DNA of 64,000 nucleotides from Bacillota bacterium (GTDB lineage Bacteria; Bacillota; Clostridia; Lachnospirales; Lachnospiraceae). The notes under the pieces were generated by a model, which searched no databases, was not told where the DNA came from, and was given only the letters and a program-made list of their open reading frames with translations. The stretch covers positions 1-64,000 of the forward strand of contig JAUNDN010000012.1 of assembly GCA_030526045.1 (NCBI GenBank). Direction: 5' to 3'. This document shows positions 1 to 64,000 of the stretch, one piece after another; position 1 is the stretch's first letter, and each line of letters begins with the position of its first letter. The position numbers and the translations under genes are program-made.

Positions 1-946
1 CGTCAATATGATATTCCTTGATCCAGAAAAGAACATTGGCTATCAGGAAATTCTTAACCTCTGTCTTTCCGTAATTGAAAATTTTAGTTCCCCAATCGGG
101 ATGCTCTCCCTTCCTCGGATCGGGATCTTCAAAAATGCACTGACCGTCAAATCTGCCCAAGCCATGAGCATCTGTTGCAAAATGAGCCGGTACCCAGTCT
201 AATATGACACCAATTTTATTTTTGTGAAGCTTGTTGATCAGATACATAAAGTCCTGCGGATCACCATATCGCGAGGTAGGTGCATAGTATCCGGTAACCT
301 GATAACCCCACGAACCATCATAAGGATATTCTGCGATCCCCATCAGCTCAATGTGTGTGTATTTCATTTCCTTTAAATACTCTACAATTCTGTCTGCAAA
401 CTCACGATAATTGTAGAAGCCTTTTTCCTCCGGCTGAGGATGGCGCATCCATGATCCGATATGACATTCGTAAATGGAAAGAGGCTCCTTGTTATAGTCC
501 TTACCGCTGCGCTCCTTCATCCATGCATCATCTGACCATTTAAAGCCGGAAATGTCCACGGTTTTGGAAGCATTTCCCGGACGAAGTTCTGTACCGTTTG
601 CAAAGGGATCTGCCTTGTACAGCTTTTCTCCTGAAGGCGTTGTAATCAAGAACTTGTACAGTTCACCAACTCCCACTCCCGGAATAAATGTCGTATGAAT
701 TCCACCCGGTCCCAGCTTTTTCATGGGATTTGCCGTTTCATTCCATCCGTTAAAGGTTCCGATTACGTGAACGCTGGCAGCATTTGGTGCCCATACCCCA
801 AAAAACATTCCCTTCTTCCCGTGTTCTACTGAAAGGTGTGCACCAAGCTTCTTATAGATATCATAATGCGTCCCCTGCGCAAACAGATATTGATCAGCAT
901 CAGAAATGAAAACAGTATTTTCCGCCTTTTTTTCTCTTAAATCCAT
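1..946 (-). CDS. glgB: 1,4-alpha-glucan branching enzyme, N-terminal 315 residues (runs off left edge)
   Basis: GlgB makes alpha-1,6 branches in glycogen in the cytoplasm. The minus strand reads from an ATG at 946 without a stop to the window edge. The first ~150 residues are the CBM48/N-terminal beta domain (FGVWAPNA, IGTFNGWN). The GH13 barrel follows, with the branching-enzyme motifs YECHIGSWMR, YYAPTSRYG and DWVPAHF; the catalytic Asp/Glu pair lies beyond the edge. The start MDLREKK fits known GlgB N-termini. The next gene upstream on this strand is the TPR protein, whose stop is 27 bases away, so the two could share a transcript. No defect is visible in the part present. Confidence 0.95.
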   Translation of the reverse strand, partial: MDLREKKAENTVFISDADQYLFAQGTHYDIYKKLGAHLSVEHGKKGMFFGVWAPNAASVHVIGTFNGWNETANPMKKLGPGGIHTTFIPGVGVGELYKFLITTPSGEKLYKADPFANGTELRPGNASKTVDISGFKWSDDAWMKERSGKDYNKEPLSIYECHIGSWMRHPQPEEKGFYNYREFADRIVEYLKEMKYTHIELMGIAEYPYDGSWGYQVTGYYAPTSRYGDPQDFMYLINKLHKNKIGVILDWVPAHFATDAHGLGRFDGQCIFEDPDPRKGEHPDWGTKIFNYGKTEVKNFLIANVLFWIKEYHID

Positions 947-973
947 ATAGTTTTGCCCCCGGTTCTCCCTTAC

Positions 974-3712
974 TTAGTAATGCATAAAATCCTTTTCCCT
1001 GAGAATGATCATGTCCTCATCATCATATCGCTTTCCCAGAAGAATATCAAAAAAGTGCTTCGGTGTCTTTCTATCCGCATAATAAATTGCTTCATCGATC
1101 AACTCTTCGATCTCTGCAAGTGTAACCTCATGATCACTGGTCTGCATATCCGCTATCCTGGTATGAAGCGCCAATATACCCAGATCATCGATCGCATATT
1201 CCTGATCGAGAGCATATTTCTGTGCATATTTTACAAGAGTCTGGTCATCCAATGCCTCTACATCAACCCGCAGATTGAATACCTCAGAAAGTGCCGGATA
1301 CTTATCAAGATATGCATTAATCTTGTCCTTTTTGTCTTCAATAAGAACAATAATCCCTTTCTCTTCCTGATTCAGTTCTTTAAGGAGCTGATCGACAGCA
1401 GCCTTCTTCATCGCACAGGCACCTTCAATAATCAATGCACCACCGGAAAGCTTCCCTAAAGTTGCGCCTATATCCTTCTTGTTCATTGTCGCGCCAGAAA
1501 TTTTTGCTACCTTTCCGGAAAAATTATTGTCGGAAAGCTGCACTTCCTTCACAAACAATTTTGCAAGTGCTGTCGTCTCCGTGCTTTCCTCGCCGGTAAT
1601 GACCACATTGCCCGTGTAGGATGCCATGCTGATATTGTCAAGAACTGTTACAATCTGTCTTCGGGTGCGTTTGTGGTGAATAAACGGAGCAAACTGTTCT
1701 CTCTCACTCTCTGACATTTCTCTGACTGCTTTTGGATTTTCAACTGCCTTATCCGGTTCGGTATTTTCTTCTTCCGGATCTTTTTCCTCTTCTTCCCCGG
1801 TAACAGCCCTCTCCCCATCCTCCCGGATCTCTTCAGCAATCTTATTAACAGTTTCTTCTACTGTTTCTTCAACGGTCCCTTCTTCTACTTCTTCTGCTGT
1901 CTCTTCACCAGTTTCTTCTTCAAGCTCTTCTTGGGCAGGTTCTTCTATATCTTGCTCTTCAACTACCTCTTCCGAAATTTGCATCGCAGCAGCCACAATT
2001 TCCTCTTCTAAAGAAGCCGTCTGCTCTTCTTTCTCTGCGTCCTTCAGTGCTGCTTCCTTTTCTATGTCAGCTACCTTTACCACCTTTGGTTTTTCCTGAC
2101 TTGCCTTAACCTTCCCTTCCTTGATCGCTGCAGTCACCATTGCCTTTTCCAGTTCTTCCAGAAGGCCTGTCTTAGTAGATTCGTCAAAGTCAGCAAAAAG
2201 CGCATCTGTTTGCTGGCGGACACGCTTGCGTATTTCCTCCATACGCCTCCGCTCATTTTCCTGCTTTGTCCTTTCCCATTCAGCCATCACATCTTCTATA
2301 CTAAGCTGTCCTGTAATCTGCTTTTCAATTTTTTCCTCCTCCGGCATAACCAGTGAAATCTGTCCGTCATATTCCTGGGAAAGAATATGATCAAAACCTG
2401 AAGGTTTATGAAAGGTCCTGATCACACCGGTATTGCTGACCGCAGGATTAGGGCTTGCCGCCGGAATAACCGGTTTTACAGCTTCCTGCTGCATTGCAGT
2501 AATGGGTTCAAACGGTGTTTTTGTTCCATTTTGCTCTGCAAGCTCCGAAACGACATCCTGTATGTTTACTTCCTCCGTATTACCAAAAAATACCTCTTCG
2601 GAATTTTCTTCTGATTCTTCCTGTACATTCTGGGCTTCAGAATCGGCATTCTGATTTCCGCCAAGATCACTCTCCGTGATGAGTTGCATTTCATCCGTAT
2701 CCTGTCTGAGAACTACCTGAGGCTCATCCGACACTGCCCCCGTTTCCGTAGCATCAGAAGTACTCTCCGAATCATCCAGTCCCTTTACAGGCTCATAAAC
2801 CTGTGTTTTTAAAGCATCATTGGTCTCCTCAACCGGCATCTGCTGAGTTTTATTCTTCTCCAAAAATTCCTTCATGCTCTCAGCAAGTTCTTTTTGGAGG
2901 TTAATGGTATTATACTGACTGACATCAACGGTCTTAACCTCGATATCCATGTCCTTTGCAGGCATCTCCTGGGTACTTCCGGTCAGGATATTTTCCTGAA
3001 GACTGAATTCTTCATCATCCTCTTCCTCGGTTTCCTTATCTGCTTCTTCCTTGATTGCCTGCTGGTCAGCTGCGTAGTCCGAGGTAACAAAGCCACCATT
3101 TTGCTTCATGAGCTCGTACTTGACTTCCTGTTCCTGCGTTAAAGGTTCATGAAGCTTCTTAAGCTCCAACGCTTTCAGCACATACCTTCCTTCGCCGAAC
3201 CAGAGAATCATTTCGTTACATTCTTCAACACATTTAGACTCCAGTCCTACCCTATGATAAAGGTATGCAAGCTCATACGCCCATTTTTCACGGTAGTCAC
3301 GCTTTTTGAGCTCCTCGAGCACCTCGATTCTTTCTTCCAGGCTTACTTCCTGTGCTTCATACAGCTTATACTGCAAAACATACCTTCCGCTGTCCTTCGG
3401 TGCCAGCTGTACAAATTCTTTATAATATTCCAACGCCTGAACATACTCTCCCAGCTTAATGGAAAGCTCACAAAGAGAATAAACAATTAGTCTTCCTCCC
3501 GAATGTCTCTCATAAGCCAAAAGCAGAATATCCCTGCTGTCCTCGTATCTTCTGTTTATTTTGTATAAATCGCTTATGGTGCAGAGCATCATGACGCTCT
3601 TGACCCTGCGCCAATCAATGGTGTCTGCAATTTTAACAGCCTCTGCGTATTCTCCCTCTGCGATCAGGGACTTAATCTCGTCCGCACGTACTTTATACTC
3701 ATATTTATCCAA
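974..3712 (-). CDS. TPR protein with acidic linker and degenerate AAA-like (CbbX/SpoVK-type) C-terminal domain
   Basis: About 912 residues. Residues ~1-200 are TPR-like helical repeats (LYHRVGLESKCVEECNEMI). A long, very acidic low-complexity linker follows, with runs of Glu around 570-660. The last ~235 residues look like an AAA domain of the CbbX/SpoVK type. The nucleotide-binding motifs are degenerate: the Walker A position reads GEESTETT, with no Lys, and the Walker B position reads ALIIEGA, with no Asp-Glu. I infer a protein-interaction role, not ATP hydrolysis. I chose the TTG at 3712 because GAGGTG sits six bases upstream and the protein then begins MDKYEYK, as I recall for Lachnospiraceae relatives; a GTG at 3739 is the longer alternative. 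Function unknown. Confidence 0.75.
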   Translation of the reverse strand: MDKYEYKVRADEIKSLIAEGEYAEAVKIADTIDWRRVKSVMMLCTISDLYKINRRYEDSRDILLLAYERHSGGRLIVYSLCELSIKLGEYVQALEYYKEFVQLAPKDSGRYVLQYKLYEAQEVSLEERIEVLEELKKRDYREKWAYELAYLYHRVGLESKCVEECNEMILWFGEGRYVLKALELKKLHEPLTQEQEVKYELMKQNGGFVTSDYAADQQAIKEEADKETEEEDDEEFSLQENILTGSTQEMPAKDMDIEVKTVDVSQYNTINLQKELAESMKEFLEKNKTQQMPVEETNDALKTQVYEPVKGLDDSESTSDATETGAVSDEPQVVLRQDTDEMQLITESDLGGNQNADSEAQNVQEESEENSEEVFFGNTEEVNIQDVVSELAEQNGTKTPFEPITAMQQEAVKPVIPAASPNPAVSNTGVIRTFHKPSGFDHILSQEYDGQISLVMPEEEKIEKQITGQLSIEDVMAEWERTKQENERRRMEEIRKRVRQQTDALFADFDESTKTGLLEELEKAMVTAAIKEGKVKASQEKPKVVKVADIEKEAALKDAEKEEQTASLEEEIVAAAMQISEEVVEEQDIEEPAQEELEEETGEETAEEVEEGTVEETVEETVNKIAEEIREDGERAVTGEEEEKDPEEENTEPDKAVENPKAVREMSESEREQFAPFIHHKRTRRQIVTVLDNISMASYTGNVVITGEESTETTALAKLFVKEVQLSDNNFSGKVAKISGATMNKKDIGATLGKLSGGALIIEGACAMKKAAVDQLLKELNQEEKGIIVLIEDKKDKINAYLDKYPALSEVFNLRVDVEALDDQTLVKYAQKYALDQEYAIDDLGILALHTRIADMQTSDHEVTLAEIEELIDEAIYYADRKTPKHFFDILLGKRYDDEDMIILREKDFMHY

Positions 3713-3772
3713 GGTGCTCACCTCATATTCATCTTTCACTTCAAGGCATAATCATCCTATTTTCATTTTCTA

Positions 3773-3801
3773 AGTTTACCATATGCCCTTTCGTATGTCA
3801 A
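3773..3801 (-). promoter_or_regulatory. Promoter of the TPR/AAA-like gene
   Basis: On the minus strand TTGACA (3796-3801) is followed after 17 bases by TAAACT (3773-3778). The predicted start of transcription is ~50 bases upstream of the chosen start codon. It separates this gene from the tatD-ksgA pair upstream. Confidence 0.7.
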
Positions 3802-3887
3802 AATAATATGAGAAAAATCCGCAAGATATGGACAATATGGATACTACTTATCCATAGATATAGTAGTAATCTTTTCCAATAACAGGT

Positions 3888-4766
3888 TTACAGCAAATCG
3901 CTGAGCCTTGCAAATTGCTCAAGGGAAAGAGCCTCCCCTCTTATTGTCTGGCTAAGTCCCATTTTCTCAAGCGCTTCACAGACCTCTTTACGGCTTACAT
4001 GAATTACCTTCCCTTCTTCATTCGTATAAGCAAGCCCGTTTGTAAGAGCATTTGCCAGGGTCTTCCTTCTTTGATTAAATGCAGCACGAATAATGGAAAA
4101 CATCTTTCTTTCATCCTGCGTCTTCGCAGGCGGTTCTTCAAATCTGGTCAGACGAATGACAGCACTTCCCACATTGGGTCTTGGCATAAAACAGGCAGGC
4201 GCTACATTCAGCATGATTTCAGGCTTTGCATAATACTGCACTGCAAGGCTAAGTGCACCATAATCCTTCGTTCCGGGTCCTACCTGCATTCTGTCTGCCA
4301 CTTCCTTCTGTACCATAATGGTAATGCTCGAAAGAGGTACATGACTTTCAAAAAGTCCCATAATAATCGGAGTTGTGATGTAATAAGGCAGGTTTGCAAC
4401 CACCTTAATCGGTCTGCCATCGTTTTTCTCCTTTACCAGCCTGTTCAGATCCACCTTCAAAATATCTTCATTTAAAATACTGACATTTTCATATTCCTTT
4501 AAGGTCTCTTCTAAAATAGGAATCAAATTTTTATCAATTTCAACTGCCACTACTTCCCTTGCGTTTTCAGCCAGATACTGGGTCATTGTACCGATTCCCG
4601 GACCAATTTCAATGACACAGTCTTCCTTTGTGATTTCTGCCGAAGCAATTATCTTTTCCAGAATATTGGCATCAATTAAAAAATTCTGTCCAAATTTTTT
4701 CTGAAAGCTAAAACCATATTTCTTAATGACCTGTGCAGTTGCTGTGGGTGTTCCCAAATAAGCCAT
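3888..4766 (-). CDS. ksgA: 16S rRNA (adenine1518-N6/adenine1519-N6)-dimethyltransferase
   Basis: KsgA dimethylates two adjacent adenines in the 3' terminal hairpin of 16S rRNA during 30S maturation. The 292-residue protein has the family length and motifs: FGQNFLID near the N-terminus, the SAM-binding loop IEIGPGIGTMT, and the catalytic NLPYYIT motif. The ATG at 4766 is preceded by AGGAGA seven bases upstream. The stop of tatD lies 13 bases before this start, so tatD-ksgA form an operon, a common pairing in Firmicutes. Confidence 0.97.
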   Translation of the reverse strand: MAYLGTPTATAQVIKKYGFSFQKKFGQNFLIDANILEKIIASAEITKEDCVIEIGPGIGTMTQYLAENAREVVAVEIDKNLIPILEETLKEYENVSILNEDILKVDLNRLVKEKNDGRPIKVVANLPYYITTPIIMGLFESHVPLSSITIMVQKEVADRMQVGPGTKDYGALSLAVQYYAKPEIMLNVAPACFMPRPNVGSAVIRLTRFEEPPAKTQDERKMFSIIRAAFNQRRKTLANALTNGLAYTNEEGKVIHVSRKEVCEALEKMGLSQTIRGEALSLEQFARLSDLL

Positions 4767-4779
4767 ATATTTTTCTCCT

Positions 4780-5547
4780 CTACTTCAAATGATAAAAAGC
4801 TTTTGCATTTTCACTCGTAATACGAAGTACCTCTTTCTTGTCGATACCCTTAAGCTCAGCAAGCTTTTCTGCCACTAAGTCGATATAAACGGACTGATTT
4901 CTCTTTCCTCGGTAAGGCTCCGGTGCCAGGTAGGGACAGTCTGTTTCCAACAAAATTTTATCCATCGGAATTATTTCCACTGCTTCTGCCAACTTTCGGG
5001 CATTCTTAAAGGTAAGAACACCTCCTATTCCAAAATAATATCCCATGGAAAGATATTCCCTTGCTATTTCCTTTGTATAGGAAAAGCAATGAATTACTCC
5101 GCCTGTCTTATCCTTGTCCCATTCCTTTAAAATTCTTAATGTGTCCTCAGCCGCATCCCTGGAGTGAATAATTACCGGAAGCTCTACCTTACTGGCAAGC
5201 ACAAGCTGCCTCCTAAACCATTTCTTTTGTATTTCGCGTTCCGGCTCTGGCCAATGATAGTCCAGTCCGATTTCGCCGACTGCCACAATTTTCTCTTTCG
5301 AGCAGACCTCCTCCAGCCATAGCATCCTATTCTCTGTAAGTTCTCCCGTTTCTGAAGGGTGGACACCAACTGAACCGTATAAAAATGGGTAACGTTCTAC
5401 CAACTCCAATGTCTTCTCTGTAGAAGCAATACTTGATCCCACATTGACAATAAAGTCCACACCCTGCTCTTTCATTTTCCAAAGCAGTTCATCTCTGTCT
5501 TCATTAATTATCTCATCATCATAATGTGCATGCGTATCAAAAATCAT
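4780..5547 (-). CDS. tatD: TatD family metal-dependent hydrolase (DNase)
   Basis: 255 residues, the usual TatD length. Metal ligands of the TIM-barrel hydrolase are visible: THAHYDD at the N-terminus, GEIGLDYHW, VIIHSRDA, HCFSYT and the final ETDCPYLAP with the trailing PYRGKRN. The family has 3'-5' exonuclease activity in the cytoplasm. A GGAG lies about eight bases before the ATG. First gene of a two-gene operon with ksgA; divergent from the tRNA-Lys gene, whose promoter lies in the same AT-rich intergenic region. Confidence 0.95.
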   Translation of the reverse strand: MIFDTHAHYDDEIINEDRDELLWKMKEQGVDFIVNVGSSIASTEKTLELVERYPFLYGSVGVHPSETGELTENRMLWLEEVCSKEKIVAVGEIGLDYHWPEPEREIQKKWFRRQLVLASKVELPVIIHSRDAAEDTLRILKEWDKDKTGGVIHCFSYTKEIAREYLSMGYYFGIGGVLTFKNARKLAEAVEIIPMDKILLETDCPYLAPEPYRGKRNQSVYIDLVAEKLAELKGIDKKEVLRITSENAKAFYHLK

Positions 5548-5614
5548 CTGTAACTCCGCTCTTTTCTTTCATTTTTGCACTAAAATCTAAATTAAAAAAT
5601 TTTTTAAAAAAAGC

Positions 5615-5643
5615 TTGCAAATCAAGAAACATTATACTATAAT
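5615..5643 (+). promoter_or_regulatory. Promoter of tRNA-Lys
   Basis: TTGCAA (5615-5620), 17-base spacer, perfect TATAAT (5638-5643), about 35 bases upstream of the mature tRNA 5' end. It follows an AT-rich stretch at 5591-5611 that could act as an UP element. Confidence 0.8.
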
Positions 5644-5684
5644 AACACTTGCGTTGCAAACAAAGCGCTTTGCAAATGAGGAAT

Positions 5685-5757
5685 GCGTCTTTAGCTCAGT
5701 TGGTAGAGCACCTGACTCTTAATCAGGGTGTCCAGGGTTCGAGCCCCTGAAGACGCA
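5685..5757 (+). tRNA. tRNA-Lys (anticodon CTT)
   Basis: Full cloverleaf: acceptor GCGTCTT pairs with AAGACGC, D arm GCTC/GAGC, anticodon stem CCTGA/TCAGG around the loop CTCTTAA, and T arm CAGGG/CCCTG with TTCGAGC. The anticodon CTT reads AAG. The discriminator is A at 5757 and CCA is not encoded. The gene has its own promoter and terminator. Confidence 0.97.
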
Positions 5758-5762
5758 CTATG

Positions 5763-5810
5763 AGTACCATTTTTGAGGACATATGAGCCTTGGGGATGGT
5801 GCTTTTTTTT
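5763..5810 (+). terminator. Terminator of tRNA-Lys
   Basis: Arms AGTACCAT (5763-5770) and ATGGTGCT (5796-5803) pair with one wobble and are followed by a run of T to 5810, directly downstream of the tRNA. Confidence 0.8.
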
Positions 5811-5831
5811 GCGCGTAAGCAGAGCCATGCC

Positions 5832-5889
5832 ACCAAAAAGTATAGCGCCATTGTGAGCTTGCTCACACAATGGCGCTGTATTTTTTGGT
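5832..5889. terminator. Long bidirectional terminator-like hairpin
   Basis: A ~25 bp stem built from ACCAAAAA plus AGCGCCATTGTGAGC (5844-5858) and its complement GCTCACACAATGGCGCT (5861-5877) plus TTTTTTGGT. There is a two-base bulge and a CTTG tip. Both strands carry a T-rich flank after the GC stem. It sits between convergent tRNA-Lys and the GGDEF/EAL gene, so it can end transcription from either side. Confidence 0.7.
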
Positions 5890-5896
5890 GATAGGG

Positions 5897-6012
5897 CGAA
5901 GCCCGCGACTGAGATGCGCTTGCACATCGAAGGGCGCGCTTGGCTCTTCTTTGATGATACCGAAGCCCGCGACTGAGATGCGCTTGCGCATCGAAGGGCG
6001 CGCTTGGCTCTT
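5897..6012. repeat. Two-copy GC-rich palindromic intergenic repeat (52 bp units, 64 bp period)
   Basis: Copies at 5897-5948 and 5961-6012 match at 51 of 52 positions. Each contains a hairpin centred on GATGCG-CTTG-CGCATC (one substitution in copy 1), flanked by partly complementary AAGCCCGCG and GGGCGCGCTT. Both are clearly more GC-rich than the surroundings. Copy 2 ends against the stop codon of the GGDEF/EAL gene. No function is assigned. Confidence 0.8.
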
Positions 6013-9000
6013 TTATATTAGTTTACTGAACTCATCCGCAGGCATCGGCTTATAGAAGTAAAATCCCTGCACATACTTGCCTCCCTGCTCTCTCACAAAT
6101 TCAACCTGCTCTTCGGTCTCAACACCCTCTGAAATCGTCTCAAATCCCAAGTTTTCAGCCAGACGCATAATCGCTGAAATCACTGCTTTGTTTTTGTAGT
6201 CTAATTCATTCTTAAGGAAAAAGCCTCCATCCAGCTTAATAATATCCACCGGAAGCGATTTCATCAGACTTAAGGTAGAGAAGCCTGCACCAAAGTCATC
6301 CATGGAAATTACAAACCCCATATCCTTCATCTGCTTAACAACTTTAATCAGACGTTCTGTGTCCTCAAAGAAAACACTTTCTGTAATTTCCAGTTCTACC
6401 TGATTAGGACTTACACCATATTGATCGCTTAGCTGCTTTAAATATACCGGGAGCTCATCATTCCGCAAATGCAGCCTGGATATATTGATAGAAATTAGTG
6501 GAACTTTCTTTCCCTCATCCTGCCATTTTCTGATCAGCCTGAAGGTCTCCCGATAAACATATTTATCAATCTCTACAATCATCCCGTTCTCTTCAGCCAG
6601 TGGGATAAATTTCCCGGGTGAAACCAGATTTCCGTCTGCGTCAATCATTCTGACAAGTGCCTCTCCTCCGGTAATTTCATTTGTCAGAATATTTACTTTC
6701 GGTTGGATGAACACTCTGAAATATCCCTTTTCAAGAGAATCCTTCATTGCTCTGTTAATTCTTTCCCGTTCCTTCTCCTGAAGTTCAATTTCTCTTGTGT
6801 AAACATAAATGCCGCGTGTATCATACATATTTGAAAGCGCCATTTTTCTTGCTTTCATCGCTTTGTCAAAGCATCGGCTGATATATTCCTCTCCTTCCGG
6901 TATCCAATAAACACCTGCAAAGCACTGAATAGAAATGTTAGGGAACTTTCCTCTGAATTGTCTGGAAAGGTCTTCAGAAAGTTCTCTCATTGTTTTGTAT
7001 TTTCCCTTGCAATAGTTATTCGAATCCGTCAATGCCACAAAGTCATCACCCTTGATACGGCAAAAGAACTCCTTTTCCTCAAGTCCGCTCTGTACCGCTT
7101 CTGCAAAAGCTTTGAGGATCAGGTCTCCGGTTTCATAACCATACTCATCATTAATTCTGGAGAAGTCCTGGATACCCATAAAAATCAGAACATATCGTTT
7201 CTCCTGTTCCTTAATAAGTGCCCTGGCGGTTTCCATTCTGAACTTTTCGTAGGACATAACGCCCGTCAGCTGATCTATACCTTTCACCCGCTTAAGAAAA
7301 TCAGTTACATTTGATTTGCATACCAGGATCTGATTGACTCCCTGCGTTTTTCCCATGTAAGATGCTGTCATCGTATACCAGTTATCATCTTCGGGATCGT
7401 AAATCTCTACGGTGCTGTCATCTTTTCCTCTCTGGTAATCACGGAGGGGACATGAATCACAAGGGGCATCCTTTCCCATAACAGCCTGATAGCATACCTG
7501 TCCATATTCCGCATTCGGGTACTGTTCCTGTGCATAACGGCTCATGTACAGAATCTTATAAGTACCCTCTTCGATCACATAATAAATCTGGTTCAGGGTA
7601 TCCATTGCCTTTTTGCCGATAATATACTCTGTTTCCAGCTCCGCCTTTACCTGACGCTGCAAGAGGTAACTGGAGATCATTTTGGTAATACTGGAAAGAG
7701 TATTAATCTCGACCAGATTCCACTTCCGTTCCTTCCAGCATTCAAAGGTAAGAACACCTGCCATTTTGCTTCCATCCATAATCGGAAATTGGATTGCAGA
7801 AACAGGAACCTTATTCATAGCATACACATCATCTGAATAATCCTCACGTTCATCCTTCCCTTTATCCAGAATGTTATACTCTATATTTCTGTAATACTTT
7901 TCCAAGATAAACCAGTTGATACTTCCGGTCTGCTCTATCTTGATAACATCGTCTCCATCATCCTCCCTTGTCCATCTGGAAGTGACACGTATTTTCCGCC
8001 TGACTGCATCCCATTCCATGAGAGTGCTTCTGTCCAGTGAAAAGTAAAGACTAACCTCTTCAAAGATCAAATGGATTGCATGATAAAAGTCAGCTTCATT
8101 ACTAATCACCTTAAAGGCAAAGTCAAATAATTCTTTATTTAAATTAGTACGTTTCTTTTCAGTGGACAGCCTTCTTTTGTCTTCATCCCTCAACTTACGA
8201 TAAACTACTCCAAGACAAGTTCCGTAATCTCTGTCTTTTTGAAAAATATGGAAGTTGCTTTCCCCGTTCTTCTTTGCTTCAAGTAGCGCAATATCCGCAT
8301 TATCAAATAATTCCTGATAAGTTTTTCCATCTCTGGGGTATAGCGCAGCTCCTACGCTGATACTGCATTTTTTCCCATCGCGTTCTTCCATAAAACTCTG
8401 GAAACGTAAAAAAACTTTATTGATAAGCCTTTCAACTGTATGCTCATCCTCAGCTCCGGAGCAATAAACCATAAAAGTGTCACCGGAAATCCTTCCGACG
8501 ATATCTTTCATGCGAAAACTGGTATAAATAACATTAGCTGCCTTTTCTAACACACTATTTCCATATACCTGTCCGTATGTATCATTAATGTATTTGAAGT
8601 TATCAATATCCATCAGGAGAAGCGCACCTTTCTCCTCCTCAGATTCTCCGAGCTTTTTTTCAATCATTTTAGTTGCTACTTCATGCTCGTAGAGTCCTGT
8701 CAGAAAGTCTCTGGTCACTTCCCTTTCCAGTAGTTCCTTTTCCGCCTTTTCATCGGTAATATCAGTAACCTGCCCTACAACTCTGATCGGCTTTCCTTCT
8801 TCGTCATAAATCGTTCTGCCCTCATGCCGAAGCAAGGCAAAATGACCGCTGTCCCGCAGAACCCTAAGTTCAGATAATACATGAGCATCCCCACGATCAA
8901 GGCTGTCACAATATTCATCAAACAGAGAAATATCCTCCGGATGAATCAGATCCCATTCCTTCATCTGCTCACGATAGTTTTCTACAATAAGGTTATTATT

Positions 9001-9168
9001 ACTCCATTTTCCCTGAAGCTTGCGCGTCTGAATTAAACGCCTGCTTGCGATATCGTACTCCCAAAGACCGATATCCTCGATAGTACCTTGTTTTTCTTTT
9101 TCAATTTTTAATTGATTTTCAAGCTCGGAAATTTTTCGTTCAAGCTCGACTATTCTGTCCGTACCCAT
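6013..9168 (-). CDS. PAS-GGDEF-GAF-PAS-GGDEF-EAL protein, probable c-di-GMP phosphodiesterase
   Basis: 1051 residues, no membrane segments. Order: short coiled coil (1-30), PAS (~30-145), GGDEF 1 (~150-310), GAF-like (~345-505), PAS with PCDSC cysteine pair (~520-625), GGDEF 2 (~630-790) and EAL (~805-1051). GGDEF 1 reads SGDTF (228-232) but keeps an RMKD inhibitory-site motif just upstream. GGDEF 2 reads KGDDF (706-710). Neither is likely to be a cyclase. The EAL domain keeps EALVRM (836), NIS, ITES, DDFG, KLD and EGVE, so hydrolysis of c-di-GMP is expected. The ATG at 9168 has GGAG eight bases upstream. Confidence 0.9.
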   Translation of the reverse strand: MGTDRIVELERKISELENQLKIEKEKQGTIEDIGLWEYDIASRRLIQTRKLQGKWSNNNLIVENYREQMKEWDLIHPEDISLFDEYCDSLDRGDAHVLSELRVLRDSGHFALLRHEGRTIYDEEGKPIRVVGQVTDITDEKAEKELLEREVTRDFLTGLYEHEVATKMIEKKLGESEEEKGALLLMDIDNFKYINDTYGQVYGNSVLEKAANVIYTSFRMKDIVGRISGDTFMVYCSGAEDEHTVERLINKVFLRFQSFMEERDGKKCSISVGAALYPRDGKTYQELFDNADIALLEAKKNGESNFHIFQKDRDYGTCLGVVYRKLRDEDKRRLSTEKKRTNLNKELFDFAFKVISNEADFYHAIHLIFEEVSLYFSLDRSTLMEWDAVRRKIRVTSRWTREDDGDDVIKIEQTGSINWFILEKYYRNIEYNILDKGKDEREDYSDDVYAMNKVPVSAIQFPIMDGSKMAGVLTFECWKERKWNLVEINTLSSITKMISSYLLQRQVKAELETEYIIGKKAMDTLNQIYYVIEEGTYKILYMSRYAQEQYPNAEYGQVCYQAVMGKDAPCDSCPLRDYQRGKDDSTVEIYDPEDDNWYTMTASYMGKTQGVNQILVCKSNVTDFLKRVKGIDQLTGVMSYEKFRMETARALIKEQEKRYVLIFMGIQDFSRINDEYGYETGDLILKAFAEAVQSGLEEKEFFCRIKGDDFVALTDSNNYCKGKYKTMRELSEDLSRQFRGKFPNISIQCFAGVYWIPEGEEYISRCFDKAMKARKMALSNMYDTRGIYVYTREIELQEKERERINRAMKDSLEKGYFRVFIQPKVNILTNEITGGEALVRMIDADGNLVSPGKFIPLAEENGMIVEIDKYVYRETFRLIRKWQDEGKKVPLISINISRLHLRNDELPVYLKQLSDQYGVSPNQVELEITESVFFEDTERLIKVVKQMKDMGFVISMDDFGAGFSTLSLMKSLPVDIIKLDGGFFLKNELDYKNKAVISAIMRLAENLGFETISEGVETEEQVEFVREQGGKYVQGFYFYKPMPADEFSKLI

Positions 9169-9215
9169 ACACTATTCTCCGCAAAACCCTTAAAATGAGA
9201 TATACCCACAATTGT

Positions 9216-9244
9216 ACTATAGCACAAAATCCTATACCCAACAA
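9216..9244 (-). promoter_or_regulatory. Candidate promoter of the GGDEF/EAL gene
   Basis: Minus strand TTGTTG (9239-9244), 17 bases, TATAGT (9216-9221), about 48 bases upstream of the start codon. The match is moderate. Confidence 0.45.
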
Positions 9245-9258
9245 TACAGTTTCCAAAA

Positions 9259-10131
9259 TCAGGAAGTATGCTGTTTCTTAAATTGCTTCGGTGTAACTCC
9301 CTTCCATTTTCTAAATATTTTGATTAGATGACTACTGTCCGAAAATCCGGTTTCCTGACTGATATAGCTTAAGTCAAAATCAGTAAACAAAAGAAGATCA
9401 GCTGCCTTGCTAACACGAATAAATTCAATGTACTCCTTACAGGAGCGTCCATAATACTGTTTGAAATTTTTTGCAAAGTAAGAATAGCTCATATTACACA
9501 TATCTGCCAGATCTTCAACACGAATTGCCTCTCCCGCATGGGCATCAATATACGCGGTGATATCGTGAATGGAATCTGTTTCTGCCACCCGCGCAGCTGC
9601 CACATCCGTGTCGAACCCTTGCTCTCTCCAGATACGAATGATCTGTACCAATAGATAACAGATTTTATTATGCACAACAATATCATAACCATAATTTTGA
9701 TTTTGAAGTTCTTTGCGACATTCCTCAAAAATCTCCTTAACCGGCACCTCACGAAGCTGTTCCTCTTTAAACAGAATACTCGCTTCCGGACTCTTGCTTG
9801 CACTTTCCAGGATTACTTTCAGTTTAGGCGCATAACTGTTTTCTGTATATAGCTTATTCACGTCAAATTTCAAAACGTCATATTTAAGAGAATAATTGGT
9901 TGCAGTGTAAATTGCATGAACAGACTCAGGGTGAAACAAAATCATGTCTCCCTCTTCCACAATATAGGTATTCCCGTTACACTCAATCAATCCTGTTCCT
10001 TCCATCATATAAATGATTTCCATAAAGTAATGCCAGTGAGGGCGAACGGGAAATGATGCGCAGGATGTATCATACAAGAATGCTTCATAAGATGATTCTA
10101 AAGTATCGTGATATTCAAACAAATACTGCAT
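9259..10131 (-). CDS. AraC family transcriptional regulator with cupin sensor domain
   Basis: 290 residues from the ATG at 10131, chosen because GGGAG lies about eight bases upstream; an open frame reaches 10185 without a ribosome site. The N-terminal ~150 residues form a cupin (RPHWHYFMEIIYM, HPESVHAIY). Two C-terminal helix-turn-helix motifs (VEDLADMCNMSYSYFAKNFK and the ETGFSDSSHLIKIFRKWKG region, ending TPKQF) are typical of HTH_18. It is divergent from a GH113-like glycosidase and most likely controls it in response to a sugar; that link is inferred from position only. Confidence 0.9.
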   Translation of the reverse strand: MQYLFEYHDTLESSYEAFLYDTSCASFPVRPHWHYFMEIIYMMEGTGLIECNGNTYIVEEGDMILFHPESVHAIYTATNYSLKYDVLKFDVNKLYTENSYAPKLKVILESASKSPEASILFKEEQLREVPVKEIFEECRKELQNQNYGYDIVVHNKICYLLVQIIRIWREQGFDTDVAAARVAETDSIHDITAYIDAHAGEAIRVEDLADMCNMSYSYFAKNFKQYYGRSCKEYIEFIRVSKAADLLLFTDFDLSYISQETGFSDSSHLIKIFRKWKGVTPKQFKKQHTS

Positions 10132-10169
10132 TGTTTTTCTCCCGAATAGATTTTTACAATTTTTACATG

Positions 10170-10184
10170 GGTACATTATACCCA
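10170..10184 (-). promoter_or_regulatory. -10 element of the AraC gene inside a short palindrome
   Basis: Minus strand TATAAT at 10175-10180 lies inside the inverted repeat GGGTA-CATTA-TACCC (10170-10184). It is ~45 bases upstream of the AraC start and 61 bases before the divergent hydrolase start. It could be a shared or autoregulatory site. No convincing -35 box is visible, as expected for an activator-dependent promoter. Confidence 0.45.
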
Positions 10185-10244
10185 AATTTCTACTAAAGTG
10201 CTATATTTTTTATAAACCTTTAAAAGATTTTGAAAGGAATAAAA

Positions 10245-11177
10245 ATGGATTTTATAAAAGGAATTACATTTGCACCCTTCTGCCCCAGAGGAAGCTTTCA
10301 AACCAAAGAAGCATATGAAAGCCTTGATTGCCTGATTGCCAAGACAGGCGCTAACCTGATTACACTGGTTCCTAACGGTCTGCAGGATACTCCCCAATCA
10401 GAGGAGATTTCCTTTAATTCAGATGCTACCTTAAGTGATCAAGAATTAACCGATATGATTGCGTACATTCACAAAGCAGGACTTTCCGTTGTACTAAAGC
10501 CCACTGTCAACTGTAAGAACGGAACCTGGCGTGCTCATATTAATTTCTTTGACAAGGATGTGCACTGTGAACCTAAATGGAGCAACTGGTTTGCTTCCTA
10601 CACAGAATTTCAGCTTCATTTTGCAAAGCTTGCCGAAAAAACAGGCTGTGAAATGTTTATTGCAGGTTGTGAAATGGTCATGTCGGAACGCCGCAGTACA
10701 GAATGGAGAAAGCTGATTTCTGATATTCGTAGTGTTTACAGTGGTCCGGTAACTTACAATACCGATAAATATCAGGAAGACAATGTAACCTGGTGGGATT
10801 GCACGGACTATATCTGCTCCAGTGGCTATTATCCCACAGATGACTGGGAAAAAGAGCTTGACCGTATTGAAGCAGTTGTTCAGAAATTTCAGAAGCCTTT
10901 CTTTTTTGCAGAATGCGGTTGTATGTCTGTAGAAGGAGCCTCTAAGGTTCCGAACGACTGGCGTGTGCGCGGAGAAGTTTCTCTCAAGGAACAGGCAGAC
11001 TGGTATACTGCCATGTTTGAAGCATGTAAAAAGCGAAGCTGGGTAAAAGGATTTTGTCTCTGGGATTGGGCTTTTAAACAATACCCCATTTGTAAGGCAA
11101 GTTCTCACTGTGGATATGATATTTACGGAAAGCCTGCCCAGAAAGTTGTCAAGAAATATTATGATTCGTTTTCGTAA
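10245..11177 (+). CDS. GH113-like TIM-barrel glycoside hydrolase (beta-mannanase/mannosidase type)
   Basis: 310 residues, no signal peptide, so cytoplasmic. The start at ATG 10245 follows AAAGGA. The opening KGITFAPFCPRGS, the segment MFIAGCEM with Glu143 and the segment FFFAECGC with Glu223 fit the acid/base and nucleophile positions of clan A enzymes, closest in feel to GH113 (beta-1,4-mannan-active). Substrate is not certain from sequence; relatives are often labelled xylanase. The divergent AraC gene suggests substrate-dependent control. Confidence 0.65.
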   Translation: MDFIKGITFAPFCPRGSFQTKEAYESLDCLIAKTGANLITLVPNGLQDTPQSEEISFNSDATLSDQELTDMIAYIHKAGLSVVLKPTVNCKNGTWRAHINFFDKDVHCEPKWSNWFASYTEFQLHFAKLAEKTGCEMFIAGCEMVMSERRSTEWRKLISDIRSVYSGPVTYNTDKYQEDNVTWWDCTDYICSSGYYPTDDWEKELDRIEAVVQKFQKPFFFAECGCMSVEGASKVPNDWRVRGEVSLKEQADWYTAMFEACKKRSWVKGFCLWDWAFKQYPICKASSHCGYDIYGKPAQKVVKKYYDSFS

Positions 11178-11226
11178 CGATTTTCAATTTGTTTCATTTC
11201 CCTATTTTATTATATATCCCCCTTTG

Positions 11227-11261
11227 AAAAGGCTGTCGGTAAATGTCGGCAGTCTTTTCTT
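11227..11261 (+). terminator. Terminator of the GH113-like gene
   Basis: GGCTGTCG (11231-11238) pairs, with two G-T wobbles, with CGGCAGTC (11247-11254) and is followed by TTTTCTT. Confidence 0.65.
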
Positions 11262-11336
11262 GTACATGGTCTAGCCAAACCTGTCTCTATATGATATATT
11301 TGGATTTATTGAAAATGATATTGCAAGGGGAACACT

Positions 11337-12197
11337 ATGATACAGGATGCTTTTTTAGATACAATACTTGATGGGATTAAGCTGCTTCCGTTTTTATTTT
11401 TCACTTATCTGGTTATGGAATATATTGAGCACAAAACGGGCAGTAAAGCAGCACAAATTATGAAAAAATCAGGGAAATGGGGTCCTTTACCCGGAAGCGT
11501 TCTGGGTGTGGTTCCCCAGTGCGGATTTTCTGCGGCGGCTTCCAATCTGTATGCCGGTCGGATCATCACGCTCGGAACTCTCTTTGCCGTATTTTTATCA
11601 ACCTCGGATGAAATGCTTCCAATCCTGATATCCGAGCAAATTAACCCTTTCACAATTATGAAAATACTTGCCGTAAAGGTTAGCATCGGTATGCTTGCCG
11701 GTTTTCTTATTGATTTTCTGATCAGGAAAAAAAGAAACGGATCAGAGGAAGGACTTCGAATTGAGCATATGTGTGATCACCATCATTGCCACTGCAAGGA
11801 AGGGAAAATTCTGCGATCAGCATTAAGTCATACTCTTCAGATATTTCTGTTCATTTTACTGATTTCATTCCTTCTGAATCTTGCAATTGGCTTTACAGGG
11901 GAGGACAAGCTTGCAGCATTTATCTCTGCCAAACCAGTTCTTGGACCTATACTGGCAGCACTGGTGGGGCTGATTCCCAACTGTGCATCCTCCGTTGTAC
12001 TCACGCAGCTTTATTTAGAGGGTGTCCTGAGTGCGGGTGCAATGCTGGCAGGTCTTCTTTCCGGTTCAGGTGTGGGATTATTAGTTCTTTTTAAAGTAAA
12101 TGATGATATTAGGGAGAATATAGGGATTACACTGCTACTCTATACAATTGGGGTCGTAGCGGGAATCCTCATAGAATTAACAGGCCTCGTCTTTTAG
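11337..12197 (+). CDS. Putative manganese/heavy-metal exporter, ArsP_2-like membrane protein
   Basis: 286 residues with two homologous membrane halves: PGSVLGVVPQCGFSAAA in the first and AALVGLIPNCASSVV in the second, each with a conserved Pro-x-Cys. A cytoplasmic loop between them is rich in metal ligands (MCDHHHCHCKE, ~residues 145-155). This matches the putative 10-TM heavy-metal exporter family (arsenic efflux or manganese transporter in annotations). AAGGGG lies seven bases before the ATG. Single gene, ended by a hairpin that includes its stop codon. I infer export of a divalent metal; the ion is not determined. Confidence 0.75.
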   Translation: MIQDAFLDTILDGIKLLPFLFFTYLVMEYIEHKTGSKAAQIMKKSGKWGPLPGSVLGVVPQCGFSAAASNLYAGRIITLGTLFAVFLSTSDEMLPILISEQINPFTIMKILAVKVSIGMLAGFLIDFLIRKKRNGSEEGLRIEHMCDHHHCHCKEGKILRSALSHTLQIFLFILLISFLLNLAIGFTGEDKLAAFISAKPVLGPILAALVGLIPNCASSVVLTQLYLEGVLSAGAMLAGLLSGSGVGLLVLFKVNDDIRENIGITLLLYTIGVVAGILIELTGLVF

Positions 12198-12204
12198 ACG
12201 AGGC
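12184..12204. terminator. Bidirectional terminator between convergent exporter and GH3 genes
   Basis: Perfect 8 bp arms GCCTCGTC (12184-12191) and GACGAGGC (12197-12204) with a TTTTA loop. The plus-strand stem overlaps the exporter stop codon and is followed by CTCTGTTTT. The GH3 gene on minus ends at 12211. Confidence 0.75.
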
Positions 12205-12210
12205 TCTGTT

Positions 12211-14412
12211 TTAGATTAACTCAAATTTTTTCTGATTATTGGTATCGCTATCACTTCCGATAAAAACAGTGAAGCTTCCTTTTTCTGCCGTATAATTCAT
12301 ATTGATATCATGGAATTTCAATATTTCTTCCGTTATGGAGAAGCTTACTTCTTTTTCTTCTCCCGGTTCAAGCCAGATTTTCTCAAATCCCTTTAATTCC
12401 CTGACAGGCCTTGCCACACTGCCGCAGTCATCCCTAATATACATCTGAACCACCTCGGCTCCCCTTCGCTTCCCCGTATTTCTTACAATAACAGATGCTA
12501 TAAGCTCACCGCCTTCTTCCAGCAGTCCCCTGCTCAAATTCACTTCAGAGTAGGTAAACTTCGTGTAAGAAAGTCCATATCCAAACGTATAGAGAGGTTT
12601 ATTCGGAATATCAATATAGCGTGATTGAAATTTATTATCGGGATTGGAATCATCCATCTTTCTTCCTGTATTAAACTCCCCATAAAATACAGGTACCTGT
12701 CCTACTGAATAGGGAAAGCTCATGGGAAGTCTGCCACTCGGAGCTGTTTCCCCGTAAAGCACCTCCGTGATCGCATTTCCCCCTTCACTTCCGGGCATCC
12801 AAACTACCAGAATTGCTTTTGCTAACTCCTTAATCTTTCTGATGTCCAGTGGTCTTCCGTTAAAGAGAACTACAATGATATTTTTATTTACTCTTGCCAC
12901 TGCTTTCAAAAGCTTTTTCTGCTGCTTCGGAATCGTAATATCCCCTCGGCTGGCCGCTTCTCCGGTCTGTGCCATATGCTCGCCGATACACATTACTACC
13001 TTATCAGCCTTAAGAGCTGTCTCGACTGCCTCCTCTATCATGGCATCCGCTTCTTCCTTCGTCCGCTTACAATCATACGGAAGGTTCATTCCATACACCT
13101 TCTTCCCGGGATCGATGGAATCACAGCCTTTCGCAAAAAGAGCATTGACCTTATAGGCTTCCACACCTTCCTTCACCGACACGGCATCCTTCGCTTCTCC
13201 AAAGATGCTCCATGCGCCGATGATATTCTTTTCCTCTGTAAAAGGACCGATAAATGCAACCTTTTCTTCCTTTTTAAGAGGAAGAATTCCGTTGTTTTCA
13301 AGAAGGACAAAGGTTTCCTTTGCAGCTTCCTTTGCTTTCTTTCTGTGTTCTTCACAAAGCAGAACTGTCTTTTCGGCATCCTCATCTGCATCCTTATAGG
13401 GATTTTCAAAAAGTCCCAGCTTATTCTTCAATTCAAGTACACGAAGTACCGCTTCATCCAGCAGCTCTTCACTTACCTCTCCGCTTTCTATCAGCTCCTT
13501 CAGATAATTGGAATAGCAGGTGGTCATCATATCAATATCCGTTCCTGCCTCAATTGCCAGCTTTGCAGCTCCCTTTCTATCCTCACACAAACCATGATAC
13601 TTAATTTCTTCAATTGCTGCCCAGTCAGAAATGACTGTGCCCTCAAACCCCATTTCCTCACGAAGGACTTGACGCATCAACCATTTATTTGCTGTGGAAG
13701 GAATGCGATTCAATGTGTTAAAGGAGGTCATCACAAGAAGTGCCCCTGCCTTGATTGCTGCCTCATAAGCAGGCAGATAATCGTCTCTTAAGGTTCTTTC
13801 TGAAAGCTCCACGTTATTGTAATCTCTTCCGCCTGTAGGTGCACCGTATCCCGCAAAATGCTTTACACAGGCTCCCAGCTTACCTGACTTCTTGGGGTCA
13901 TCTCCCTGATATCCCTCCACCAATGCCTTAGCATATACACTGTTTAAATAAGGATCCTCACCCGTTGACTCCATAACTCTTCCCCATCTGGCATCTCTTA
14001 CCAGATCAACCATGGGAGAAAAAGTTACATGAATTCCTGCTGCGGAAGACTCCTTTGCTGCTACCTCCGCTCCGGTATATGCAACCTTGGGATTAAAAGC
14101 AGCACCCTGCGCCAAGGGTATAGGGAATATGGTCTTATAGCCGTTAATAATGTCTGCCATAAATACAAGGGGAATATGATGTGGATGGTTTTCTATGTGG
14201 TTCTTCTGAATTTCCTTAATGGTTTTCGCTCCGACGACGCTTAAAACACTTCCTGCTTCCCTGATAGTCTTTTCCGAGAAGCCCTGCTCTGATGCCGGAC
14301 CGGTCGCAATGCTGCCTTCTGCATAAAAACCTGCACCTCCCTGAAAGAGCTGATTAATCTTCTCATCCAAAGACATATCTTTCAGCAAATCAAGCAATTT
14401 CTGCTGTTCCAT
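12211..14412 (-). CDS. bglX: GH3 beta-glucosidase (BglX-like), cytoplasmic
   Basis: 733 residues without signal peptide. The GH3 barrel includes DARWGRVMESTGEDPYL, KHFAGYG and the nucleophile motif TVISDW with Asp263. The alpha/beta sandwich domain follows, and a C-terminal fibronectin-III-like domain starts near 640 (RGAEVVQMYIRD). It would hydrolyse beta-glucosides or related oligosaccharides imported into the cell. GGAGG lies eight bases before the ATG. It is 27 bases downstream of the DUF1624 gene and probably co-transcribed with it. Confidence 0.9.
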   Translation of the reverse strand: MEQQKLLDLLKDMSLDEKINQLFQGGAGFYAEGSIATGPASEQGFSEKTIREAGSVLSVVGAKTIKEIQKNHIENHPHHIPLVFMADIINGYKTIFPIPLAQGAAFNPKVAYTGAEVAAKESSAAGIHVTFSPMVDLVRDARWGRVMESTGEDPYLNSVYAKALVEGYQGDDPKKSGKLGACVKHFAGYGAPTGGRDYNNVELSERTLRDDYLPAYEAAIKAGALLVMTSFNTLNRIPSTANKWLMRQVLREEMGFEGTVISDWAAIEEIKYHGLCEDRKGAAKLAIEAGTDIDMMTTCYSNYLKELIESGEVSEELLDEAVLRVLELKNKLGLFENPYKDADEDAEKTVLLCEEHRKKAKEAAKETFVLLENNGILPLKKEEKVAFIGPFTEEKNIIGAWSIFGEAKDAVSVKEGVEAYKVNALFAKGCDSIDPGKKVYGMNLPYDCKRTKEEADAMIEEAVETALKADKVVMCIGEHMAQTGEAASRGDITIPKQQKKLLKAVARVNKNIIVVLFNGRPLDIRKIKELAKAILVVWMPGSEGGNAITEVLYGETAPSGRLPMSFPYSVGQVPVFYGEFNTGRKMDDSNPDNKFQSRYIDIPNKPLYTFGYGLSYTKFTYSEVNLSRGLLEEGGELIASVIVRNTGKRRGAEVVQMYIRDDCGSVARPVRELKGFEKIWLEPGEEKEVSFSITEEILKFHDINMNYTAEKGSFTVFIGSDSDTNNQKKFELI

Positions 14413-14439
14413 TTATGTACCTCCAAGCATAATAATTTT

Positions 14440-15216
14440 TTAAAAGAAATGAAATCTCCTCAATGCGAGAAGCAATCCGTAAATAACAGGCTGATGTACC
14501 ATATATATCACAAGAGAATGTCTACCAAAAAAGGAAAGAGCTTTGCACCCTTTAGAGAAATATTTTTCCATAAAATCCTTTTTTTCTATCATACGATAGA
14601 TATAATAGCCTGACAAGAATAAAAACGACCAGGGTATCGGTGTAAAATAATCTGTAGAATAAAATTCAGGATCCGTAAAGCCAAGAAAGGTCATTATACT
14701 GCCTCTATACAGAAAGTCAGGCAGTTTAAGCAGATTTAGTCCTTCAAAACCAAGATACCCCGTGTTCACATTCTTCATGCAAACAAAAAGTAACATCATT
14801 ATCGCAAACCCAGCTACAGACGGTATTTTTCTTAACCACCGCTCCAGCGGTATCATAAGCAGCATGCAGGTGCCCAGCATTGTAAGAACACCAAACACCA
14901 CCCTGTTTTCAGGCATCAGAAAAATGGTCACAATAGAAATGACTGCTCCGGCTCCGAAAACCAACAACCCTCTCCTTAAATGTCTTTTTCCAAGTGACCA
15001 GCAAAAACCGGAAAGGAGAATAAAACTCCAGCAAATACTCTGTTGCCAGGCATATGCCCCTGCCCCTTTGTACCAATCCCACTTCATATCAAAAATATAT
15101 ACCATATCCCAGCAGGCGTGAAAAAGAATCATACTGATCAGTACCAAGCCTCTGAAGCTGTCCAAAAGCTCATATCGCTTATGCCTTTTTATTTCCACGG
15201 GTTTCGCCGCCTGCAT
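14440..15216 (-). CDS. DUF1624 / heparan-alpha-glucosaminide N-acetyltransferase-like membrane protein
   Basis: 258 residues with about seven to eight membrane helices. The N-terminal signature RYELLDSFRGLVLISMILFH, with a His near residue 38, matches the HGSNAT-like catalytic family thought to move an acetyl group across the membrane to a sugar. TAGGGAGG precedes the ATG. Upstream of a GH3 gene in the same direction, so a role in glycan handling is plausible. The acceptor is unknown. Confidence 0.75.
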   Translation of the reverse strand: MQAAKPVEIKRHKRYELLDSFRGLVLISMILFHACWDMVYIFDMKWDWYKGAGAYAWQQSICWSFILLSGFCWSLGKRHLRRGLLVFGAGAVISIVTIFLMPENRVVFGVLTMLGTCMLLMIPLERWLRKIPSVAGFAIMMLLFVCMKNVNTGYLGFEGLNLLKLPDFLYRGSIMTFLGFTDPEFYSTDYFTPIPWSFLFLSGYYIYRMIEKKDFMEKYFSKGCKALSFFGRHSLVIYMVHQPVIYGLLLALRRFHFF

Positions 15217-15322
15217 GATAAAAACCTCCCTAAATAAAACAATTACATAGAAACTATTCCTACTCTACCACAATAAATCCACATTTGAAAATAGGAAAAC
15301 TGTATAACAGCATAAAATATGA

Positions 15323-15351
15323 TTGGAAATGCAGAATAAATTGATTATAAT
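15323..15351 (+). promoter_or_regulatory. Promoter of the HD-GYP gene
   Basis: TTGGAA (15323-15328), 17-base spacer, perfect TATAAT (15346-15351), 30 bases before the start codon. Confidence 0.75.
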
Positions 15352-15380
15352 AAAATACGTGAGGTAAAGGCAAAACACAT

Positions 15381-16472
15381 ATGATTAAACGAACTTTTGT
15401 AAGAACAAGAGAACTAAAAAACGGAATGATTATTGACCAGTCTCTGATAGACAGAACCGGACGAATTTTGATTGCCCGCGGCACACCTATGGATGACTAT
15501 CTGATTGAATCTCTGCTTAAGCTTGGGGTCACCAGTGTTTACATCCGTGAGGGCGAGGAAGATCCGGAGGATGAAAATATTTCTCCGCAGACATTGGAAA
15601 CCATTGAAAAGCTCAAGGTGCCTGACCGGGCAAAAGTCAAATTGTCGGAAAGCGTCAAAAAAAGAGTGTCAGAGGGTATCCAATACCTCTTTAGCAATAC
15701 ATCCACGGAAGCCTTCACAGACACTGCCAACCATATTGCAAATGATCTGATGAAAGCTATTTCCGATAATGACGCCATTGCAATCGATATCAGCGCCTTA
15801 AAGGTAAGTGATGAATACACCTTTAAGCACAGTGTAGATGTTGCCACTATGGCAATGGTCATTGCCAAAAAACATGGCATGTCAGAAAAGGAAGTACAGG
15901 AGATAGGAATATCGGGTCTTCTTCACGATGTTGGAAAATCTCAAATCCCCAATGAAATACTAAATAAAGCAGGGCGACTGACGGAAGAAGAATTTGCCCT
16001 GATGAAGCAGCATTCCCTGTTTGGTTTTAAGATTTTGAAGGAAAAAGATTCCATCTCACAGGCAATTTCTCTCGGCGTGCTGCAGCATCACGAAAAAATC
16101 AACGGGCAAGGATATCCCCTTGGTCTTAAAGCCGACCAAATTTCTCCCTATGCCAAGGTTCTTTCCGTCGCAGATGTCTATGATGCGCTTGTAACAGAAC
16201 GCCCTTATAAGAAGGCTTTTTCTCAAAATGATGCCATTGAAATTATCATGTCCATGACTACTGATCTTGATATTTCTATTATGGAAAGCTTCCTGGGAAG
16301 TATCATTTTATATCCGGTAGGCTGTACTGTACAGCTCAGTAACGGAGAAAAAGCGAGGGTTGTAGAAAACAGCACCGAATACATTCTCCGCCCCAAGGTC
16401 GTTGGTCTGAAATCCGGAAAGGTTTATGATCTTGCCAAAGACTTTAGCTGTGCAAATATTGTTATTCAATAA
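15381..16472 (+). CDS. HD-GYP domain protein, probable c-di-GMP phosphodiesterase
   Basis: 363 residues, soluble. Residues ~1-60 form a small N-terminal domain often seen before HD-GYP (FVRTRELKNGMIIDQSLIDRTG split by short loops). Residues ~145-300 are a complete HD-GYP: HSVDVATMA, LLHDVGK, QHHEKINGQGYP and SVADVYDALVTERPY are all present, so activity on c-di-GMP (to pGpG or GMP) is expected. The C-terminal ~70 residues resemble the beta-rich tail of such proteins. It is a monocistronic gene with its own promoter and terminator, and is the second c-di-GMP turnover gene within 10 kb. Confidence 0.92.
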   Translation: MIKRTFVRTRELKNGMIIDQSLIDRTGRILIARGTPMDDYLIESLLKLGVTSVYIREGEEDPEDENISPQTLETIEKLKVPDRAKVKLSESVKKRVSEGIQYLFSNTSTEAFTDTANHIANDLMKAISDNDAIAIDISALKVSDEYTFKHSVDVATMAMVIAKKHGMSEKEVQEIGISGLLHDVGKSQIPNEILNKAGRLTEEEFALMKQHSLFGFKILKEKDSISQAISLGVLQHHEKINGQGYPLGLKADQISPYAKVLSVADVYDALVTERPYKKAFSQNDAIEIIMSMTTDLDISIMESFLGSIILYPVGCTVQLSNGEKARVVENSTEYILRPKVVGLKSGKVYDLAKDFSCANIVIQ

Positions 16473-16473
16473 A

Positions 16474-16514
16474 AGAAGGCAAGGTCTTCACGTTAATAAA
16501 AGACTCTGCCTTCT
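16474..16514. terminator. Terminator overlapping two convergent genes
   Basis: AGAAGGCA plus GGTCTT (from 16474) pair with AAGACT plus TGCCTTCT (to 16514), followed by a T-rich run on plus. The right half lies inside the 3' end of the convergent phosphatase gene (stop at 16493). Confidence 0.75.
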
Positions 16515-17104
16515 TCTATTATTTCTATTTTTTCATTCTGCTCCCTTAAAATCGTAACCGCACAGTTTTTGTGAACACCCTCTCCCCAAAACTGATCAAT
16601 CGTTGTCTGATACACATTTGCCAGAATTGCTTTTAATGCACACCCATGTGTGGATACCAGAATCGTTTTGTCCGCATACTCCTTCCTGTGAATCAATTCC
16701 TTCAGGAAATTCCCGGTTCGCTCAATTACCTGCTGAAAACTCTCACCCTTGGGCGGTGTTTGATAATTGGCAGGATCATCAAAAAAGTTTAAAAAATGTT
16801 TATCCGGAATGTTATATCCTTCTTCACTGCAGCAAAGCCCTTCGTATTCCCCAAATGCAATTTCCTGTATTCTCGGTTCTTCTATAAAAGGGATGTTTCT
16901 TTCTCCGATTACCAGTCGTGCAGTTTCCTGTGCTCTGATCAAAGGAGAAGTAAACACCAGATCAAATTTTACGTTCTTAAGACCCTCTCCTGTTTTAATA
17001 GCGAGTTCTCTTCCGTAAGCATTTAGCGGAATGTCACTTTGACCCTGTATTCTTCTTTGCTTATTAAAATCCGTTTCCCCATGCCTAATTAAATATAAAA
17101 TCAT
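16493..17104 (-). CDS. Histidine phosphatase family protein (phosphoglycerate mutase-like)
   Basis: 203 residues. The N-terminal LIRHGETDFNKQRR carries the phospho-accepting His. The second catalytic His is in VSTHGCALKAIL. The family contains phosphoglycerate mutases, alpha-ribazole phosphatases and broad phosphatases, and sequence alone does not decide. Last gene of a six-gene operon that starts with pdxK-like kinase; a role as a phosphatase on a B6 vitamer phosphate is conceivable but unproven. AGGAGA precedes the ATG. Confidence 0.85.
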   Translation of the reverse strand: MILYLIRHGETDFNKQRRIQGQSDIPLNAYGRELAIKTGEGLKNVKFDLVFTSPLIRAQETARLVIGERNIPFIEEPRIQEIAFGEYEGLCCSEEGYNIPDKHFLNFFDDPANYQTPPKGESFQQVIERTGNFLKELIHRKEYADKTILVSTHGCALKAILANVYQTTIDQFWGEGVHKNCAVTILREQNEKIEIIEEGRVFY

Positions 17105-17117
17105 TTATTCTTTTCTC

Positions 17118-17531
17118 CTACAGTACCATAACCAGTGTTCCCGCCGTAATAAGTACGGCCCCCACAAGTGACTTCGCTGTAAAGTTTTCATGCAAAAACA
17201 CAAATGCTAATATTAATGTAATCACCACACTCAGTTTATCTACCGGTACCACCTTGGATGCCTCTCCGATTTGCAAAGCCCTATAGTAGCAAAGCCAGGA
17301 AGCTCCCGTAGCCAATCCGGAAAGAATTAGAAACAACCAGCTTTTTTTACTGATTGCCGATATTCCTCCCTGGGTGTTTGTTAAAAAAACCATTCCCCAG
17401 GCCATCACCAGTACCACTACTGTTCGGATTGCCGTTGCCAGATTCGAGTTGACGCCTTCAATTCCCACCTTTGCAAGTATGGAAGTTAACGCTGCAAATA
17501 TCGCAGATAAAAGTGCAAACACAAACCACAT
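17118..17531 (-). CDS. Half-size EamA family (DMT) transporter
   Basis: 137 residues with about five hydrophobic helices forming a single EamA repeat, where most DMT carriers have two repeats in ~290 residues. The sequence runs from MWFVFALLSAIFAAL to a final VGAVLILAG-like helix without sign of truncation, so it is probably a natural half-size carrier acting as a dimer. AAGGAG precedes the ATG; the next gene starts 13 bases after its stop. Substrate unknown. Confidence 0.85.
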   Translation of the reverse strand: MWFVFALLSAIFAALTSILAKVGIEGVNSNLATAIRTVVVLVMAWGMVFLTNTQGGISAISKKSWLFLILSGLATGASWLCYYRALQIGEASKVVPVDKLSVVITLILAFVFLHENFTAKSLVGAVLITAGTLVMVL

Positions 17532-17557
17532 GACCTTATTCTCCTTTGTAAACTTAA

Positions 17558-18088
17558 TTAACCGAGCTTCTTTAGCAGGATGCTTCTCATCAGTCCGCCA
17601 TACTTCTCTTTCACCAGCACCTCCCGGTATCCTGCCCTTAAAAATGTACTTTGACTGGGAATATTATGCGGAGCTATTGTAGTAAGCAGAAACCTGTACC
17701 TTCCCGTGTCTATATGCTCCTCAGCAAATTTCAGCATCTCCCCCTGCAGATGATTTCCCCTAAATTCCGGAAGAACAACAGCAGAATCCATATGCACCAC
17801 CATTGCCCGCTCTTCCTTAGAAAGCCCGATATCGTAACCCAGATTATCTTCACTGTCTCCCGGAAATCTCACCGTAAGGCTTCCTGCAATGCAACCCGTC
17901 TGTGTACAGGCAACTACCGTAAAGCCTTCTTCCTCTATATGCTTTTTCACATAGTCAAGATCATCGCATACGAACAGGGATTTGTCTTCTAAAGCCGTCA
18001 AAGTTTTCTGCATGACCTTGTAAATTTCTTCCGCATCGCTCATAATCGCTTTTCTGAGCATAATAGTTATTTGATTATTCAATTTCAA
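17558..18088 (-). CDS. GNAT family N-acetyltransferase
   Basis: Up to 176 residues with the GNAT fold: MDSAVVLPEFRGNHLQGEML is the strand 4/acetyl-CoA loop region, with RGNHLQ as the Q/RxxGxG/A-like signature, and the C-terminal segment HNIPSQSTFLRAGYRE is the usual strand 5-helix. The start is uncertain. An ATG at 18061 has no ribosome site. TTG at 18082 has AGG six bases upstream and TTG at 18088 sits just after AAGGCAGG. Fourth gene of the operon. Acceptor unknown. Confidence 0.8.
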   Translation of the reverse strand: MKLNNQITIMLRKAIMSDAEEIYKVMQKTLTALEDKSLFVCDDLDYVKKHIEEEGFTVVACTQTGCIAGSLTVRFPGDSEDNLGYDIGLSKEERAMVVHMDSAVVLPEFRGNHLQGEMLKFAEEHIDTGRYRFLLTTIAPHNIPSQSTFLRAGYREVLVKEKYGGLMRSILLKKLG

Positions 18089-18126
18089 CCTGCCTTGTAT
18101 TTATGTTTCATCTGCTTACAGACAAT

Positions 18127-18723
18127 TTATGAAAATTTTCTGATCTTTAAATAAATCCCTCTCTCATCTGCAATCCTCTGGCATTCCTTAATTTCCTCTT
18201 CCGGAAGGACATCCACGATGGAAAGCTGTACATGCTCAAAAGCTCCCTTTGCCAGTTCCGCGAATTCAAGAAGTGCCGGAAATGCATTTTCAAACTGGGG
18301 TCTTGTCACTTCCTGATATTTCTCTGCAGTAGGTGCATTTAAGCTGATAGATACACTGTCTATCACCTTAGCAAGCTCGGGAATAATATTCCGTTTATGG
18401 TACAAATTTGCCAGTCCGTTTGTATTCAGTCTGATTTTAATATTCTGCTTTTCCTTTGCATAGGCAGCACTGGCAAGCAAATTGTCAAGTGCACAGGTCG
18501 GCTCACCATAGCCACAGTATACCAATTCATCATAACCCTTGAAATCAAAAGCGTCCATAGCCAGTTTGATTTCTTCCAGAGTAGGTTCACTCTTATGCCA
18601 CAGGTTATCTGCCTCCCCTACACTGTCCTTATGTGAACGGATACAGAACCGGCAACTGCAGTCACAACGATTCGTAATATTTGCATAAATCTGATTTTTG
18701 TATGTGTATAAAATATCTGCCAT
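18127..18723 (-). CDS. Radical SAM protein, TatD-linked type
   Basis: 198 residues, a short radical SAM protein. The cluster motif is CDCSCRFC, i.e. C-x3-C-x2-C (about residues 20-27), followed by YCGYGEPT for SAM binding and RLNTNGLANL. It resembles the small family often fused or linked to TatD (TIGR04038-type). Here it is not next to tatD but 15 bases downstream of the B6-type ECF S component. The reaction is unknown. AAAGG precedes the ATG. Confidence 0.85.
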   Translation of the reverse strand: MADILYTYKNQIYANITNRCDCSCRFCIRSHKDSVGEADNLWHKSEPTLEEIKLAMDAFDFKGYDELVYCGYGEPTCALDNLLASAAYAKEKQNIKIRLNTNGLANLYHKRNIIPELAKVIDSVSISLNAPTAEKYQEVTRPQFENAFPALLEFAELAKGAFEHVQLSIVDVLPEEEIKECQRIADERGIYLKIRKFS

Positions 18724-18738
18724 GATAGCGAAACCTTT

Positions 18739-19290
18739 CTATTCAAAAAATCTTGCCTTAATATGCACCCTATCCAGTGCAATGCCAAAAATAATAAAGA
18801 AAACAGCACTTCCACCGGACTGTATCAGGCTTCCTGCCATTGAGGTCAGAAAAACAGACCATGTCCCAAAAATAATATATTCTGCCAGGAAATAGCTGAT
18901 ACCTGAAATAAAGTAAGCCGCAACTGATGCAATGACATTTCTGGTTGTCACAATCTTTTTCGATCTGTTTGTAAAGGGAATCGTAATCAGCATCTTGATA
19001 ATGATCGTTGCCGGCGCCCACATGGGTGCTGTCAGCAGATCTGCAAGTCCTCCTCCGATTGCTGCCGCCGCAAGGGCATAGGGTCTCGGAAGCAGCACTG
19101 CTGCCAGATAAATCAGAGAATCACCAAAATGAATATACCCTCCGTTTGTTCCAACAGGAATATGGCAGATATACGCTGTCATAAGTGTAATCAACGCTGC
19201 CATGATGCCTGCTGTTGCAAGGTATCTGATCTTCTCGATTTCCTTTCCCTGTACTTTACTATCATAGCTTATTTCTGTCTGTGTACTCAT
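18739..19290 (-). CDS. ECF transporter S component, predicted vitamin B6 type (PdxU/TIGR04002-like)
   Basis: 183 residues, about six membrane helices. The segment GGYIHFGDSLIYLAAVLL followed by AAIGGGLADLL is the hallmark of this S-component family, which binds a small substrate and docks to a shared ECF energy module encoded elsewhere. The start is ATG 19290 because AAGGAGGTG lies six to seven bases upstream; the frame is open further but without a ribosome site. The gene lies 13 bases after a pyridoxamine kinase-like gene, which is the known context for predicted pyridoxine transporters. The substrate is inferred from that context. Confidence 0.85.
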   Translation of the reverse strand: MSTQTEISYDSKVQGKEIEKIRYLATAGIMAALITLMTAYICHIPVGTNGGYIHFGDSLIYLAAVLLPRPYALAAAAIGGGLADLLTAPMWAPATIIIKMLITIPFTNRSKKIVTTRNVIASVAAYFISGISYFLAEYIIFGTWSVFLTSMAGSLIQSGGSAVFFIIFGIALDRVHIKARFFE

Positions 19291-19303
19291 TGTAAGCACC
19301 TCC

Positions 19304-20152
19304 TTATAATAATCGGGATAAATATTTTTCAAAATACACACCATGATTGGTTGGGATATCTTCCTTTGAAGCCTCTTCAATTGCTTCCTGCAGGAAACCG
19401 ACTGCCTTCTCCATGGCTTTACCTGCAGACAGCCCACTTACAAGAGAGCCACAAACCACCGATGCAAACAGATCTCCTGTCCCGGAAAAACCTTTTCCCG
19501 TATAGGGTGTCTCCACATAACAGCTTTCCTCCTTCGTAACAGCAAGATTCCCTACAAACTCTTTTCCTGACTTTTCCTGTAGAATCCCTGTCACAATCAC
19601 CGTCTGCGATACATGGGATTTCACCAGAAGCCTTTGGCAGATATCCTGTATTCTCTTCACATAATCCTTTTCCTGCTTATGTGAAACAACCGTTTCATAT
19701 TCCTCATCCGCAAGAAAGCACAGCTCCGTCAGATTTGGTGTAATGACATTAGCCTCTACCGTAAGTCTTTTCATTCCTTGAAGGAGCTCATTACTGAAAA
19801 TATGAAATCTTTTTCCATGATCTCCCATGACAGGATCTGCCAGGTATAGCGTATTTCTGTCCCTGAACTGCTTCAAAAAGTAAAGAACCTTCTCAATTTG
19901 CAGTGGACTGGCAAGATATCCGGAATATATGCCGTCAAAGGATACTCCCATTTTTTGCCATTGCTCTGTAAAATAATCCATCCGATCCGTAAAATCATCA
20001 CAATAATAATTTTGAAATCCTGTCTGCGCAGACAAAACGGCTGTCGGAAGCGGACAAGCCTGAATACCCATTACAGAAATAACAGGAATGGCCGCTGTCA
20101 GGGAACATTTCCCGAATCCTGACAAGTCATTAATCAAAGCAACTTTCTTCAT
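19304..20152 (-). CDS. pdxY: Pyridoxamine/pyridoxal kinase-like protein
   Basis: 282 residues of the ribokinase superfamily. MKKVALINDLSGFGKCSLTA is the typical start, ADPVMGDHGK holds the ATP-side residues, and TGKGFSGTGDLFASV contains the anion hole and catalytic Asp. The enzyme phosphorylates B6 vitamers with ATP; a related HMP kinase activity cannot be excluded. First gene of a six-gene minus-strand operon with gaps of 13, 15, 38, 26 and 13 bases. GGGAG lies nine bases before the ATG. Import (next gene) plus phosphorylation makes a B6 salvage module. Confidence 0.85.
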   Translation of the reverse strand: MKKVALINDLSGFGKCSLTAAIPVISVMGIQACPLPTAVLSAQTGFQNYYCDDFTDRMDYFTEQWQKMGVSFDGIYSGYLASPLQIEKVLYFLKQFRDRNTLYLADPVMGDHGKRFHIFSNELLQGMKRLTVEANVITPNLTELCFLADEEYETVVSHKQEKDYVKRIQDICQRLLVKSHVSQTVIVTGILQEKSGKEFVGNLAVTKEESCYVETPYTGKGFSGTGDLFASVVCGSLVSGLSAGKAMEKAVGFLQEAIEEASKEDIPTNHGVYFEKYLSRLL

Positions 20153-20290
20153 TCTGAATTTCTCCCAAACAACTTTTGTGTTACGTATAATCTATATCAT
20201 ATTTGGCCTTGTAGAAATATCCAGTTCTCAAATAAATGACTATGCCAGTTTAAACCAATATATTCAAACACTTTACAATCAGATGTTTCT

Positions 20291-20924
20291 TTAAATGACT
20301 TTATTTACCTGCCAGATACCAAACAGAATCAAAAATGCTCCAATGATTGTCATAGGCGTAATAGGTTCATGTAAAAACAAAATGCCCCCTGCCATAGAAC
20401 AGATGGTACACACTGCACCAAACACCGAAATAAGTCCGCTCAAATGCTGTATAAATCTTGACAATACTTCTGTTGATCACACGGAATACTGCCGAGCAGA
20501 TACATCCACCGATCAACAGTACAATTCCGACTGGCTGTATTTCTCCGGCGATTCCTTCCGCAACTGTAATCATAATGACCCCGGTTACTGCGACAACTGA
20601 AAAGACAGCCTGTCTCTTCGTTGGCAGCTCCTTAAGGAAAAGTGCGACAAATGCCGTTGAAACAATAGGTGAGACCGCTAATATCACCCCTGAACAAGTC
20701 ACATTAGTGTATACAATGCCATAGCTCTCACAATAAAAATAGATTAACTCAATAAACCCCAATGCTAACACTCTGAGCAAATGGGGTTTATGAAAATTCA
20801 ATTTTTCCTTGCCCATGAAAATAAGGGCACTCATAACAAGGATTGCCGAAGAAAATCTGACTGCCAACACGATGGAAGGTAAGGCTACATTGATTGCAAC
20901 CTGTGTCAGGGTATTACTGAAACC
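20291..20924 (-). pseudogene. Decayed EamA/DMT transporter gene
   Basis: The minus strand encodes most of the first EamA repeat and the start of the second (GFSNTLTQVAINVALPS to VFRVINRSIVK). The frame then breaks near 20440 and continues in another frame as FIQHLSGLISVFGAV, through FLHEPITP, to a stop at 20291. The 5' end is missing: the first sensible codon follows directly on the cupin stop, so the start codon and about 15-20 residues are gone. The middle of repeat two is too short by roughly 60-90 residues. I call it a pseudogene with 5' truncation, internal deletion and frameshift. Confidence 0.8.
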
Positions 20925-21353
20925 CTATAATCCTTCTCTTTCTGCTTCTGCTCTGGTATGATGTATTGTTCCTTTAGCATGATTTGGTGGTGCATAGACA
21001 GAAGATACGCGTAGGGAAACATTACCTGTGTTTATAATATTATGCCATGTTCCTGCAGGTATAAAAATAACATCTCCCCTGGAAACATTTTGACATAAGT
21101 TCAAATTTTCTTTGTATTTCCCCATTTTGACCATTGCTTTTCCCTGTTCAATCCGAATCATCTGATCTGTATCACGATGAGATTCTATCCCTATCTCCTC
21201 ATTGGGAGGTATACACATCGATGTCATCTGCAAATGGTATCCTGTCCAAGTAGCAGTGCGAAAATTTTGGTTTTGTAATGTCAATTGCTCCATATTTGCT
21301 ATATACGGATCAGGTCCATGGTCCGTTTCACACATGTGACTATTAAAATACAT
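20925..21353 (-). CDS. Cupin domain protein
   Basis: 142 residues with one cupin barrel: IGIESHRDTDQMIRIEQG for metal motif 1 and GDVIFIPAGTWHNIINTG for motif 2 (His and Glu positions largely kept). Such small cupins may bind a metal and act as isomerases or be structural; no substrate can be named. GGAG lies six bases before the ATG. Its stop codon adjoins the truncated transporter gene, so a deletion joined the two. Confidence 0.85.
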   Translation of the reverse strand: MYFNSHMCETDHGPDPYIANMEQLTLQNQNFRTATWTGYHLQMTSMCIPPNEEIGIESHRDTDQMIRIEQGKAMVKMGKYKENLNLCQNVSRGDVIFIPAGTWHNIINTGNVSLRVSSVYAPPNHAKGTIHHTRAEAEREGL

Positions 21354-21436
21354 AAGGTCTCCAGTTTATTTTTTACCATATATTACGTTCTGTAAGCACT
21401 TTTGTTACTTAGTTTAGTCTACCTTTACAGGATACA

Positions 21437-22615
21437 TTATTTCTTCAATCTCCAAAAGCCACCATCATGCGGAATCACAACGCCATGCTGCAATTTGTCT
21501 TCAAAGTATTTTTCAAGTTTTGCTTTGTTTTCCTCTACGATTCTCTTCTCATTCGGTATACACATAGCCAGGTCTCTACATATTTCATCAACATTATTAT
21601 ATGTAAAAGGACTAGGTAGAACTATCTCCTCTATCGAGTTGAAGTATTTTTCGAGAATTGCCATACAGGCTTCATTTTTCTTATGCCTTATTTGCAATTC
21701 ATCCTTCAGAGCTTTTGTATCAATCCCTATATCCTCAAAAACATCCAACCAGAAATCATAATGTGCTTTCGGAATATTGCCAAATCCGTTCATCGAGAAA
21801 ACACCACCCTGATCGAGTACCTTTGATACATTCCCAATGAATCTGTCCGCATCCTTAAGGGAATCCATAACATAATGAGCCAATATCATTGAATACTTAT
21901 CCTTACTTATATGGCTCCATGTAGCATCCTCTTCGATATCTTCAAAGAATAGATCTATCTTCGTTCCTGGTGAAAGCTCCTTTTCATTTTCACCAATATA
22001 TTTTTCGAAATCATCCGCCCAGCTTCCACGAAGATCGTAAGCATCTATATGCACATTCTTAGGAATTTGAGTCCAGTTGTTTCTCCAAACCTTGGAATAT
22101 CCACATCCAAGATCCAGAATTCTTTCGTTTTCATTAATATCCAAGGAATTATATACCTTAACATACCAGTCAGGTTCTCCTTTGGTATGATCCAGCGCAA
22201 AGAAATGTCCTGCATCCTTTCTCTGATCAAGCTGCATTTTTTTTAGTATCTCCGCTACATCATCCCAATCAGGATTTCCATTGCTCCTTGCCATTACAGC
22301 CTTAATTCTGGTAACTGCCTTTTCAAGTTCATATTGCTTAGCCTCCATAATATCAATCTGTTCCTGAAGAGTCGATAATATGCTGCTATTGTCACTGTTT
22401 TTGAGATTATCTCTGATTTCTTCTAAAGAAAATCCAACCTGTTTTAGTGCGATTATTTTTTCAAGGACCAGCAACGCTTCATCATCATAAAGTCTGTAAT
22501 TTCCTTCTGAATAGTCAGAGGGCTTAAGGAGACCTTTCTTATCATACAGTCTGACAGCTTTTTGTGAAATTCCGGCCTTCTTTGCAATCTCTCCTGATGT
22601 CATCTTTTTATTCAT
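21437..22615 (-). CDS. MerR family regulator fused to a SAM-dependent methyltransferase
   Basis: 392 residues. Residues 1-75 are a MerR winged helix (TSGEIAKKAGISQKAVRLYD, NYRLYDDEALLVL). A coiled-coil dimerisation helix spans ~75-120. The rest is a class I methyltransferase with motif I ILDLGCGYSKVW (~166) and a typical acidic strand-end (HIDAYDLRG). In MerR proteins the C-terminal domain senses the inducer; here a methyltransferase takes that place, so it may sense or modify a small molecule. AAAGGAAAT precedes the ATG, and a palindrome lies in the promoter. Confidence 0.9.
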   Translation of the reverse strand: MNKKMTSGEIAKKAGISQKAVRLYDKKGLLKPSDYSEGNYRLYDDEALLVLEKIIALKQVGFSLEEIRDNLKNSDNSSILSTLQEQIDIMEAKQYELEKAVTRIKAVMARSNGNPDWDDVAEILKKMQLDQRKDAGHFFALDHTKGEPDWYVKVYNSLDINENERILDLGCGYSKVWRNNWTQIPKNVHIDAYDLRGSWADDFEKYIGENEKELSPGTKIDLFFEDIEEDATWSHISKDKYSMILAHYVMDSLKDADRFIGNVSKVLDQGGVFSMNGFGNIPKAHYDFWLDVFEDIGIDTKALKDELQIRHKKNEACMAILEKYFNSIEEIVLPSPFTYNNVDEICRDLAMCIPNEKRIVEENKAKLEKYFEDKLQHGVVIPHDGGFWRLKK

Positions 22616-22641
22616 AATTCCATTTCCTTTCTGTGAGCAAA

Positions 22642-22672
22642 ATAATAGTTTCTTGAACGTTCATAAGCTCAC
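22642..22672 (-). promoter_or_regulatory. Candidate MerR-type promoter with central palindrome
   Basis: Minus strand TATTAT (22642-22647) is preceded by a 19-base gap and a poor -35 (GTGAGC, 22667-22672). The perfect palindrome TGAACGTTCA (22654-22663) lies within the gap. A long spacer with a central dyad is the classic arrangement for MerR-regulated promoters. It is upstream of the MerR-methyltransferase gene. Confidence 0.5.
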
Positions 22673-22697
22673 CTTAAAGGATTCCCCAGGGGAAGAG

Positions 22698-23510
22698 TCA
22701 ATACTTTCTGATGTATTCAATTTGCTTATTAAGCATTTCTATGTCAACTTCACCTTTATGATTAAATGCTGTTGATTCTAAAGTCAGCGTATCATCATAA
22801 CCTTTAGACTTAATAAATGAAAAGAATTTTTCAAAATCAATATGGCCGCTTCCGATGGGAAGTGTCCTTAAATTTGCCCAGTCCATGATACCGCCACCAT
22901 AATCATTAACATGAAAGTGCTTCAGATGATTTTCTGTCCACAGCCAATCATATTCAGAAGAATATAATAGCTCCAATTGTCCATGAAAAGCCGCCATCTT
23001 TGTATCAAATATAAAATGGATATCCGGATATTCCATAGCAAGCTCGCACCAATGTTCCATTGGCGTTTTTACATTGCATACCACATTTTCCACCAGCAGA
23101 TCCATTTCATTATCATCTGCAATTTCACGTACTTTTTTATAACACTCTATGTTATTTTCAAAATGCTGATCAGATGTAATACCATCCCATAGATGAATTA
23201 TCATCTTCTCTGCACCCATATCATGTGCCATTTTGGCATTTATCTTAAATCTTTTGAAGGCATCATCATATTCCTGCCTGCCCCCTTTACTAATGCTTTC
23301 ACCGATGCTTTTCTGACAGTGATATGTTGGCGTAACAATATGATTCATACAAAAAAACTCAACTATATCATCAACCTTCTCATACCAATCACTATACATC
23401 ATAAATTCAAAACCGTCACAATGAATCTTATTGGTAAGATCCTTTAACAGCCTATAATCTCTCCCATTCGGACGACCAATTAAGGCTCCTGTAGAAACGA
23501 AAATCTGCAT
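22698..23510 (-). CDS. Sugar phosphate isomerase/epimerase family (AP endonuclease 2-type TIM barrel)
   Basis: 270 residues. Motifs of the xylose isomerase-like barrel are present: KMIIHLWDG, LLVENVV, HFIFDTKMAAF, HFHVNDYGGG, IGSGHIDFEKFF and a late Glu in LTLEST, giving the metal-binding Glu/Asp/His set. The start is ATG 23510, with AGAGGA seven to eight bases upstream; a GTG at 23528 has the ribosome site too close. Substrate unknown. It is 47 bases downstream of the glycosyltransferase gene on the same strand and may be co-transcribed with it. Confidence 0.85.
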   Translation of the reverse strand: MQIFVSTGALIGRPNGRDYRLLKDLTNKIHCDGFEFMMYSDWYEKVDDIVEFFCMNHIVTPTYHCQKSIGESISKGGRQEYDDAFKRFKINAKMAHDMGAEKMIIHLWDGITSDQHFENNIECYKKVREIADDNEMDLLVENVVCNVKTPMEHWCELAMEYPDIHFIFDTKMAAFHGQLELLYSSEYDWLWTENHLKHFHVNDYGGGIMDWANLRTLPIGSGHIDFEKFFSFIKSKGYDDTLTLESTAFNHKGEVDIEMLNKQIEYIRKY

Positions 23511-23557
23511 ACCAAATTCCTCTTTCACTATTCCTTCAAGAATAAAAATAAGTGCTT

Positions 23558-25051
23558 TTACTTATAAAAATGATACAGGTTGATTCCATACTTACCTAAC
23601 CACATATCCATATGTGATTCCATTTGATAGCCCATTTCTTCCATATCATCCAGCACTTCATCATCAAACTCATACCCTATAAATGCCCATATCTCACTTG
23701 GTTGTCTTTCCAGATTATTCGGATTTTCTGTAGTAACTTCATTTGGATAATAATATTGAAGTACCGACCATGCCAGATGCTTCACCCCATTTGAAACCAA
23801 AATGGCATCCTCATTCGGTGACCCTACGATATCAAGAACTCGCTTTGTCTGGAAATCCTGCGTCTTTGTTACCGACCTGAAATATTTAAAATCAAAAAGT
23901 CCGATTATAAAAGTCAACATGAGCATAATCCAGATCATTGTATACTTGAGACCGGCACTTATTTTATACTCTATCAGTCTTTTCATGCATAACATAAAAA
24001 TGAAAAGCACTAGAGGTATAAGAACATAAGTATATCTGCATGTAAGAATAGGATGGAAAGAATAGCTCACACCATATCCAAAGCCTAAAAGCACAAGTAT
24101 TACAGTAAAGAACAATAGAATTCCCTTAAGTTCGGTTGACCAGTTTTTCATTCCAGGTTTATGTAAAGCCAGGTAAACAGAAACCTTCTCATCGCCCTTT
24201 CTAACCGTGAGCAACCCGGATTCCTTGACCAGAATGATAACTGACATAATGATAATAAATGAAAGAATAATTGGACGTAATCTCACTCCACCGGTTATAA
24301 AGTCAAGAATTCTATCTAATGAATCAGGTTCTACCATCCATGAATTCCCAAGTTCCGCTTGTGTCTGAAAATACAGAACAAACAGCCACGGAATATATAC
24401 GACCACATAAATCATCGTCGATAAGAACCAACCTAAAAATGCTTTTTTATTCTTAGTTGAAACAAAATTAAAGAGGCCTGCAAAAAAGATAATAAGGCCA
24501 CACACAGCAAGCCCATAATAATGTGTATAAGCAGCCAAGATTCCAAATAACGTCATAAACACAAAGTGCGAAATTTTGGTTCCGTCTTTCATTATCCGAA
24601 ATGCACAAAAAGTGCAAAGAAATACAAACAGAAATACCAGAGAATACATTCTGATTTCTAGATTATACTCACAGCAGCTGGCAGATAATCCGCTAACAAG
24701 GATAAAAAAAGATGCAGGAATGGACCCCAAATGCTTCTTGATCAAAGTGCATGCCAGTAAAATACCTACCACAAACGGAATAAGAGATGCAATATGGTAT
24801 ACGCTCGTCTTATATCCAAATAGATCTGCAAATATTCTCAGATAATAATAATATAGCGGCGGGTGCGAATCCCAGTAGTAAACTCTTTGAAAAATTCCAT
24901 AAAAATCACAGTTAATAATTGCCATTTGAGAGTATGCTTCATCGCCCCATACAACATTATCAAATGCAATAGAAATATTTAAGACACTGACTCCTAATGC
25001 CAATAAATAAATTCCAATCTTATCAATAAATCTATTAACTTTCTTTATCAT
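23558..25051 (-). CDS. GT39/ArnT-like membrane glycosyltransferase (GT-C fold)
   Basis: 497 residues with about eleven to twelve membrane helices. The first extracellular loop holds WGDEAYS, with the Asp-Glu pair typical of GT-C enzymes, followed by WDSHPPLYYYY, as in protein mannosyltransferase and ArnT-like families that use polyprenyl-phosphate sugars. It probably glycosylates an envelope polymer or protein on the outer face. AAGGAACG lies about eight bases before the ATG. Divergent from the lipase gene. Confidence 0.85.
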   Translation of the reverse strand: MIKKVNRFIDKIGIYLLALGVSVLNISIAFDNVVWGDEAYSQMAIINCDFYGIFQRVYYWDSHPPLYYYYLRIFADLFGYKTSVYHIASLIPFVVGILLACTLIKKHLGSIPASFFILVSGLSASCCEYNLEIRMYSLVFLFVFLCTFCAFRIMKDGTKISHFVFMTLFGILAAYTHYYGLAVCGLIIFFAGLFNFVSTKNKKAFLGWFLSTMIYVVVYIPWLFVLYFQTQAELGNSWMVEPDSLDRILDFITGGVRLRPIILSFIIIMSVIILVKESGLLTVRKGDEKVSVYLALHKPGMKNWSTELKGILLFFTVILVLLGFGYGVSYSFHPILTCRYTYVLIPLVLFIFMLCMKRLIEYKISAGLKYTMIWIMLMLTFIIGLFDFKYFRSVTKTQDFQTKRVLDIVGSPNEDAILVSNGVKHLAWSVLQYYYPNEVTTENPNNLERQPSEIWAFIGYEFDDEVLDDMEEMGYQMESHMDMWLGKYGINLYHFYK

Positions 25052-25165
25052 AACTTTACGTTCCTTACTAAAATCTTTTGTGTTCCGATATTACTGAACT
25101 TATTGAATATTTTATCAAATTTATTCAGAAAATTGTAGATGATTTCTCCGGATATTTTAATCTCC

Positions 25166-25194
25166 TTTTTATTTCCTAAAAAAAGACTTATAAT
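25166..25194 (+). promoter_or_regulatory. Candidate promoter of the lipase gene
   Basis: TTTTTA (25166-25171), 17 bases, perfect TATAAT (25189-25194), then AAGGAG (25210-25215) and an ATG at 25223. The layout marks 25223 as the original gene start. Confidence 0.6.
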
Positions 25195-25222
25195 GAAATA
25201 AATACTTTTAAGGAGATTCCGA

Positions 25223-25374
25223 ATGTTCTCATACATAATTATTTCCATTATTATGATTGTTATCTGTATTCTGGACGCCTGCAGAATAATGGTAATGGCT
25301 CCACTTATCTGACTGTAGCAATATTTGCTATTGCGACACTTGTATTTCAGCTTTATACAACGCTACGTCTCCAC
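25223..25374 (+). pseudogene. Detached 5' end of the lipase gene (frameshift near 25270)
   Basis: The ATG at 25223 has AAGGAG seven bases upstream. It encodes MFSYIIISIIMIVICIL, a membrane helix, then runs into a stop at 25310-25312. Moving to the lipase frame near 25270 gives YSGRLQNNGNGSTYLTV and a second helix that joins the lipase reading frame without a stop. The frame change equals one lost base. Either a real inactivating mutation or a sequencing error. Confidence 0.65.
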
Positions 25375-26628
25375 TTGCAGTCTGTCAGGAAAGACAAAAC
25401 CAAAAATCCCAGAGTTAATATCATTTATTCCGGACGGAATCTGATCCATTGCGGACTATGGGGACTTTATTTATTGATGGTCTGGTATATCGTCAGCTAC
25501 TTTATTTTACCTGTCAATCCTTATCAAGAACTCATAGGATATACCTTTTCTTTTCTTCCGTCCATTCATAATACGGCAAAAGCAATAGCTGCTTTGTCGT
25601 TTGAAGCAATTTACGCCGTGCTGTTTGTCTGGTTATTTTTAATAAATGGCTGTCTCCGCATTTTTATTTGCTCACGCAATTTAGTAGTTGGAAAACGCAT
25701 ATTTATCCTGTTATTTATGTGGGTCCCGATTGTGCAATTGTATCTGGCTCATATCATGTGCAATGCTGCAAAGGATGAATACCTGGTTACACTTAACCGA
25801 AGTAAGCAGGAAGCCTTTACAAAAACAGATGAATTATGCCGAACAAAATATCCGATTATCATGGTTCATGGCATCGGTTTCAGGGACTTACGATACTTTA
25901 ATTATTGGGGACGAATTCCTCAAATTCTGCAGCAGCACGGAGCAAAGATATATTACGGTCATCAGAATGCATGGGGAACCATCGAAGATAATGCTGCTAC
26001 CATCTGTAGGATCATTGACAAGGCTCTCTCTGAAAATAATTGTGACAAGGTCAATATCATTGCTCACTCAAAAGGCGGTCTGGATTGTCGCTATTTGATT
26101 TCCTCTCTGGGATATGCGGATAAGGTTGCCAGCCTCACCACTATTAACACTCCTCATCGCGGTTCGGAAATTATTACATTACTTAATAAATTACCTGATT
26201 ATGTATATCGATATATTGCTAAGCAATTAAACAAGCCTTTCCTATTGGCAGGCGATACAAAGCCTGACTGCTATGCGGCAAGCAAACAACTGGATCCTCT
26301 TTTTTGTGAGGAATTCAATCTTAATAATCCTAATGCCAAAGGAGTATATTATCAGAGCTATACTTCAATTATGAAGAGCCTCTTCAGTGATTCTTTGTTG
26401 TGGTTTCCTTATTTATTAATGTGCACACAAAAAGGCCGCCAAAATGACGGTTTGGTAGATGTCTCAAGCGCTGAGTGGGGAGAATTCAAAGGCGTCCTCA
26501 AGAGCACTACCAACCGCGGTATCTCCCACGGGGATATGATTGACCTAAAGCGGGAGGATATCAAAGGCTTTGATGTATTAAAGAAATTTTATGATATTGT
26601 ATGTGAACTAAAAAATAGAGGGTATTAA
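25375..26628 (+). CDS. Membrane-anchored alpha/beta-hydrolase, triacylglycerol lipase-like
   Basis: 417 residues in the longest uninterrupted frame. Three N-terminal membrane helices (~25-130) are followed by a lipase domain: oxyanion strand YPIIMVHGIG, nucleophile elbow AHSKGG (Ser232), Asp in NDGLVDVSS and His in GISHGD. The TTG at 25375 has no ribosome site, and coding sense continues upstream to 25223 in a shifted frame, so the native protein was probably ~470 residues. If the frameshift is real, expression from here is doubtful. Lipase role is by family. Confidence 0.8.
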   Translation: MQSVRKDKTKNPRVNIIYSGRNLIHCGLWGLYLLMVWYIVSYFILPVNPYQELIGYTFSFLPSIHNTAKAIAALSFEAIYAVLFVWLFLINGCLRIFICSRNLVVGKRIFILLFMWVPIVQLYLAHIMCNAAKDEYLVTLNRSKQEAFTKTDELCRTKYPIIMVHGIGFRDLRYFNYWGRIPQILQQHGAKIYYGHQNAWGTIEDNAATICRIIDKALSENNCDKVNIIAHSKGGLDCRYLISSLGYADKVASLTTINTPHRGSEIITLLNKLPDYVYRYIAKQLNKPFLLAGDTKPDCYAASKQLDPLFCEEFNLNNPNAKGVYYQSYTSIMKSLFSDSLLWFPYLLMCTQKGRQNDGLVDVSSAEWGEFKGVLKSTTNRGISHGDMIDLKREDIKGFDVLKKFYDIVCELKNRGY

Positions 26629-26638
26629 TATCCGTTTT

Positions 26639-26665
26639 AAAAGAAACTCAACTATATCTTCTTTT
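26639..26665. terminator. Weak bidirectional hairpin between convergent lipase and Nudix genes
   Basis: AAAAGAA (26639-26645) and TTCTTTT (26659-26665) can pair around a 13-base loop. The stem is AT-only apart from one GC pair, so termination is doubtful; nothing better is present in the 43-base gap. Confidence 0.3.
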
Positions 26666-26671
26666 CAATGT

Positions 26672-27565
26672 TTACTTCACTAGAACTCCACAAAAGAACT
26701 GTTCCTGGAATGAAATCTGTGCATATATTTCATTATCACTGGGGATATTCACATCGCTTCGGACATTACCATTTTCATCACATGGAACCACAATCCATTT
26801 AGTTTCATTGTCATCATATCTGTGATAAACCGCAATTACCTTTCCAGTGAATTCTTGAACTGCAGAATTCTCTCCCAAAAGATATATATCCTGCTCTGCT
26901 CCATCTCCCCCGATCACTCCTTCCACATAACCATAATTAACTGGATAATACATATCCTTGTTACGTGGATGGTAACTACCCATGGGACGATCAATTTTTC
27001 CTTTTACTACCTGTCCTATCATATTCTGATATCTATCTGAAGGTACAGGATTTGCTTCAAATCCAAAAAGATCTCCCATATTCAAACAGCACTCACCACG
27101 ATCGTACATTTCTTTGATCTCTGTAACTGTAAGCCACTTTGTCTGTAGCACTTCCCTGGTTGTTGCTTTTTGCAAATCAGGTTCCTCATTTGTTTCAAAA
27201 TAGAACGAGTCTCGTATCCAATTATGGCGTCGTCCATCATAGATGCAGGCTACCTTTGTTGCAAGTGTTTTTGCATTCTCTGGTTTCAATGTGATTCCTA
27301 CTTCTTCAAAAACCTCTCGTTGTGCTGCATCTAAGCTTGTATCACCTGATACCGCATGTCCGGCTACCGTTTCCCATTTCAAGGGATCCGTATCTTTATC
27401 AGCACTGCGCTGAGATACCAAATACTTTCCGGTCTTTGGATTTTTAATCCAAACCATGACCCACATATGAAATTCATCTTCTAAGAGATTCCCCTGTTCT
27501 CCACGAATACAAGTCTTCCCGGTTAATCTTCTATCTTTTGTATATACATCCCATAATTCGCCCAT
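26672..27565 (-). CDS. Nudix hydrolase fused to an inorganic-pyrophosphatase-like domain
   Basis: 297 residues. Residues ~1-175 are a Nudix domain of the IPP-isomerase-like type (WDVYTKDRRLTGKT, then the box GHAVSGDTSLDAAQREVFEEVGI split here as GHAVSGDTSL and REVFEEVGI; the first box Glu is Asp). Residues ~185-297 resemble a short domain labelled inorganic pyrophosphatase in clostridia (DRPMGSYHPR, YPVNYGYVEG, HRYDDNETKW). Substrate unknown. The start is ATG 27565, with AAGG nine bases upstream. It lies 52 bases downstream of an XRE regulator on the same strand. Confidence 0.85.
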   Translation of the reverse strand: MGELWDVYTKDRRLTGKTCIRGEQGNLLEDEFHMWVMVWIKNPKTGKYLVSQRSADKDTDPLKWETVAGHAVSGDTSLDAAQREVFEEVGITLKPENAKTLATKVACIYDGRRHNWIRDSFYFETNEEPDLQKATTREVLQTKWLTVTEIKEMYDRGECCLNMGDLFGFEANPVPSDRYQNMIGQVVKGKIDRPMGSYHPRNKDMYYPVNYGYVEGVIGGDGAEQDIYLLGENSAVQEFTGKVIAVYHRYDDNETKWIVVPCDENGNVRSDVNIPSDNEIYAQISFQEQFFCGVLVK

Positions 27566-27617
27566 GAATAATACCTTCTTTATCTCGTACTTCAAACGAG
27601 CAGTTGCTGTGCTGCGC

Positions 27618-27821
27618 CTAAGAATCTGTAAACTCAAATATGTCCTCAACAGTAACTCCAAAAACCTTAGCGATATCCATCGCAAGTTTCAGAGATGGAT
27701 TGTACTTACCATTCTCCAGATGTACGATTGTTTCTCTTCTTGCATTCACCAGTTCCGCTAATTCTGCCTGTTTCATCCCGGCATTTTCGCGGTATTCCTT
27801 GATTTTCGTCACGAGCACCAC
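27618..27821 (-). CDS. XRE family helix-turn-helix regulator
   Basis: 67 residues, nearly all HTH_3: KQAELAELVNARRETIVHLE is the HTH and NPSLKLAMDIAKVFGV the following helices. It belongs to the small single-domain regulators usually paired with a membrane protein. The start is GTG 27821, one base after the upstream stop, with AAAGGGGG about seven bases before it. Likely binds the three repeat operators upstream of its operon and represses its own transcription (inferred). Confidence 0.9.
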   Translation of the reverse strand: MVLVTKIKEYRENAGMKQAELAELVNARRETIVHLENGKYNPSLKLAMDIAKVFGVTVEDIFEFTDS

Positions 27822-27822
27822 T

Positions 27823-28233
27823 TTAAACCCCCTTTGCATCCATATAACAGAACAGGATCGTCCTGATAATGGAGATCAGTACCAGTACGCCCATCAGCAT
27901 ATAGCCGATTACTTCCGAGGATACTGCAAATCTTAAAAATGCAGACAAAAATCCGATGCAGACTATCGATACCATAAGAATCTTATAGCAGATTGAATCG
28001 CATCTTTTTAGGTTCGCAGCCGCCATTTCGTCCACGACCTCTTTTTTGTATTTCTTTTCTCGGGCAGCCAAAGAACAGAAAAACAAAAAGGCAAATATTA
28101 CAACGCAATTCTGAATGGAAGTGAAATAATTCTCCCAACCATTTCTGGCACAGCACCAATAATACACTGCAACACAAACTGCCAGCACGATACGTGCGCC
28201 CACCAGTTCTCTTAATGTTACTTTCCTTTTCAT
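27823..28233 (-). CDS. Small four-helix membrane protein, partner of XRE regulator
   Basis: 136 residues with four predicted membrane helices (about residues 10-30, 40-60, 85-105, 115-135). It has a basic N-terminus and a basic cytoplasmic loop REKKYKKEV. I do not recognise a named family beyond the class of small membrane proteins encoded with XRE regulators in Firmicutes. The start is ATG 28233, with GGGAGG eight bases upstream. First gene of the operon after the operator array. Confidence 0.7.
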   Translation of the reverse strand: MKRKVTLRELVGARIVLAVCVAVYYWCCARNGWENYFTSIQNCVVIFAFLFFCSLAAREKKYKKEVVDEMAAANLKRCDSICYKILMVSIVCIGFLSAFLRFAVSSEVIGYMLMGVLVLISIIRTILFCYMDAKGV

Positions 28234-28252
28234 ACAAATACCTCCCAACGAA

Positions 28253-28337
28253 TGTGATATATTTATAACATCTTGCGTGTTATAAATATATCACACGTAT
28301 TGCGGACTGTCAACAGAAATGTTATAAATATTTCACT
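28253..28337 (-). promoter_or_regulatory. Autoregulated promoter with three operator copies for the XRE operon
   Basis: Minus-strand promoter TTGACA (28308-28313), 17 bases, TATATT (28285-28290). An 18-base sequence beginning TGTTATAAATAT occurs at 28278-28295, as a perfect inverted copy at 28253-28270 (7-base gap), and again with changes at 28320-28337 (TGTTATAAATATTTCACT). The middle copy covers the -10 box. The arrangement is typical of cooperative repression by a small XRE protein. Confidence 0.8.
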
Positions 28338-28406
28338 TTTGTAATGAGCGGGAACTTCCGATTTATTACTTCTTCCTTTTCGTTCTTGTTGTATGTGCAA
28401 ACAAAA

Positions 28407-28791
28407 CTACATTTCAATCAATACTTTCCATTTTCCATTTCGCTTTCCACTTTCGCGAACAATTAACCCTTTTTCCTGCATCTCAACAGTTCTTCTTTTT
28501 ATTGTTCTCTCTGATTTTCCAGATAACTCAGCAATTCTTTTTGAGTTGCAGATGGTTCGGTTTTTAAAATTTTTAATATCGCTAATTCTTCTAGTGATAA
28601 ATCATTATAATTTGCTCGAACTAAGGCATTTCTAAAATACCATGAGTTTTCAGCAAATACTTAGAAGTCTTAATTCCATCTACATCCTGAAGACCAATGG
28701 CAGTCTTCCAAGCAATGCTCTTATCCTTTTTTTCCGGCTCACCTTGACGAATATATTCATTTAATTCTAATTCCCAATTATTATCTGACAA
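28407..28791 (-). pseudogene. Fossil of a Fic family gene
   Basis: From a TTG at 28791 (ribosome site AGAGGTG) the minus strand encodes LELNEYIRQGEPEKKDKS and then WKTAIGLQDVDGIKTSKYLL, similar to the N-terminus of Fic proteins of this bacterial group, with a stop at 28621. A second frame (28639-28499) encodes YFRNALVRANYND, a segment that follows the Fic core in such proteins. A third frame (to the stop at 28407) encodes a winged helix, ELSGKSERTIKRRTVEMQEK. The catalytic Fic core is missing. I infer an internal deletion plus frameshifts. Confidence 0.65.
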
Positions 28792-28955
28792 AACATTCAC
28801 CTCTCTTCAAAATATCATGAAATACGCATCTCAAACTTAACAAGCATTGAAAAGCTGTAAATCTTTTTCAGAATAATTATCCAATCACCTCACCCTTAAA
28901 GTTTCTATATCAAATACACTGCAAAAGTTGCACAATTCTGCTAATCCGCATAAAT

Positions 28956-29069
28956 TCAAGGTTTCTTACTCAGCAAGCACACAGTCTCTACATGGCACGA
29001 GAAAACGCCACGGGTTCCTATATATATGCGTTTTTCCCAGCCAATTTTTGGTTTCAACAAATTGCTCAT
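28956..29069 (-). pseudogene. Second copy of the rlmD C-terminal motif (probable attachment-site scar)
   Basis: A 37-residue frame from ATG 29069 ends in HVETVCLLSKKP and a stop. The intact rlmD ends HVETVCLLSKKCPV. Eleven residues are identical (28962-28994 versus 31648-31680), but only 26 of 33 bases match, all differences being synonymous. The upstream part (IYIGTRGVFSC) is not rlmD. This is what an element inserting into the rlmD 3' end and carrying its own replacement C-terminus would leave. No recombinase gene remains nearby. Confidence 0.6.
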
Positions 29070-29103
29070 CTTGAAACAACTTTCAAAGACCAAAAACTAC
29101 GAT

Positions 29104-29154
29104 AAAACGGCTATTTTTCGTACACGGGAACATATCCTTGATACGAAAATAGCC
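29104..29154 (-). terminator. Terminator of the PLD-Fic operon
   Basis: On minus, GGCTATTTTCGTA pairs with TACGAAAAATAGCC with one bulged base over a 19-base loop and is followed by GTTTTAT, just after the Fic stop at 29164. Confidence 0.75.
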
Positions 29155-29163
29155 TGTTTCTTC

Positions 29164-30210
29164 TTATTTTAATCTGACATAGAATGTAGATTTGCCAGTG
29201 CCTTCCCTGCGAAGTTCTCCTTCTGCTACAAGCTTACGAAGTGAACCTTCAATTGAACTTACGCTAAGCACCGGACACAATTCACGGATGTCCTGCTTAT
29301 TGAATTTCCCAATCTTGTTCTGTGTTGCTTTACGCACCATCTCTATTGCCGGAAGTTTCTCTTCCACAATTTCAAATCGGTCTTCAAAATCCTTGTAGGC
29401 TGCAAGAATGGTTCCAAGCAGATATTTGATGAATGGAACTGCATCCTCTTTACCATCATGCCAGCCATCCTGGGAATGACCTAAAGCCTCATAGTACAAA
29501 TCCTTGTTCTTCGCAATCTTAGCTTCAAGTGAGATGTACTTTCCTACATAAAAGCCACTGCGATAAAGTAGCAGGGTTGTAAGCAATCTGCTCATTCTGC
29601 CGTTACCATCATTGAAAGGATGGATGCACAGGAAGTCATGAATGAAAATCGGAATTGCCAATAGTGGCTCCACCTCATAATTTCCAATCACCCTGTTGTA
29701 CTCTTCACAAATTCTATCGAGTGCCTCTGGCGTTTCAAACGGAGCCAGGGGTGTGAACAGAACTTCTGTATGTCCATCCGGGTATGTGGCACTAATATAA
29801 TTCTGTACTGTTTTAGTTCTTCCTGCAACTGGATTATTCATATGGCTGCATAAAATTTTATGCAACTGCAGGATATAATTCTGCGTAATCGGAATCGCAT
29901 CAAAACTCTCATGAATGATATTTAGTACATCACGATACCCAGCGATTTCCTCTTCGTCTCTATTTCGAGGTGTGGTCTTCTCCTCCACCAACTGTTTAAT
30001 TCTTGTATTTGTGGTTACAATTCCTTCAATCGCATTTGATGCCTCGGTACTCTGAATCTTTGCAATCTCTACAAGCTTTTCAAGTTCATCGGGTCTTTGC
30101 TTAAGGTACAGTTCCTGCTTACCTGCGAATTTGTATATTGCTGCAATGAGACCGAGAATTTCTGAATCCCATTTTTCTTCTTTAATTTTAGAATAGTTAA
30201 ATGCTCTCAT
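29164..30210 (-). CDS. Fic family protein (AMP transferase) with internal inhibitory helix
   Basis: 348 residues. The N-terminal domain carries SNAIEG (58-63), the S/T-xxx-E-G inhibitory motif of class II Fic proteins. The core has the complete catalytic motif HPFNDGNGRMSR (His197), and a C-terminal winged helix (~275-348) follows. The family transfers AMP to Ser/Thr/Tyr hydroxyls of proteins and is often self-inhibited. 27 bases downstream of the PLD-type nuclease gene and in one operon with it. The ribosome site is weak. Target unknown; a toxin or defence role is inferred from context. Confidence 0.92.
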   Translation of the reverse strand: MRAFNYSKIKEEKWDSEILGLIAAIYKFAGKQELYLKQRPDELEKLVEIAKIQSTEASNAIEGIVTTNTRIKQLVEEKTTPRNRDEEEIAGYRDVLNIIHESFDAIPITQNYILQLHKILCSHMNNPVAGRTKTVQNYISATYPDGHTEVLFTPLAPFETPEALDRICEEYNRVIGNYEVEPLLAIPIFIHDFLCIHPFNDGNGRMSRLLTTLLLYRSGFYVGKYISLEAKIAKNKDLYYEALGHSQDGWHDGKEDAVPFIKYLLGTILAAYKDFEDRFEIVEEKLPAIEMVRKATQNKIGKFNKQDIRELCPVLSVSSIEGSLRKLVAEGELRREGTGKSTFYVRLK

Positions 30211-30237
30211 TTTTCTTAAGCACCTACCTTCCTCATG

Positions 30238-31278
30238 CTATTTAAGTTTTTCCTTTATTCTGGCATTTACAAAATCAACAAATGCCCTGCTAACTTCAAA
30301 AGGTCTTCCATACTGCATTGCTTTAAGTGAATCCTTTTCCTGATTTGCCAGTACAAAATCTGTAGCAGACACTTTATTTTCTGCAAAGTCATCAGCTAAT
30401 GCCATCGTCTTTATATCATACAGCCACCACTTTTGACTAAACTCCTTCGTTAGACATTTAAGTGTGTATTTATATAGCCATTTGTCATCCGGTCCATCCA
30501 GGTATTCTTCCCAGGTATCATCTGCTACCATATAAATGCCAACAAGTTTCTTGTGTCCAATGGCATTTATTATGAGAATATCCCCTTTATAAACATTGGT
30601 ATTACTAAACCCAAGCTTGATATCTTTTACAAGAGGCTCTTCCGGGTGCCATTTATCTCTTCTTCCTATACTCTTTACTAAATATCTAGTCTGCACGCTT
30701 TCTTTGGTTTTTATAATACCTGTGGCCTTAAAAACTTTAGGCTTAGGTACAGGATTATTCTTTTCGAACTCTATTGCTTTTTTATATAGATCATCCAGAT
30801 GCACAGTTGAAATCTCGCAGTGCAACTGTTCTTTTATCATTTCATACATTGCCTCTTGAATCGAGCTGTCCGTAACTGCCAGACCGTACTCCTTATTCTT
30901 TTCGAGACCTTTATCTGTAAAATTAGATGACCCTATAATAAATCCTGTTGGGATATCTCCCTCGTAAAACAAGTAGACTTTCCCGTGCAGTTCATTATCA
31001 TAATACATGTTAAGTTTTATACCACTCTTATCGCAATAATCCGAAAAAGCATGTAGCGATTTAATGATACTGGGAGCTACTCCAAAGCCATCAAGATTTG
31101 TATAAATATCTACATATTTTATAGTAGGCATTTGTTTAACAATCTTGGACATATCATCTGCCAAAAAAGGTGAAACTACTATCAACTTATCTGACTTTGC
31201 TGCAATTTCCTTGAGCCTGCCAATATGAGTCCCTACTACATTTTCTGTTATAAATGTTTTAGTCGTTGTATTTTGCAT
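30238..31278 (-). CDS. PLD-superfamily nuclease (NgoFVII-like N-domain) with PUA/EVE-like C-terminal domain
   Basis: 346 residues. Residues ~1-150 are a single PLD-type half: LHGKVYLF (His98, Lys100) followed by GSSNFTD, as in dimeric nucleases such as NgoFVII-like restriction enzymes. Residues ~195-300 (VYKGDILIINAIGHKKLVGI and following Trp-rich part) resemble PUA/EVE/ASCH folds that bind modified nucleotides; this second call is by eye. First gene of a two-gene operon with Fic, under a promoter covered by a perfect inverted repeat. Possible restriction or abortive-infection enzyme. Confidence 0.75.
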   Translation of the reverse strand: MQNTTTKTFITENVVGTHIGRLKEIAAKSDKLIVVSPFLADDMSKIVKQMPTIKYVDIYTNLDGFGVAPSIIKSLHAFSDYCDKSGIKLNMYYDNELHGKVYLFYEGDIPTGFIIGSSNFTDKGLEKNKEYGLAVTDSSIQEAMYEMIKEQLHCEISTVHLDDLYKKAIEFEKNNPVPKPKVFKATGIIKTKESVQTRYLVKSIGRRDKWHPEEPLVKDIKLGFSNTNVYKGDILIINAIGHKKLVGIYMVADDTWEEYLDGPDDKWLYKYTLKCLTKEFSQKWWLYDIKTMALADDFAENKVSATDFVLANQEKDSLKAMQYGRPFEVSRAFVDFVNARIKEKLK

Positions 31279-31339
31279 CTATGAACACAACCTTTCTGCA
31301 ATCACATTTCTTAGTAGCATTATTCCCTTAACATCCTCT

Positions 31340-31378
31340 CTTTCCCTTAAATTATAGCCAATAATAAGGGAAAGTCAA
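31340..31378 (-). promoter_or_regulatory. Promoter and inverted-repeat operator of the PLD-Fic operon
   Basis: Minus strand TTGACT (31373-31378), 16 bases, perfect TATAAT (31351-31356). A perfect 10 bp inverted repeat, CTTTCCCTTA (31340-31349) and TAAGGGAAAG (31365-31374), brackets the -10 box and overlaps the -35. A repressor bound here would block transcription. No obvious cognate regulator gene is adjacent. The rest of 31279-31635 holds a terminator and no gene. Confidence 0.75.
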
Positions 31379-31494
31379 TACTGTTGTACTTGCTTTCTCT
31401 TAAAATCAACTACATTTTACGGTATAAACATTATTTTGACCAATATTATTTATCCGCGAACAATCTATACTCTACCGCGTACAAATTTATATAA

Positions 31495-31540
31495 AAAAAC
31501 CTTTTAGCAATCAGATGTTTTTTTTCGCTAAAAGGTTTTT
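31495..31540. terminator. Bidirectional terminator downstream of rlmD
   Basis: Perfect 14 bp arms AAAAACCTTTTAGC (31495-31508) and GCTAAAAGGTTTTT (31527-31540) with an 18-base loop. On minus it is followed by T-rich sequence and would end the htrA-like/yhaM/rlmD transcript ~100 bases after the rlmD stop. Confidence 0.85.
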
Positions 31541-31635
31541 ACCTCTTGTACATAAATCCTTTTTATTTGCTTATGCACATTTTATTTCTATAATTATTAT
31601 TAATATGTTTCCTTTAAAACACCCCTCAACCCCGC

Positions 31636-33078
31636 TTAAACTGGGCATTTCTTAGAGAGTAAACAGACAGTCTCCACATGCACCGTCATTGGGAATAAAT
31701 CAAATGCCCTCACTCTCCTTAATTCATATCCGCCCTCACACAGGATTTTCAAGTCCCTTGCAAGCGTTGCGCTATCGCAGCTCACGTATACGATCTTTTC
31801 CGGCTTCATCTTCAGCATGGTGGTAAGGCAGGCCTCATCACATCCCTTCCGGGGAGGATCCACTACAATCACATCCGCAAAAATTCCTTCCTTTTCGTAC
31901 TTATCCGGCAGGATCTCCTCAGCCTTACCGGTAAAGAACTGCGCATTATCAATATGATTGTTTGCGGCGTTGGCTCTGGCGTCCTCAATCGCCTGAGGCA
32001 CGATTTCCACACCGTACACCTGCTTTGCGGCCCCTGCCAGAAACAGGGAAATTGTTCCGATTCCGCAATACAGATCCCACACCGTTTCCTTTCCGGTAAG
32101 CCCGGCATAAGCAAGTGCCTGACTGTACAGCTTTTCCGTCTGGATCGGATTGACCTGATAGAAGGAAAGTGGAGAGATGGAAAAAGTGATTCCCTGATCT
32201 GTCAGTGCTAACCCCTTCGAAACATCCCTCATATGAATGGTATCGTTGATCCGGTCACTACCCCAGATGGTAATAACCTCTTTTCCCATGATAACATTGG
32301 TATTTTCGGTATTGATACTGACGGAAATGCTCTTCATTCCGGAAACCTTGGCAAGCTTACCTATCAACTTGTCCTGTGCAGGCAGATATTCAGCGGTCTT
32401 CTTTCCTTTTCTGAAATTTATGACCAGACAGACCATCAGCTCCCTGCTGGTGAAGCCTTTACGAATCAGCACATGCCGGATCAGACCTTTTCCCGTTGCC
32501 TCCTCGTATGCCGAAACATGATTGTCCCTCATATAGGAAAGAATAATTTCCAGGATCTCCTTATTTTCTCCCACACCCAGGCTACAGTCAGTATTGGAAA
32601 TAATGTCGTGGGTTCGTCCTGCATAAAAACCGGCTACAGGATTTCCCTCTTTATCTGTTCCGATGGGATACTGCGCCTTATTCCTGTAATGAAACGGTTC
32701 TTCCATTCCTACGATCGGTTCTGTGACTTCATCTATCATTTCTTTCCTAAAGCCACCGATCCGAATTAGATTATTTCTCACCTTATCTTCCTTAAACTGA
32801 AGCTGTCTTTCATAGCTCATTGCCTGCAGCTGGCATCCGCCGCACTGCCTGTGAAATGCACAGTTTGTATCTACACGAAAAGGAGAAGGTGTAAGCACCT
32901 TCTCTAATCTTCCGTAAGCAAAATTCTTTTTCACGCGGGTGACACGAATCTGTGCATCATCACCGATGATTGCATCCTTGACAAAAAAGGGAAAACCGTT
33001 CACCTTGCCAATCCCTTCCCCTTCTGCAGTCATGTCCACAATTTTTACCGTTAAAATCTGATTTTTTTCAAAATCCAT
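31636..33078 (-). CDS. rlmD: 23S rRNA (uracil1939-C5)-methyltransferase RlmD family
   Basis: 480 residues. N-terminal TRAM domain (~1-60), iron-sulfur cysteines in CAFHRQCGGC plus a later Cys, SAM-binding DLYCGIGTISLF, catalytic DPPRKGC and VSCDSATLARD. The start is ATG 33078, with AAAGGAG six bases upstream; the frame is open further upstream into yhaM without a ribosome site. Third gene of an operon, 10 bases after yhaM. The extreme C-terminus (HVETVCLLSKKCPV) is mirrored by a second copy at 28956-28994, suggesting the 3' end has served as an insertion site. Confidence 0.93.
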   Translation of the reverse strand: MDFEKNQILTVKIVDMTAEGEGIGKVNGFPFFVKDAIIGDDAQIRVTRVKKNFAYGRLEKVLTPSPFRVDTNCAFHRQCGGCQLQAMSYERQLQFKEDKVRNNLIRIGGFRKEMIDEVTEPIVGMEEPFHYRNKAQYPIGTDKEGNPVAGFYAGRTHDIISNTDCSLGVGENKEILEIILSYMRDNHVSAYEEATGKGLIRHVLIRKGFTSRELMVCLVINFRKGKKTAEYLPAQDKLIGKLAKVSGMKSISVSINTENTNVIMGKEVITIWGSDRINDTIHMRDVSKGLALTDQGITFSISPLSFYQVNPIQTEKLYSQALAYAGLTGKETVWDLYCGIGTISLFLAGAAKQVYGVEIVPQAIEDARANAANNHIDNAQFFTGKAEEILPDKYEKEGIFADVIVVDPPRKGCDEACLTTMLKMKPEKIVYVSCDSATLARDLKILCEGGYELRRVRAFDLFPMTVHVETVCLLSKKCPV

Positions 33079-33088
33079 GCTTGCTCCT

Positions 33089-34033
33089 TTATTCCATACG
33101 GGTTCCGCGTACATTGGAATCAAAAAGGCGGTTAAAGCCCATCCATCCGGTTTCTGTGGAATTCTCCAGCATTTCCGTAAAGGTTTGTAGCTTGGCATCC
33201 GTATTGTCCGCAAAGTTAAGTGCTACTGCCTCCATGATGGCAGGTTTTTTGGGAGAACCAAACTCATACTCCCCATGATGCGCTAAAATACAGTGTTTTA
33301 GCTCACTGGCAAGCATGACCGGAAAGCTTTCTATCTTACGAATCTTCTCTCCCACCATTTCTGTACCGATTACAATGTGACCCAGAAACTGCCCTTCATC
33401 CGTATAATCATTCTGCGGAAATAGAGAGATCTCCCGCGTTTTACCGATATCATGGCAGATTGCCGCACTGATCAGAAGATCCTTATTCAGCATCGAATAG
33501 GCACTGCAATAATACTCACAAAGACGTACTACGCTCAAGGTATGCTGTAAAAGTCCTCCCATAAACCCATGATGAACTGTTTTAGCGGCAGAGGACTTTT
33601 TGAAGGCAGTGATGAAAGCTTCATCCTCCACGAAAAACGCCTTCAATAATTCCTTTAAATATTTGTTTTCAACCTGGTCAATATAGCTCAGAAGTTCTCC
33701 AAACATCTCGTCAATATTATATTTGCTGACAGGAAGGTAATCTGCCGGACTATACTCCCCCTCCTGACACTTTCTGATCCGCTTCACATTTACCTGTAAT
33801 GCGCCTTGAAAGCTGGTCACCTCGCCATAAACCTCTATGTAATCCAGCACGTCAAATTCACCGATTCCGGCGTTATTCGGATCCCAGATCTTCGCATCCA
33901 GTGTTCCCGTCTTATCCTGCAGAAGTATGCTTTCATAAGGCTTTCCGTTTTTTGTCATTGCAGATACCTTATGCTTACAAAGGTAAATGTCAAATACTCT
34001 GTCGCCGTCTTTATAATCCTTAATATACTTCAT
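33089..34033 (-). CDS. yhaM: 3'-5' exoribonuclease YhaM family
   Basis: 314 residues. An N-terminal OB-fold (~10-90; DGDRVFDIYLCKHK, KDKTGTLDAKIWD-like) is followed by an HD domain with HTLSVVRL, AICHDIGK, LGHIVIG and HCILAHHGEYEFGSP metal ligands, matching YhaM. It degrades RNA and single-stranded DNA from the 3' end with Mn or Mg. The gene starts 21 bases after the HtrA-like stop and ends 10 bases before rlmD, so the three form an operon. Confidence 0.92.
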   Translation of the reverse strand: MKYIKDYKDGDRVFDIYLCKHKVSAMTKNGKPYESILLQDKTGTLDAKIWDPNNAGIGEFDVLDYIEVYGEVTSFQGALQVNVKRIRKCQEGEYSPADYLPVSKYNIDEMFGELLSYIDQVENKYLKELLKAFFVEDEAFITAFKKSSAAKTVHHGFMGGLLQHTLSVVRLCEYYCSAYSMLNKDLLISAAICHDIGKTREISLFPQNDYTDEGQFLGHIVIGTEMVGEKIRKIESFPVMLASELKHCILAHHGEYEFGSPKKPAIMEAVALNFADNTDAKLQTFTEMLENSTETGWMGFNRLFDSNVRGTRME

Positions 34034-34054
34034 TCCTTTGTTCCATTCCTTCCA

Positions 34055-35395
34055 TTATTCATTCTTAAGGCTGAGCACAGCCTCTACTTCCATTTCAATA
34101 TAGCCCTCCGGTCCCTGCCGCATCAATCCGACAGCAACTGTTTCTTCGGGCTTAAAGGTTAACAATGTTTCTACCAAAGATGCATAGTTGGGAATTTCCT
34201 TTTCCCCTACCCTGACTATAATATCTCCGCTCTGAATACCCGCATTCATAGCAGGAGAATCCATATCAATCTCTAAAATGTATGCACCAAAGGGAACCCC
34301 CATTTCTTCATTTGCTTCCTTGGTAACATCCACTCCATAAACCCCAAAGTATGCAATATCCTTGTTGTTGGAAAGACTTTCCACAACCTTCTTGAGCTCT
34401 GTAATTCCCACTGCACTGATCATATTTTTCATATCAGAGGCATTATATGAGGTATCGATCATTCCCACGATCTGTCCCTTCAGGTTAATAATAATGCCGC
34501 TTGCGCTGGTGCTTCCATAAATATCTGTAGTCAGATATTTATAGTTAGAATCCGGAAGCGCTATATTATTCCCTATAGAAGTAATATTCCCATAACAAAG
34601 AGAGCCCTCTGTTCCCACGGGTCTTCCTACTGCAATCACAGGGATTCCCACAAGACTGCTTCCTGCAGAGCTCCCCAAAGAGACCGGCTTTGCAATGGTA
34701 ACAGTGCTTTCCTTCATCGCACTTTTCGGAATGGAAATGATTGCAAAGCCTGTATTATTATCCCTTTTTTTCATCTCGGCTTCATATTCTGAGCCATCTG
34801 AAAAGGTTACCTTAAGGACTTCCGCATCCTTAATGCTTCTGATGTTTGCAAGTATCAACAGTTCCTTTCCGTTATCCGCTACAACCACGCCGGAAACAAC
34901 GCCCTCATTTTCATATTCATTATCAAGCCAGCTCACGTCCGAAGTTACACCCACTACCGTCACAATAGATCTTTGTACTTCCCTGGCTACCTTATTCATT
35001 TCATTATATAGAGTCAGATAATCATTGGTACCAAGCTGCATCTCAGAAAGAACCTGTGCAATCTGCTCGTCCTCCAGTGCAGGGGGCTCTGTCTCCTCAG
35101 GCTGCATCTGAGATTCGTCCGCAATCATGTCCTCCGGCAAAATTTCATTTTCTTCTGTCTCTTCCTCAAACACAATTGCTTCAGGCTCCTCCTCCGGATA
35201 AAGCCGATTGCTGATGACAGGCTCTAAAAGTAGAAAAGTAAAGCAGGCAACCATGCCAAAAATAACCGCCATTGCTGCTGTAATCAGTGTACGGCGAACC
35301 AGCTTCCTTTTATTTAAGGGTCTCTGCTTAATCGTTTCCATCATAAAATCAGTATTATTTTGATTTTGGTTTCCTTCCATCTGCGATCTATCCAT
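34055..35395 (-). CDS. Membrane-anchored HtrA-like protein with PDZ domain, predicted protease-inactive
   Basis: 446 residues: cytoplasmic basic tail, one membrane helix (~35-57), acidic linker (66-115), trypsin-like fold (~140-330) and PDZ (~345-440, GAYILEIDMDSPAMNAGIQ). Aligning by eye with HtrA, the catalytic His (NNHV) is Arg186 (ANIRSI), the Asp (TDLAV) is Gly216 (TGFAI) and the Ser of NSGGP is Ala298 (SASGI). All three triad residues are therefore replaced while the fold around them is kept. Probably a scaffold or chaperone at the membrane. First gene of an operon with yhaM and rlmD. Confidence 0.85.
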   Translation of the reverse strand: MDRSQMEGNQNQNNTDFMMETIKQRPLNKRKLVRRTLITAAMAVIFGMVACFTFLLLEPVISNRLYPEEEPEAIVFEEETEENEILPEDMIADESQMQPEETEPPALEDEQIAQVLSEMQLGTNDYLTLYNEMNKVAREVQRSIVTVVGVTSDVSWLDNEYENEGVVSGVVVADNGKELLILANIRSIKDAEVLKVTFSDGSEYEAEMKKRDNNTGFAIISIPKSAMKESTVTIAKPVSLGSSAGSSLVGIPVIAVGRPVGTEGSLCYGNITSIGNNIALPDSNYKYLTTDIYGSTSASGIIINLKGQIVGMIDTSYNASDMKNMISAVGITELKKVVESLSNNKDIAYFGVYGVDVTKEANEEMGVPFGAYILEIDMDSPAMNAGIQSGDIIVRVGEKEIPNYASLVETLLTFKPEETVAVGLMRQGPEGYIEMEVEAVLSLKNE

Positions 35396-35433
35396 TTCCC
35401 AATGCCCCTGTCTTCCTATTTCTGTTCTATCAT

Positions 35434-35462
35434 ATCATAAGAAAGTAAATTTTACACGTCAA
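35434..35462 (-). promoter_or_regulatory. Promoter of the htrA-like/yhaM/rlmD operon
   Basis: Minus strand TTGACG (35457-35462), 17 bases, TATGAT (35434-35439), 38 bases upstream of the start codon. Confidence 0.75.
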
Positions 35463-35490
35463 TGTTATAAGTAAATATCTCTTTTCAACT

Positions 35491-35524
35491 AAAAAACCAG
35501 CCCTTTCATTTCTGAAAAAGCTGG
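35491..35524 (-). terminator. Terminator of tRNA-Pro
   Basis: On minus, CCAGC (35524-35520) pairs with GCTGG (35501-35497) and is followed by TTTTTT (35496-35491), about 20 bases after the tRNA. Confidence 0.7.
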
Positions 35525-35544
35525 CTTTCCTGATTTTGCAATAG

Positions 35545-35618
<74 letters not shown>

Positions 35619-35666
35619 TTAAATCTGATTCCCACGAAAATGCGGCAAATCCATAAGACAATGTAC

Positions 35667-35695
35667 ATCATACAATTTTTACAGCTGATTGTCAA
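35667..35695 (-). promoter_or_regulatory. Promoter of tRNA-Pro
   Basis: Minus strand TTGACA (35690-35695), 17 bases, TATGAT (35667-35672), ~49 bases upstream of the mature 5' end. Confidence 0.75.
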
Positions 35696-35826
35696 TGATT
35701 AAAAGAATATTTTTCTGTCTCCCAATTGTATCGAAAAACACAAAAAATATCCCGTTTCCTTATATTCTTCTTGAAGATATATTGCTATAATAAAACCGTT
35801 TCTAATGAAGGAGACTACGATTTTTT

Positions 35827-37182
35827 ATGAAAACTAAAGTTACAAGCATGATTGAAGGAAACCCTTCAAAATTAATACTCACCTTTGCTTTTCCTTTGAT
35901 GATCGGAAATATATTTCAGCAGCTTTACACCGTGGTTGATACGATGGTAGTTGGTCAGGCACTTGGTGTATCGGCCCTTGCTGCTTTAGGTGCGACTGAC
36001 TGGTTGAACTGGCTTTGTTCCGGCCTTGTTCAAGGCTTCGCACAGGGGTTTTGCATTCTTATGGCACAAGAATTTGGTGCCGGTAATTATAAAAGACTGA
36101 AAAAAGTTATTCTTAACTCAATTTTTCTCTCTGCCATTTGCTCTCTTCTGGTACTGGTGGCAAGCGAAGCGCTTGCCCAGCCTGTCCTTAAAATATTGCA
36201 TACACCGGACGATATTATGGGTAACTCCCTTTTATATCTGCGGATCATCTTTCTTGGTATGCCAATCATCATGGCTTACAATCTGTCAGCTTCCATTCTC
36301 CGTGCATTAGGTGACGGCAGAACCCCTCTTCATGCCATGATTGTTGCCGCCATTACCAACATCATCCTGGATTTTATCTTCGTACTTATTTGGGGATGGG
36401 GTATAGCAGGTGCCGCTGTTGCCACCTTACTGGCTCAGCTGTTGTCCAGTGTTTATTGCTTTTACTTTATCCGAAAAATTGAAATCCTAAAGACTGAAAA
36501 AGATGACCTCACTCTTGATACCGGCATTTGTACCAAGCTCTTGAATCTCGGATACCCGGTAGCCTTTCAAAATACTGTCATCTTTATCGGTGGAATGATT
36601 GTCCAATCGGTAGTGAACAACTTTGGTGTTCTCTTTATCGCAGGCTTTACTGCTACAAACAAGCTCTACGGCGTTCTGGAATGTGCTGCTATTTCCTACG
36701 GTTACTCCATGACCACTTATGCAGGTCAAAATCTTGGTGCTGGCAGCATACCAAGAATAAGAAAGGGCGTACGCTCAGCAATTGTTATCTCGCTGTTTAC
36801 CTCCCTTGCAATCACCGTCTGTATGCTTGTCTTCGGGAGAACCATTCTGGGCTGGTTTTTATCCGGCGACACAGACCAGGTTTTTGCTGCCATGGAGATT
36901 GCTTATCACTATCTTTCTATCATGAGTATTTTCCTGCCGATCCTTTACCTGCTTTATATAGTCCGCTCAACCCTTCAGGGTGTCGGAGATACCATCATGC
37001 CGATGGTTTCCGGTATTGCCGAGTTTGTCATGCGGGTAGGTACCGCTCTGCTCCTTCCCCTCTTCATGGGGCAGGAGGGAATCTTTTATGCCGAGATCCT
37101 CGCATGGGCCGGCGCAGATATAATTCTCCTTACTGCATACTTCTATCATTGCGCTAAGTGGAAACGTAATGCATCCGCTTAG
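35827..37182 (+). CDS. MATE family efflux transporter
   Basis: 451 residues, twelve membrane helices in two similar halves. The opening GNPSKLILTFAFPLMIGNIF, then QLYTVVDTMVVGQALG, is typical of the bacterial DinF/NorM-like MATE branch. It exports organic cations or drugs in exchange for Na+ or H+; the substrate cannot be read from sequence. The nearest ribosome site (GAAGGAG) is 13 bases from the ATG, longer than usual. Flanked by tRNA-Pro and the end of the antiporter operon (convergent). Confidence 0.93.
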   Translation: MKTKVTSMIEGNPSKLILTFAFPLMIGNIFQQLYTVVDTMVVGQALGVSALAALGATDWLNWLCSGLVQGFAQGFCILMAQEFGAGNYKRLKKVILNSIFLSAICSLLVLVASEALAQPVLKILHTPDDIMGNSLLYLRIIFLGMPIIMAYNLSASILRALGDGRTPLHAMIVAAITNIILDFIFVLIWGWGIAGAAVATLLAQLLSSVYCFYFIRKIEILKTEKDDLTLDTGICTKLLNLGYPVAFQNTVIFIGGMIVQSVVNNFGVLFIAGFTATNKLYGVLECAAISYGYSMTTYAGQNLGAGSIPRIRKGVRSAIVISLFTSLAITVCMLVFGRTILGWFLSGDTDQVFAAMEIAYHYLSIMSIFLPILYLLYIVRSTLQGVGDTIMPMVSGIAEFVMRVGTALLLPLFMGQEGIFYAEILAWAGADIILLTAYFYHCAKWKRNASA

Positions 37183-37229
37183 TATAAAGCTATTAGGAAA
37201 CTCTTATGAACTGCTCTCACGGTAAACTC

Positions 37230-37269
37230 GAAAACTCATGCTCTTGCAGATAGCAGTGCATGAATTTTC
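37230..37269 (+). terminator. Terminator of the MATE gene
   Basis: GAAAACTCATGC (37230-37241) pairs with GCATGAATTTTC (37258-37269) at 11 of 12 positions over a 16-base loop, with an internal T tract. It lies between convergent genes. Confidence 0.55.
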
Positions 37270-37300
37270 TCAGACACCGTTTGCGCAGTAATATTATTTT

Positions 37301-39241
37301 TTATACTAACAGATATACCACCGTTATGATGAGCCCTGCGCAGAACAACAATAATCCGAAGGACAGGCTCCTTCCTATAATCGTAGTATCCTCTGACCAT
37401 TCCTCCTGCAATAGTGCAAACTTATGCTCATAATCCACCTCTTTCGGATGCTTTCTGAAAACAGTGGCATTAGCCACTCTCTGCATCCCGTTAACAAAAC
37501 ACCCGCCGGCATGGGTGAGGAAAGTCCCTTCTGCAAGCTCATGAGGCAGCTTGCTGTCTCTATATACGGTCTTTCTAAGAAACACCACTACTGCATCGAT
37601 CATGCTGTCCAGTACTCTGCAAACTACACCGAAGACAAAAGGAAGCGCACCCAGCAGTATTGGTCTGTAAATCAAATTTTCCAGATCCAGATATTGATTC
37701 CATCTGTTGATATAAACAATGCTTCCGTTCTCCTTTTTCATCATCCAAAATCTTACGATCACCAGATAGATTATTGCTCCGATTAAGATAGAAATAGCAG
37801 CACCCTTTAAGTTTTCAAAGGAAAACCATGCCACTTTACCAGCTTCCTTCTCTACCTGCATAAATCCCTGACCAAGATCTGCAACGCGGCTCATCACCTG
37901 CCCCGGAAGTAATCCCATAATCGGCAGCAGTGTTGCACTGATGGTAAGTACTGTCGCGCTTAGACCATTCATATAGGTTCCTCTAAGATTGTCATACTTT
38001 TCCTGCACTGCACTATCACTGTTCTTTTCCACAAAAACAGCCACATACAGCTTTGTCATATAAGCAACCGTTAATCCCCCGCTTATCAGAAAAGCCCATT
38101 CTATTCCCTTCATGGCTCCAATATTGAAAATACTACTTGCTGTACCTCCTTCTAGCAGCTTTGTATACTCCACAATGCTCTCATGGATCAGTGTTTTGCT
38201 CACATATCCGTTCCAAAGCGGCATACCGCCAATTCCCAATGCTCCCATCAGGAAAATATAGTTAAGAAGCGGTTTCTTTCTTCCGAAACCACGTATCTTA
38301 TTGAGATTAAGCTCGTGCACATTCATGAAGATCACTCCGGCCGCCATGAAAAGAGCCAGTTTGATCAGGGAATGATTTACCATGTGAAGCAGGCTTCCTC
38401 TCACAGCAAGCAAATTCTCCTCACCGAGAAGTCCGGACATCCCCACTCCCACAAGAATAAAGCCAATCTGAGAGACCGAGGAACATGCAAGCGTACGCTT
38501 GATATCAATTGAAAATAGTGCAAGCACGGCACCGACAACCATCGTACAGACACCAATTATGAGAATCAGGGCACCCCATGCAGTACATCCAAGGAAAAGG
38601 TAACTTGTAAGAACCAGAATACCGAACATTCCTGCTTTTGTCAGGATTCCGGACAAAAGTGCCGATGCCGGTGCCGGTGCTACCGGATGGGCTTTGGGGA
38701 GCCATATATGCAGCGGAAAAGCGCCTGCCTTGGCACCAAAACCAAAGAGCATACAAAGACCTGCTGCCATCAGCTTGCTTTCGGAAACACCACTGTTACT
38801 AAGCATACGCATTCGTTCATAGCTTCCGACTAATTCATCAAATACCAGTGTGCCCATGGTGTCATACAGGAGGAAAATACCCATCAACATAACAAGACCA
38901 CCTATTACCGCTACCGCAAGGTAAGTTGCCGCTGCCCGAAGAGATTCCTTCTTTTCGTCAAAAGCCACCCAGACATAGGATGTAAATGACATAATCTCAA
39001 AAAAGATAAATGTGGTATAAAAATCAGCAGAAAAGAATACTCCCTCTGTTGCAAAAAAAGTCAGAAGTGTAAAGCAATAATATCGGCCCTTATTCGTATA
39101 ATGGGATAAATACTCCTTGGAAAACAGAGTACTCATAAGCCACATAAATGCAGCAATGCTTCCATAAAGAATCCGAAAGCCATCTATTTCAAAATGAAGG
39201 CCCAAACCACAAATTTCCGGAACTTCCAACAAAGCGCCCAT
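37301..39241 (-). CDS. NuoL-like large antiporter subunit (Mrp/Mbh-type complex), subunit 4
   Basis: 646 residues, ~16 membrane helices. The key proton-channel residues are present: Glu in FFEIMSFTS and Lys in GFGAKAGAFPLHIWLPKAHP, followed by APAPASALLSGILTKAG. The extended C-terminus (after ~480) with an additional amphipathic region and final helix resembles the NuoL/HyfB branch, not NuoM/N. Last gene of the antiporter operon, 12 bases after the previous stop; GAGGAGG precedes the ATG. Works in the membrane to move H+ and/or Na+. Confidence 0.88.
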   Translation of the reverse strand: MGALLEVPEICGLGLHFEIDGFRILYGSIAAFMWLMSTLFSKEYLSHYTNKGRYYCFTLLTFFATEGVFFSADFYTTFIFFEIMSFTSYVWVAFDEKKESLRAAATYLAVAVIGGLVMLMGIFLLYDTMGTLVFDELVGSYERMRMLSNSGVSESKLMAAGLCMLFGFGAKAGAFPLHIWLPKAHPVAPAPASALLSGILTKAGMFGILVLTSYLFLGCTAWGALILIIGVCTMVVGAVLALFSIDIKRTLACSSVSQIGFILVGVGMSGLLGEENLLAVRGSLLHMVNHSLIKLALFMAAGVIFMNVHELNLNKIRGFGRKKPLLNYIFLMGALGIGGMPLWNGYVSKTLIHESIVEYTKLLEGGTASSIFNIGAMKGIEWAFLISGGLTVAYMTKLYVAVFVEKNSDSAVQEKYDNLRGTYMNGLSATVLTISATLLPIMGLLPGQVMSRVADLGQGFMQVEKEAGKVAWFSFENLKGAAISILIGAIIYLVIVRFWMMKKENGSIVYINRWNQYLDLENLIYRPILLGALPFVFGVVCRVLDSMIDAVVVFLRKTVYRDSKLPHELAEGTFLTHAGGCFVNGMQRVANATVFRKHPKEVDYEHKFALLQEEWSEDTTIIGRSLSFGLLLFCAGLIITVVYLLV

Positions 39242-39253
39242 ACTTCTCCTCCT

Positions 39254-40717
39254 CTAATAAATACCTGCTGCCACGTCGCCAAAAAATCTTACAATCGGCG
39301 CAGAATGAAGACCAAACAAAATGATAAAAAGTGTAAATGTAAATAGCGGGACCAGCATTTTCCAGCCCGGATCCTTCACTCCCTCAAGCGTTCCTGCATC
39401 AAAATCCTTTCCCGGGAAAAACGCCCGAACCACAATGGTAAGCATATAAATCGCCGTTAGCAGTGCTGAAACAAGAAGACATCCAATTCCTCCATATGCA
39501 AAGACATTTCCACTATCCACAGCTGCGGAAGCCAGATTCCATTTACTGACAAAACCGGCAAGCCCCGGTACACCCATAAGAGCCAGTGCGGAAATCGTAA
39601 ATACTCCGAAAACAGCAGGCATTTTATAGCCCATTCCATCAAGCTCATGTACATAGTGCCTGTCTGTCTGATGCATAATGGCACCGGCGCAGAAAAATGA
39701 ACTGATCTTCATAAGCGCATGAAAGATCAGATGACTGAGCGCTCCCACCATTCCAAGGGGTGTCATAAGTGTCACACCGAACAAAATATAAGATAAATTA
39801 CTGATTGTTGAATAAGCCAGTCTTCTTTTGATATGTGTTTCCTTTACTGCACGACTACAGCCATATAAAATCGTAAACATCACAATTGCCATTACTACAT
39901 TTTGCGCCCAGGTTCCCTTCAGGAACTCTGTTCCAAAACTATAATAAGTCAGGCGAATAATTGCAAATGCACCCGATTTTACTACCGCAACCGCATGAAG
40001 CAGTGCTGTTACGGGAGTAGGCGCCACACCGGCATCCGGAAGCCATGAATTGAAGGGGCATATTGCTGCTTTTACACCGAATCCCATAAAAGCAATAACA
40101 TAAATCAGTAAAAGGATATCTGTTCTGTCTCCGATTTTCTGAAAGTCCAAAACGCCTCCCAGTACAAAATTCGTGGTACTACCGTAAATAATCACAAAAA
40201 TCAGACCGACAAAGGCAAACGCAGCCCCACCAAGCGAATAATACAGATATTTTCTGCTTGCCAGGATCGCTTCCCTTGTTAGGGTATGCATGACAAGCGG
40301 AACCGTAACAAGAGTCAAAAGCTCATAAAAGAAGTACATGGTAAGAAGATTGGCTGCCAGTGAAATTCCCAATGTTACTCCGTACGTCATGGTATAAAAC
40401 ATGAAGAAAACCTTCTCATGCTCTTCCTTAGTCATATACTCAAAAGCATATAAAGTTGCAAACGGCCACAGGGCAGATACCAATCCTCCGAATACCATAC
40501 TCATACCGTCTACCTTAAAGCTGATTGAAAGATTTCCTGTAAAATTCGCCAATGTAAAAATTTCTGTCGGTCTGTTCATCAGCAGATACCAGACCAGAAG
40601 GCTGTTCAAAATCACCATTGTTTCTAAAAAGAGTTCCATATGGCTTCTCTTCTTAAAGGGGAGTAGAGGAACCAGCACACCGGTCAAAACAGGAATCAAA
40701 ATAACAAGCATAATCAT
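39254..40717 (-). CDS. Proton-conducting antiporter subunit (MrpD/NuoM-N-like), subunit 3
   Basis: 487 residues, ~14 membrane helices. It has Glu in FYELLTLVTVPLV and Lys in GFGVKAAICPFNSWLPDA, the charged pair of the antiporter half-channel, plus the second Lys region AVVKSGAFAI. GGAGG lies about eight bases before the ATG at 40717. 17 bases downstream of the previous antiporter gene. It is similar to the two preceding subunits, so the operon contains repeated paralogues. Confidence 0.88.
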   Translation of the reverse strand: MIMLVILIPVLTGVLVPLLPFKKRSHMELFLETMVILNSLLVWYLLMNRPTEIFTLANFTGNLSISFKVDGMSMVFGGLVSALWPFATLYAFEYMTKEEHEKVFFMFYTMTYGVTLGISLAANLLTMYFFYELLTLVTVPLVMHTLTREAILASRKYLYYSLGGAAFAFVGLIFVIIYGSTTNFVLGGVLDFQKIGDRTDILLLIYVIAFMGFGVKAAICPFNSWLPDAGVAPTPVTALLHAVAVVKSGAFAIIRLTYYSFGTEFLKGTWAQNVVMAIVMFTILYGCSRAVKETHIKRRLAYSTISNLSYILFGVTLMTPLGMVGALSHLIFHALMKISSFFCAGAIMHQTDRHYVHELDGMGYKMPAVFGVFTISALALMGVPGLAGFVSKWNLASAAVDSGNVFAYGGIGCLLVSALLTAIYMLTIVVRAFFPGKDFDAGTLEGVKDPGWKMLVPLFTFTLFIILFGLHSAPIVRFFGDVAAGIY

Positions 40718-40734
40718 TGTGGTTTCCTCCTTTC

Positions 40735-42207
40735 CTAAACTATCTTCGTAATGATTCGGGATAAATAAGCAATTATTCCGTTCGGGAACAGCCCGATAGC
40801 AACCGTTAATGCCGTAAGAATAATTACCGGAATTAGCATGAAAAGAGATGGTTCTCTTCTTTCCGATGTATTACCGTCAAATTCCGCTCCCGGAAGAAAT
40901 CCGTGTATTGTAACCGGGAGCAGGTATCCTGCCGTGAGGAGCGCACTTACCAGCAAAACAATCGGTCCTGCCAGGCCAAAGCCCGGAATACCTGAATTTA
41001 AAGAACCCAGGGCAAGATACCATTTACTGATAAAACCTCCTGTTGGAGGAATTCCGATCAGTCCAAGAGATACTATTGTATAACACCAGAGCAGAATCGG
41101 CATTTCTTTTCCGATTCCCCGGAGCTCCTCCACTTTGGTCTTTCCCGTCATGTAAATCATGGTTCCTGCGCACAGGAACAAAGCCGCCTTGATAAATCCG
41201 TGACTGAGCACATGGAGAAAGCTTCCCGTTACAGCATCCCCATCCATCACTGCCAGTCCGAATAATATATAGGAGACCTGGCTAATCGTCGAATAGGCCA
41301 GCCTTTTTTTCAGTACAGGTTCCCGATACGCCAGCATAGAACCCATAAATACCGTAATCAGCGTGAGTACAAGCCAGCCCTTCTGGACCCAGGTACCGCG
41401 CAGAAAGGATGCACCAAAAATATAGTAAACAACTCTCACCATCGCCAGCACACCTGCCTTGACAATCACTGCAGAAAGCACTGCCGATGCCGGCGCCGGT
41501 GCCGCCGGATGGGCTGCCGTCAACCATGCATGCATGGGAAACATACCCGCCTTCACACCAAATCCAATCAGCATCACAAATGCAATCCCAAGTAAAAGGG
41601 CTGTATGTTGTTCTGCAGTCTGTGTACTGATCACGCCTCCGGCGCTGAAGGTCAGCGTATTGCCGTACTTTTCTATGAAATAAAGGCCAAACAGTGCCAT
41701 ATAAGCACCGGCAAGAGAATAAAACAAATATTTCAGTCCTGCCATTATTGCTTCCCTGCTGCGGTTGTGAAGCACAAGCGGCATAGAGGAAAGCGTCAAA
41801 AGCTCAAAAAATAAATAAAAAGTAATCAAATTTCCTGCAAAACATAGCGCAATCAAAACACCCAGAACAATAAGGTAATAACCATAGTAGCGCTTTTCGC
41901 TTTTCTCATGTTTCATATACTCAAAAGAAAAGAAGCCCGCACATAAGAATATCACCACTGCCAGAATGGCAAATATTACACCGGTTTCATCTATTTTAAA
42001 CAAAATCGGTAGACGGTCCGTTAAATTGAACAGTAACAGCATTTCTCCCCTTGACATGCACAAAGCAAGAATTACCAGTACTGCTTCAAGGATAAGGAAA
42101 GTGCCTGTAAGGCACAACAGATTTTTTCTTACCTTCATTTCCCTTAAAGCAAGAAGAAAGACTCCTGCAAGAATAGGAAAAAAGATGGATAATAGCATAT
42201 AATACAT
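40735..42207 (-). CDS. Proton-conducting antiporter subunit (MrpD/NuoM-N-like), subunit 2
   Basis: 490 residues, ~14 membrane helices. Channel residues are kept: Glu in FFELLTLSSMPLV and Lys in GFGVKAGMFPMHAWL; AAHPAAPAPASAVLSAVIVKAG follows in two blocks. Closely related to the downstream 487-residue subunit (both share LAYSTIS and SYILFG). Gap to the upstream gene 14 bases. Part of a single minus-strand operon. Confidence 0.88.
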   Translation of the reverse strand: MYYMLLSIFFPILAGVFLLALREMKVRKNLLCLTGTFLILEAVLVILALCMSRGEMLLLFNLTDRLPILFKIDETGVIFAILAVVIFLCAGFFSFEYMKHEKSEKRYYGYYLIVLGVLIALCFAGNLITFYLFFELLTLSSMPLVLHNRSREAIMAGLKYLFYSLAGAYMALFGLYFIEKYGNTLTFSAGGVISTQTAEQHTALLLGIAFVMLIGFGVKAGMFPMHAWLTAAHPAAPAPASAVLSAVIVKAGVLAMVRVVYYIFGASFLRGTWVQKGWLVLTLITVFMGSMLAYREPVLKKRLAYSTISQVSYILFGLAVMDGDAVTGSFLHVLSHGFIKAALFLCAGTMIYMTGKTKVEELRGIGKEMPILLWCYTIVSLGLIGIPPTGGFISKWYLALGSLNSGIPGFGLAGPIVLLVSALLTAGYLLPVTIHGFLPGAEFDGNTSERREPSLFMLIPVIILTALTVAIGLFPNGIIAYLSRIITKIV

Positions 42208-42221
42208 AAAGGTAAACCTCC

Positions 42222-43715
42222 TTAGGAGAACATGGAAAGTCCCTGCTGAATCAAATCAACAATAGGCTGAGAGTTTACGCCTAAAATAATATTTAAACCA
42301 ATAAAGCAAACCAGTGTCGCTGCATACAGCTTCATGCTTGAAAAGGTAACGCACTCATATTTATTCTCTTCTACCGGTGTGTAAATTCTGATTACCGTTT
42401 TCATAAAATAAATCGCATTCAGAATCGTACTGATACCAAGCACAATCAGCGCCGGCAGCATTTTACCGTTATTCTGTACGGCTGCCTGGGCGAACAGCAG
42501 CTTGCTGATAAATCCTGAAAACAGCGGAACACCTACCATGGAAAGAGATCCAACCGTAAAGGTGACACCGGCCCACTTATTTCGATACGCTGCACCGGTC
42601 AGATCAATAAACTTCCTGCTTCCTCCCGATACATCGGTAAGTCCGATTGCAGCAATGAAAAGCAAGGATTTGGTTGCGGCATGGGATAAAATATGAAATA
42701 CACTTGCCGCCATTCCTGCCTGTGTACCCATTCCGATACCCATATAAATGTATCCAATCTGTGCTACAGAAGAATAGGCGATCATTCTTCTCACATCATT
42801 TTCCTTTATCGCACTCAAAGACCCGAAGATCATCCCCATCAAACCGAATACAAACAAAACGTCTATGATTTTGCTTGCCTCAAAAATATCAAAGCCAATC
42901 ACCCGGTAAATAATCTTAATCAGCAAAAAGATATAACCCTTGGAAACCAGACTGGATAAAATTGCTGCGGAGGATACAGTGGAATAACCGTACGCATCCG
43001 GCAGCCACGCATGAAAAGGAAACAGCGCACTCTTAATTGCAAGCCCCACTGACATCAGTGCAATCGTTACCAGCAATGGAATCCTGTACTGTCCGGAAAC
43101 AGAAAGAATGGCCACCTGTTCTTTAATATTACTCATCAGTAAATGTCCTGTCAGATCATAAAGCATACAAATTCCCATAAGGAGCATACCTGACCCCAAA
43201 AGGCTCATAATCATGTATCGCGCTGCTGCCTCAATGGTTCTTCCGTTCTGCCTGATCATGATCAGACCACAGGCTGCTATGGTGTTAATCTCCACGAAAA
43301 CATATGCGGTAAACAGATCGTTGGTGTAAACCAATGCAAGGAGTGAGCTGAGAAGCAGATTCATGAGAACATAGTAAAGAAAAGTTTTCCCTTCTTCCAC
43401 CTCATCTGCCAATTTCTTTTTTCCTCCAAGCAGGGAAAGCAGCATGATCATGCAAAAGAACACTGCCATAAAGCATTCCAGTACACCGGCTCTGATTTCA
43501 TTTCCCCAAGGAGCCGGAAACTTTCCCATTACATAAACAAAGGCCTCTTCTGTATGAAGTACATACCCCAACGTACATGTATTCAGGATCATTACTGCTA
43601 AAATCAAAGCAATATTCACATATCTGGCAGCTTTTCCTTTTAACCCGGAACTGATAATTCCGGCAAACAGACATATCAGGATGGAGACTGCCGGGAAATT
43701 TTGAACAAGATCCAT
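42222..43715 (-). CDS. Proton-conducting antiporter subunit (MrpD/MbhH-like), subunit 1
   Basis: 497 residues, ~14 membrane helices. Glu in FVEINTIAACGL and Lys in GLAIKSALFPFHAWLPDAYG are the channel pair; SSAAILSSLVSKGY and AYSSVAQIGYIYMG are typical of MrpD/NuoN. The ATG follows the previous stop with no gap, and its ribosome site GAAGGAGG lies inside the end of the upstream gene, so translation is probably coupled. It is the subunit next to mrpC, the MrpD position in classic operons. Confidence 0.9.
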   Translation of the reverse strand: MDLVQNFPAVSILICLFAGIISSGLKGKAARYVNIALILAVMILNTCTLGYVLHTEEAFVYVMGKFPAPWGNEIRAGVLECFMAVFFCMIMLLSLLGGKKKLADEVEEGKTFLYYVLMNLLLSSLLALVYTNDLFTAYVFVEINTIAACGLIMIRQNGRTIEAAARYMIMSLLGSGMLLMGICMLYDLTGHLLMSNIKEQVAILSVSGQYRIPLLVTIALMSVGLAIKSALFPFHAWLPDAYGYSTVSSAAILSSLVSKGYIFLLIKIIYRVIGFDIFEASKIIDVLFVFGLMGMIFGSLSAIKENDVRRMIAYSSVAQIGYIYMGIGMGTQAGMAASVFHILSHAATKSLLFIAAIGLTDVSGGSRKFIDLTGAAYRNKWAGVTFTVGSLSMVGVPLFSGFISKLLFAQAAVQNNGKMLPALIVLGISTILNAIYFMKTVIRIYTPVEENKYECVTFSSMKLYAATLVCFIGLNIILGVNSQPIVDLIQQGLSMFS

Positions 43716-44090
43716 TTACAGTTCCTCCTTCTTCAATCTGAGAGATATTTCGTCCAAATCCAGCGTATGATAACGCCGGTATAAACGGATTGTAATGGAC
43801 AGCATCAATGCACTGACTGATACCGATACGACAATACCCGTCAAAACCAGACCACTGGGAATGGGATTAATATATGCCTCCATTTCCTGTACACCGTTTA
43901 CCACTATTGGTGCTACCCGACCGTCAATATATCCCTTCTCTGCCAGAAAAAGATAAATTGCTGTATCCATAATGTTTAAACCGATAATCTTTTTGATCAG
44001 ATTACTCTGTAAAAGAAGGTTCCCAAATCCAATTCCAAACAAGATCATCGCAACTGCTTCCCCGTAATTTGCAAACAGATTTGCTCCCAT
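43716..44090 (-). CDS. mrpC: MrpC/NuoK-like subunit
   Basis: 124 residues, three membrane helices: FGIGFGNLLLQ, NLIKKIIGLNIMDTAIYLF and the final GIVVSVSVSALMLSITIRLY. The pattern matches MnhC/MbhG, homologues of NuoK. The start is ATG 44090, one base after the upstream stop, with GGAGG eight bases upstream inside that gene. The insert GYIDGRVAPIVV is longer than in NuoK, as in Mrp types. Confidence 0.88.
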   Translation of the reverse strand: MGANLFANYGEAVAMILFGIGFGNLLLQSNLIKKIIGLNIMDTAIYLFLAEKGYIDGRVAPIVVNGVQEMEAYINPIPSGLVLTGIVVSVSVSALMLSITIRLYRRYHTLDLDEISLRLKKEEL

Positions 44091-44091
44091 T

Positions 44092-45054
44092 CTACAGACC
44101 TCCTCTCCGAAACAATGCATAAAAGGCATACATGGTACACGCAACCTCCAAACCCACACAAATATTGATAGGCAAAATAATACCGCTGCTCAATATGTGT
44201 CCGGGTATTCCAAGAGGAATATGATTTTCTATGCCGTTTGCACCCGTGATATAGAAATAAGTTCCAATTATTCCATACATGCAAAGTGCTGTGATCTTTG
44301 CCACTCTGTATACCTGCTCATTAAAGAATCTTTGCGTTTTCTTAAAACCGAAAGCACTGACATACAGGATCAGACCGGCTCCTAAAATAGCGCCGCCTGA
44401 AAATCCTCCGCCGGGAGAAAGATGACCGTTTAAAATGACATAAATCCCAAAGATAAAGATAATCGGACAGAGTACAAAAGCTGTTCCCTGCAAAATGGCA
44501 TCATTCTTTGGTTCAAACCGTCTGTCATTCTGTTCCTCCTGTTTCTTTAAAATAGAATCATCTACCATAAGCAGGATCATGACACAGCAGGTCGCAATAA
44601 ACAGTACATTGGTTTCCCCGAAAGTATCAAAGGCCCTATAGGTCAAAATCATACCGGAAACAATATTCATTGCTCCCGTTTCCTGTAAACCGCTCTCTAT
44701 GTAGCGCTGTGAAACTTCATTATTATCCGGATTGGAAGGATTTCCTGTTCTGGGCAGATAGGAAACCGTATATAAAAGAAGTCCTACCAGCGCAACACAA
44801 AAAAAGACAGCCGATGCAACATATATCTTATGAAAGATCACAAGTTCTTTGTTATGCTCGGTATCATATACCTTGTCCCTGATCATCTGGCGTTCACTCA
44901 TGCGTTCCAAAATTGTGGACTCAGGTACATCCTCCTCTTTCTGAGGCTGCATTTCTACTTCACCTACATAAGGATCCTTACTTCCGGACAGCCATCTGAA
45001 AAAATGGAAAGCACCTGTCTTTTCATATTCTTTCTGAGACTTTGGCTTACTCAT
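44092..45054 (-). CDS. MbhE-MnhB fusion subunit
   Basis: 320 residues. A hydrophilic N-terminus (~1-70, many Glu/Lys) is unusual. Then come MbhE-like helices with MILTYRAFDTFGETNVLF (~135-155), the motif found at the C-terminus of MrpA. An MnhB domain follows (~185-320; ILNGHLSPGGGFSGGAILGA). Joining the MbhE and MnhB domains in one chain is unusual to my knowledge. It overlaps the upstream gene by 8 bases and has GGAGG sites before the ATG. Confidence 0.85.
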   Translation of the reverse strand: MSKPKSQKEYEKTGAFHFFRWLSGSKDPYVGEVEMQPQKEEDVPESTILERMSERQMIRDKVYDTEHNKELVIFHKIYVASAVFFCVALVGLLLYTVSYLPRTGNPSNPDNNEVSQRYIESGLQETGAMNIVSGMILTYRAFDTFGETNVLFIATCCVMILLMVDDSILKKQEEQNDRRFEPKNDAILQGTAFVLCPIIFIFGIYVILNGHLSPGGGFSGGAILGAGLILYVSAFGFKKTQRFFNEQVYRVAKITALCMYGIIGTYFYITGANGIENHIPLGIPGHILSSGIILPINICVGLEVACTMYAFYALFRRGGL

Positions 45055-45319
45055 GATCCTCCGCCTCCTTTTCGGTCTTATCTATCTGAATCCCATGAAT
45101 TTTCTTCAAGGTCGCAAAAAACAAAATACTGGTAACTCCCGCCCCTACTGCTGCTTCCGTAATTGCAAGATCGGGAGATTCCAGACAAACCCAGATTAAA
45201 GACATCACCAGGCTATAGGACATATAGATTAATATTGAATTGAGTAAATTTTTGGAAAAGCTGACTGATATGGCACACACAACCAAAAAGCCCAACAAAA
45301 TAGATTGAAAGATTGTCAT
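45047..45319 (-). CDS. MbhD-like subunit (DUF4040)
   Basis: 90 residues, three membrane helices. SPDLAITEAAVGAGVTSILF is the MbhD/MrpA C-terminal signature. In classic Mrp operons this domain belongs to MrpA; here it stands alone, as in Mbh hydrogenases and group-2 Mrp. The ATG overlaps the stop of mrpG by four bases (ATGA), and its 3' end overlaps the next gene by eight. Confidence 0.88.
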   Translation of the reverse strand: MTIFQSILLGFLVVCAISVSFSKNLLNSILIYMSYSLVMSLIWVCLESPDLAITEAAVGAGVTSILFFATLKKIHGIQIDKTEKEAEDHE

Positions 45320-45711
45320 GATATCTCTTCCCCCTTCTCCTGATTTTCTCTATTCTCTTTTAGTTCCTTCTCTAAAACGTCAAGTTCCGGATAGACCTGG
45401 CAGTACTCCTCTAAATTTTCGTTGGTTGCAGCTTCCAGTCTGGCAAGCAGATGAGAAGATACCGGTGAAGCAAACCATAAGAAAACGACAATCAACGCCA
45501 TTTTCAGAGTCGTAAAATTCCATCCTGAAAAAATCATCAGCCCGACCAGGGAAAAACTGATTCCCAATGTATCTCCCATAGCTGCTGCATGCATTCTGTT
45601 CAATACATATTTCAAATGAAAAATTCCATACAGTTCTATCAGAAATATGAGCAGTCCGCAAAGAAGCAAAGCAGCTCCGACAATAAATCTGATCCATTCA
45701 ATGATCTCCAT
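45316..45711 (-). CDS. mrpG: MrpG/MnhG subunit
   Basis: 131 residues, three membrane helices and a hydrophilic acidic tail. MHAAAMGDTLGISFSLVGLM and LKMALIVVFLWFASPVSSHLLA, each in the expected place, identify MnhG. The start is ATG 45711, with AGGAGG eight bases upstream, inside the 3' end of mrpF (14-base overlap). Confidence 0.9.
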   Translation of the reverse strand: MEIIEWIRFIVGAALLLCGLLIFLIELYGIFHLKYVLNRMHAAAMGDTLGISFSLVGLMIFSGWNFTTLKMALIVVFLWFASPVSSHLLARLEAATNENLEEYCQVYPELDVLEKELKENRENQEKGEEIS

Positions 45712-46045
45712 TAGAATCTCCTCCTTCCTCATTCTTTTGACGTTTTTCTTTATAAACACCAAGATAAACCTTGGAAATTACAATTACCGCCAGGAAGCTT
45801 ACCATCGCATAAATCAGGCAAATATCAACAAGATATCCTTCCTTTAATAAGAGTGAAAGCACTGCGATCATGACCATAACCATGGTCCCCATCATATTGA
45901 TTGCTACAATACGATCTGCAATTCGAGGACCCATGACTGCACGAATCAGACAGGCAAACAACATAATTGCAAGGATAACTAAAACAATAATAAACATACC
46001 CTCATATATTTTATCAAGGAGCGTCATGCTTTCCTGCATCTGCAT
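45698..46045 (-). CDS. mrpF: MrpF/MnhF subunit
   Basis: 115 residues, three membrane helices. RAVMGPRIADRIVAINMMGT is the MnhF signature, and the tail is charged. ATG 46045 has AAAGGA nine bases upstream and begins one base after the mrpE stop. Confidence 0.9.
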   Translation of the reverse strand: MQMQESMTLLDKIYEGMFIIVLVILAIMLFACLIRAVMGPRIADRIVAINMMGTMVMVMIAVLSLLLKEGYLVDICLIYAMVSFLAVIVISKVYLGVYKEKRQKNEEGGDSNGDH

Positions 46046-46046
46046 C

Positions 46047-46511
46047 TTAACTCATCCTTTCCAGTCTTCTAAGGAGCGTTACAAAGACAGAACTGTTGAT
46101 TCCCTCAGCAAGCTCTTTATCAAGACAATGCACAACATATTCATCTTCCTCAAGAGAAACCGTAATTGTTCCCGGCGTTAAAGTAATGGAATTTGCCAAT
46201 AACACTCTTGCCGGTGTAGATTTCAGATCCGTCTTAAACCGCACAATCGCCGGTTCAATTTCGTATCTCGAAGACATAATCATTTTAATAACCGCAAAGT
46301 TTGCCTTAATAATTTCCGTTATCAATACGAATACATATTGAAGTACCAAAAAAAATTTTTTGCATATCAATAAATCTGTTTTTGGATGATAATTCAGGAA
46401 TTTGCAGATAAACAGATACATCAGCCCGGCAATCACAACACCGAATGCTGCTATTTCAAGCGTAAACTGACCGTTAAAAATAATCCATATCAGAAAAAAG
46501 ATGAAAAACAT
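46047..46511 (-). CDS. mrpE: MrpE/MnhE subunit
   Basis: 154 residues, two to three N-terminal membrane helices and a soluble C-terminal part with LLANSITLTPGTITVSLEED, the MnhE hallmark. The start is ATG 46511, with GGAGG seven bases upstream; the frame extends further without a ribosome site. First gene of the antiporter block, 44 bases after thioredoxin with a perfect 11 bp stem between. Confidence 0.9.
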   Translation of the reverse strand: MFFIFFLIWIIFNGQFTLEIAAFGVVIAGLMYLFICKFLNYHPKTDLLICKKFFLVLQYVFVLITEIIKANFAVIKMIMSSRYEIEPAIVRFKTDLKSTPARVLLANSITLTPGTITVSLEEDEYVVHCLDKELAEGINSSVFVTLLRRLERMS

Positions 46512-46540
46512 AGGTTTCCTCCCACTTATGCATACCATAT

Positions 46541-46575
46541 TTAAGCAGGTGCCGCTTACGCTAACACCTGCTTAA
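46541..46575 (-). promoter_or_regulatory. Perfect hairpin between thioredoxin and the antiporter genes
   Basis: TTAAGCAGGTG (46541-46551) and CACCTGCTTAA (46565-46575) pair perfectly over 13 bases. Half lies inside the end of the thioredoxin gene. No T run follows, so it is more likely an RNA processing or stability element, or weak attenuator, than a full terminator. Confidence 0.55.
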
Positions 46576-46876
46576 TTCTGTCTGCTAATTCATTTTTAGA
46601 TACTGCTCCCACAACAGAGTCGACGACCTTTCCTTCCTTGAAAAACAAAAAAGCCGGTATGGACATAATCTTGTACTCACTCGCCGGTCCCGGATAATCT
46701 GTCACATTGCACTTGGCTATCTTGCATTTCCCACAGTATTCCTCCGAAAGCTGTGCTACAAGTGGCGCCATCATTTTACACGGCCCGCACCAGTCTGCAT
46801 AGAAATCTACCATAACCGGAATATTACTTTTCTTTACTTCTTCTTCAAAATTGCTATCTGTTAAAATTATTTCCAT
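46556..46876 (-). CDS. trxA: Thioredoxin
   Basis: 106 residues with FYADWCGPCKMMAPL active site and the cis-Pro loop MSIPAFLFF. The usual DFxAxWC context is kept. Reduces protein disulfides in the cytoplasm. Two extra cysteines occur near the middle (EYCGKCKIAKC), denser than in most thioredoxins. AAAGGAG lies eight bases before the ATG. Between trmB (40-base gap) and the antiporter block. Confidence 0.95.
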   Translation of the reverse strand: MEIILTDSNFEEEVKKSNIPVMVDFYADWCGPCKMMAPLVAQLSEEYCGKCKIAKCNVTDYPGPASEYKIMSIPAFLFFKEGKVVDSVVGAVSKNELADRIKQVLA

Positions 46877-46916
46877 TATTATACTCCTTTCTTTGTTTCT
46901 TCCTTAGTACTATTCC

Positions 46917-47555
46917 CTATCTTTTGATGATGTATTTATAAATCGGATTTCCTTTTGACGAAAATTTTTCTTCATATTCTGTCATGATATTTCCTGCTGA
47001 CATTTTTTCGTCATGATGAAGATCAAAGGTCACCTGAACTGCCTCCCATCCCGCAAAGGGAAGCTCCTCAAGTGCAAAATCAAACAGGTCCTTGTTATCT
47101 GTCTTAAATTCCAGCACTCCGTCCTTCTTTAAGAAGCTGTCATATCTTCTTAAGAATTCCCTGGATGGAAGTCTTCTTTTGGCATGCCTGTCCTTCGGCC
47201 ATGGATCTGAAAAGTTGAGGTAAATTCTGTCTACCTCTCCGGGACCAAACACCTCTGCAATATCCTCCGCATCCATGCGGATAAATAAAAGATTTGTCAA
47301 AGGAGCTTCTTCCATTTTCTGTAATGCCCGAATCAGTACACTGGAATACTTCTCAATTCCTACATAATTGATATCAGGATTTTGCAAGGCAAGCTCATGG
47401 ATAAATTTTCCCTTTCCCATTCCTACTTCGATACGAATCGGATGGTCATTCCCAAAAGCCTTGTTCCAATTATTCTTAAATGTCTCGGGGTCATGGACTA
47501 CCAAAGGACTTTGTGCAATCACATCCCGCGATCCTGAAACATTTCTGAGCCTCAT
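46917..47555 (-). CDS. trmB: tRNA (guanine46-N7)-methyltransferase
   Basis: 212 residues. SAM-binding IEVGMGKGKFIHELA, the TrmB signature LNFSDPWPKDRHAKRRL, and the C-terminal substrate residues FKTDNKDLFDF and TEYEEKF are present. Full length. Methylates G46 of tRNAs. First gene of a minus-strand run that continues into thioredoxin and the antiporter genes. Confidence 0.96.
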   Translation of the reverse strand: MRLRNVSGSRDVIAQSPLVVHDPETFKNNWNKAFGNDHPIRIEVGMGKGKFIHELALQNPDINYVGIEKYSSVLIRALQKMEEAPLTNLLFIRMDAEDIAEVFGPGEVDRIYLNFSDPWPKDRHAKRRLPSREFLRRYDSFLKKDGVLEFKTDNKDLFDFALEELPFAGWEAVQVTFDLHHDEKMSAGNIMTEYEEKFSSKGNPIYKYIIKR

Positions 47556-47740
47556 GCCGTTTCCCTTCTTCTTTCCTTTTTAAGCGAGTATTAATTTTAC
47601 ACCTTTTTCAAATAAAAGGGAAGAAAAAATACATGATTTTTGAAATTTCTTTACAATTTTTTAACATCAAGGATTCATTAGCTTTTTTATAGGAAATAGT
47701 GTATGATAGGAATAACTTATTTTTATAATCAGGAGATACC

Positions 47741-49225
47741 ATGAATTTTACCAAATCCATGAATTTCATTAGAATAAGACTAACATTATCTGCAATTTTA
47801 GGCTTTTGCCTTCTTGTGACAGCAGGGCGTAATGCCTACGCTGCTCCCTCTGCGGCAGAAGACTATCTTGCACTGGCGGAAGAGCGGAAATCTCTTCCCA
47901 TTCAAAGTAATCAAATTGAAAACTGGCCTGCCGGACCTGCAATTGGTGCAGAATCCGCTATTTTGCTGGAAGCAAATACCGGTGTGATACTTTATGCAAA
48001 AAACATTGATGAAAAACTCTATCCGGCAAGTACCACTAAACTGATGACCTGCCTGGTTGCTGCTGAAAACAGCCGGCTTGACGATACCGTCACCTTTTCA
48101 CACAATGCCGTTTTCAGCATTGATAAAGGAAGTTCCAATATTGGAATTGATGAAGGACAATCTATGCCTATGGAAGAATGCCTCTATGGTATATTGACAG
48201 CGTCTGCCAATGAGGTTGCAAACGGCGTAGCAGAACACATTGCCGGAAGCACAGATGCATTTACGGAATTGATGAATCAGAAGGCTGAAGAACTGGGCTG
48301 TACAAATACCCATTTTGTCAATGCCCATGGTCTGTACGATCAGAATCATTATACAACCGCTTATGATCTTGCCCTGATTGCCAAAGCCTTTTTCCAGAAC
48401 GAACTTCTATCCAAAATCGGAAATACCGCCTCACATCATTTTGAAGCTACTGCGACCCAGCCGGACGATTTTATTGTCAGAAATAAGCATCAGCTGATCA
48501 CGGGAGAAATCCCCTATGAAGGAATCAAAGGCGGAAAGACGGGCTACACGGATGAAGCAAGACAAACCCTGGTGACCTGTGCCGAGCAGGACGGTATGAA
48601 GCTGATTTGTGTTATCATGAAAGAAGAATCCCCGGAACAGTTTTATGATACCGTAAAGCTGTTTGATTATGGGTTTACCAACTTTTCTGTAGTCAATGTG
48701 TCTGAAAACGAAACTAAATATGCAATTCAGAATTCCAACTTTTTCCACACATCAAGTGATGTTTTCGGTGATTCAAGCCCGATTCTGTCCATAAATAAGA
48801 ACAGCTATCTGATTATGCCCGGAACAACCTCTTTCAAAGAGCTGGATTCGGAAATATCCTATGATACTGACGATGCTCATGAAGTTGCCAATATTTGCTA
48901 CTACTATCACGGTGCCTACCTTGGAACAGCAACCATTGATCTTGTACAAAAGGCGCCTGTTTCTTATGAATTTTCCACAGAGTCGGAAGCCGCAGGGGAC
49001 AAAAGGATTGTTGTCATTAATGTCAAGCTTATACTGCTTATTATACTGGCGATAGCCATTTTTCTGATTACTGTTTTTGTCATTTTTTCCTTTGTAAACA
49101 GCTATAACATTATTGATCACAAAGCCACCGGTAAAAAACGCAGCATAACAGGACGCAGAAGAAAAAGGAACCGGAAAGACGGACCTCATTTTCCTTCTTC
49201 CCGGTTTAATGGTTTTGATCTTTGA
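47741..49225 (+). CDS. dacF: D-alanyl-D-alanine carboxypeptidase (DacF-like, peptidase S11)
   Basis: 494 residues. Signal peptide ~1-34 (ends NAYAAP). Penicillin-binding motifs: STTK (SxxK) near 92, SAN near 145, KTG near 265. A C-terminal beta domain is followed by a membrane helix (~430-455) and a very basic tail (RRRKRNRK), so the enzyme is anchored at its C-terminus with a cytoplasmic tail. It trims the terminal D-Ala of peptidoglycan stem peptides. AGGAG precedes the ATG. It overlaps the convergent exonuclease gene by 20 bases. Confidence 0.93.
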   Translation: MNFTKSMNFIRIRLTLSAILGFCLLVTAGRNAYAAPSAAEDYLALAEERKSLPIQSNQIENWPAGPAIGAESAILLEANTGVILYAKNIDEKLYPASTTKLMTCLVAAENSRLDDTVTFSHNAVFSIDKGSSNIGIDEGQSMPMEECLYGILTASANEVANGVAEHIAGSTDAFTELMNQKAEELGCTNTHFVNAHGLYDQNHYTTAYDLALIAKAFFQNELLSKIGNTASHHFEATATQPDDFIVRNKHQLITGEIPYEGIKGGKTGYTDEARQTLVTCAEQDGMKLICVIMKEESPEQFYDTVKLFDYGFTNFSVVNVSENETKYAIQNSNFFHTSSDVFGDSSPILSINKNSYLIMPGTTSFKELDSEISYDTDDAHEVANICYYYHGAYLGTATIDLVQKAPVSYEFSTESEAAGDKRIVVINVKLILLIILAIAIFLITVFVIFSFVNSYNIIDHKATGKKRSITGRRRKRNRKDGPHFPSSRFNGFDL

Positions 49226-50174
49226 TTTTTAAATGACCCTTCTTAGTCTTGCGATGTTCTTTTGCTGTTTCTCTCTTTTGAAGAATTTTTCTGCAATCCT
49301 CTTCGGAAATGAATTTGGATGTCTTTACCACATAAATGCCATCATTCTCGGATTTACGGATTCTGATCTTAGATTTCATATGTCCGTGAACAGGGCAATA
49401 GGAAACACTGTAGTAATGCTTTCCATTAGGTGAAAACCAACGGATTTTTTTCCGGATATTCTTATGGCAAAGATAGCACTTTGTACTGATTACCTCCCTG
49501 TCCTCAAGCGCTTTTTGCTTGTCCGGAAACTCTCTTGAAATATATTTCATATAGTCATGAAACACAACACGAATTTCCTCCTGCCTGTTTGCCGGAAGAA
49601 TATAGGTATCAATAGAATAATTCTCCAGAACATCATCCTCAAGACAAGCTAGAATTCTGGCCGTATAATACGCATCGCTGAAGGCTCTGTGAAAAGGAAT
49701 ATCCTTCTCAATTTTCAGATAATCAATTGCATATTCCAGACTTCTGCGCTGCTTCTTATCCTCAAAGGCAATACTGAACAGCTTCTGCACATCCAAAAAA
49801 CGAATAGGCTTCCCTGCAAGTGGCTCCATGCAATAATATCGCATATTTCTTTGCAATTCATACAAATCAAGAGGTCCCCAGGTACAGAAAATGTAATCCT
49901 CCCCACACCAGGAAAGGAAGTCACCCATAACCTCTACAAAGGGTCTTCCTTTTTGAAGATCCTTCATATGCAGATGAATCAGTTTACTGGTGATCTTATG
50001 CATATGCTGATAAACGGTAGGCTTAACCAGCTGGTTAAATTCATCTATCATTTTCTTTTCGTTATTTAGTTTAATTGCTCCGATATCAATGATTTCAAAC
50101 GGAATCTCTTTTATCTCCGGCTCTTCACCGGTGTTACTCTGATTCCATTCCAAATCAATTACAACATAATTCAT
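49206..50174 (-). CDS. DEDDh 3'-5' exonuclease (ERI-1/DnaQ-like) with C-terminal Cys/His motif
   Basis: 322 residues. The exonuclease domain (~1-185) has VVIDLEWNQ (DE), TWGPLDLYEL (D) and FHRAFSDAYYTARI (H and D), i.e. DEDDh. The C-terminal part (~230-270) contains CYLCHK and CPVHGH, a likely zinc site, and a basic tail. Probably trims RNA or single-stranded DNA; the zinc part may guide substrate. CGGAG lies about nine bases before the ATG. Convergent overlap with the carboxypeptidase gene. Confidence 0.88.
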   Translation of the reverse strand: MNYVVIDLEWNQSNTGEEPEIKEIPFEIIDIGAIKLNNEKKMIDEFNQLVKPTVYQHMHKITSKLIHLHMKDLQKGRPFVEVMGDFLSWCGEDYIFCTWGPLDLYELQRNMRYYCMEPLAGKPIRFLDVQKLFSIAFEDKKQRRSLEYAIDYLKIEKDIPFHRAFSDAYYTARILACLEDDVLENYSIDTYILPANRQEEIRVVFHDYMKYISREFPDKQKALEDREVISTKCYLCHKNIRKKIRWFSPNGKHYYSVSYCPVHGHMKSKIRIRKSENDGIYVVKTSKFISEEDCRKILQKRETAKEHRKTKKGHLKIKDQNH

Positions 50175-50306
50175 TTAACGGCTCCGTTCTGTAAACAGAT
50201 TATTTTTTATTTTATCATACTTTCTTTTGCTTCTCTACCTGTAATGTGCTAACATGAATAATATTTGGAAATATCCCAGTCCCATAACGATAAAATGAGG
50301 TATATT

Positions 50307-52043
50307 ATGGAAAACCGTAAATGGAAAAAATTCTTTTCTTACTATAAGCCCTACAAAAAGTTGTTTGCCGCAGATATGTTTTTTGCCTGTCTGGCGGCTG
50401 CGATCACCCTTATTATTCCTCTCATTATCCGCTATATTACCAATGATGTGATTTATAGAGCTCCTGATGAGTCACTTCATACCATTTTTATGCTTTCCGG
50501 TGTCATGCTGATCTTAATTCTTATTGAATTTTTCAGTAATTTCTTTATTACCAATTACGGACACATGATGGGGGCGAAGATGGAATATGATATGCGAAAT
50601 GAGATTTTCGGCCATTATCAGAAGCTTTCCTTCAGCTTTTTTGATAACCAGAAGGTGGGACAGCTGATGAGCCGTGTCACCAACGACTTATTTGAGATCA
50701 GCGAGCTTTTCCATCATGGTCCTGAGGATCTTGTAATCTCTATCATCAAGCTGATCGGTTCCTTTACCATTTTGCTTACCATCAACTGGAGGCTTGCCCT
50801 GACGGCTTTTGCCATTGTCCCCATAATGTTGGTGTATGCCTTTTACTTCAATATCCAGATGAAACGGATTTTCTTAAAAAACAGAGCAAGAATAGCAGAT
50901 ATTAATGCTCAGATTGAGGATAATCTTTCCGGAATCCGTGTGGTGAAATCTTTTGCCAACGAAGAGATTGAAATGGATAAATTCAAGGTTGGAAATGACA
51001 ACTTCCTTGAGAGCAAAAAAGAAAATTATAAATACATGGGACTGTACCATTCCGGACTGACGGCCTTCACTACCCTGATCACGGTAATCGTGATTGCCGC
51101 CGGTGCTGTCTTTATCACCAAAAGCATTATTTCTATTACCGATTTGATTACCTTCCTTTTGTATATCAATAACTTTACGGAACCGATCAAAAAGTTGATT
51201 AATTTTACGGAACAATTTCAAAATGGTGTTTCCGGCTATACCCGATTCCTGGAAATGCTGAGTATCCATCCTGACATCGTAGACAAACCGGATGCCGGGG
51301 AGCTCGTCAATGCCAAAGGAGATATTTTATTTAGGAGTGTATCTTTTCACTATGAAGATCACACCGAAATGGTTCTCTCAAACCTGAACCTTCATGTAAA
51401 GCCCGGAGAATATGTTGCACTGGTAGGAACCTCCGGTGTAGGTAAATCTACTCTTTGCAGCCTGATTCCCCGTTTTTATGAGGTTTCAGACGGGCAAATA
51501 CTGATTGATGGAACCGATATCCGGAATTTCACGCTGAAAAGTCTTCGAAATAACATCGGAATTGTACAACAGGATGTCTATCTGTTTACCGGGAGCGTGA
51601 TGGACAATATCCGCTACGGTCGTCCTGACGCAACGGAAGCAGAAATTGTCGCTGCTGCCCGGAATGCCAACGCCCATGATTTCATCACGAGCCTTCCTGA
51701 CGGCTATGATACCTACATCGGACAACGGGGAATCAAGCTTTCCGGCGGTCAAAAGCAGCGTCTTTCCATTGCCAGAGTCTTCCTGAAGAATCCTCCGATT
51801 CTGATTTTTGATGAAGCCACCTCCGCGCTTGACAACGAAAGCGAAAAGGTGGTACAGGAATCCCTGGAAAAACTCGCCAGAAACCGTACCACCTTTGTTA
51901 TTGCCCATAGGCTTTCCACCATCCGTAATGCCGAAAAAATACTGGTTCTCACCGAGGACGGTATTGCCGAAAGCGGAAGCCATGAACAGCTCCTTGCAGA
52001 AGGAGGGATTTATGCAGATTTATACAACTTACAATTTTCATAA
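50307..52043 (+). CDS. ABC transporter, fused permease and ATPase (exporter type)
   Basis: 578 residues: six membrane helices (~20-310) and an ATPase domain with Walker A GTSGVGKST, Q-loop IVQQDVYLF, signature LSGGQ, Walker B ILIFDEATSALD and H-loop IAHRLST. A homodimeric MsbA/multidrug-type exporter, substrate unknown. The start is ATG 50307, with GAGGT five to six bases upstream; in-frame starts at 50265 and 50295 lack ribosome sites. Its last six bases overlap the convergent GH42 gene, with no terminator between. Confidence 0.93.
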   Translation: MENRKWKKFFSYYKPYKKLFAADMFFACLAAAITLIIPLIIRYITNDVIYRAPDESLHTIFMLSGVMLILILIEFFSNFFITNYGHMMGAKMEYDMRNEIFGHYQKLSFSFFDNQKVGQLMSRVTNDLFEISELFHHGPEDLVISIIKLIGSFTILLTINWRLALTAFAIVPIMLVYAFYFNIQMKRIFLKNRARIADINAQIEDNLSGIRVVKSFANEEIEMDKFKVGNDNFLESKKENYKYMGLYHSGLTAFTTLITVIVIAAGAVFITKSIISITDLITFLLYINNFTEPIKKLINFTEQFQNGVSGYTRFLEMLSIHPDIVDKPDAGELVNAKGDILFRSVSFHYEDHTEMVLSNLNLHVKPGEYVALVGTSGVGKSTLCSLIPRFYEVSDGQILIDGTDIRNFTLKSLRNNIGIVQQDVYLFTGSVMDNIRYGRPDATEAEIVAAARNANAHDFITSLPDGYDTYIGQRGIKLSGGQKQRLSIARVFLKNPPILIFDEATSALDNESEKVVQESLEKLARNRTTFVIAHRLSTIRNAEKILVLTEDGIAESGSHEQLLAEGGIYADLYNLQFS

Positions 52044-54071
52044 CGGTTTTTCCGTAAAAATAATTGCAACTCCTGTTTTTTCAAGTGTAATTCTGTCTCC
52101 GGCTTTATATGTTTTCTCTGAAAGCAGATCTGTTCCATCCTTTTCAAGAACAACAGATGCCGGTCCATCCCTGTGATTTAGCAAGAACAGGAAGGAACCC
52201 TTTTCGTTTTCACGCATCGCACCTTCCACGCCCTCCGGTGTTTTTGCCACAGCTTCAATGCCAAGCTCTTCACAGATATCACCAAGAAATTTCTTATAAA
52301 AAGCTTCCTCAGAGTGAGTTGCCACGTAATAAGCCGTACCTTTGCCAAACTGATTTCTGGTAAGTACCGGCATTCCCTCATAAAAATCATTTTCATAGAA
52401 GGATAAGCCTTCTGCCCCCTGAAGATGAAGCAGATCACAGAGAATCCCCGCAGAATAATTCTTTCCCTTATAAACAAAGGAATTTGATTCCGTTTCCGGG
52501 AGAGCATCGGATTCCTCCACCCAGATTCCGAGAACATCCTTTAATCTTCCCGGATATCCTCCGGTTACTACAAGATCATGATCCTCCACATAACCGCTGA
52601 AATAAGTAGTCAGGAAGCTGCCTCCATTCTTAACAAATTGTCGGATCTTCTCATCAAAACCGTCTTTACACATATAAAGAAGCGGTGCAATTACTAGCTT
52701 ATAGTCTGTATAATCATCTGTTACACTGACAAGATCGACAGAAATATTGCTGTCATTTAATGCCTTATAGTATTGGAATACTTCTGAATAATAATTAATC
52801 AGCTTACTGGGACCTGCGGAATACTCTGCTGCCCACCAATTATCCCAGTCAAAGACAATTGCCACCTTGGATTTTGTTCTTGCACCCAGTGTCTTATCGC
52901 CCATCTTAACAAGTTCTTCCCCCAAAACTGTCAATTCGCGAAATACTCTGGTATTTTCCGTTCCCACATGATCGATCACCGCACCATGATACTTCTCACA
53001 GGCACCAATGCTCCTTCTCATCTGGAAAAACAGAAGCGTGTCTGCACCATGAGCCATTGCCTGATAGCTCCAGAGTCGCATAACACCGGGTCTCTTCAGT
53101 TTACAGTAAATATGCCAGTTGCTCACACTTGGTGTCTGCTCCATCAATGCAAAAGGCTTGCCCTGCTTAAGGCCTCTCATCAAATCATGTGCCATGGACG
53201 CCTGCTCCGGCACTGAATCATAAGCCGGATAATTATCCCATGAAACAAAATCCATATATTTTGCCCATTTCTGATAATCTAAGACCTTATAGGCTCCCAT
53301 CAGATTTGTGGTTACCGGAATATCCGGTGTATATTTTTTCACTGCATCATATTCCAGACGGAAGCATTCTAGCATACTGTCAGAATTAAAACGACAATAA
53401 TCCAGCGAAATTCCCTGGAAATTGGTACGGATCACACCATCCCAGAGGAACTCCTCTGAGCGCATATCCGGTACCACCACATCCTCAAAATCATATAAGG
53501 TATGTCCCCAGAAAGACATGTTCCATGCTCTGTTTAACTCATCTATGGTTCCGTATTTATCCTTAAGCCACTTGCGGAATGCTTTTTCACAGTTATCACA
53601 GTAGCAGAATCCACCGTACTCATTGGAAATATGCCAGGCAGCAATATTGTCGTAATCCTTATAGCGTTCTGCAATCTTTTCGGCAAGTGCTACAGAATAC
53701 TTACGGTAAGTAGGCGAATTGGGACAGGAATTATGCCTGCTGCCAAACTTCCTCCTTATTCCATTATGTTCTGTTCTCAAAATATCAGGATATTTTCTCG
53801 CCATCCAAGCAGGATGCGCTGCCGTAGAGGTAGCAAGACAAACCTTAAGATCATTTTTTCTTGCCAGCTCCATAATTTTATCAAGCTTCGAAAAGTCATA
53901 TGTATTCTCATTCGGTTGAAGTGCGGCCCAGCTGAATACATTTAAGGTAACTTCATCTATATGCGCCAGCTTAAACAAACGCATATCCTCATTCCAGATT
54001 TCCTCCGGCCACTGTTCGGGATTGTAATCTCCACCATATAATATTTTTTTGACTTTACTACTTTCTATCAT
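52038..54071 (-). CDS. GH42 beta-galactosidase, cytoplasmic
   Basis: 677 residues, no signal peptide. GH42 barrel with acid/base Glu151 in WHISNEYGG and nucleophile Glu311 in LMEQTP. A four-Cys metal site is visible (C116 and CYCDNC, C156/C158/C161). The trimerisation and C-terminal beta domains are present to full length. GH42 removes beta-galactosyl (in some members alpha-L-arabinopyranosyl) residues from oligosaccharides. Third gene of an operon with a GH3 enzyme and an esterase, divergent from a GH31 alpha-xylosidase, which points to galactosylated xyloglucan oligosaccharides. Confidence 0.93.
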   Translation of the reverse strand: MIESSKVKKILYGGDYNPEQWPEEIWNEDMRLFKLAHIDEVTLNVFSWAALQPNENTYDFSKLDKIMELARKNDLKVCLATSTAAHPAWMARKYPDILRTEHNGIRRKFGSRHNSCPNSPTYRKYSVALAEKIAERYKDYDNIAAWHISNEYGGFCYCDNCEKAFRKWLKDKYGTIDELNRAWNMSFWGHTLYDFEDVVVPDMRSEEFLWDGVIRTNFQGISLDYCRFNSDSMLECFRLEYDAVKKYTPDIPVTTNLMGAYKVLDYQKWAKYMDFVSWDNYPAYDSVPEQASMAHDLMRGLKQGKPFALMEQTPSVSNWHIYCKLKRPGVMRLWSYQAMAHGADTLLFFQMRRSIGACEKYHGAVIDHVGTENTRVFRELTVLGEELVKMGDKTLGARTKSKVAIVFDWDNWWAAEYSAGPSKLINYYSEVFQYYKALNDSNISVDLVSVTDDYTDYKLVIAPLLYMCKDGFDEKIRQFVKNGGSFLTTYFSGYVEDHDLVVTGGYPGRLKDVLGIWVEESDALPETESNSFVYKGKNYSAGILCDLLHLQGAEGLSFYENDFYEGMPVLTRNQFGKGTAYYVATHSEEAFYKKFLGDICEELGIEAVAKTPEGVEGAMRENEKGSFLFLLNHRDGPASVVLEKDGTDLLSEKTYKAGDRITLEKTGVAIIFTEKPL

Positions 54072-54097
54072 CTTTACGTTTTCCTATCTTATCCATA

Positions 54098-54907
54098 TTA
54101 GAAATTTTTTATAAACGTTCCTGCCATCTGTATCCAGTTTGTTACCTCCGGCTGAATTTCCTTTTCCCCATCCGAACTGGTCAGTTCATTGCCAAGTGCC
54201 AGCCCATGACGACCTCTGGGATAAATATGACATTCAAAGGGGATATCCTTTTCCCGCAGTGCCTTTGCAAAAAGCAGTGTATTCTCAACAGGAACCGTCC
54301 CATCTTCAAAGGTATGCCATAAAAATGTCTTAGGTGTATCACTGTTTACCTGCTTTTCCAGAGACATTTCATCCACCAGCTCCTCATACCTGTCAGCTAA
54401 GACCATTTGAAAAGAACCTCTGTGTGCAAATTCACCTGATGTGATGACAGGATAACTGAGAATCATGCCATTAGGGCGCACCATCTCGCTGTTTCCTCCG
54501 GTGAGCTCATCAAAAAGCGGTCTTTTCCAAAAACAGCCGAGAGATGCTGCAAGATGCCCTCCCGCAGAGGAACCCTGCACAAATATTTTTTCCTCATCAA
54601 TATGCCACTCGTCCATATGTCTTCTGACATAGCACATTGCTTTTGCCAGCTCAAGAAGCTGTGTGGGATACGTTGCAGGTGCTACGGAATAATGAAGCAC
54701 CGCAGCATGATAACCCATAGCAAGAAAAGATAAGGCAAGCATTTCCCCTTCTCTCTCGGAAACATGGTTGTAGCCCCCTCCGGGGCAAATGATAATCATA
54801 GGACGCTTTTCTATCTTGATGGATTCCGAGTGACTGATTATATATGTCGATAATGTTGCTTTTCCTACACTCCCATTAACAGATACATCTATTACTTCGT
54901 ATTTCAT
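54098..54907 (-). CDS. Alpha/beta-hydrolase, acetyl esterase of the carbohydrate type
   Basis: 269 residues, no signal peptide. Oxyanion motif CPGGGY, nucleophile in GSSAGGH, Asp in DGTVPVEN and His in GRHGLALG form the catalytic set of BD-FAE/acetylesterase proteins (endo-xylanase/esterase labels in databases). It would remove acetyl groups from imported oligosaccharides. The start is ATG 54907, with CAGGAGG just upstream. Between GH3 (31-base gap) and GH42 (26-base gap) in one operon. Confidence 0.85.
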   Translation of the reverse strand: MKYEVIDVSVNGSVGKATLSTYIISHSESIKIEKRPMIIICPGGGYNHVSEREGEMLALSFLAMGYHAAVLHYSVAPATYPTQLLELAKAMCYVRRHMDEWHIDEEKIFVQGSSAGGHLAASLGCFWKRPLFDELTGGNSEMVRPNGMILSYPVITSGEFAHRGSFQMVLADRYEELVDEMSLEKQVNSDTPKTFLWHTFEDGTVPVENTLLFAKALREKDIPFECHIYPRGRHGLALGNELTSSDGEKEIQPEVTNWIQMAGTFIKNF

Positions 54908-54938
54908 TTTTTCCTCCTGCAAATACTATTTTATATGA

Positions 54939-57905
54939 TTATACCAAAAAACAAAATTCTGCCAGCTTAATTTTACCATTTACCTGAATTTGCAACTCAT
55001 AACTGCCTTCTTTCCTAAGAAATCCTTCCGGTAACGAGGTCTGTATTTCTTCAAATTCAAGTTCCTTACTTCTCTCAATCGGAATCCGGCAGGCTGTTTC
55101 TTGACAGGAAAGAGAGATTTCTCCGTTTTCTACACCACAAACCCGAAGCCTTACCCCGGTGGGAAGAGAGTCAAAAGCAAAGTCTCCATAACATAATACA
55201 CAAGACGGCTTTTCAGCAGCTTTTTTATCCACAGAATTTGGATCATCTCCCGGTTTTCCGGGAACAATACAGGTACTTCCTGTCATAGTATGACCCTTGG
55301 TTCCTCTATGAATGAAACAGCCTTTGCAGCTGTCATATCGAAATGCCTGTGTCGTTTCAAAAGGATTTCTGTCCGGTGCCTTTTCACCGGAGATAGAAAT
55401 TGTTACGCTTTGTCTGATATCCGTACAGGATGCTCCTGCCATAAAGGTATATTCTCCATCCTCCAAAAGCATCCTTCCCGAAATCACATCAAAATATCTC
55501 AAATCCTTAAGCTTGACTTGGAAGTTGACAATTCTGGTTTCTCCGGGTGTAAGTTTCTTTACTCTCTCAAAACCTTTCAGCTGTCTGTCTGCGCGCTTTA
55601 CTCTGCTTCCTTTTTTATGTACATACAGCTGGACAACCTCATCTGCTGTCTCCTTTCCAACATTGGTAATTGGAAGACTAATTTCCACAGCATCTTCTGT
55701 CAGTTTCCACTCCAGCTCTCCATAAGAAAATTCTGTATAAGAAAGACCATGACCAAAGGGATACAAAACTTCTCTCTGAAAATACTGATAAGTTCTTTCA
55801 CCCTGAATAATATCATATTCATTGATATCCGGAAGATCCTCATCCTTAAGATACCAGGTCATAGGTAATCTTCCTGCCGGAGAACACTTTCCGCTCATTA
55901 CATCACTGATTCCGTTTCCCATTTCCTGAGAGCCGGAAGCGGAAAGCAGAATTGCAGGAGCCTTTTTCTTTAGTTCGTTTATCAGATAAGGATAATTACT
56001 TACAAGAATAATTAATGTATCCGGATTTGCATCCAGTACTGCATCTGCAAGCTTCTGCTGAAAAGGAGGCAATGCAAGTGTTGTTCTGTCAATCTCCTCT
56101 TTGCTGTTAATAACAGGATTACAGCCAATTACGAGAACCGCCTTTTCAGACTTTTCTACTGCTGCCACTGCTTTCTCAATGCCGTTCTCAACCAGCTTAA
56201 GCTCGAAAACAGCAGGCTCTCCTTCATTTACAGCATAAGATTTTCTGCCAAGTCTCAAATCATCTCCTTCTCCCGGCATCACCCTTTCATCCTTGATTAT
56301 AACCAGATAACCATCCTGATCTACCGTTACCTTCCTTCCATTCCAGCTGTTAAGAAGGTAAGAACCTTCCATATCCTCACTGCAGTTTTCTCCTATGCCC
56401 TTAAAATTCCATGATTCTCTGACAAACCAACCAAATGCCTCTTTTTTGTCTGCTTTAATCAGATAAGAGCCTTCTTCCAGCGTTACATACATTCCGTTGC
56501 TTTCCGCAATAAGCGTGGTGCTTCCAAAACCCCAGTCTGTAAATGTAAAAACCTCAGCATGTTCTTTGTCCGTAAGCTGCAGCCTATTTTCTTTTCCAAG
56601 ACCGATATAACTTCCATTGCACCTAAGACAAATTTTGAGCAGACCACTGTGGGTATGAATTTCTGTATTGGGATAGGTTTGCTTAATTCCATCAAGAATC
56701 GTTACTCTATAGGGAGGCACGCCACCATACCAATCCTTGTACCAGACATCACTTAAGGGTCCGACTACCGCCAGGGAAGAAATTTCTTCCGGCCTTAGGG
56801 GTAAAAAGTTCTTCTCATTCTTGAGCAGGACCACCGATTCTGCTTCCATCTGCCTGCATAGCTTCTGATGTTCCTGATTGTTCACATACTCTTCACCCAT
56901 TCCGCTATAAGGGCAGTCTCCGTTTCCGTCAAAGAAACCAAGACGGATTCTTGTCCGGAAGGAATTCCGGATGGATCGGTTAATATCCTCCTCTACGATC
57001 AATCCTCTTTCAAGAGCCTCTCTTGCCGATGTAGCAACTACAACCGGATCATCCGTAAAACAGTCAACACCTGCTTTTAATCCATAGGCAATCGTTTCTG
57101 CATGTGTCTTAAAATACTGATGATCCAAAACCGTCTGTTGAAAATCTCCTCCGTCACAAACAACATGACCGGAGAGCTTCCAGGTATCCTTTAAAAGATC
57201 CTGTACCTCATGATTTACAATAGCAGGAACACCATTGATCTCATTATAGGAAGTCATAACGGCTTCTGCTCCACCTTCTTCAATGGCTTTTCGAAACGGT
57301 TCCAGATAATATTCATATTTGTTTCTTTCATCCACAGAAGAAGATATTTTAATTCGATCTGTCTCAATATTATTTGCATAAAAATGCTTAAGAGATGCCC
57401 CACATTGAATGTAAAAAGGATCATTTCCCTTCATCCCCTGAATATAGGCAGAGGACATTTCTCCCGTAAGATAAGGGTCTTCTCCATAGGCTTCTTCTGT
57501 TCTCCCCCATCTGGGATCTCTTTCCATATCGATGGTAGGTGCCCATCTGCACAGACTGCTTCTCTGATCTCGTGTCGATAATGCTCTGGCTTCCTCCCCT
57601 ACAGCACGTCCGCACTCTCTGATCAATTCCCGGTCAAAGCTTGCACTCATACCAATCGGCTGTGTAAAAGTAGTTGTGGGCTCCGGCTCTCCCGCATTAA
57701 ATGCCTGGTCGTGGCGTGCCTCTATTCCATGTGCAGCCTCGCCTCCCAAATGAGATGCCCTGATGCCAAGCCTCTCGATATCCGGACAACTTGTTGTCAA
57801 ACATGCCAGCTTTTCTTCCAGTGTCATTTCCCGGATCAGATAATCAAGCCTTAACTCAATAGGTAAATGATTATTCCATAACGGTGTCTCTTTATAATTG
57901 CTCAT
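54939..57905 (-). CDS. Large GH3 beta-glucosidase/beta-xylosidase with a beta-trefoil-like insertion
   Basis: 988 residues, no signal peptide. The barrel carries DPRWGRTEEAYGEDPYL, KHFYANN and the nucleophile Asp251 in VVCDGGDF. The second domain is split by an insertion (~425-545) with repeated LRCNGSYIGLG-, TLIAESNGMYVTL- and GSYLIKADKKEAFGWF-like units that resemble fascin-type beta-trefoil repeats, in the place where many GH3 enzymes carry PA14. A fibronectin-III-like domain (~735-835) and a C-terminal beta domain follow. First gene of a three-gene operon with its own promoter; GAGGAGG precedes the ATG. Confidence 0.9.
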   Translation of the reverse strand: MSNYKETPLWNNHLPIELRLDYLIREMTLEEKLACLTTSCPDIERLGIRASHLGGEAAHGIEARHDQAFNAGEPEPTTTFTQPIGMSASFDRELIRECGRAVGEEARALSTRDQRSSLCRWAPTIDMERDPRWGRTEEAYGEDPYLTGEMSSAYIQGMKGNDPFYIQCGASLKHFYANNIETDRIKISSSVDERNKYEYYLEPFRKAIEEGGAEAVMTSYNEINGVPAIVNHEVQDLLKDTWKLSGHVVCDGGDFQQTVLDHQYFKTHAETIAYGLKAGVDCFTDDPVVVATSAREALERGLIVEEDINRSIRNSFRTRIRLGFFDGNGDCPYSGMGEEYVNNQEHQKLCRQMEAESVVLLKNEKNFLPLRPEEISSLAVVGPLSDVWYKDWYGGVPPYRVTILDGIKQTYPNTEIHTHSGLLKICLRCNGSYIGLGKENRLQLTDKEHAEVFTFTDWGFGSTTLIAESNGMYVTLEEGSYLIKADKKEAFGWFVRESWNFKGIGENCSEDMEGSYLLNSWNGRKVTVDQDGYLVIIKDERVMPGEGDDLRLGRKSYAVNEGEPAVFELKLVENGIEKAVAAVEKSEKAVLVIGCNPVINSKEEIDRTTLALPPFQQKLADAVLDANPDTLIILVSNYPYLINELKKKAPAILLSASGSQEMGNGISDVMSGKCSPAGRLPMTWYLKDEDLPDINEYDIIQGERTYQYFQREVLYPFGHGLSYTEFSYGELEWKLTEDAVEISLPITNVGKETADEVVQLYVHKKGSRVKRADRQLKGFERVKKLTPGETRIVNFQVKLKDLRYFDVISGRMLLEDGEYTFMAGASCTDIRQSVTISISGEKAPDRNPFETTQAFRYDSCKGCFIHRGTKGHTMTGSTCIVPGKPGDDPNSVDKKAAEKPSCVLCYGDFAFDSLPTGVRLRVCGVENGEISLSCQETACRIPIERSKELEFEEIQTSLPEGFLRKEGSYELQIQVNGKIKLAEFCFLV

Positions 57906-57963
57906 TTCTCCTCCTCAATGGTAGCATCAATATCTGCTTCTAAAAAAACCTTCTCTACCATAT

Positions 57964-57991
57964 ATCATAAAGAAATACTCTCCATAATCAA
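57964..57991 (-). promoter_or_regulatory. Promoter of the GH3-esterase-GH42 operon
   Basis: Minus strand TTGATT (57986-57991), 16 bases, TATGAT (57964-57969), ~59 bases upstream of the GH3 start codon. Faces away from the GH31 promoter. Confidence 0.65.
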
Positions 57992-58035
57992 GTAAATATC
58001 ATCTTATTAATTGTTCATTTCTCTCCTTTTTCTTT

Positions 58036-58071
58036 GGAAATGTATGCAAATTTCCTTTTTTCAATTATAAT
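58036..58071 (+). promoter_or_regulatory. GH31 promoter region with inverted-repeat operator
   Basis: Perfect TATAAT at 58066-58071, ~59 bases before the GH31 start. No good -35; in its place is the inverted repeat GGAAAT (58036-58041) - 8 bases - ATTTCC (58050-58055). Lying between two divergent promoters of one pathway, it is a candidate site for a shared sugar-responsive regulator that is not encoded in the window. Confidence 0.5.
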
Positions 58072-58129
58072 CAAGGTAATACATTTTTCATTATTAATTT
58101 CAGGTAAAAGAAAGGATGGAGTAAAAACT

Positions 58130-60469
58130 ATGAAATTCAGCAACGGATGCTGGCTGCAAAAAGAAGGCTGTAGCTGCTTTGCACCGCAGGAAGTATACTT
58201 TACTACCATTGAAGAAAATAAAGTAACTCTTCTTGCACCAACTCTTCATATCACCCAAAGAGGTGATGTTTTAGGAGGCGTTAACTTAACTCTTGAGATC
58301 ACTTCACCTGCACCGGATATTTTCCGCGTCCGCACTTATCATTACAAAGGTGCTGTTCTTGATACTCCTTCATTTGAATTAAATCTTAACCAGGCACTTC
58401 CCCTTCAGGTGGAAGACTCAGACGAGGAAATCAAAATAACAAGTGGCGGCATGTCCCTGCTTATCACAAAAAAGAACTGGTCCATGACGTATTTAAGAGG
58501 TGATGAGGTAATCACCAGAAGTGCCGGCAGAGATTTAGCTCTCATGAAAACAGACTGGAAAGGGCTTGCCTATGATAAGGGAGACGACCAGGAGACCTAT
58601 ATCCGGCAAATGCTGTCTTTGTCTGTAGGTGAACTGGTTTACGGCATGGGTGAGCGCTTTACTCCTTTTGTGAAAAACGGACAAAGTGTTGATATTTGGA
58701 ATGCTGACGGTGGTACAAGCACAGAACAGTCCTACAAAAATATTCCTTTTTACATAACCAATAAAGGCTACGGTGTTCTGGTAAACCATCCCGAAATGGT
58801 CTCCTTTGAAGTAGGCACCGAAATGGTTACCCGCACGGAATTTTCCGTAAAGGGAAGTTACCTGGATTACTTCCTGATCAATGGTCCTACCATGAAGGAT
58901 GTTCTTGTAAGATATACGGATCTTACCGGCAAACCATCCCTACCTGCACCCTGGACCTTTGGCTTATGGCTCTCCACTTCCTTTACTACAAGCTACGATG
59001 AAGAGACCGTTATGAGTTTTGTAAACGGAATGCTTGACAGAGGAATCCCACTTCGGACCTTCCACTTTGACTGTTTCTGGATGAAGGAATTTCACTGGTC
59101 TGATTTTGTATGGGACAGCAGAGTTTTCCCTGATCCGGAGGGTATGCTAAGACGCATCAAGGCAAAAGGATTAAATATCTGTGTGTGGATCAACCCTTAC
59201 ATCGGCCAGGAATCTGTTCTTTTTGACGAAGGTATGGAAAAGGGCTACTTTATTAGACGCACAAACGGACAGGTATGGCAGTGGGATATGTGGCAGGCCG
59301 GTATGGCAATTGTCGATTTTACCAACCCGGCTGCTTACAAATGGTTTCAGGATAAACTGGAGGTTCTTCTTGATATGGGCGTAGATTGTTTTAAGACAGA
59401 CTTCGGCGAAAGAATTCCGACAGAAAATGTAACTTACTTCGATGGTTCCGATCCGGACAAGATGCACAATCTGTACACCTATCTGTACAACAAATGTGTC
59501 TATGAATTGTTGGAACGCAAGCGTGGCAAGGGTGAGGCAGTTCTTTTTGCACGCTCTGCTACCGTTGGCGGACAGAAATTCCCTGTACACTGGGGCGGTG
59601 ATTGTTGGTCAGACTACGAATCTATGGAAGAAAGTCTTCGCGGCGGTCTTTCTCTCATGATGAGCGGTTTTGGTTTTTGGGCACATGATATCGGCGGTTT
59701 TGAAAATACATCTACTGCTGATGTATATAAGAGATGGGTTGCATTCGGACTTCTTTCCTCTCACTCCAGGCTTCATGGAAGCTCTTCCTACAGAGTTCCC
59801 TGGGTTTATGATGAGGAAGCTGTTGATGTAGTAAGATTTTTCACAAGACTTAAGGCAAAACTGATGCCTTATCTGTATAAAACCGCCATTGATACCTCCA
59901 GAACCGGTATACCTACCATGAGAAGTATGGTAATGGAATTTACGGAAGATAAAACCTGTCATTATGTTGATAAACAATATATGTTGGGTGACAACCTGCT
60001 TGTAGCTCCTATTTTTAACGATCAGAGTCTTGCTGAATATTATCTGCCGAAAGGAACCTGGACAAACTTCTTTACGGGTGAAGAGAAGGAAGGTGCCGGC
60101 TGGGTTCGTGAGACACACAGTTACCTGAGCATTCCGCTTATGGTAAAGGAAAATTCTATTGTTGTTCTCGGTGCATGTGATGAAAAGCCTGATTATGATT
60201 ACGGCAAGAACGCTGAGATCAGAATTTACGCTCTTAAAGATGGATGCAAAGCTTCTTCTGTTGTCTACGGAATGGATCAGAAAGAAGAAATTTCTGTTAC
60301 GGCTATTAGAAAAGAAAAGACGATACAGATCAAGGTTACGTCCGATCAAAATTACACCATACGTCTTGTAAACGTATCTGCAGTCGGTAGCGGTACGGTA
60401 AAGGATGGAAAAGATACCGTTATTACCTTATCCGGAAATGCTGACATTACTTTAACAGAAGATATGTAG
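58130..60469 (+). CDS. yicI: GH31 alpha-xylosidase (YicI-like), cytoplasmic
   Basis: 779 residues, no signal peptide. The nucleophile Asp424 is in KTDFGERIP and the acid/base Asp491 in HWGGDCWSDY. The KTDFGERIP form and the overall length match YicI-type alpha-xylosidases rather than alpha-glucosidases. Removes alpha-1,6-xylosyl units from the non-reducing end of xyloglucan oligosaccharides. The start is ATG 58130, with GGAG eight bases upstream; the frame is open from 58034 without a ribosome site. Divergent from the GH3 operon, monocistronic with a strong terminator. Confidence 0.93.
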   Translation: MKFSNGCWLQKEGCSCFAPQEVYFTTIEENKVTLLAPTLHITQRGDVLGGVNLTLEITSPAPDIFRVRTYHYKGAVLDTPSFELNLNQALPLQVEDSDEEIKITSGGMSLLITKKNWSMTYLRGDEVITRSAGRDLALMKTDWKGLAYDKGDDQETYIRQMLSLSVGELVYGMGERFTPFVKNGQSVDIWNADGGTSTEQSYKNIPFYITNKGYGVLVNHPEMVSFEVGTEMVTRTEFSVKGSYLDYFLINGPTMKDVLVRYTDLTGKPSLPAPWTFGLWLSTSFTTSYDEETVMSFVNGMLDRGIPLRTFHFDCFWMKEFHWSDFVWDSRVFPDPEGMLRRIKAKGLNICVWINPYIGQESVLFDEGMEKGYFIRRTNGQVWQWDMWQAGMAIVDFTNPAAYKWFQDKLEVLLDMGVDCFKTDFGERIPTENVTYFDGSDPDKMHNLYTYLYNKCVYELLERKRGKGEAVLFARSATVGGQKFPVHWGGDCWSDYESMEESLRGGLSLMMSGFGFWAHDIGGFENTSTADVYKRWVAFGLLSSHSRLHGSSSYRVPWVYDEEAVDVVRFFTRLKAKLMPYLYKTAIDTSRTGIPTMRSMVMEFTEDKTCHYVDKQYMLGDNLLVAPIFNDQSLAEYYLPKGTWTNFFTGEEKEGAGWVRETHSYLSIPLMVKENSIVVLGACDEKPDYDYGKNAEIRIYALKDGCKASSVVYGMDQKEEISVTAIRKEKTIQIKVTSDQNYTIRLVNVSAVGSGTVKDGKDTVITLSGNADITLTEDM

Positions 60470-60483
60470 AACTTCTGCAAACA

Positions 60484-60516
60484 AAAAGCTGCAATCCTAA
60501 GGGTTGCAGCTTTTCT
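60484..60516. terminator. Bidirectional terminator between GH31 and the hybrid kinase
   Basis: AAAAGCTGCAA (60484-60494) and TTGCAGCTTTT (60504-60514) pair perfectly over a 9-base loop, with T tracts on both strands. The genes are convergent. Confidence 0.85.
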
Positions 60517-60530
60517 TATACCGTTAATAA

Positions 60531-63401
60531 CTATTCATAGGAATCCAGTAACTGCTGGATTTCTTCAACATTCAAGTCATTCATCAATATCTTCAGTTTG
60601 TCAAAAAATTCTGCCTGCTTTTCATTCATTTCGTATTTTTCAATTTGCTCTAACAGCTCAAAAATTTCAGCAAAATCAAACTCATCTATCCGGCTTCGGA
60701 TATTAGCTAAAATTCCGCTCATAATCTTTTCTTCCAGGATCGGCTTTTCCTCCTCCTGCATTTCAGGCAAAAGCTGATAGTGACATAACACCTTTTCAAT
60801 ATTAGCAAGTAATTCCTTATATTTTTGAACAAAGGCATCATAATTTTCATCAATATAAGAAAATCTCTTCTCCTTACCTGCCATCTCCTGTGAAAATGCC
60901 ATACCGGAAATATCCTCGGCTCCTATGCCCATGGTAGTACTCTTCAAAGAATGAATTTTTATTGTATAATTCTCGTAATCCCCATTTCCCAAAAACTCTT
61001 TCAGCTCTGATAAATGCTGGTTTCCATAGGTATGCGTTATTTTTAGGATATCCAAATAATTTTGTACCGTCTTTCCATTATGGTTGATACCCTTTCTGAC
61101 ATTAACATTAGGAAGTGCACTTAATAGATAACTGATCTCTGCATCCTCACCAGGAAAATCCAAGTTCTTTGCACAAATGATTTTACTTGTAATCTTTTCT
61201 TTGGGAAGATATTGGAGTAAAAGCCTCTCAAGCTGTGACATGTTCATTGGCTTTCCCAAATATTCATCAAATCCCTGAGAGAGTAACTGCTCTCTTACTC
61301 CCCGAATTGCATCTGCCGTAAGGACAATGATTTTTCCTTCTCCATCAGGTGCGTAATAAGAATCAAGCTGACGTATTTGCTTCATTGCCATTACCCCGTC
61401 AATTTCCGGCATCATCTGATCCATAAAAATGAGAGGATAATGCTTCTGACGACACATTTCAATGGCATCCTGTCCATTGGTAGCAGTACTTACCGTAAGT
61501 CCGTAAGAACTTAAAAGCCCCTTTGCAACCCGAAGATTCACGAAATTATCATCTACAACAAGAACTTCCACGTCATGTATCTCAAAACTCTCATAAGGCT
61601 GTGCTTCACTGGATTTTCTGAAAATTGCAAAGTCCTGTTCCATAACGGTAGCATCTACAATCTCCTGATCAAGTATCACTGTAAACTCAGAACCCTTACC
61701 ATACTCACTGTTTACCTTAATTTCACCGCCCATAAGGGAAACATAACCATTCGCAATAGCAAGTCCGAGTCCGCTTCCCTCTACACCATAATGGACATTC
61801 TGCTCTAATCTCTCAAAGCTCTTATAAATCTTATCAAAATCTTCTTTCTTAATACCGATACCACTGTCACTTATCTTAAATGCCAGCTTAATATGATTTC
61901 CCTTCTGCTCCAGAATGGATAACTCAAAGGAAACAAAACCTTTTTTGGTATATTTAACGGCATTGTTCAAGATGTTAATAAGAATGCCACGTATTCTTAT
62001 TTTATCACCATACAGTTTACAGGGAACATTTGGATCGATCTTCATTCTGAAATCCAGGCCCTTCTTCTGTGCTTGTTGGTAAATAATCAATGAAACATCA
62101 TCAAGCAGCTTAATTAAATAATACGCTTCCGGCATTACCTCCATTTTACCTGATTCAATTTTGGTAATATCAAGAATATCATTGATAATGGCAAGCAGGT
62201 TTTGGGAAGAAATGCGAATATCCTCCACATGGCTACGCACCTCCTGACTGATATCCATTTTTAACACAAGCTCAGAAAACCCAATAATGGCATTCATCGG
62301 CGTTCTGATTTCATGAGACATATTGGCAAGGAAGGTAGTCTTTGCTTTATTTGCATTTGTCGCTTCTCTGGTTGCTTCCTCCAGCTTTTTAAAGGAATGC
62401 ATACGCTCAGAAAGATCTGTTACAATAATGATATAGCCAATCAAATCATGATAATCATTCAAAATCTTATTAATTGCCAGATTACATGGTATCTGATTGT
62501 GATAGCATTTCGTATCCAGATCCTTTCGATTGCCTTCAAACTGAAATACTTCATCCGCTTTCAAACGAAAGAGGCTGTCCACTGTAATGTATTCCGTAAT
62601 TGTACTAATTCCCAAAAAGGAAAAGGCAGCATCATTTAATATTTTCAATCTAAATTCGTTATCATATACCAATACCGGTGAAGAAATTGAATAATAAACG
62701 TACTTTGACATATTATTAATGTCTATTCTGGAATTATTAATAAATGTAATGGCATCATACATTACTACAAGTCCTACAAACTGACCTATGGTACTTCCGG
62801 GAAAAGCAGGTTTCCCGATCAAAGGAAAAATAGTATCCAGCAGCATTCCCAGCACAATTAACAGCTCTGCACACAGAAGCTTTTTGGCAAGGACACATAC
62901 ATGTCTGTATTCAGTAACTTTAAGGGTATATATCATGGACACCGCCATCATGACAGCCATGATCACAGAATACAACACATAGACATTATTCCAAAATCCG
63001 GCAACAAAAGAATAGGTCATACCAATGCTGGTTAATTGATAGGACACTCTGTTTTCCGGAAGAAGAAAGATGTAAATGATCACTCCCAAAAAGGAAAAAT
63101 AAATAAAAAAACGACTCCATTTATGAGGAAGTGCTGACAGATGCACGATCATGATCTGACCAATAATCAAAAAGGCAAACACTCCCAGCATTCCGAAGGT
63201 TCTGCAAATGTACGCCTTATGGGCATCAACCTGTATGTTGATCCCATAGAAGCCCAGACTCCAAATCGCACTGGCAAAACACATTCCTGAAAAGAGTCGA
63301 TTTTCAAGATAATGCAAATCCCATTTACGATATGCACGTATAGAAAAATATAAGGCAAATAGGAAGCATGTAAATAATAGCTGCGCAGTTATGATGTTCA
63401 T
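60531..63401 (-). CDS. Hybrid sensor histidine kinase (7TM-PAS-HisKA-HATPase-REC-Hpt)
   Basis: 956 residues. Seven N-terminal membrane helices (~1-225) of the histidine kinase N-terminal 7TM type; PAS (~240-330); HisKA with MSHEIRTPMN (His363); HATPase with N box NILNNAVKY, SDSGIGI and GSGLGLAI; REC with Asp661 in LIFMDQMMPEIDG and Lys in YLGKP; Hpt with His817 in KIHSLKSTTMG; and a C-terminal helical tail. All phosphorelay residues are present. The Hpt would pass phosphate to a separate receiver. The stop of the double-receiver gene upstream lies just before its ATG, so they are co-transcribed. Confidence 0.93.
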   Translation of the reverse strand: MNIITAQLLFTCFLFALYFSIRAYRKWDLHYLENRLFSGMCFASAIWSLGFYGINIQVDAHKAYICRTFGMLGVFAFLIIGQIMIVHLSALPHKWSRFFIYFSFLGVIIYIFLLPENRVSYQLTSIGMTYSFVAGFWNNVYVLYSVIMAVMMAVSMIYTLKVTEYRHVCVLAKKLLCAELLIVLGMLLDTIFPLIGKPAFPGSTIGQFVGLVVMYDAITFINNSRIDINNMSKYVYYSISSPVLVYDNEFRLKILNDAAFSFLGISTITEYITVDSLFRLKADEVFQFEGNRKDLDTKCYHNQIPCNLAINKILNDYHDLIGYIIIVTDLSERMHSFKKLEEATREATNANKAKTTFLANMSHEIRTPMNAIIGFSELVLKMDISQEVRSHVEDIRISSQNLLAIINDILDITKIESGKMEVMPEAYYLIKLLDDVSLIIYQQAQKKGLDFRMKIDPNVPCKLYGDKIRIRGILINILNNAVKYTKKGFVSFELSILEQKGNHIKLAFKISDSGIGIKKEDFDKIYKSFERLEQNVHYGVEGSGLGLAIANGYVSLMGGEIKVNSEYGKGSEFTVILDQEIVDATVMEQDFAIFRKSSEAQPYESFEIHDVEVLVVDDNFVNLRVAKGLLSSYGLTVSTATNGQDAIEMCRQKHYPLIFMDQMMPEIDGVMAMKQIRQLDSYYAPDGEGKIIVLTADAIRGVREQLLSQGFDEYLGKPMNMSQLERLLLQYLPKEKITSKIICAKNLDFPGEDAEISYLLSALPNVNVRKGINHNGKTVQNYLDILKITHTYGNQHLSELKEFLGNGDYENYTIKIHSLKSTTMGIGAEDISGMAFSQEMAGKEKRFSYIDENYDAFVQKYKELLANIEKVLCHYQLLPEMQEEEKPILEEKIMSGILANIRSRIDEFDFAEIFELLEQIEKYEMNEKQAEFFDKLKILMNDLNVEEIQQLLDSYE

Positions 63402-63403
63402 AT

Positions 63404-64000
63404 TTATATTTCATCCTGTTCAGAATTTAAAATAGCCTGCTCAATATTCTCCATAAGAACAGCCTTTTCTACCGGCTTCGCAAGAACTGCCGCCGGTTTA
63501 TAGGGGCAGAAATCTTTGATCGCCTTATAATCAAGTGTCCCGGAAAGAATAATAAAGGGTACCTTATCACATACGGTAGTCTGCTGAATCATCTTCATCA
63601 GCGTTACACCATTAAAAAGCGGAATCTGATAATCCAGAATAATGATGTCAGGTACATGATTAGCAAGATATTCCAAGGCAAGCCTTGCAGAATTTATCAT
63701 AATCACATGATAGTTTTCCTTAAGAATACTGTTGAGCTGTTTTAAGTAAGACATATCATCATCAATTGCAACAATGGTTTTCTTACTTCCCTTTATACTC
63801 TTCTTCTGATAGGTTTCCAAAACAGTTTCAACAAGCACATCCTTATTAACCGGCTTAAGAAGATATCCGTCTATTCCCATTACAAGAGAGTTCATGACCG
63901 CATAGCGATCACTTCTGCCAGTAAGCATAATAACCGGTACGTTAATGCAGGTCTTAAGATTTCGCAAATTGGTCAGTGTTTTCACACCATCCATGATTGG
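63404..64000 (-). CDS. Double receiver-domain response regulator (5' end beyond right edge)
   Basis: At least 199 residues, open to the window end. The first receiver lacks its start; visible are PIMDGVKTL after the phospho-Asp region, LTG and LLKPV. The second receiver is complete: AIDDDMSYL, phospho-Asp in IIILDYQIP, LSG and LAKPV. No output domain follows, so it relays or buffers phosphate. Immediately upstream of the hybrid kinase gene, it is a likely partner for its Hpt domain. Confidence 0.9.
   Translation of the reverse strand, partial: PIMDGVKTLTNLRNLKTCINVPVIMLTGRSDRYAVMNSLVMGIDGYLLKPVNKDVLVETVLETYQKKSIKGSKKTIVAIDDDMSYLKQLNSILKENYHVIMINSARLALEYLANHVPDIIILDYQIPLFNGVTLMKMIQQTTVCDKVPFIILSGTLDYKAIKDFCPYKPAAVLAKPVEKAVLMENIEQAILNSEQDEI

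Follow-up and report, generated by a model that had tools for sequence, protein, structure and literature searches.

The neighborhood of an rlmD gene in a Lachnospiraceae draft genome (85 contigs) raises the question why the C-terminus of the encoded protein, HVETVCLLSKK, occurs a second time 2,686 bp downstream on the same strand. The features of the window, by which we mean the whole stretch of 64,000 nucleotides analysed, are collected in Table 1; the gene at this locus, which we take from its family to be of the RlmD/RumA type, is called rlmD1. An initial annotation had proposed the remnant of a mobile element inserted at the rlmD 3' end. Our data support this proposal and sharpen it: the 2.7 kb unit between the copies is very probably a recombinase-free, integrated, CIME-like cassette at an RlmD attachment site, resulting from a 3'-end exchange mediated by a large serine recombinase (LSR).

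Table 1. Features of the rlmD1 region, in positions of the window
Feature	Position	Strand	Basis
rlmD1, presumed 23S rRNA uracil methyltransferase, 480 aa	31636..33078	-	ORF; C-terminal codons would be element-supplied
HVETVCLLSKK copy 1, attL-like site	31648..31680	-	Recount; break versus sister genome G033
Conserved element left end, 'SKKCPV' type	31469..31680	-	Sequence matches in own genome and relatives
TTCCCTTA/TAAGGGAA repeats, putative operator	31320..31375	.	5' of PLD gene; 36-nt match, 86%, by eye
PLD-family nuclease-like protein, 346 aa	30238..31278	-	RE_NgoFVII 37.2 bits; PLDc_2 31.3 bits
Fic protein, 348 aa	29164..30210	-	PF02661 63.5 bits; SoFic model 131.8 bits
Terminator-like inverted repeat after Fic gene	29093..29170	.	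72% complementary
HVETVCLLSKK copy 2, attR-like site	28962..28994	-	Inside frame 28956-29069
Short ORF resembling N-terminus of Fic-like protein	28621..28800	-	Compared by eye with own-genome rlmD2 cargo
Variable region without long match in G033	20926..31652	.	Flanked by blocks syntenic with two G033 contigs; for 20926-23499 the comparison covered only G033 contig C3 from 38000 on, contig L053 and G012:C123

Duplication of the RlmD tail

A direct recount confirmed the claimed identity of 11 residues with synonymous recoding. Seven of 33 bases differ between the two in-frame copies, all synonymously, in the codons GTG/GTA, GTC/GTG, TGT/TGC, TTA/TTG, CTC/CTG and TCT/AGT (copy 1/copy 2, the last pair differing in two bases), and the 37-residue ATG frame described around copy 2 was present as well. 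The flanks of the two copies are unrelated, 16 of 36 bases matching downstream and five of 30 upstream. Chance recurrence appears unlikely: the real 20 kb downstream contained six RlmD hexapeptides, versus 13 in total in 40 first-order Markov shuffles. The DNA pattern for HVETVCLL read backwards gave no match in 60 genomes. Around 80 other rlmD loci, six extra motif copies were found downstream on the same strand and none downstream on the other strand (456 kb scanned), nor any upstream on either strand (712 kb scanned). Certain motif copies lay distant from any rlmD in the fetched stretch (G023:C28, G008:C1), which counts against reading the duplication as an insertion.

A second copy could also be all that is left of a decayed rlmD paralog or of a segmental duplication, a possibility favored by the three rlmD paralogs of this genome and by the two to five matches that the RlmD search often returned in relatives. 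However, the similarity is limited to the tail and no rlmD body similarity was found upstream of the second copy, the search in the own genome yielded just three genes, all of them full, and a decayed paralog would leave unexplained why the tail of the sister genome is swapped at the same codon. This origin was rejected, its probability being close to nil.

Exchange of the rlmD 3' end

In the closest relative, the sister genome G033, a 5.6 kb stretch made up of rlmD and the DNA upstream shares 92.8% identity with the window, and this identity ends immediately 3' of the HVET codons, i.e. of CATGTGGAGAC. This break supports the earlier suggestion that the element carries its own replacement for the rlmD C-terminus, and the locus displays the insertion into the 3' part of rlmD with C-terminus exchange that characterizes serine-integrase ICEs and IMEs at rumA/rlmD. 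G033 has the same rlmD body with another 3' end; it is not a genuine empty site, none of which was encountered, and neither an excised or circular form nor an empty site at strain level occurred among the data examined, in which most relatives were drafts, many from metagenomes. Tails were at most 50% identical in 13 of the 14 rlmD pairs with bodies at least 84% identical, ten of these pairs coming from five related loci; conversely, ten pairs with bodies just 40-70% identical had tails 80-95% identical.

The approximately 200 bp that follow the break recur behind genes of the rlmD1, rlmD2 and rlmD3 types and in other genera, with different cargo. Matches to this left end were found at the own-genome rlmD2 (76%, 213 nt) and in G445 (81%, 189 nt), G619 (76%, 194 nt) and G012 (95%, 169 nt); the exact SKKCPV left-end pattern was absent from viral contigs. 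A terminator-like hairpin was read by eye inside the left end, at about 31494-31540.

Large serine recombinases in relatives

The serine integrase gene found at the other end of rumA/rlmD ICEs and IMEs is absent from the window unit and present in relatives, where LSR genes lie at the opposite end with an RlmD tail in or just past their 3' end. The serine recombinase anticipated in homologous elements thus exists. The tail was found at 18 of 25 family-A LSR 3' ends by a regular expression that misses ends without the H, and for seven of ten family-B LSRs, where it lies between 65 nt upstream and 125 nt downstream of the LSR ORF end. PF00239 and PF07508 domains were present in the three LSRs tested. 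A core common to nearly all copies is GTNGAR, followed in most by AC; the junction GAGACTGT, put forward in the initial annotation as a possible crossover core, therefore overlaps the common core. A fuller element at the rlmD position, likewise anticipated, occurs in G022, in the order rlmD1, type I restriction-modification-like ORFs, a RhuM-family ORF and an LSR. A constant association of RhuM with the LSR was rejected: RhuM was directly upstream in four of 25 family-A places (L233, L235, L236, L241). In the own genome, rlmD3 has a long tail, and some 8 kb further on lies an LSR that is truncated where the contig ends and shares 96% identity with that of G003; on viral contig L327, 146 nt separate the end of an LSR pair from the type C site that follows.

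It could be argued that the tail swap was produced by homologous recombination or by a tyrosine integrase, for which the roughly 11 bp common to both arms would be suitable. The recombinases found at the far ends were nevertheless LSRs, and this route is considered highly unlikely. According to the preferred LSR-mediated exchange, crossover would take place inside the V-E-T codons at the rlmD 3' end, and the incoming element would supply its own synonymous 3' end and a terminator, so that rlmD stays readable, while the displaced rlmD end would stay at the far side of the element. In the window, the element end would give rlmD the tail SKKCPV*, PLD and Fic would be the cargo, and the far side would correspond to HVETVCLLSKKP* at 28994, which could be the original rlmD end or belong, as a left end, to an older neighbour. 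An LSR presumably made this junction, and the cassette appears to have lost, or never to have had, an LSR of its own.

Cargo genes

The PLD and Fic cargo of the initial annotation was borne out by domain matches (Table 1). The HKD motif of the PLD protein and an intact HPFNDGNGR motif in Fic were seen by eye, and the former protein also gave weak ZacB and DrmC matches. Judging from sequence, the TTCCCTTA/TAAGGGAA repeats upstream of PLD are probably an operator; by eye, similar repeats precede the Fic gene of G030. As in a CIME, in which integration and transfer genes are lost, the interval between the copies contained, once overlapping ORFs had been removed, PLD and Fic as the only ones of 100 aa or more, and no relaxase or conjugation module was present there. 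No ORF of the interval was related to any of ten query LSRs, in agreement with the integrase-free interval reported before.

The PLD-Fic pair did not recur in any of the relatives searched, nor was a parent element with such cargo found. Cargo specificity for the rlmD site was rejected: around the Fic relatives of 38 viral loci, which reach 86% identity, the fetched flanks of up to 4 kb contained no att motif, no PLD relative and an LSR in three cases. PLD relatives were not found in viral contigs and, at E<=1e-30, occurred in just two of 391 other genomes, where no such Fic, RlmD or att motif was flagged in the fetched stretches around them. Plasmid records with Fic relatives numbered ten among 72,556, all below 60% identity. 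The only indication of defence was the match of the window Fic to the PADLOC SoFic model; PLD-Fic may act as a defence or toxin-antitoxin-like module.

Right end and neighboring DNA

Of the two copies, the one attached to rlmD came with the element, and that at 28994 represents either the displaced end of rlmD or the left boundary of a neighbour that arrived earlier. The upstream arm of this second copy, TTTTCTCGTGC, can be assigned to type C from the proximal bases only. Support for full membership of the window right arm in type C was weak, its distal part being not significant (score -2.3, in the top 10% of the background, versus a type C leave-one-out mean of 8.3).

Beyond copy 2, the ORF at 28621..28800 may be the remains of a further unit. 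Its DNA has a 60-nt match to C85 (73%, E 0.007) and is 84% identical over 69 nt to DNA adjoining rlmD in L095. The second copy may accordingly be the left end of an earlier element of a tandem array, so that the window would hold the PLD-Fic unit and a decayed older one. Just beyond copy 2, the Fic-like fragment resembles the cargo of the own rlmD2, no long match to the DNA as far as 20925 was seen in the sister, and tandem arrays are present in relatives, but a regular expression found no third att copy in the window; we give this reading slightly less than an even chance.

Small recombinase-free cassettes

It is conceivable, though rather doubtful, that the small cassettes form a mobile class of their own, satellite- or integron-like, with two tail sites each, on which LSRs of prophages or islands in the same cell act in trans. 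None of the 20 bounded intervals (0.3-20 kb, among them that of the window) contained an LSR; two of the intervals were near-identical, and 15 had type C right ends. This count cannot be taken as unbiased, since type C sites had guided part of the choice of loci and the regular expression misses family-A LSR ends lacking H. Arrays exist, G543 having four sites behind its rlmD, one left end serves three paralog types with differing cargo, and the own genome contains an LSR. Five cassettes with a SKKCPV-like left end were followed downstream, for about 45 kb each in G445, G433 and G614 and until the contig end in G257 and G653, and an LSR was flagged in none; in G257 an att copy closes the unit after the cargo. 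Several cassettes match a defence model (IetS, TmtA, PDC-S22, AbiD, Fic); PADLOC gave family counts for 101 downstream proteins without a control, so that no defence enrichment is claimed. Against such a class, no excision was observed, and the remnant in the L121 cassette resembles, by eye, the C-terminal residues of an LSR that has been deleted, a sign of decay.

Comparison with known systems

According to the part of PMC4701971 considered here, Streptococcus rumA ICEs use a single serine integrase, with direct repeats in the target and in the integrase gene, and a reciprocal exchange of the 3' part alters the C-terminus. The target and the exchange are alike in the window, whereas its unit is 2.7 kb long and has neither integrase nor conjugation genes, and its frame is kept by synonymous recoding where that text describes a change of frame. 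As in CIMEs and tandem accretion, in the portion of PMC5704250 considered, attL and attR are retained in sequence, recombination and transfer genes are absent and tandem units occur in relatives; unlike CIMEs as described there, short cassettes turn up repeatedly with the same type of right end, and several of them each match one defence system. These two features may point beyond decay. The likeness to integrons, cassette arrays behind one gene, is an analogy only.

SCC elements target the rRNA methyltransferase gene rlmH. The ccr recombinases and rlmH target of SCC and of the Enterococcus cassette chromosome have no counterpart in the window unit, which lies at rlmD and is without a recombinase. 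The Enterococcus cassette chromosome, likened to SCC by its authors, is inserted by large serine recombinases and has variable content, as the present cassettes do, but it has another target gene, and no ccrAB pair was identified here (PMC6222049, in part). The window shares its target gene with the 53 kb RlmD-site prophage phiEr670 (PMC12785378) and with the Dehalobacter rumA hotspot, which hosts islands of 100-400 kb (PMC11578063); the sections of both reports considered here do not mention small recombinase-free cassettes.

Implications

As a tentative and on balance unlikely generalization, rlmD-family 3' ends in Lachnospiraceae and relatives could be docks for stacked recombinase-free cassettes, often with a single defence system and each with a synonymous RlmD tail copy serving as its recombination site, moved in trans by LSRs of prophages or islands in an integron-like exchange of immunity genes. 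The recoded gene tail offers a handle, at the level of single bases, on the edges of small defence cassettes, whose boundaries are usually unknown. One conserved gene family, in all three of its paralog types, accepts foreign cassettes, some of them with immunity genes, and whether phage-borne recombinases shuttle bacterial defence genes becomes a testable question.

Duplicated RlmD tail and junction with the sister genome

The initial annotation described two recoded copies of HVETVCLLSKK, and a direct recount confirmed the same peptide at both places, with seven synonymous differences per 33 bases and unrelated flanking DNA on both sides. Overlap removal left just two ORFs of 100 aa or longer between the copies, one encoding a PLD-family protein and the other a Fic protein, and the interval held no large serine recombinase (LSR) ORF, as proposed. 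Among 80 rlmD loci of other genomes there were six extra motif copies, every one of them on the rlmD strand and downstream of the gene; the two-copy arrangement is therefore a property of the site.

A relative with another state at this locus was found in G033, the nearest genome in the set, which matched the window across rlmD with 92.8% identity in 5,594 bp. The match ended directly after CATGTGGAGAC, where the G033 RlmD takes on another C-terminus, 108 residues long from the H onward. On the other side, window 1-20925 was syntenic with G033 contig C3, and window 23500-31650 gave a single 57-base match in G033 and nothing else. The variable segment thus spans no more than ~10.7 kb; the G033 contigs on its two sides are not joined. 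Comparison of the last 300 body bases with 60-base tails (65 sites entered) gave 14 rlmD pairs with bodies at least 84% identical, 10 of them from five related loci, whose tails were at most 50% identical in 13 cases and identical in one. Ten other pairs had bodies just 40-70% identical, yet tails 80-95% identical.

In the syntenic part, a gene that we take to encode an EamA-type transporter was 97-99% identical to G033, though the adjoining 3.3 kb was only 83% identical, and the window copy lacked about 180 bp, which points to recent exchange and subsequent decay.

Coordinates of features in the window and in related loci
Feature	Locus	Position	Strand
HVETVCLLSKK, rlmD end	window	31648-31680	minus
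HVETVCLLSKK, second copy	window	28962-28994	minus
Synteny with G033 C3	window	1-20925	
Region with a single 57-base G033 match	window	23500-31650	
EamA-type gene	window	20299-20925	
Inverted repeat	window	28253-28295	
Long RlmD tail (example)	L053	11398-11720	
Motif copy apart from rlmD	L168 (G023:C28)	8063	flipped
Motif copy apart from rlmD	L165 (G008:C1)	5848	

Left end and cargo

The window DNA after HVET is an element end. It was matched in 50 of 397 genomes, mostly across <70 bases, and the cargo behind left ends of this kind differed, that of the window being PLD-Fic. No PADLOC match at 1e-5 was obtained for six of ten proteins picked from left-end and LSR-element loci. The PLD-Fic pair was found nowhere else in the other genomes, loci around relatives and viral contigs searched. 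Its Fic active-site motif appeared intact by eye, and repeats resembling those before the Fic gene of G030 precede the PLD gene; judging from its sequence, the pair most probably serves in defence or as a toxin module. A 141-aa ORF and a Cro/C1-type regulator are preceded by a likely operator, a perfect inverted repeat of 18 nt (TGTGATATATTTATAACA) accompanied by a third, related half-site.

A long element-borne RlmD tail of about 100 aa (KATYEEIKxYV...GLKVSNLYIAQVKRKCGI) recurred on the C-termini of RlmD1, RlmD2, RlmD3 and LSRs; it had no Pfam match at E 0.01.

Left-end matches and cargo (PADLOC bits for cassettes and type C loci)
Locus	Left-end match	Cargo match
Own-genome rlmD2	76%, 213 nt	
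G445	81%, 189 nt	DdmD-like helicase, 145 bits
G619, behind rlmD3-type gene	76%, 194 nt	
G614, behind rlmD2-type gene	77%, 84 nt (weaker)	
G012, just after LSR right end	95%, 169 nt	
G257	69%, 240 nt	PDC-S68, 1,450 bits
G653	77%, 75 nt	two type II methyltransferases
Window cassette		SoFic, 132
G013, bounded by rlmD2 and one copy		SoFic, 141
G174, bounded		IetS, 200
G528, bounded		TmtA, 449
G505, bounded		TmtA, 1,105
G158, bounded		PDC-S22, 441
G005, bounded		AbiD, 225
G148, type C, left boundary outside view		GajA, 977; GajB, 732
G417, type C, left boundary outside view		DruA, 395; SspH, 210

Recombinases at the far end

The serine recombinase sought in homologous elements was present in relatives, where two LSR families occupied the expected place of the displaced tail; Resolvase, Recombinase and zinc-ribbon domains were found in all three LSRs tested. 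In family A, the end of the recombinase gene is itself an RlmD tail (e.g. TETVCLMSRVEGK), detected by regex in 18 of 25 hits. Among the remaining seven, two were truncated (L232 at the end of its contig; in L255 the ORF scored stops at the locus edge), the tail was visible by eye in four (L241, L242, L245, L252) and L244 lacked it by regex and by eye. In family B, a tail copy lay from 65 nt before to 125 nt after the LSR ORF end in 7/10; in two others the sequence continues for just 0 and 69 bases beyond the ORF, and L226 had no copy.

A full element, likewise sought, was found in G022, whose long-tailed rlmD1 is followed by ORFs resembling type I restriction-modification genes, a sequence-based assignment, then by one RhuM-family ORF and a family-A LSR that carries an RlmD tail. 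In the window's own genome, a family-A LSR, cut by the contig end and 96% identical to that of G003, lies ~8 kb after rlmD3, so that all three rlmD genes appear occupied. A RhuM-family ORF immediately preceded the family-A LSR at 4/25 places (L233, L235, L236, L241) and may either assist recombination or belong to the cargo.

Type C right ends and recombinase-free cassettes

Many stand-alone copies shared a right arm, type C (WC[AG][AT]G[CG]CAYGTNGARAC, drawn with the window's own arm in view), without a fused recombinase. The pattern occurred in 46/394 genomes (reversed control, 0 among the matches listed); 26 of 30 sites with loci were stand-alone and four inside rlmD-like genes. Among distinct arms, it ended 48/76 stand-alone copies (window excluded), a fraction inflated because the set includes loci retrieved by the pattern itself, versus 5/83 rlmD arms (chance, 0.003 per arm). 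The window arm may tentatively be assigned to type C, since it fits in the proximal bases only.

A stricter form was present in eleven viral contigs, with an LSR flagged at three: in L327 an LSR pair ends 146 nt ahead of the site, and the LSRs of L330 and L332 are farther upstream, separated from it by other genes. In an apparent rlmD-site prophage at L308 (G036:C11), an LSR pair is followed by putative ABC-F-like and nucleotidyltransferase-like ORFs just ahead of a type C site.

No LSR ORF was found in 20 intervals (0.3-20 kb, each running from one copy to the next on the same strand, window's included), which is not an unbiased rate because loci were partly chosen through type C sites, duplicates are present (nos. 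11 and 12 are near-identical) and H-less family-A ends escape the regex; 15 had type C right ends. Arrays comprised four sites after rlmD in G543, two in G174 and three in G158, where rlmD is outside the stretch.

PADLOC matches came from hand-picked proteins, not a random sample. Some cassettes do not look like defence: those of G543 carry MerR-, ABC-transporter-, UvrA- and flavodoxin-like ORFs (sequence-based names). PADLOC gave no match for their 1,930-aa protein or the Butyrivibrio cassette protein tested, and weak matches only for those of L121 and G030. Two motif copies apart from any rlmD in the stretch retrieved (L168, L165) sit amid chromosome-like genes and may be scars or array ends.

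Origin of the window unit

The 3' end of rlmD/rumA was rightly named as a known integration site. Streptococcal rumA ICEs with a single serine integrase swap 3' ends with their target (PMC4701971), the reaction proposed here for the window unit; IMEs at rumA are also described (PMC5357655), and cis-mobilizable elements (CIMEs) accrete in tandem (PMC5704250). Both 3'-end exchange at rumA and tandem CIME accretion are established. The open-access portion of the rumA/rlmD integration literature, covering streptococcal, Dehalobacter and Erysipelothrix work, yielded no recombinase-free defence cassettes at this gene, which may therefore not have been described previously. Two copies, a sharp break, a common left end and relatives' recombinases at the expected place are shown by the sequences. 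The window unit would have arisen by serine-integrase exchange of 3' ends with rlmD, and would be without a recombinase through loss or by design.
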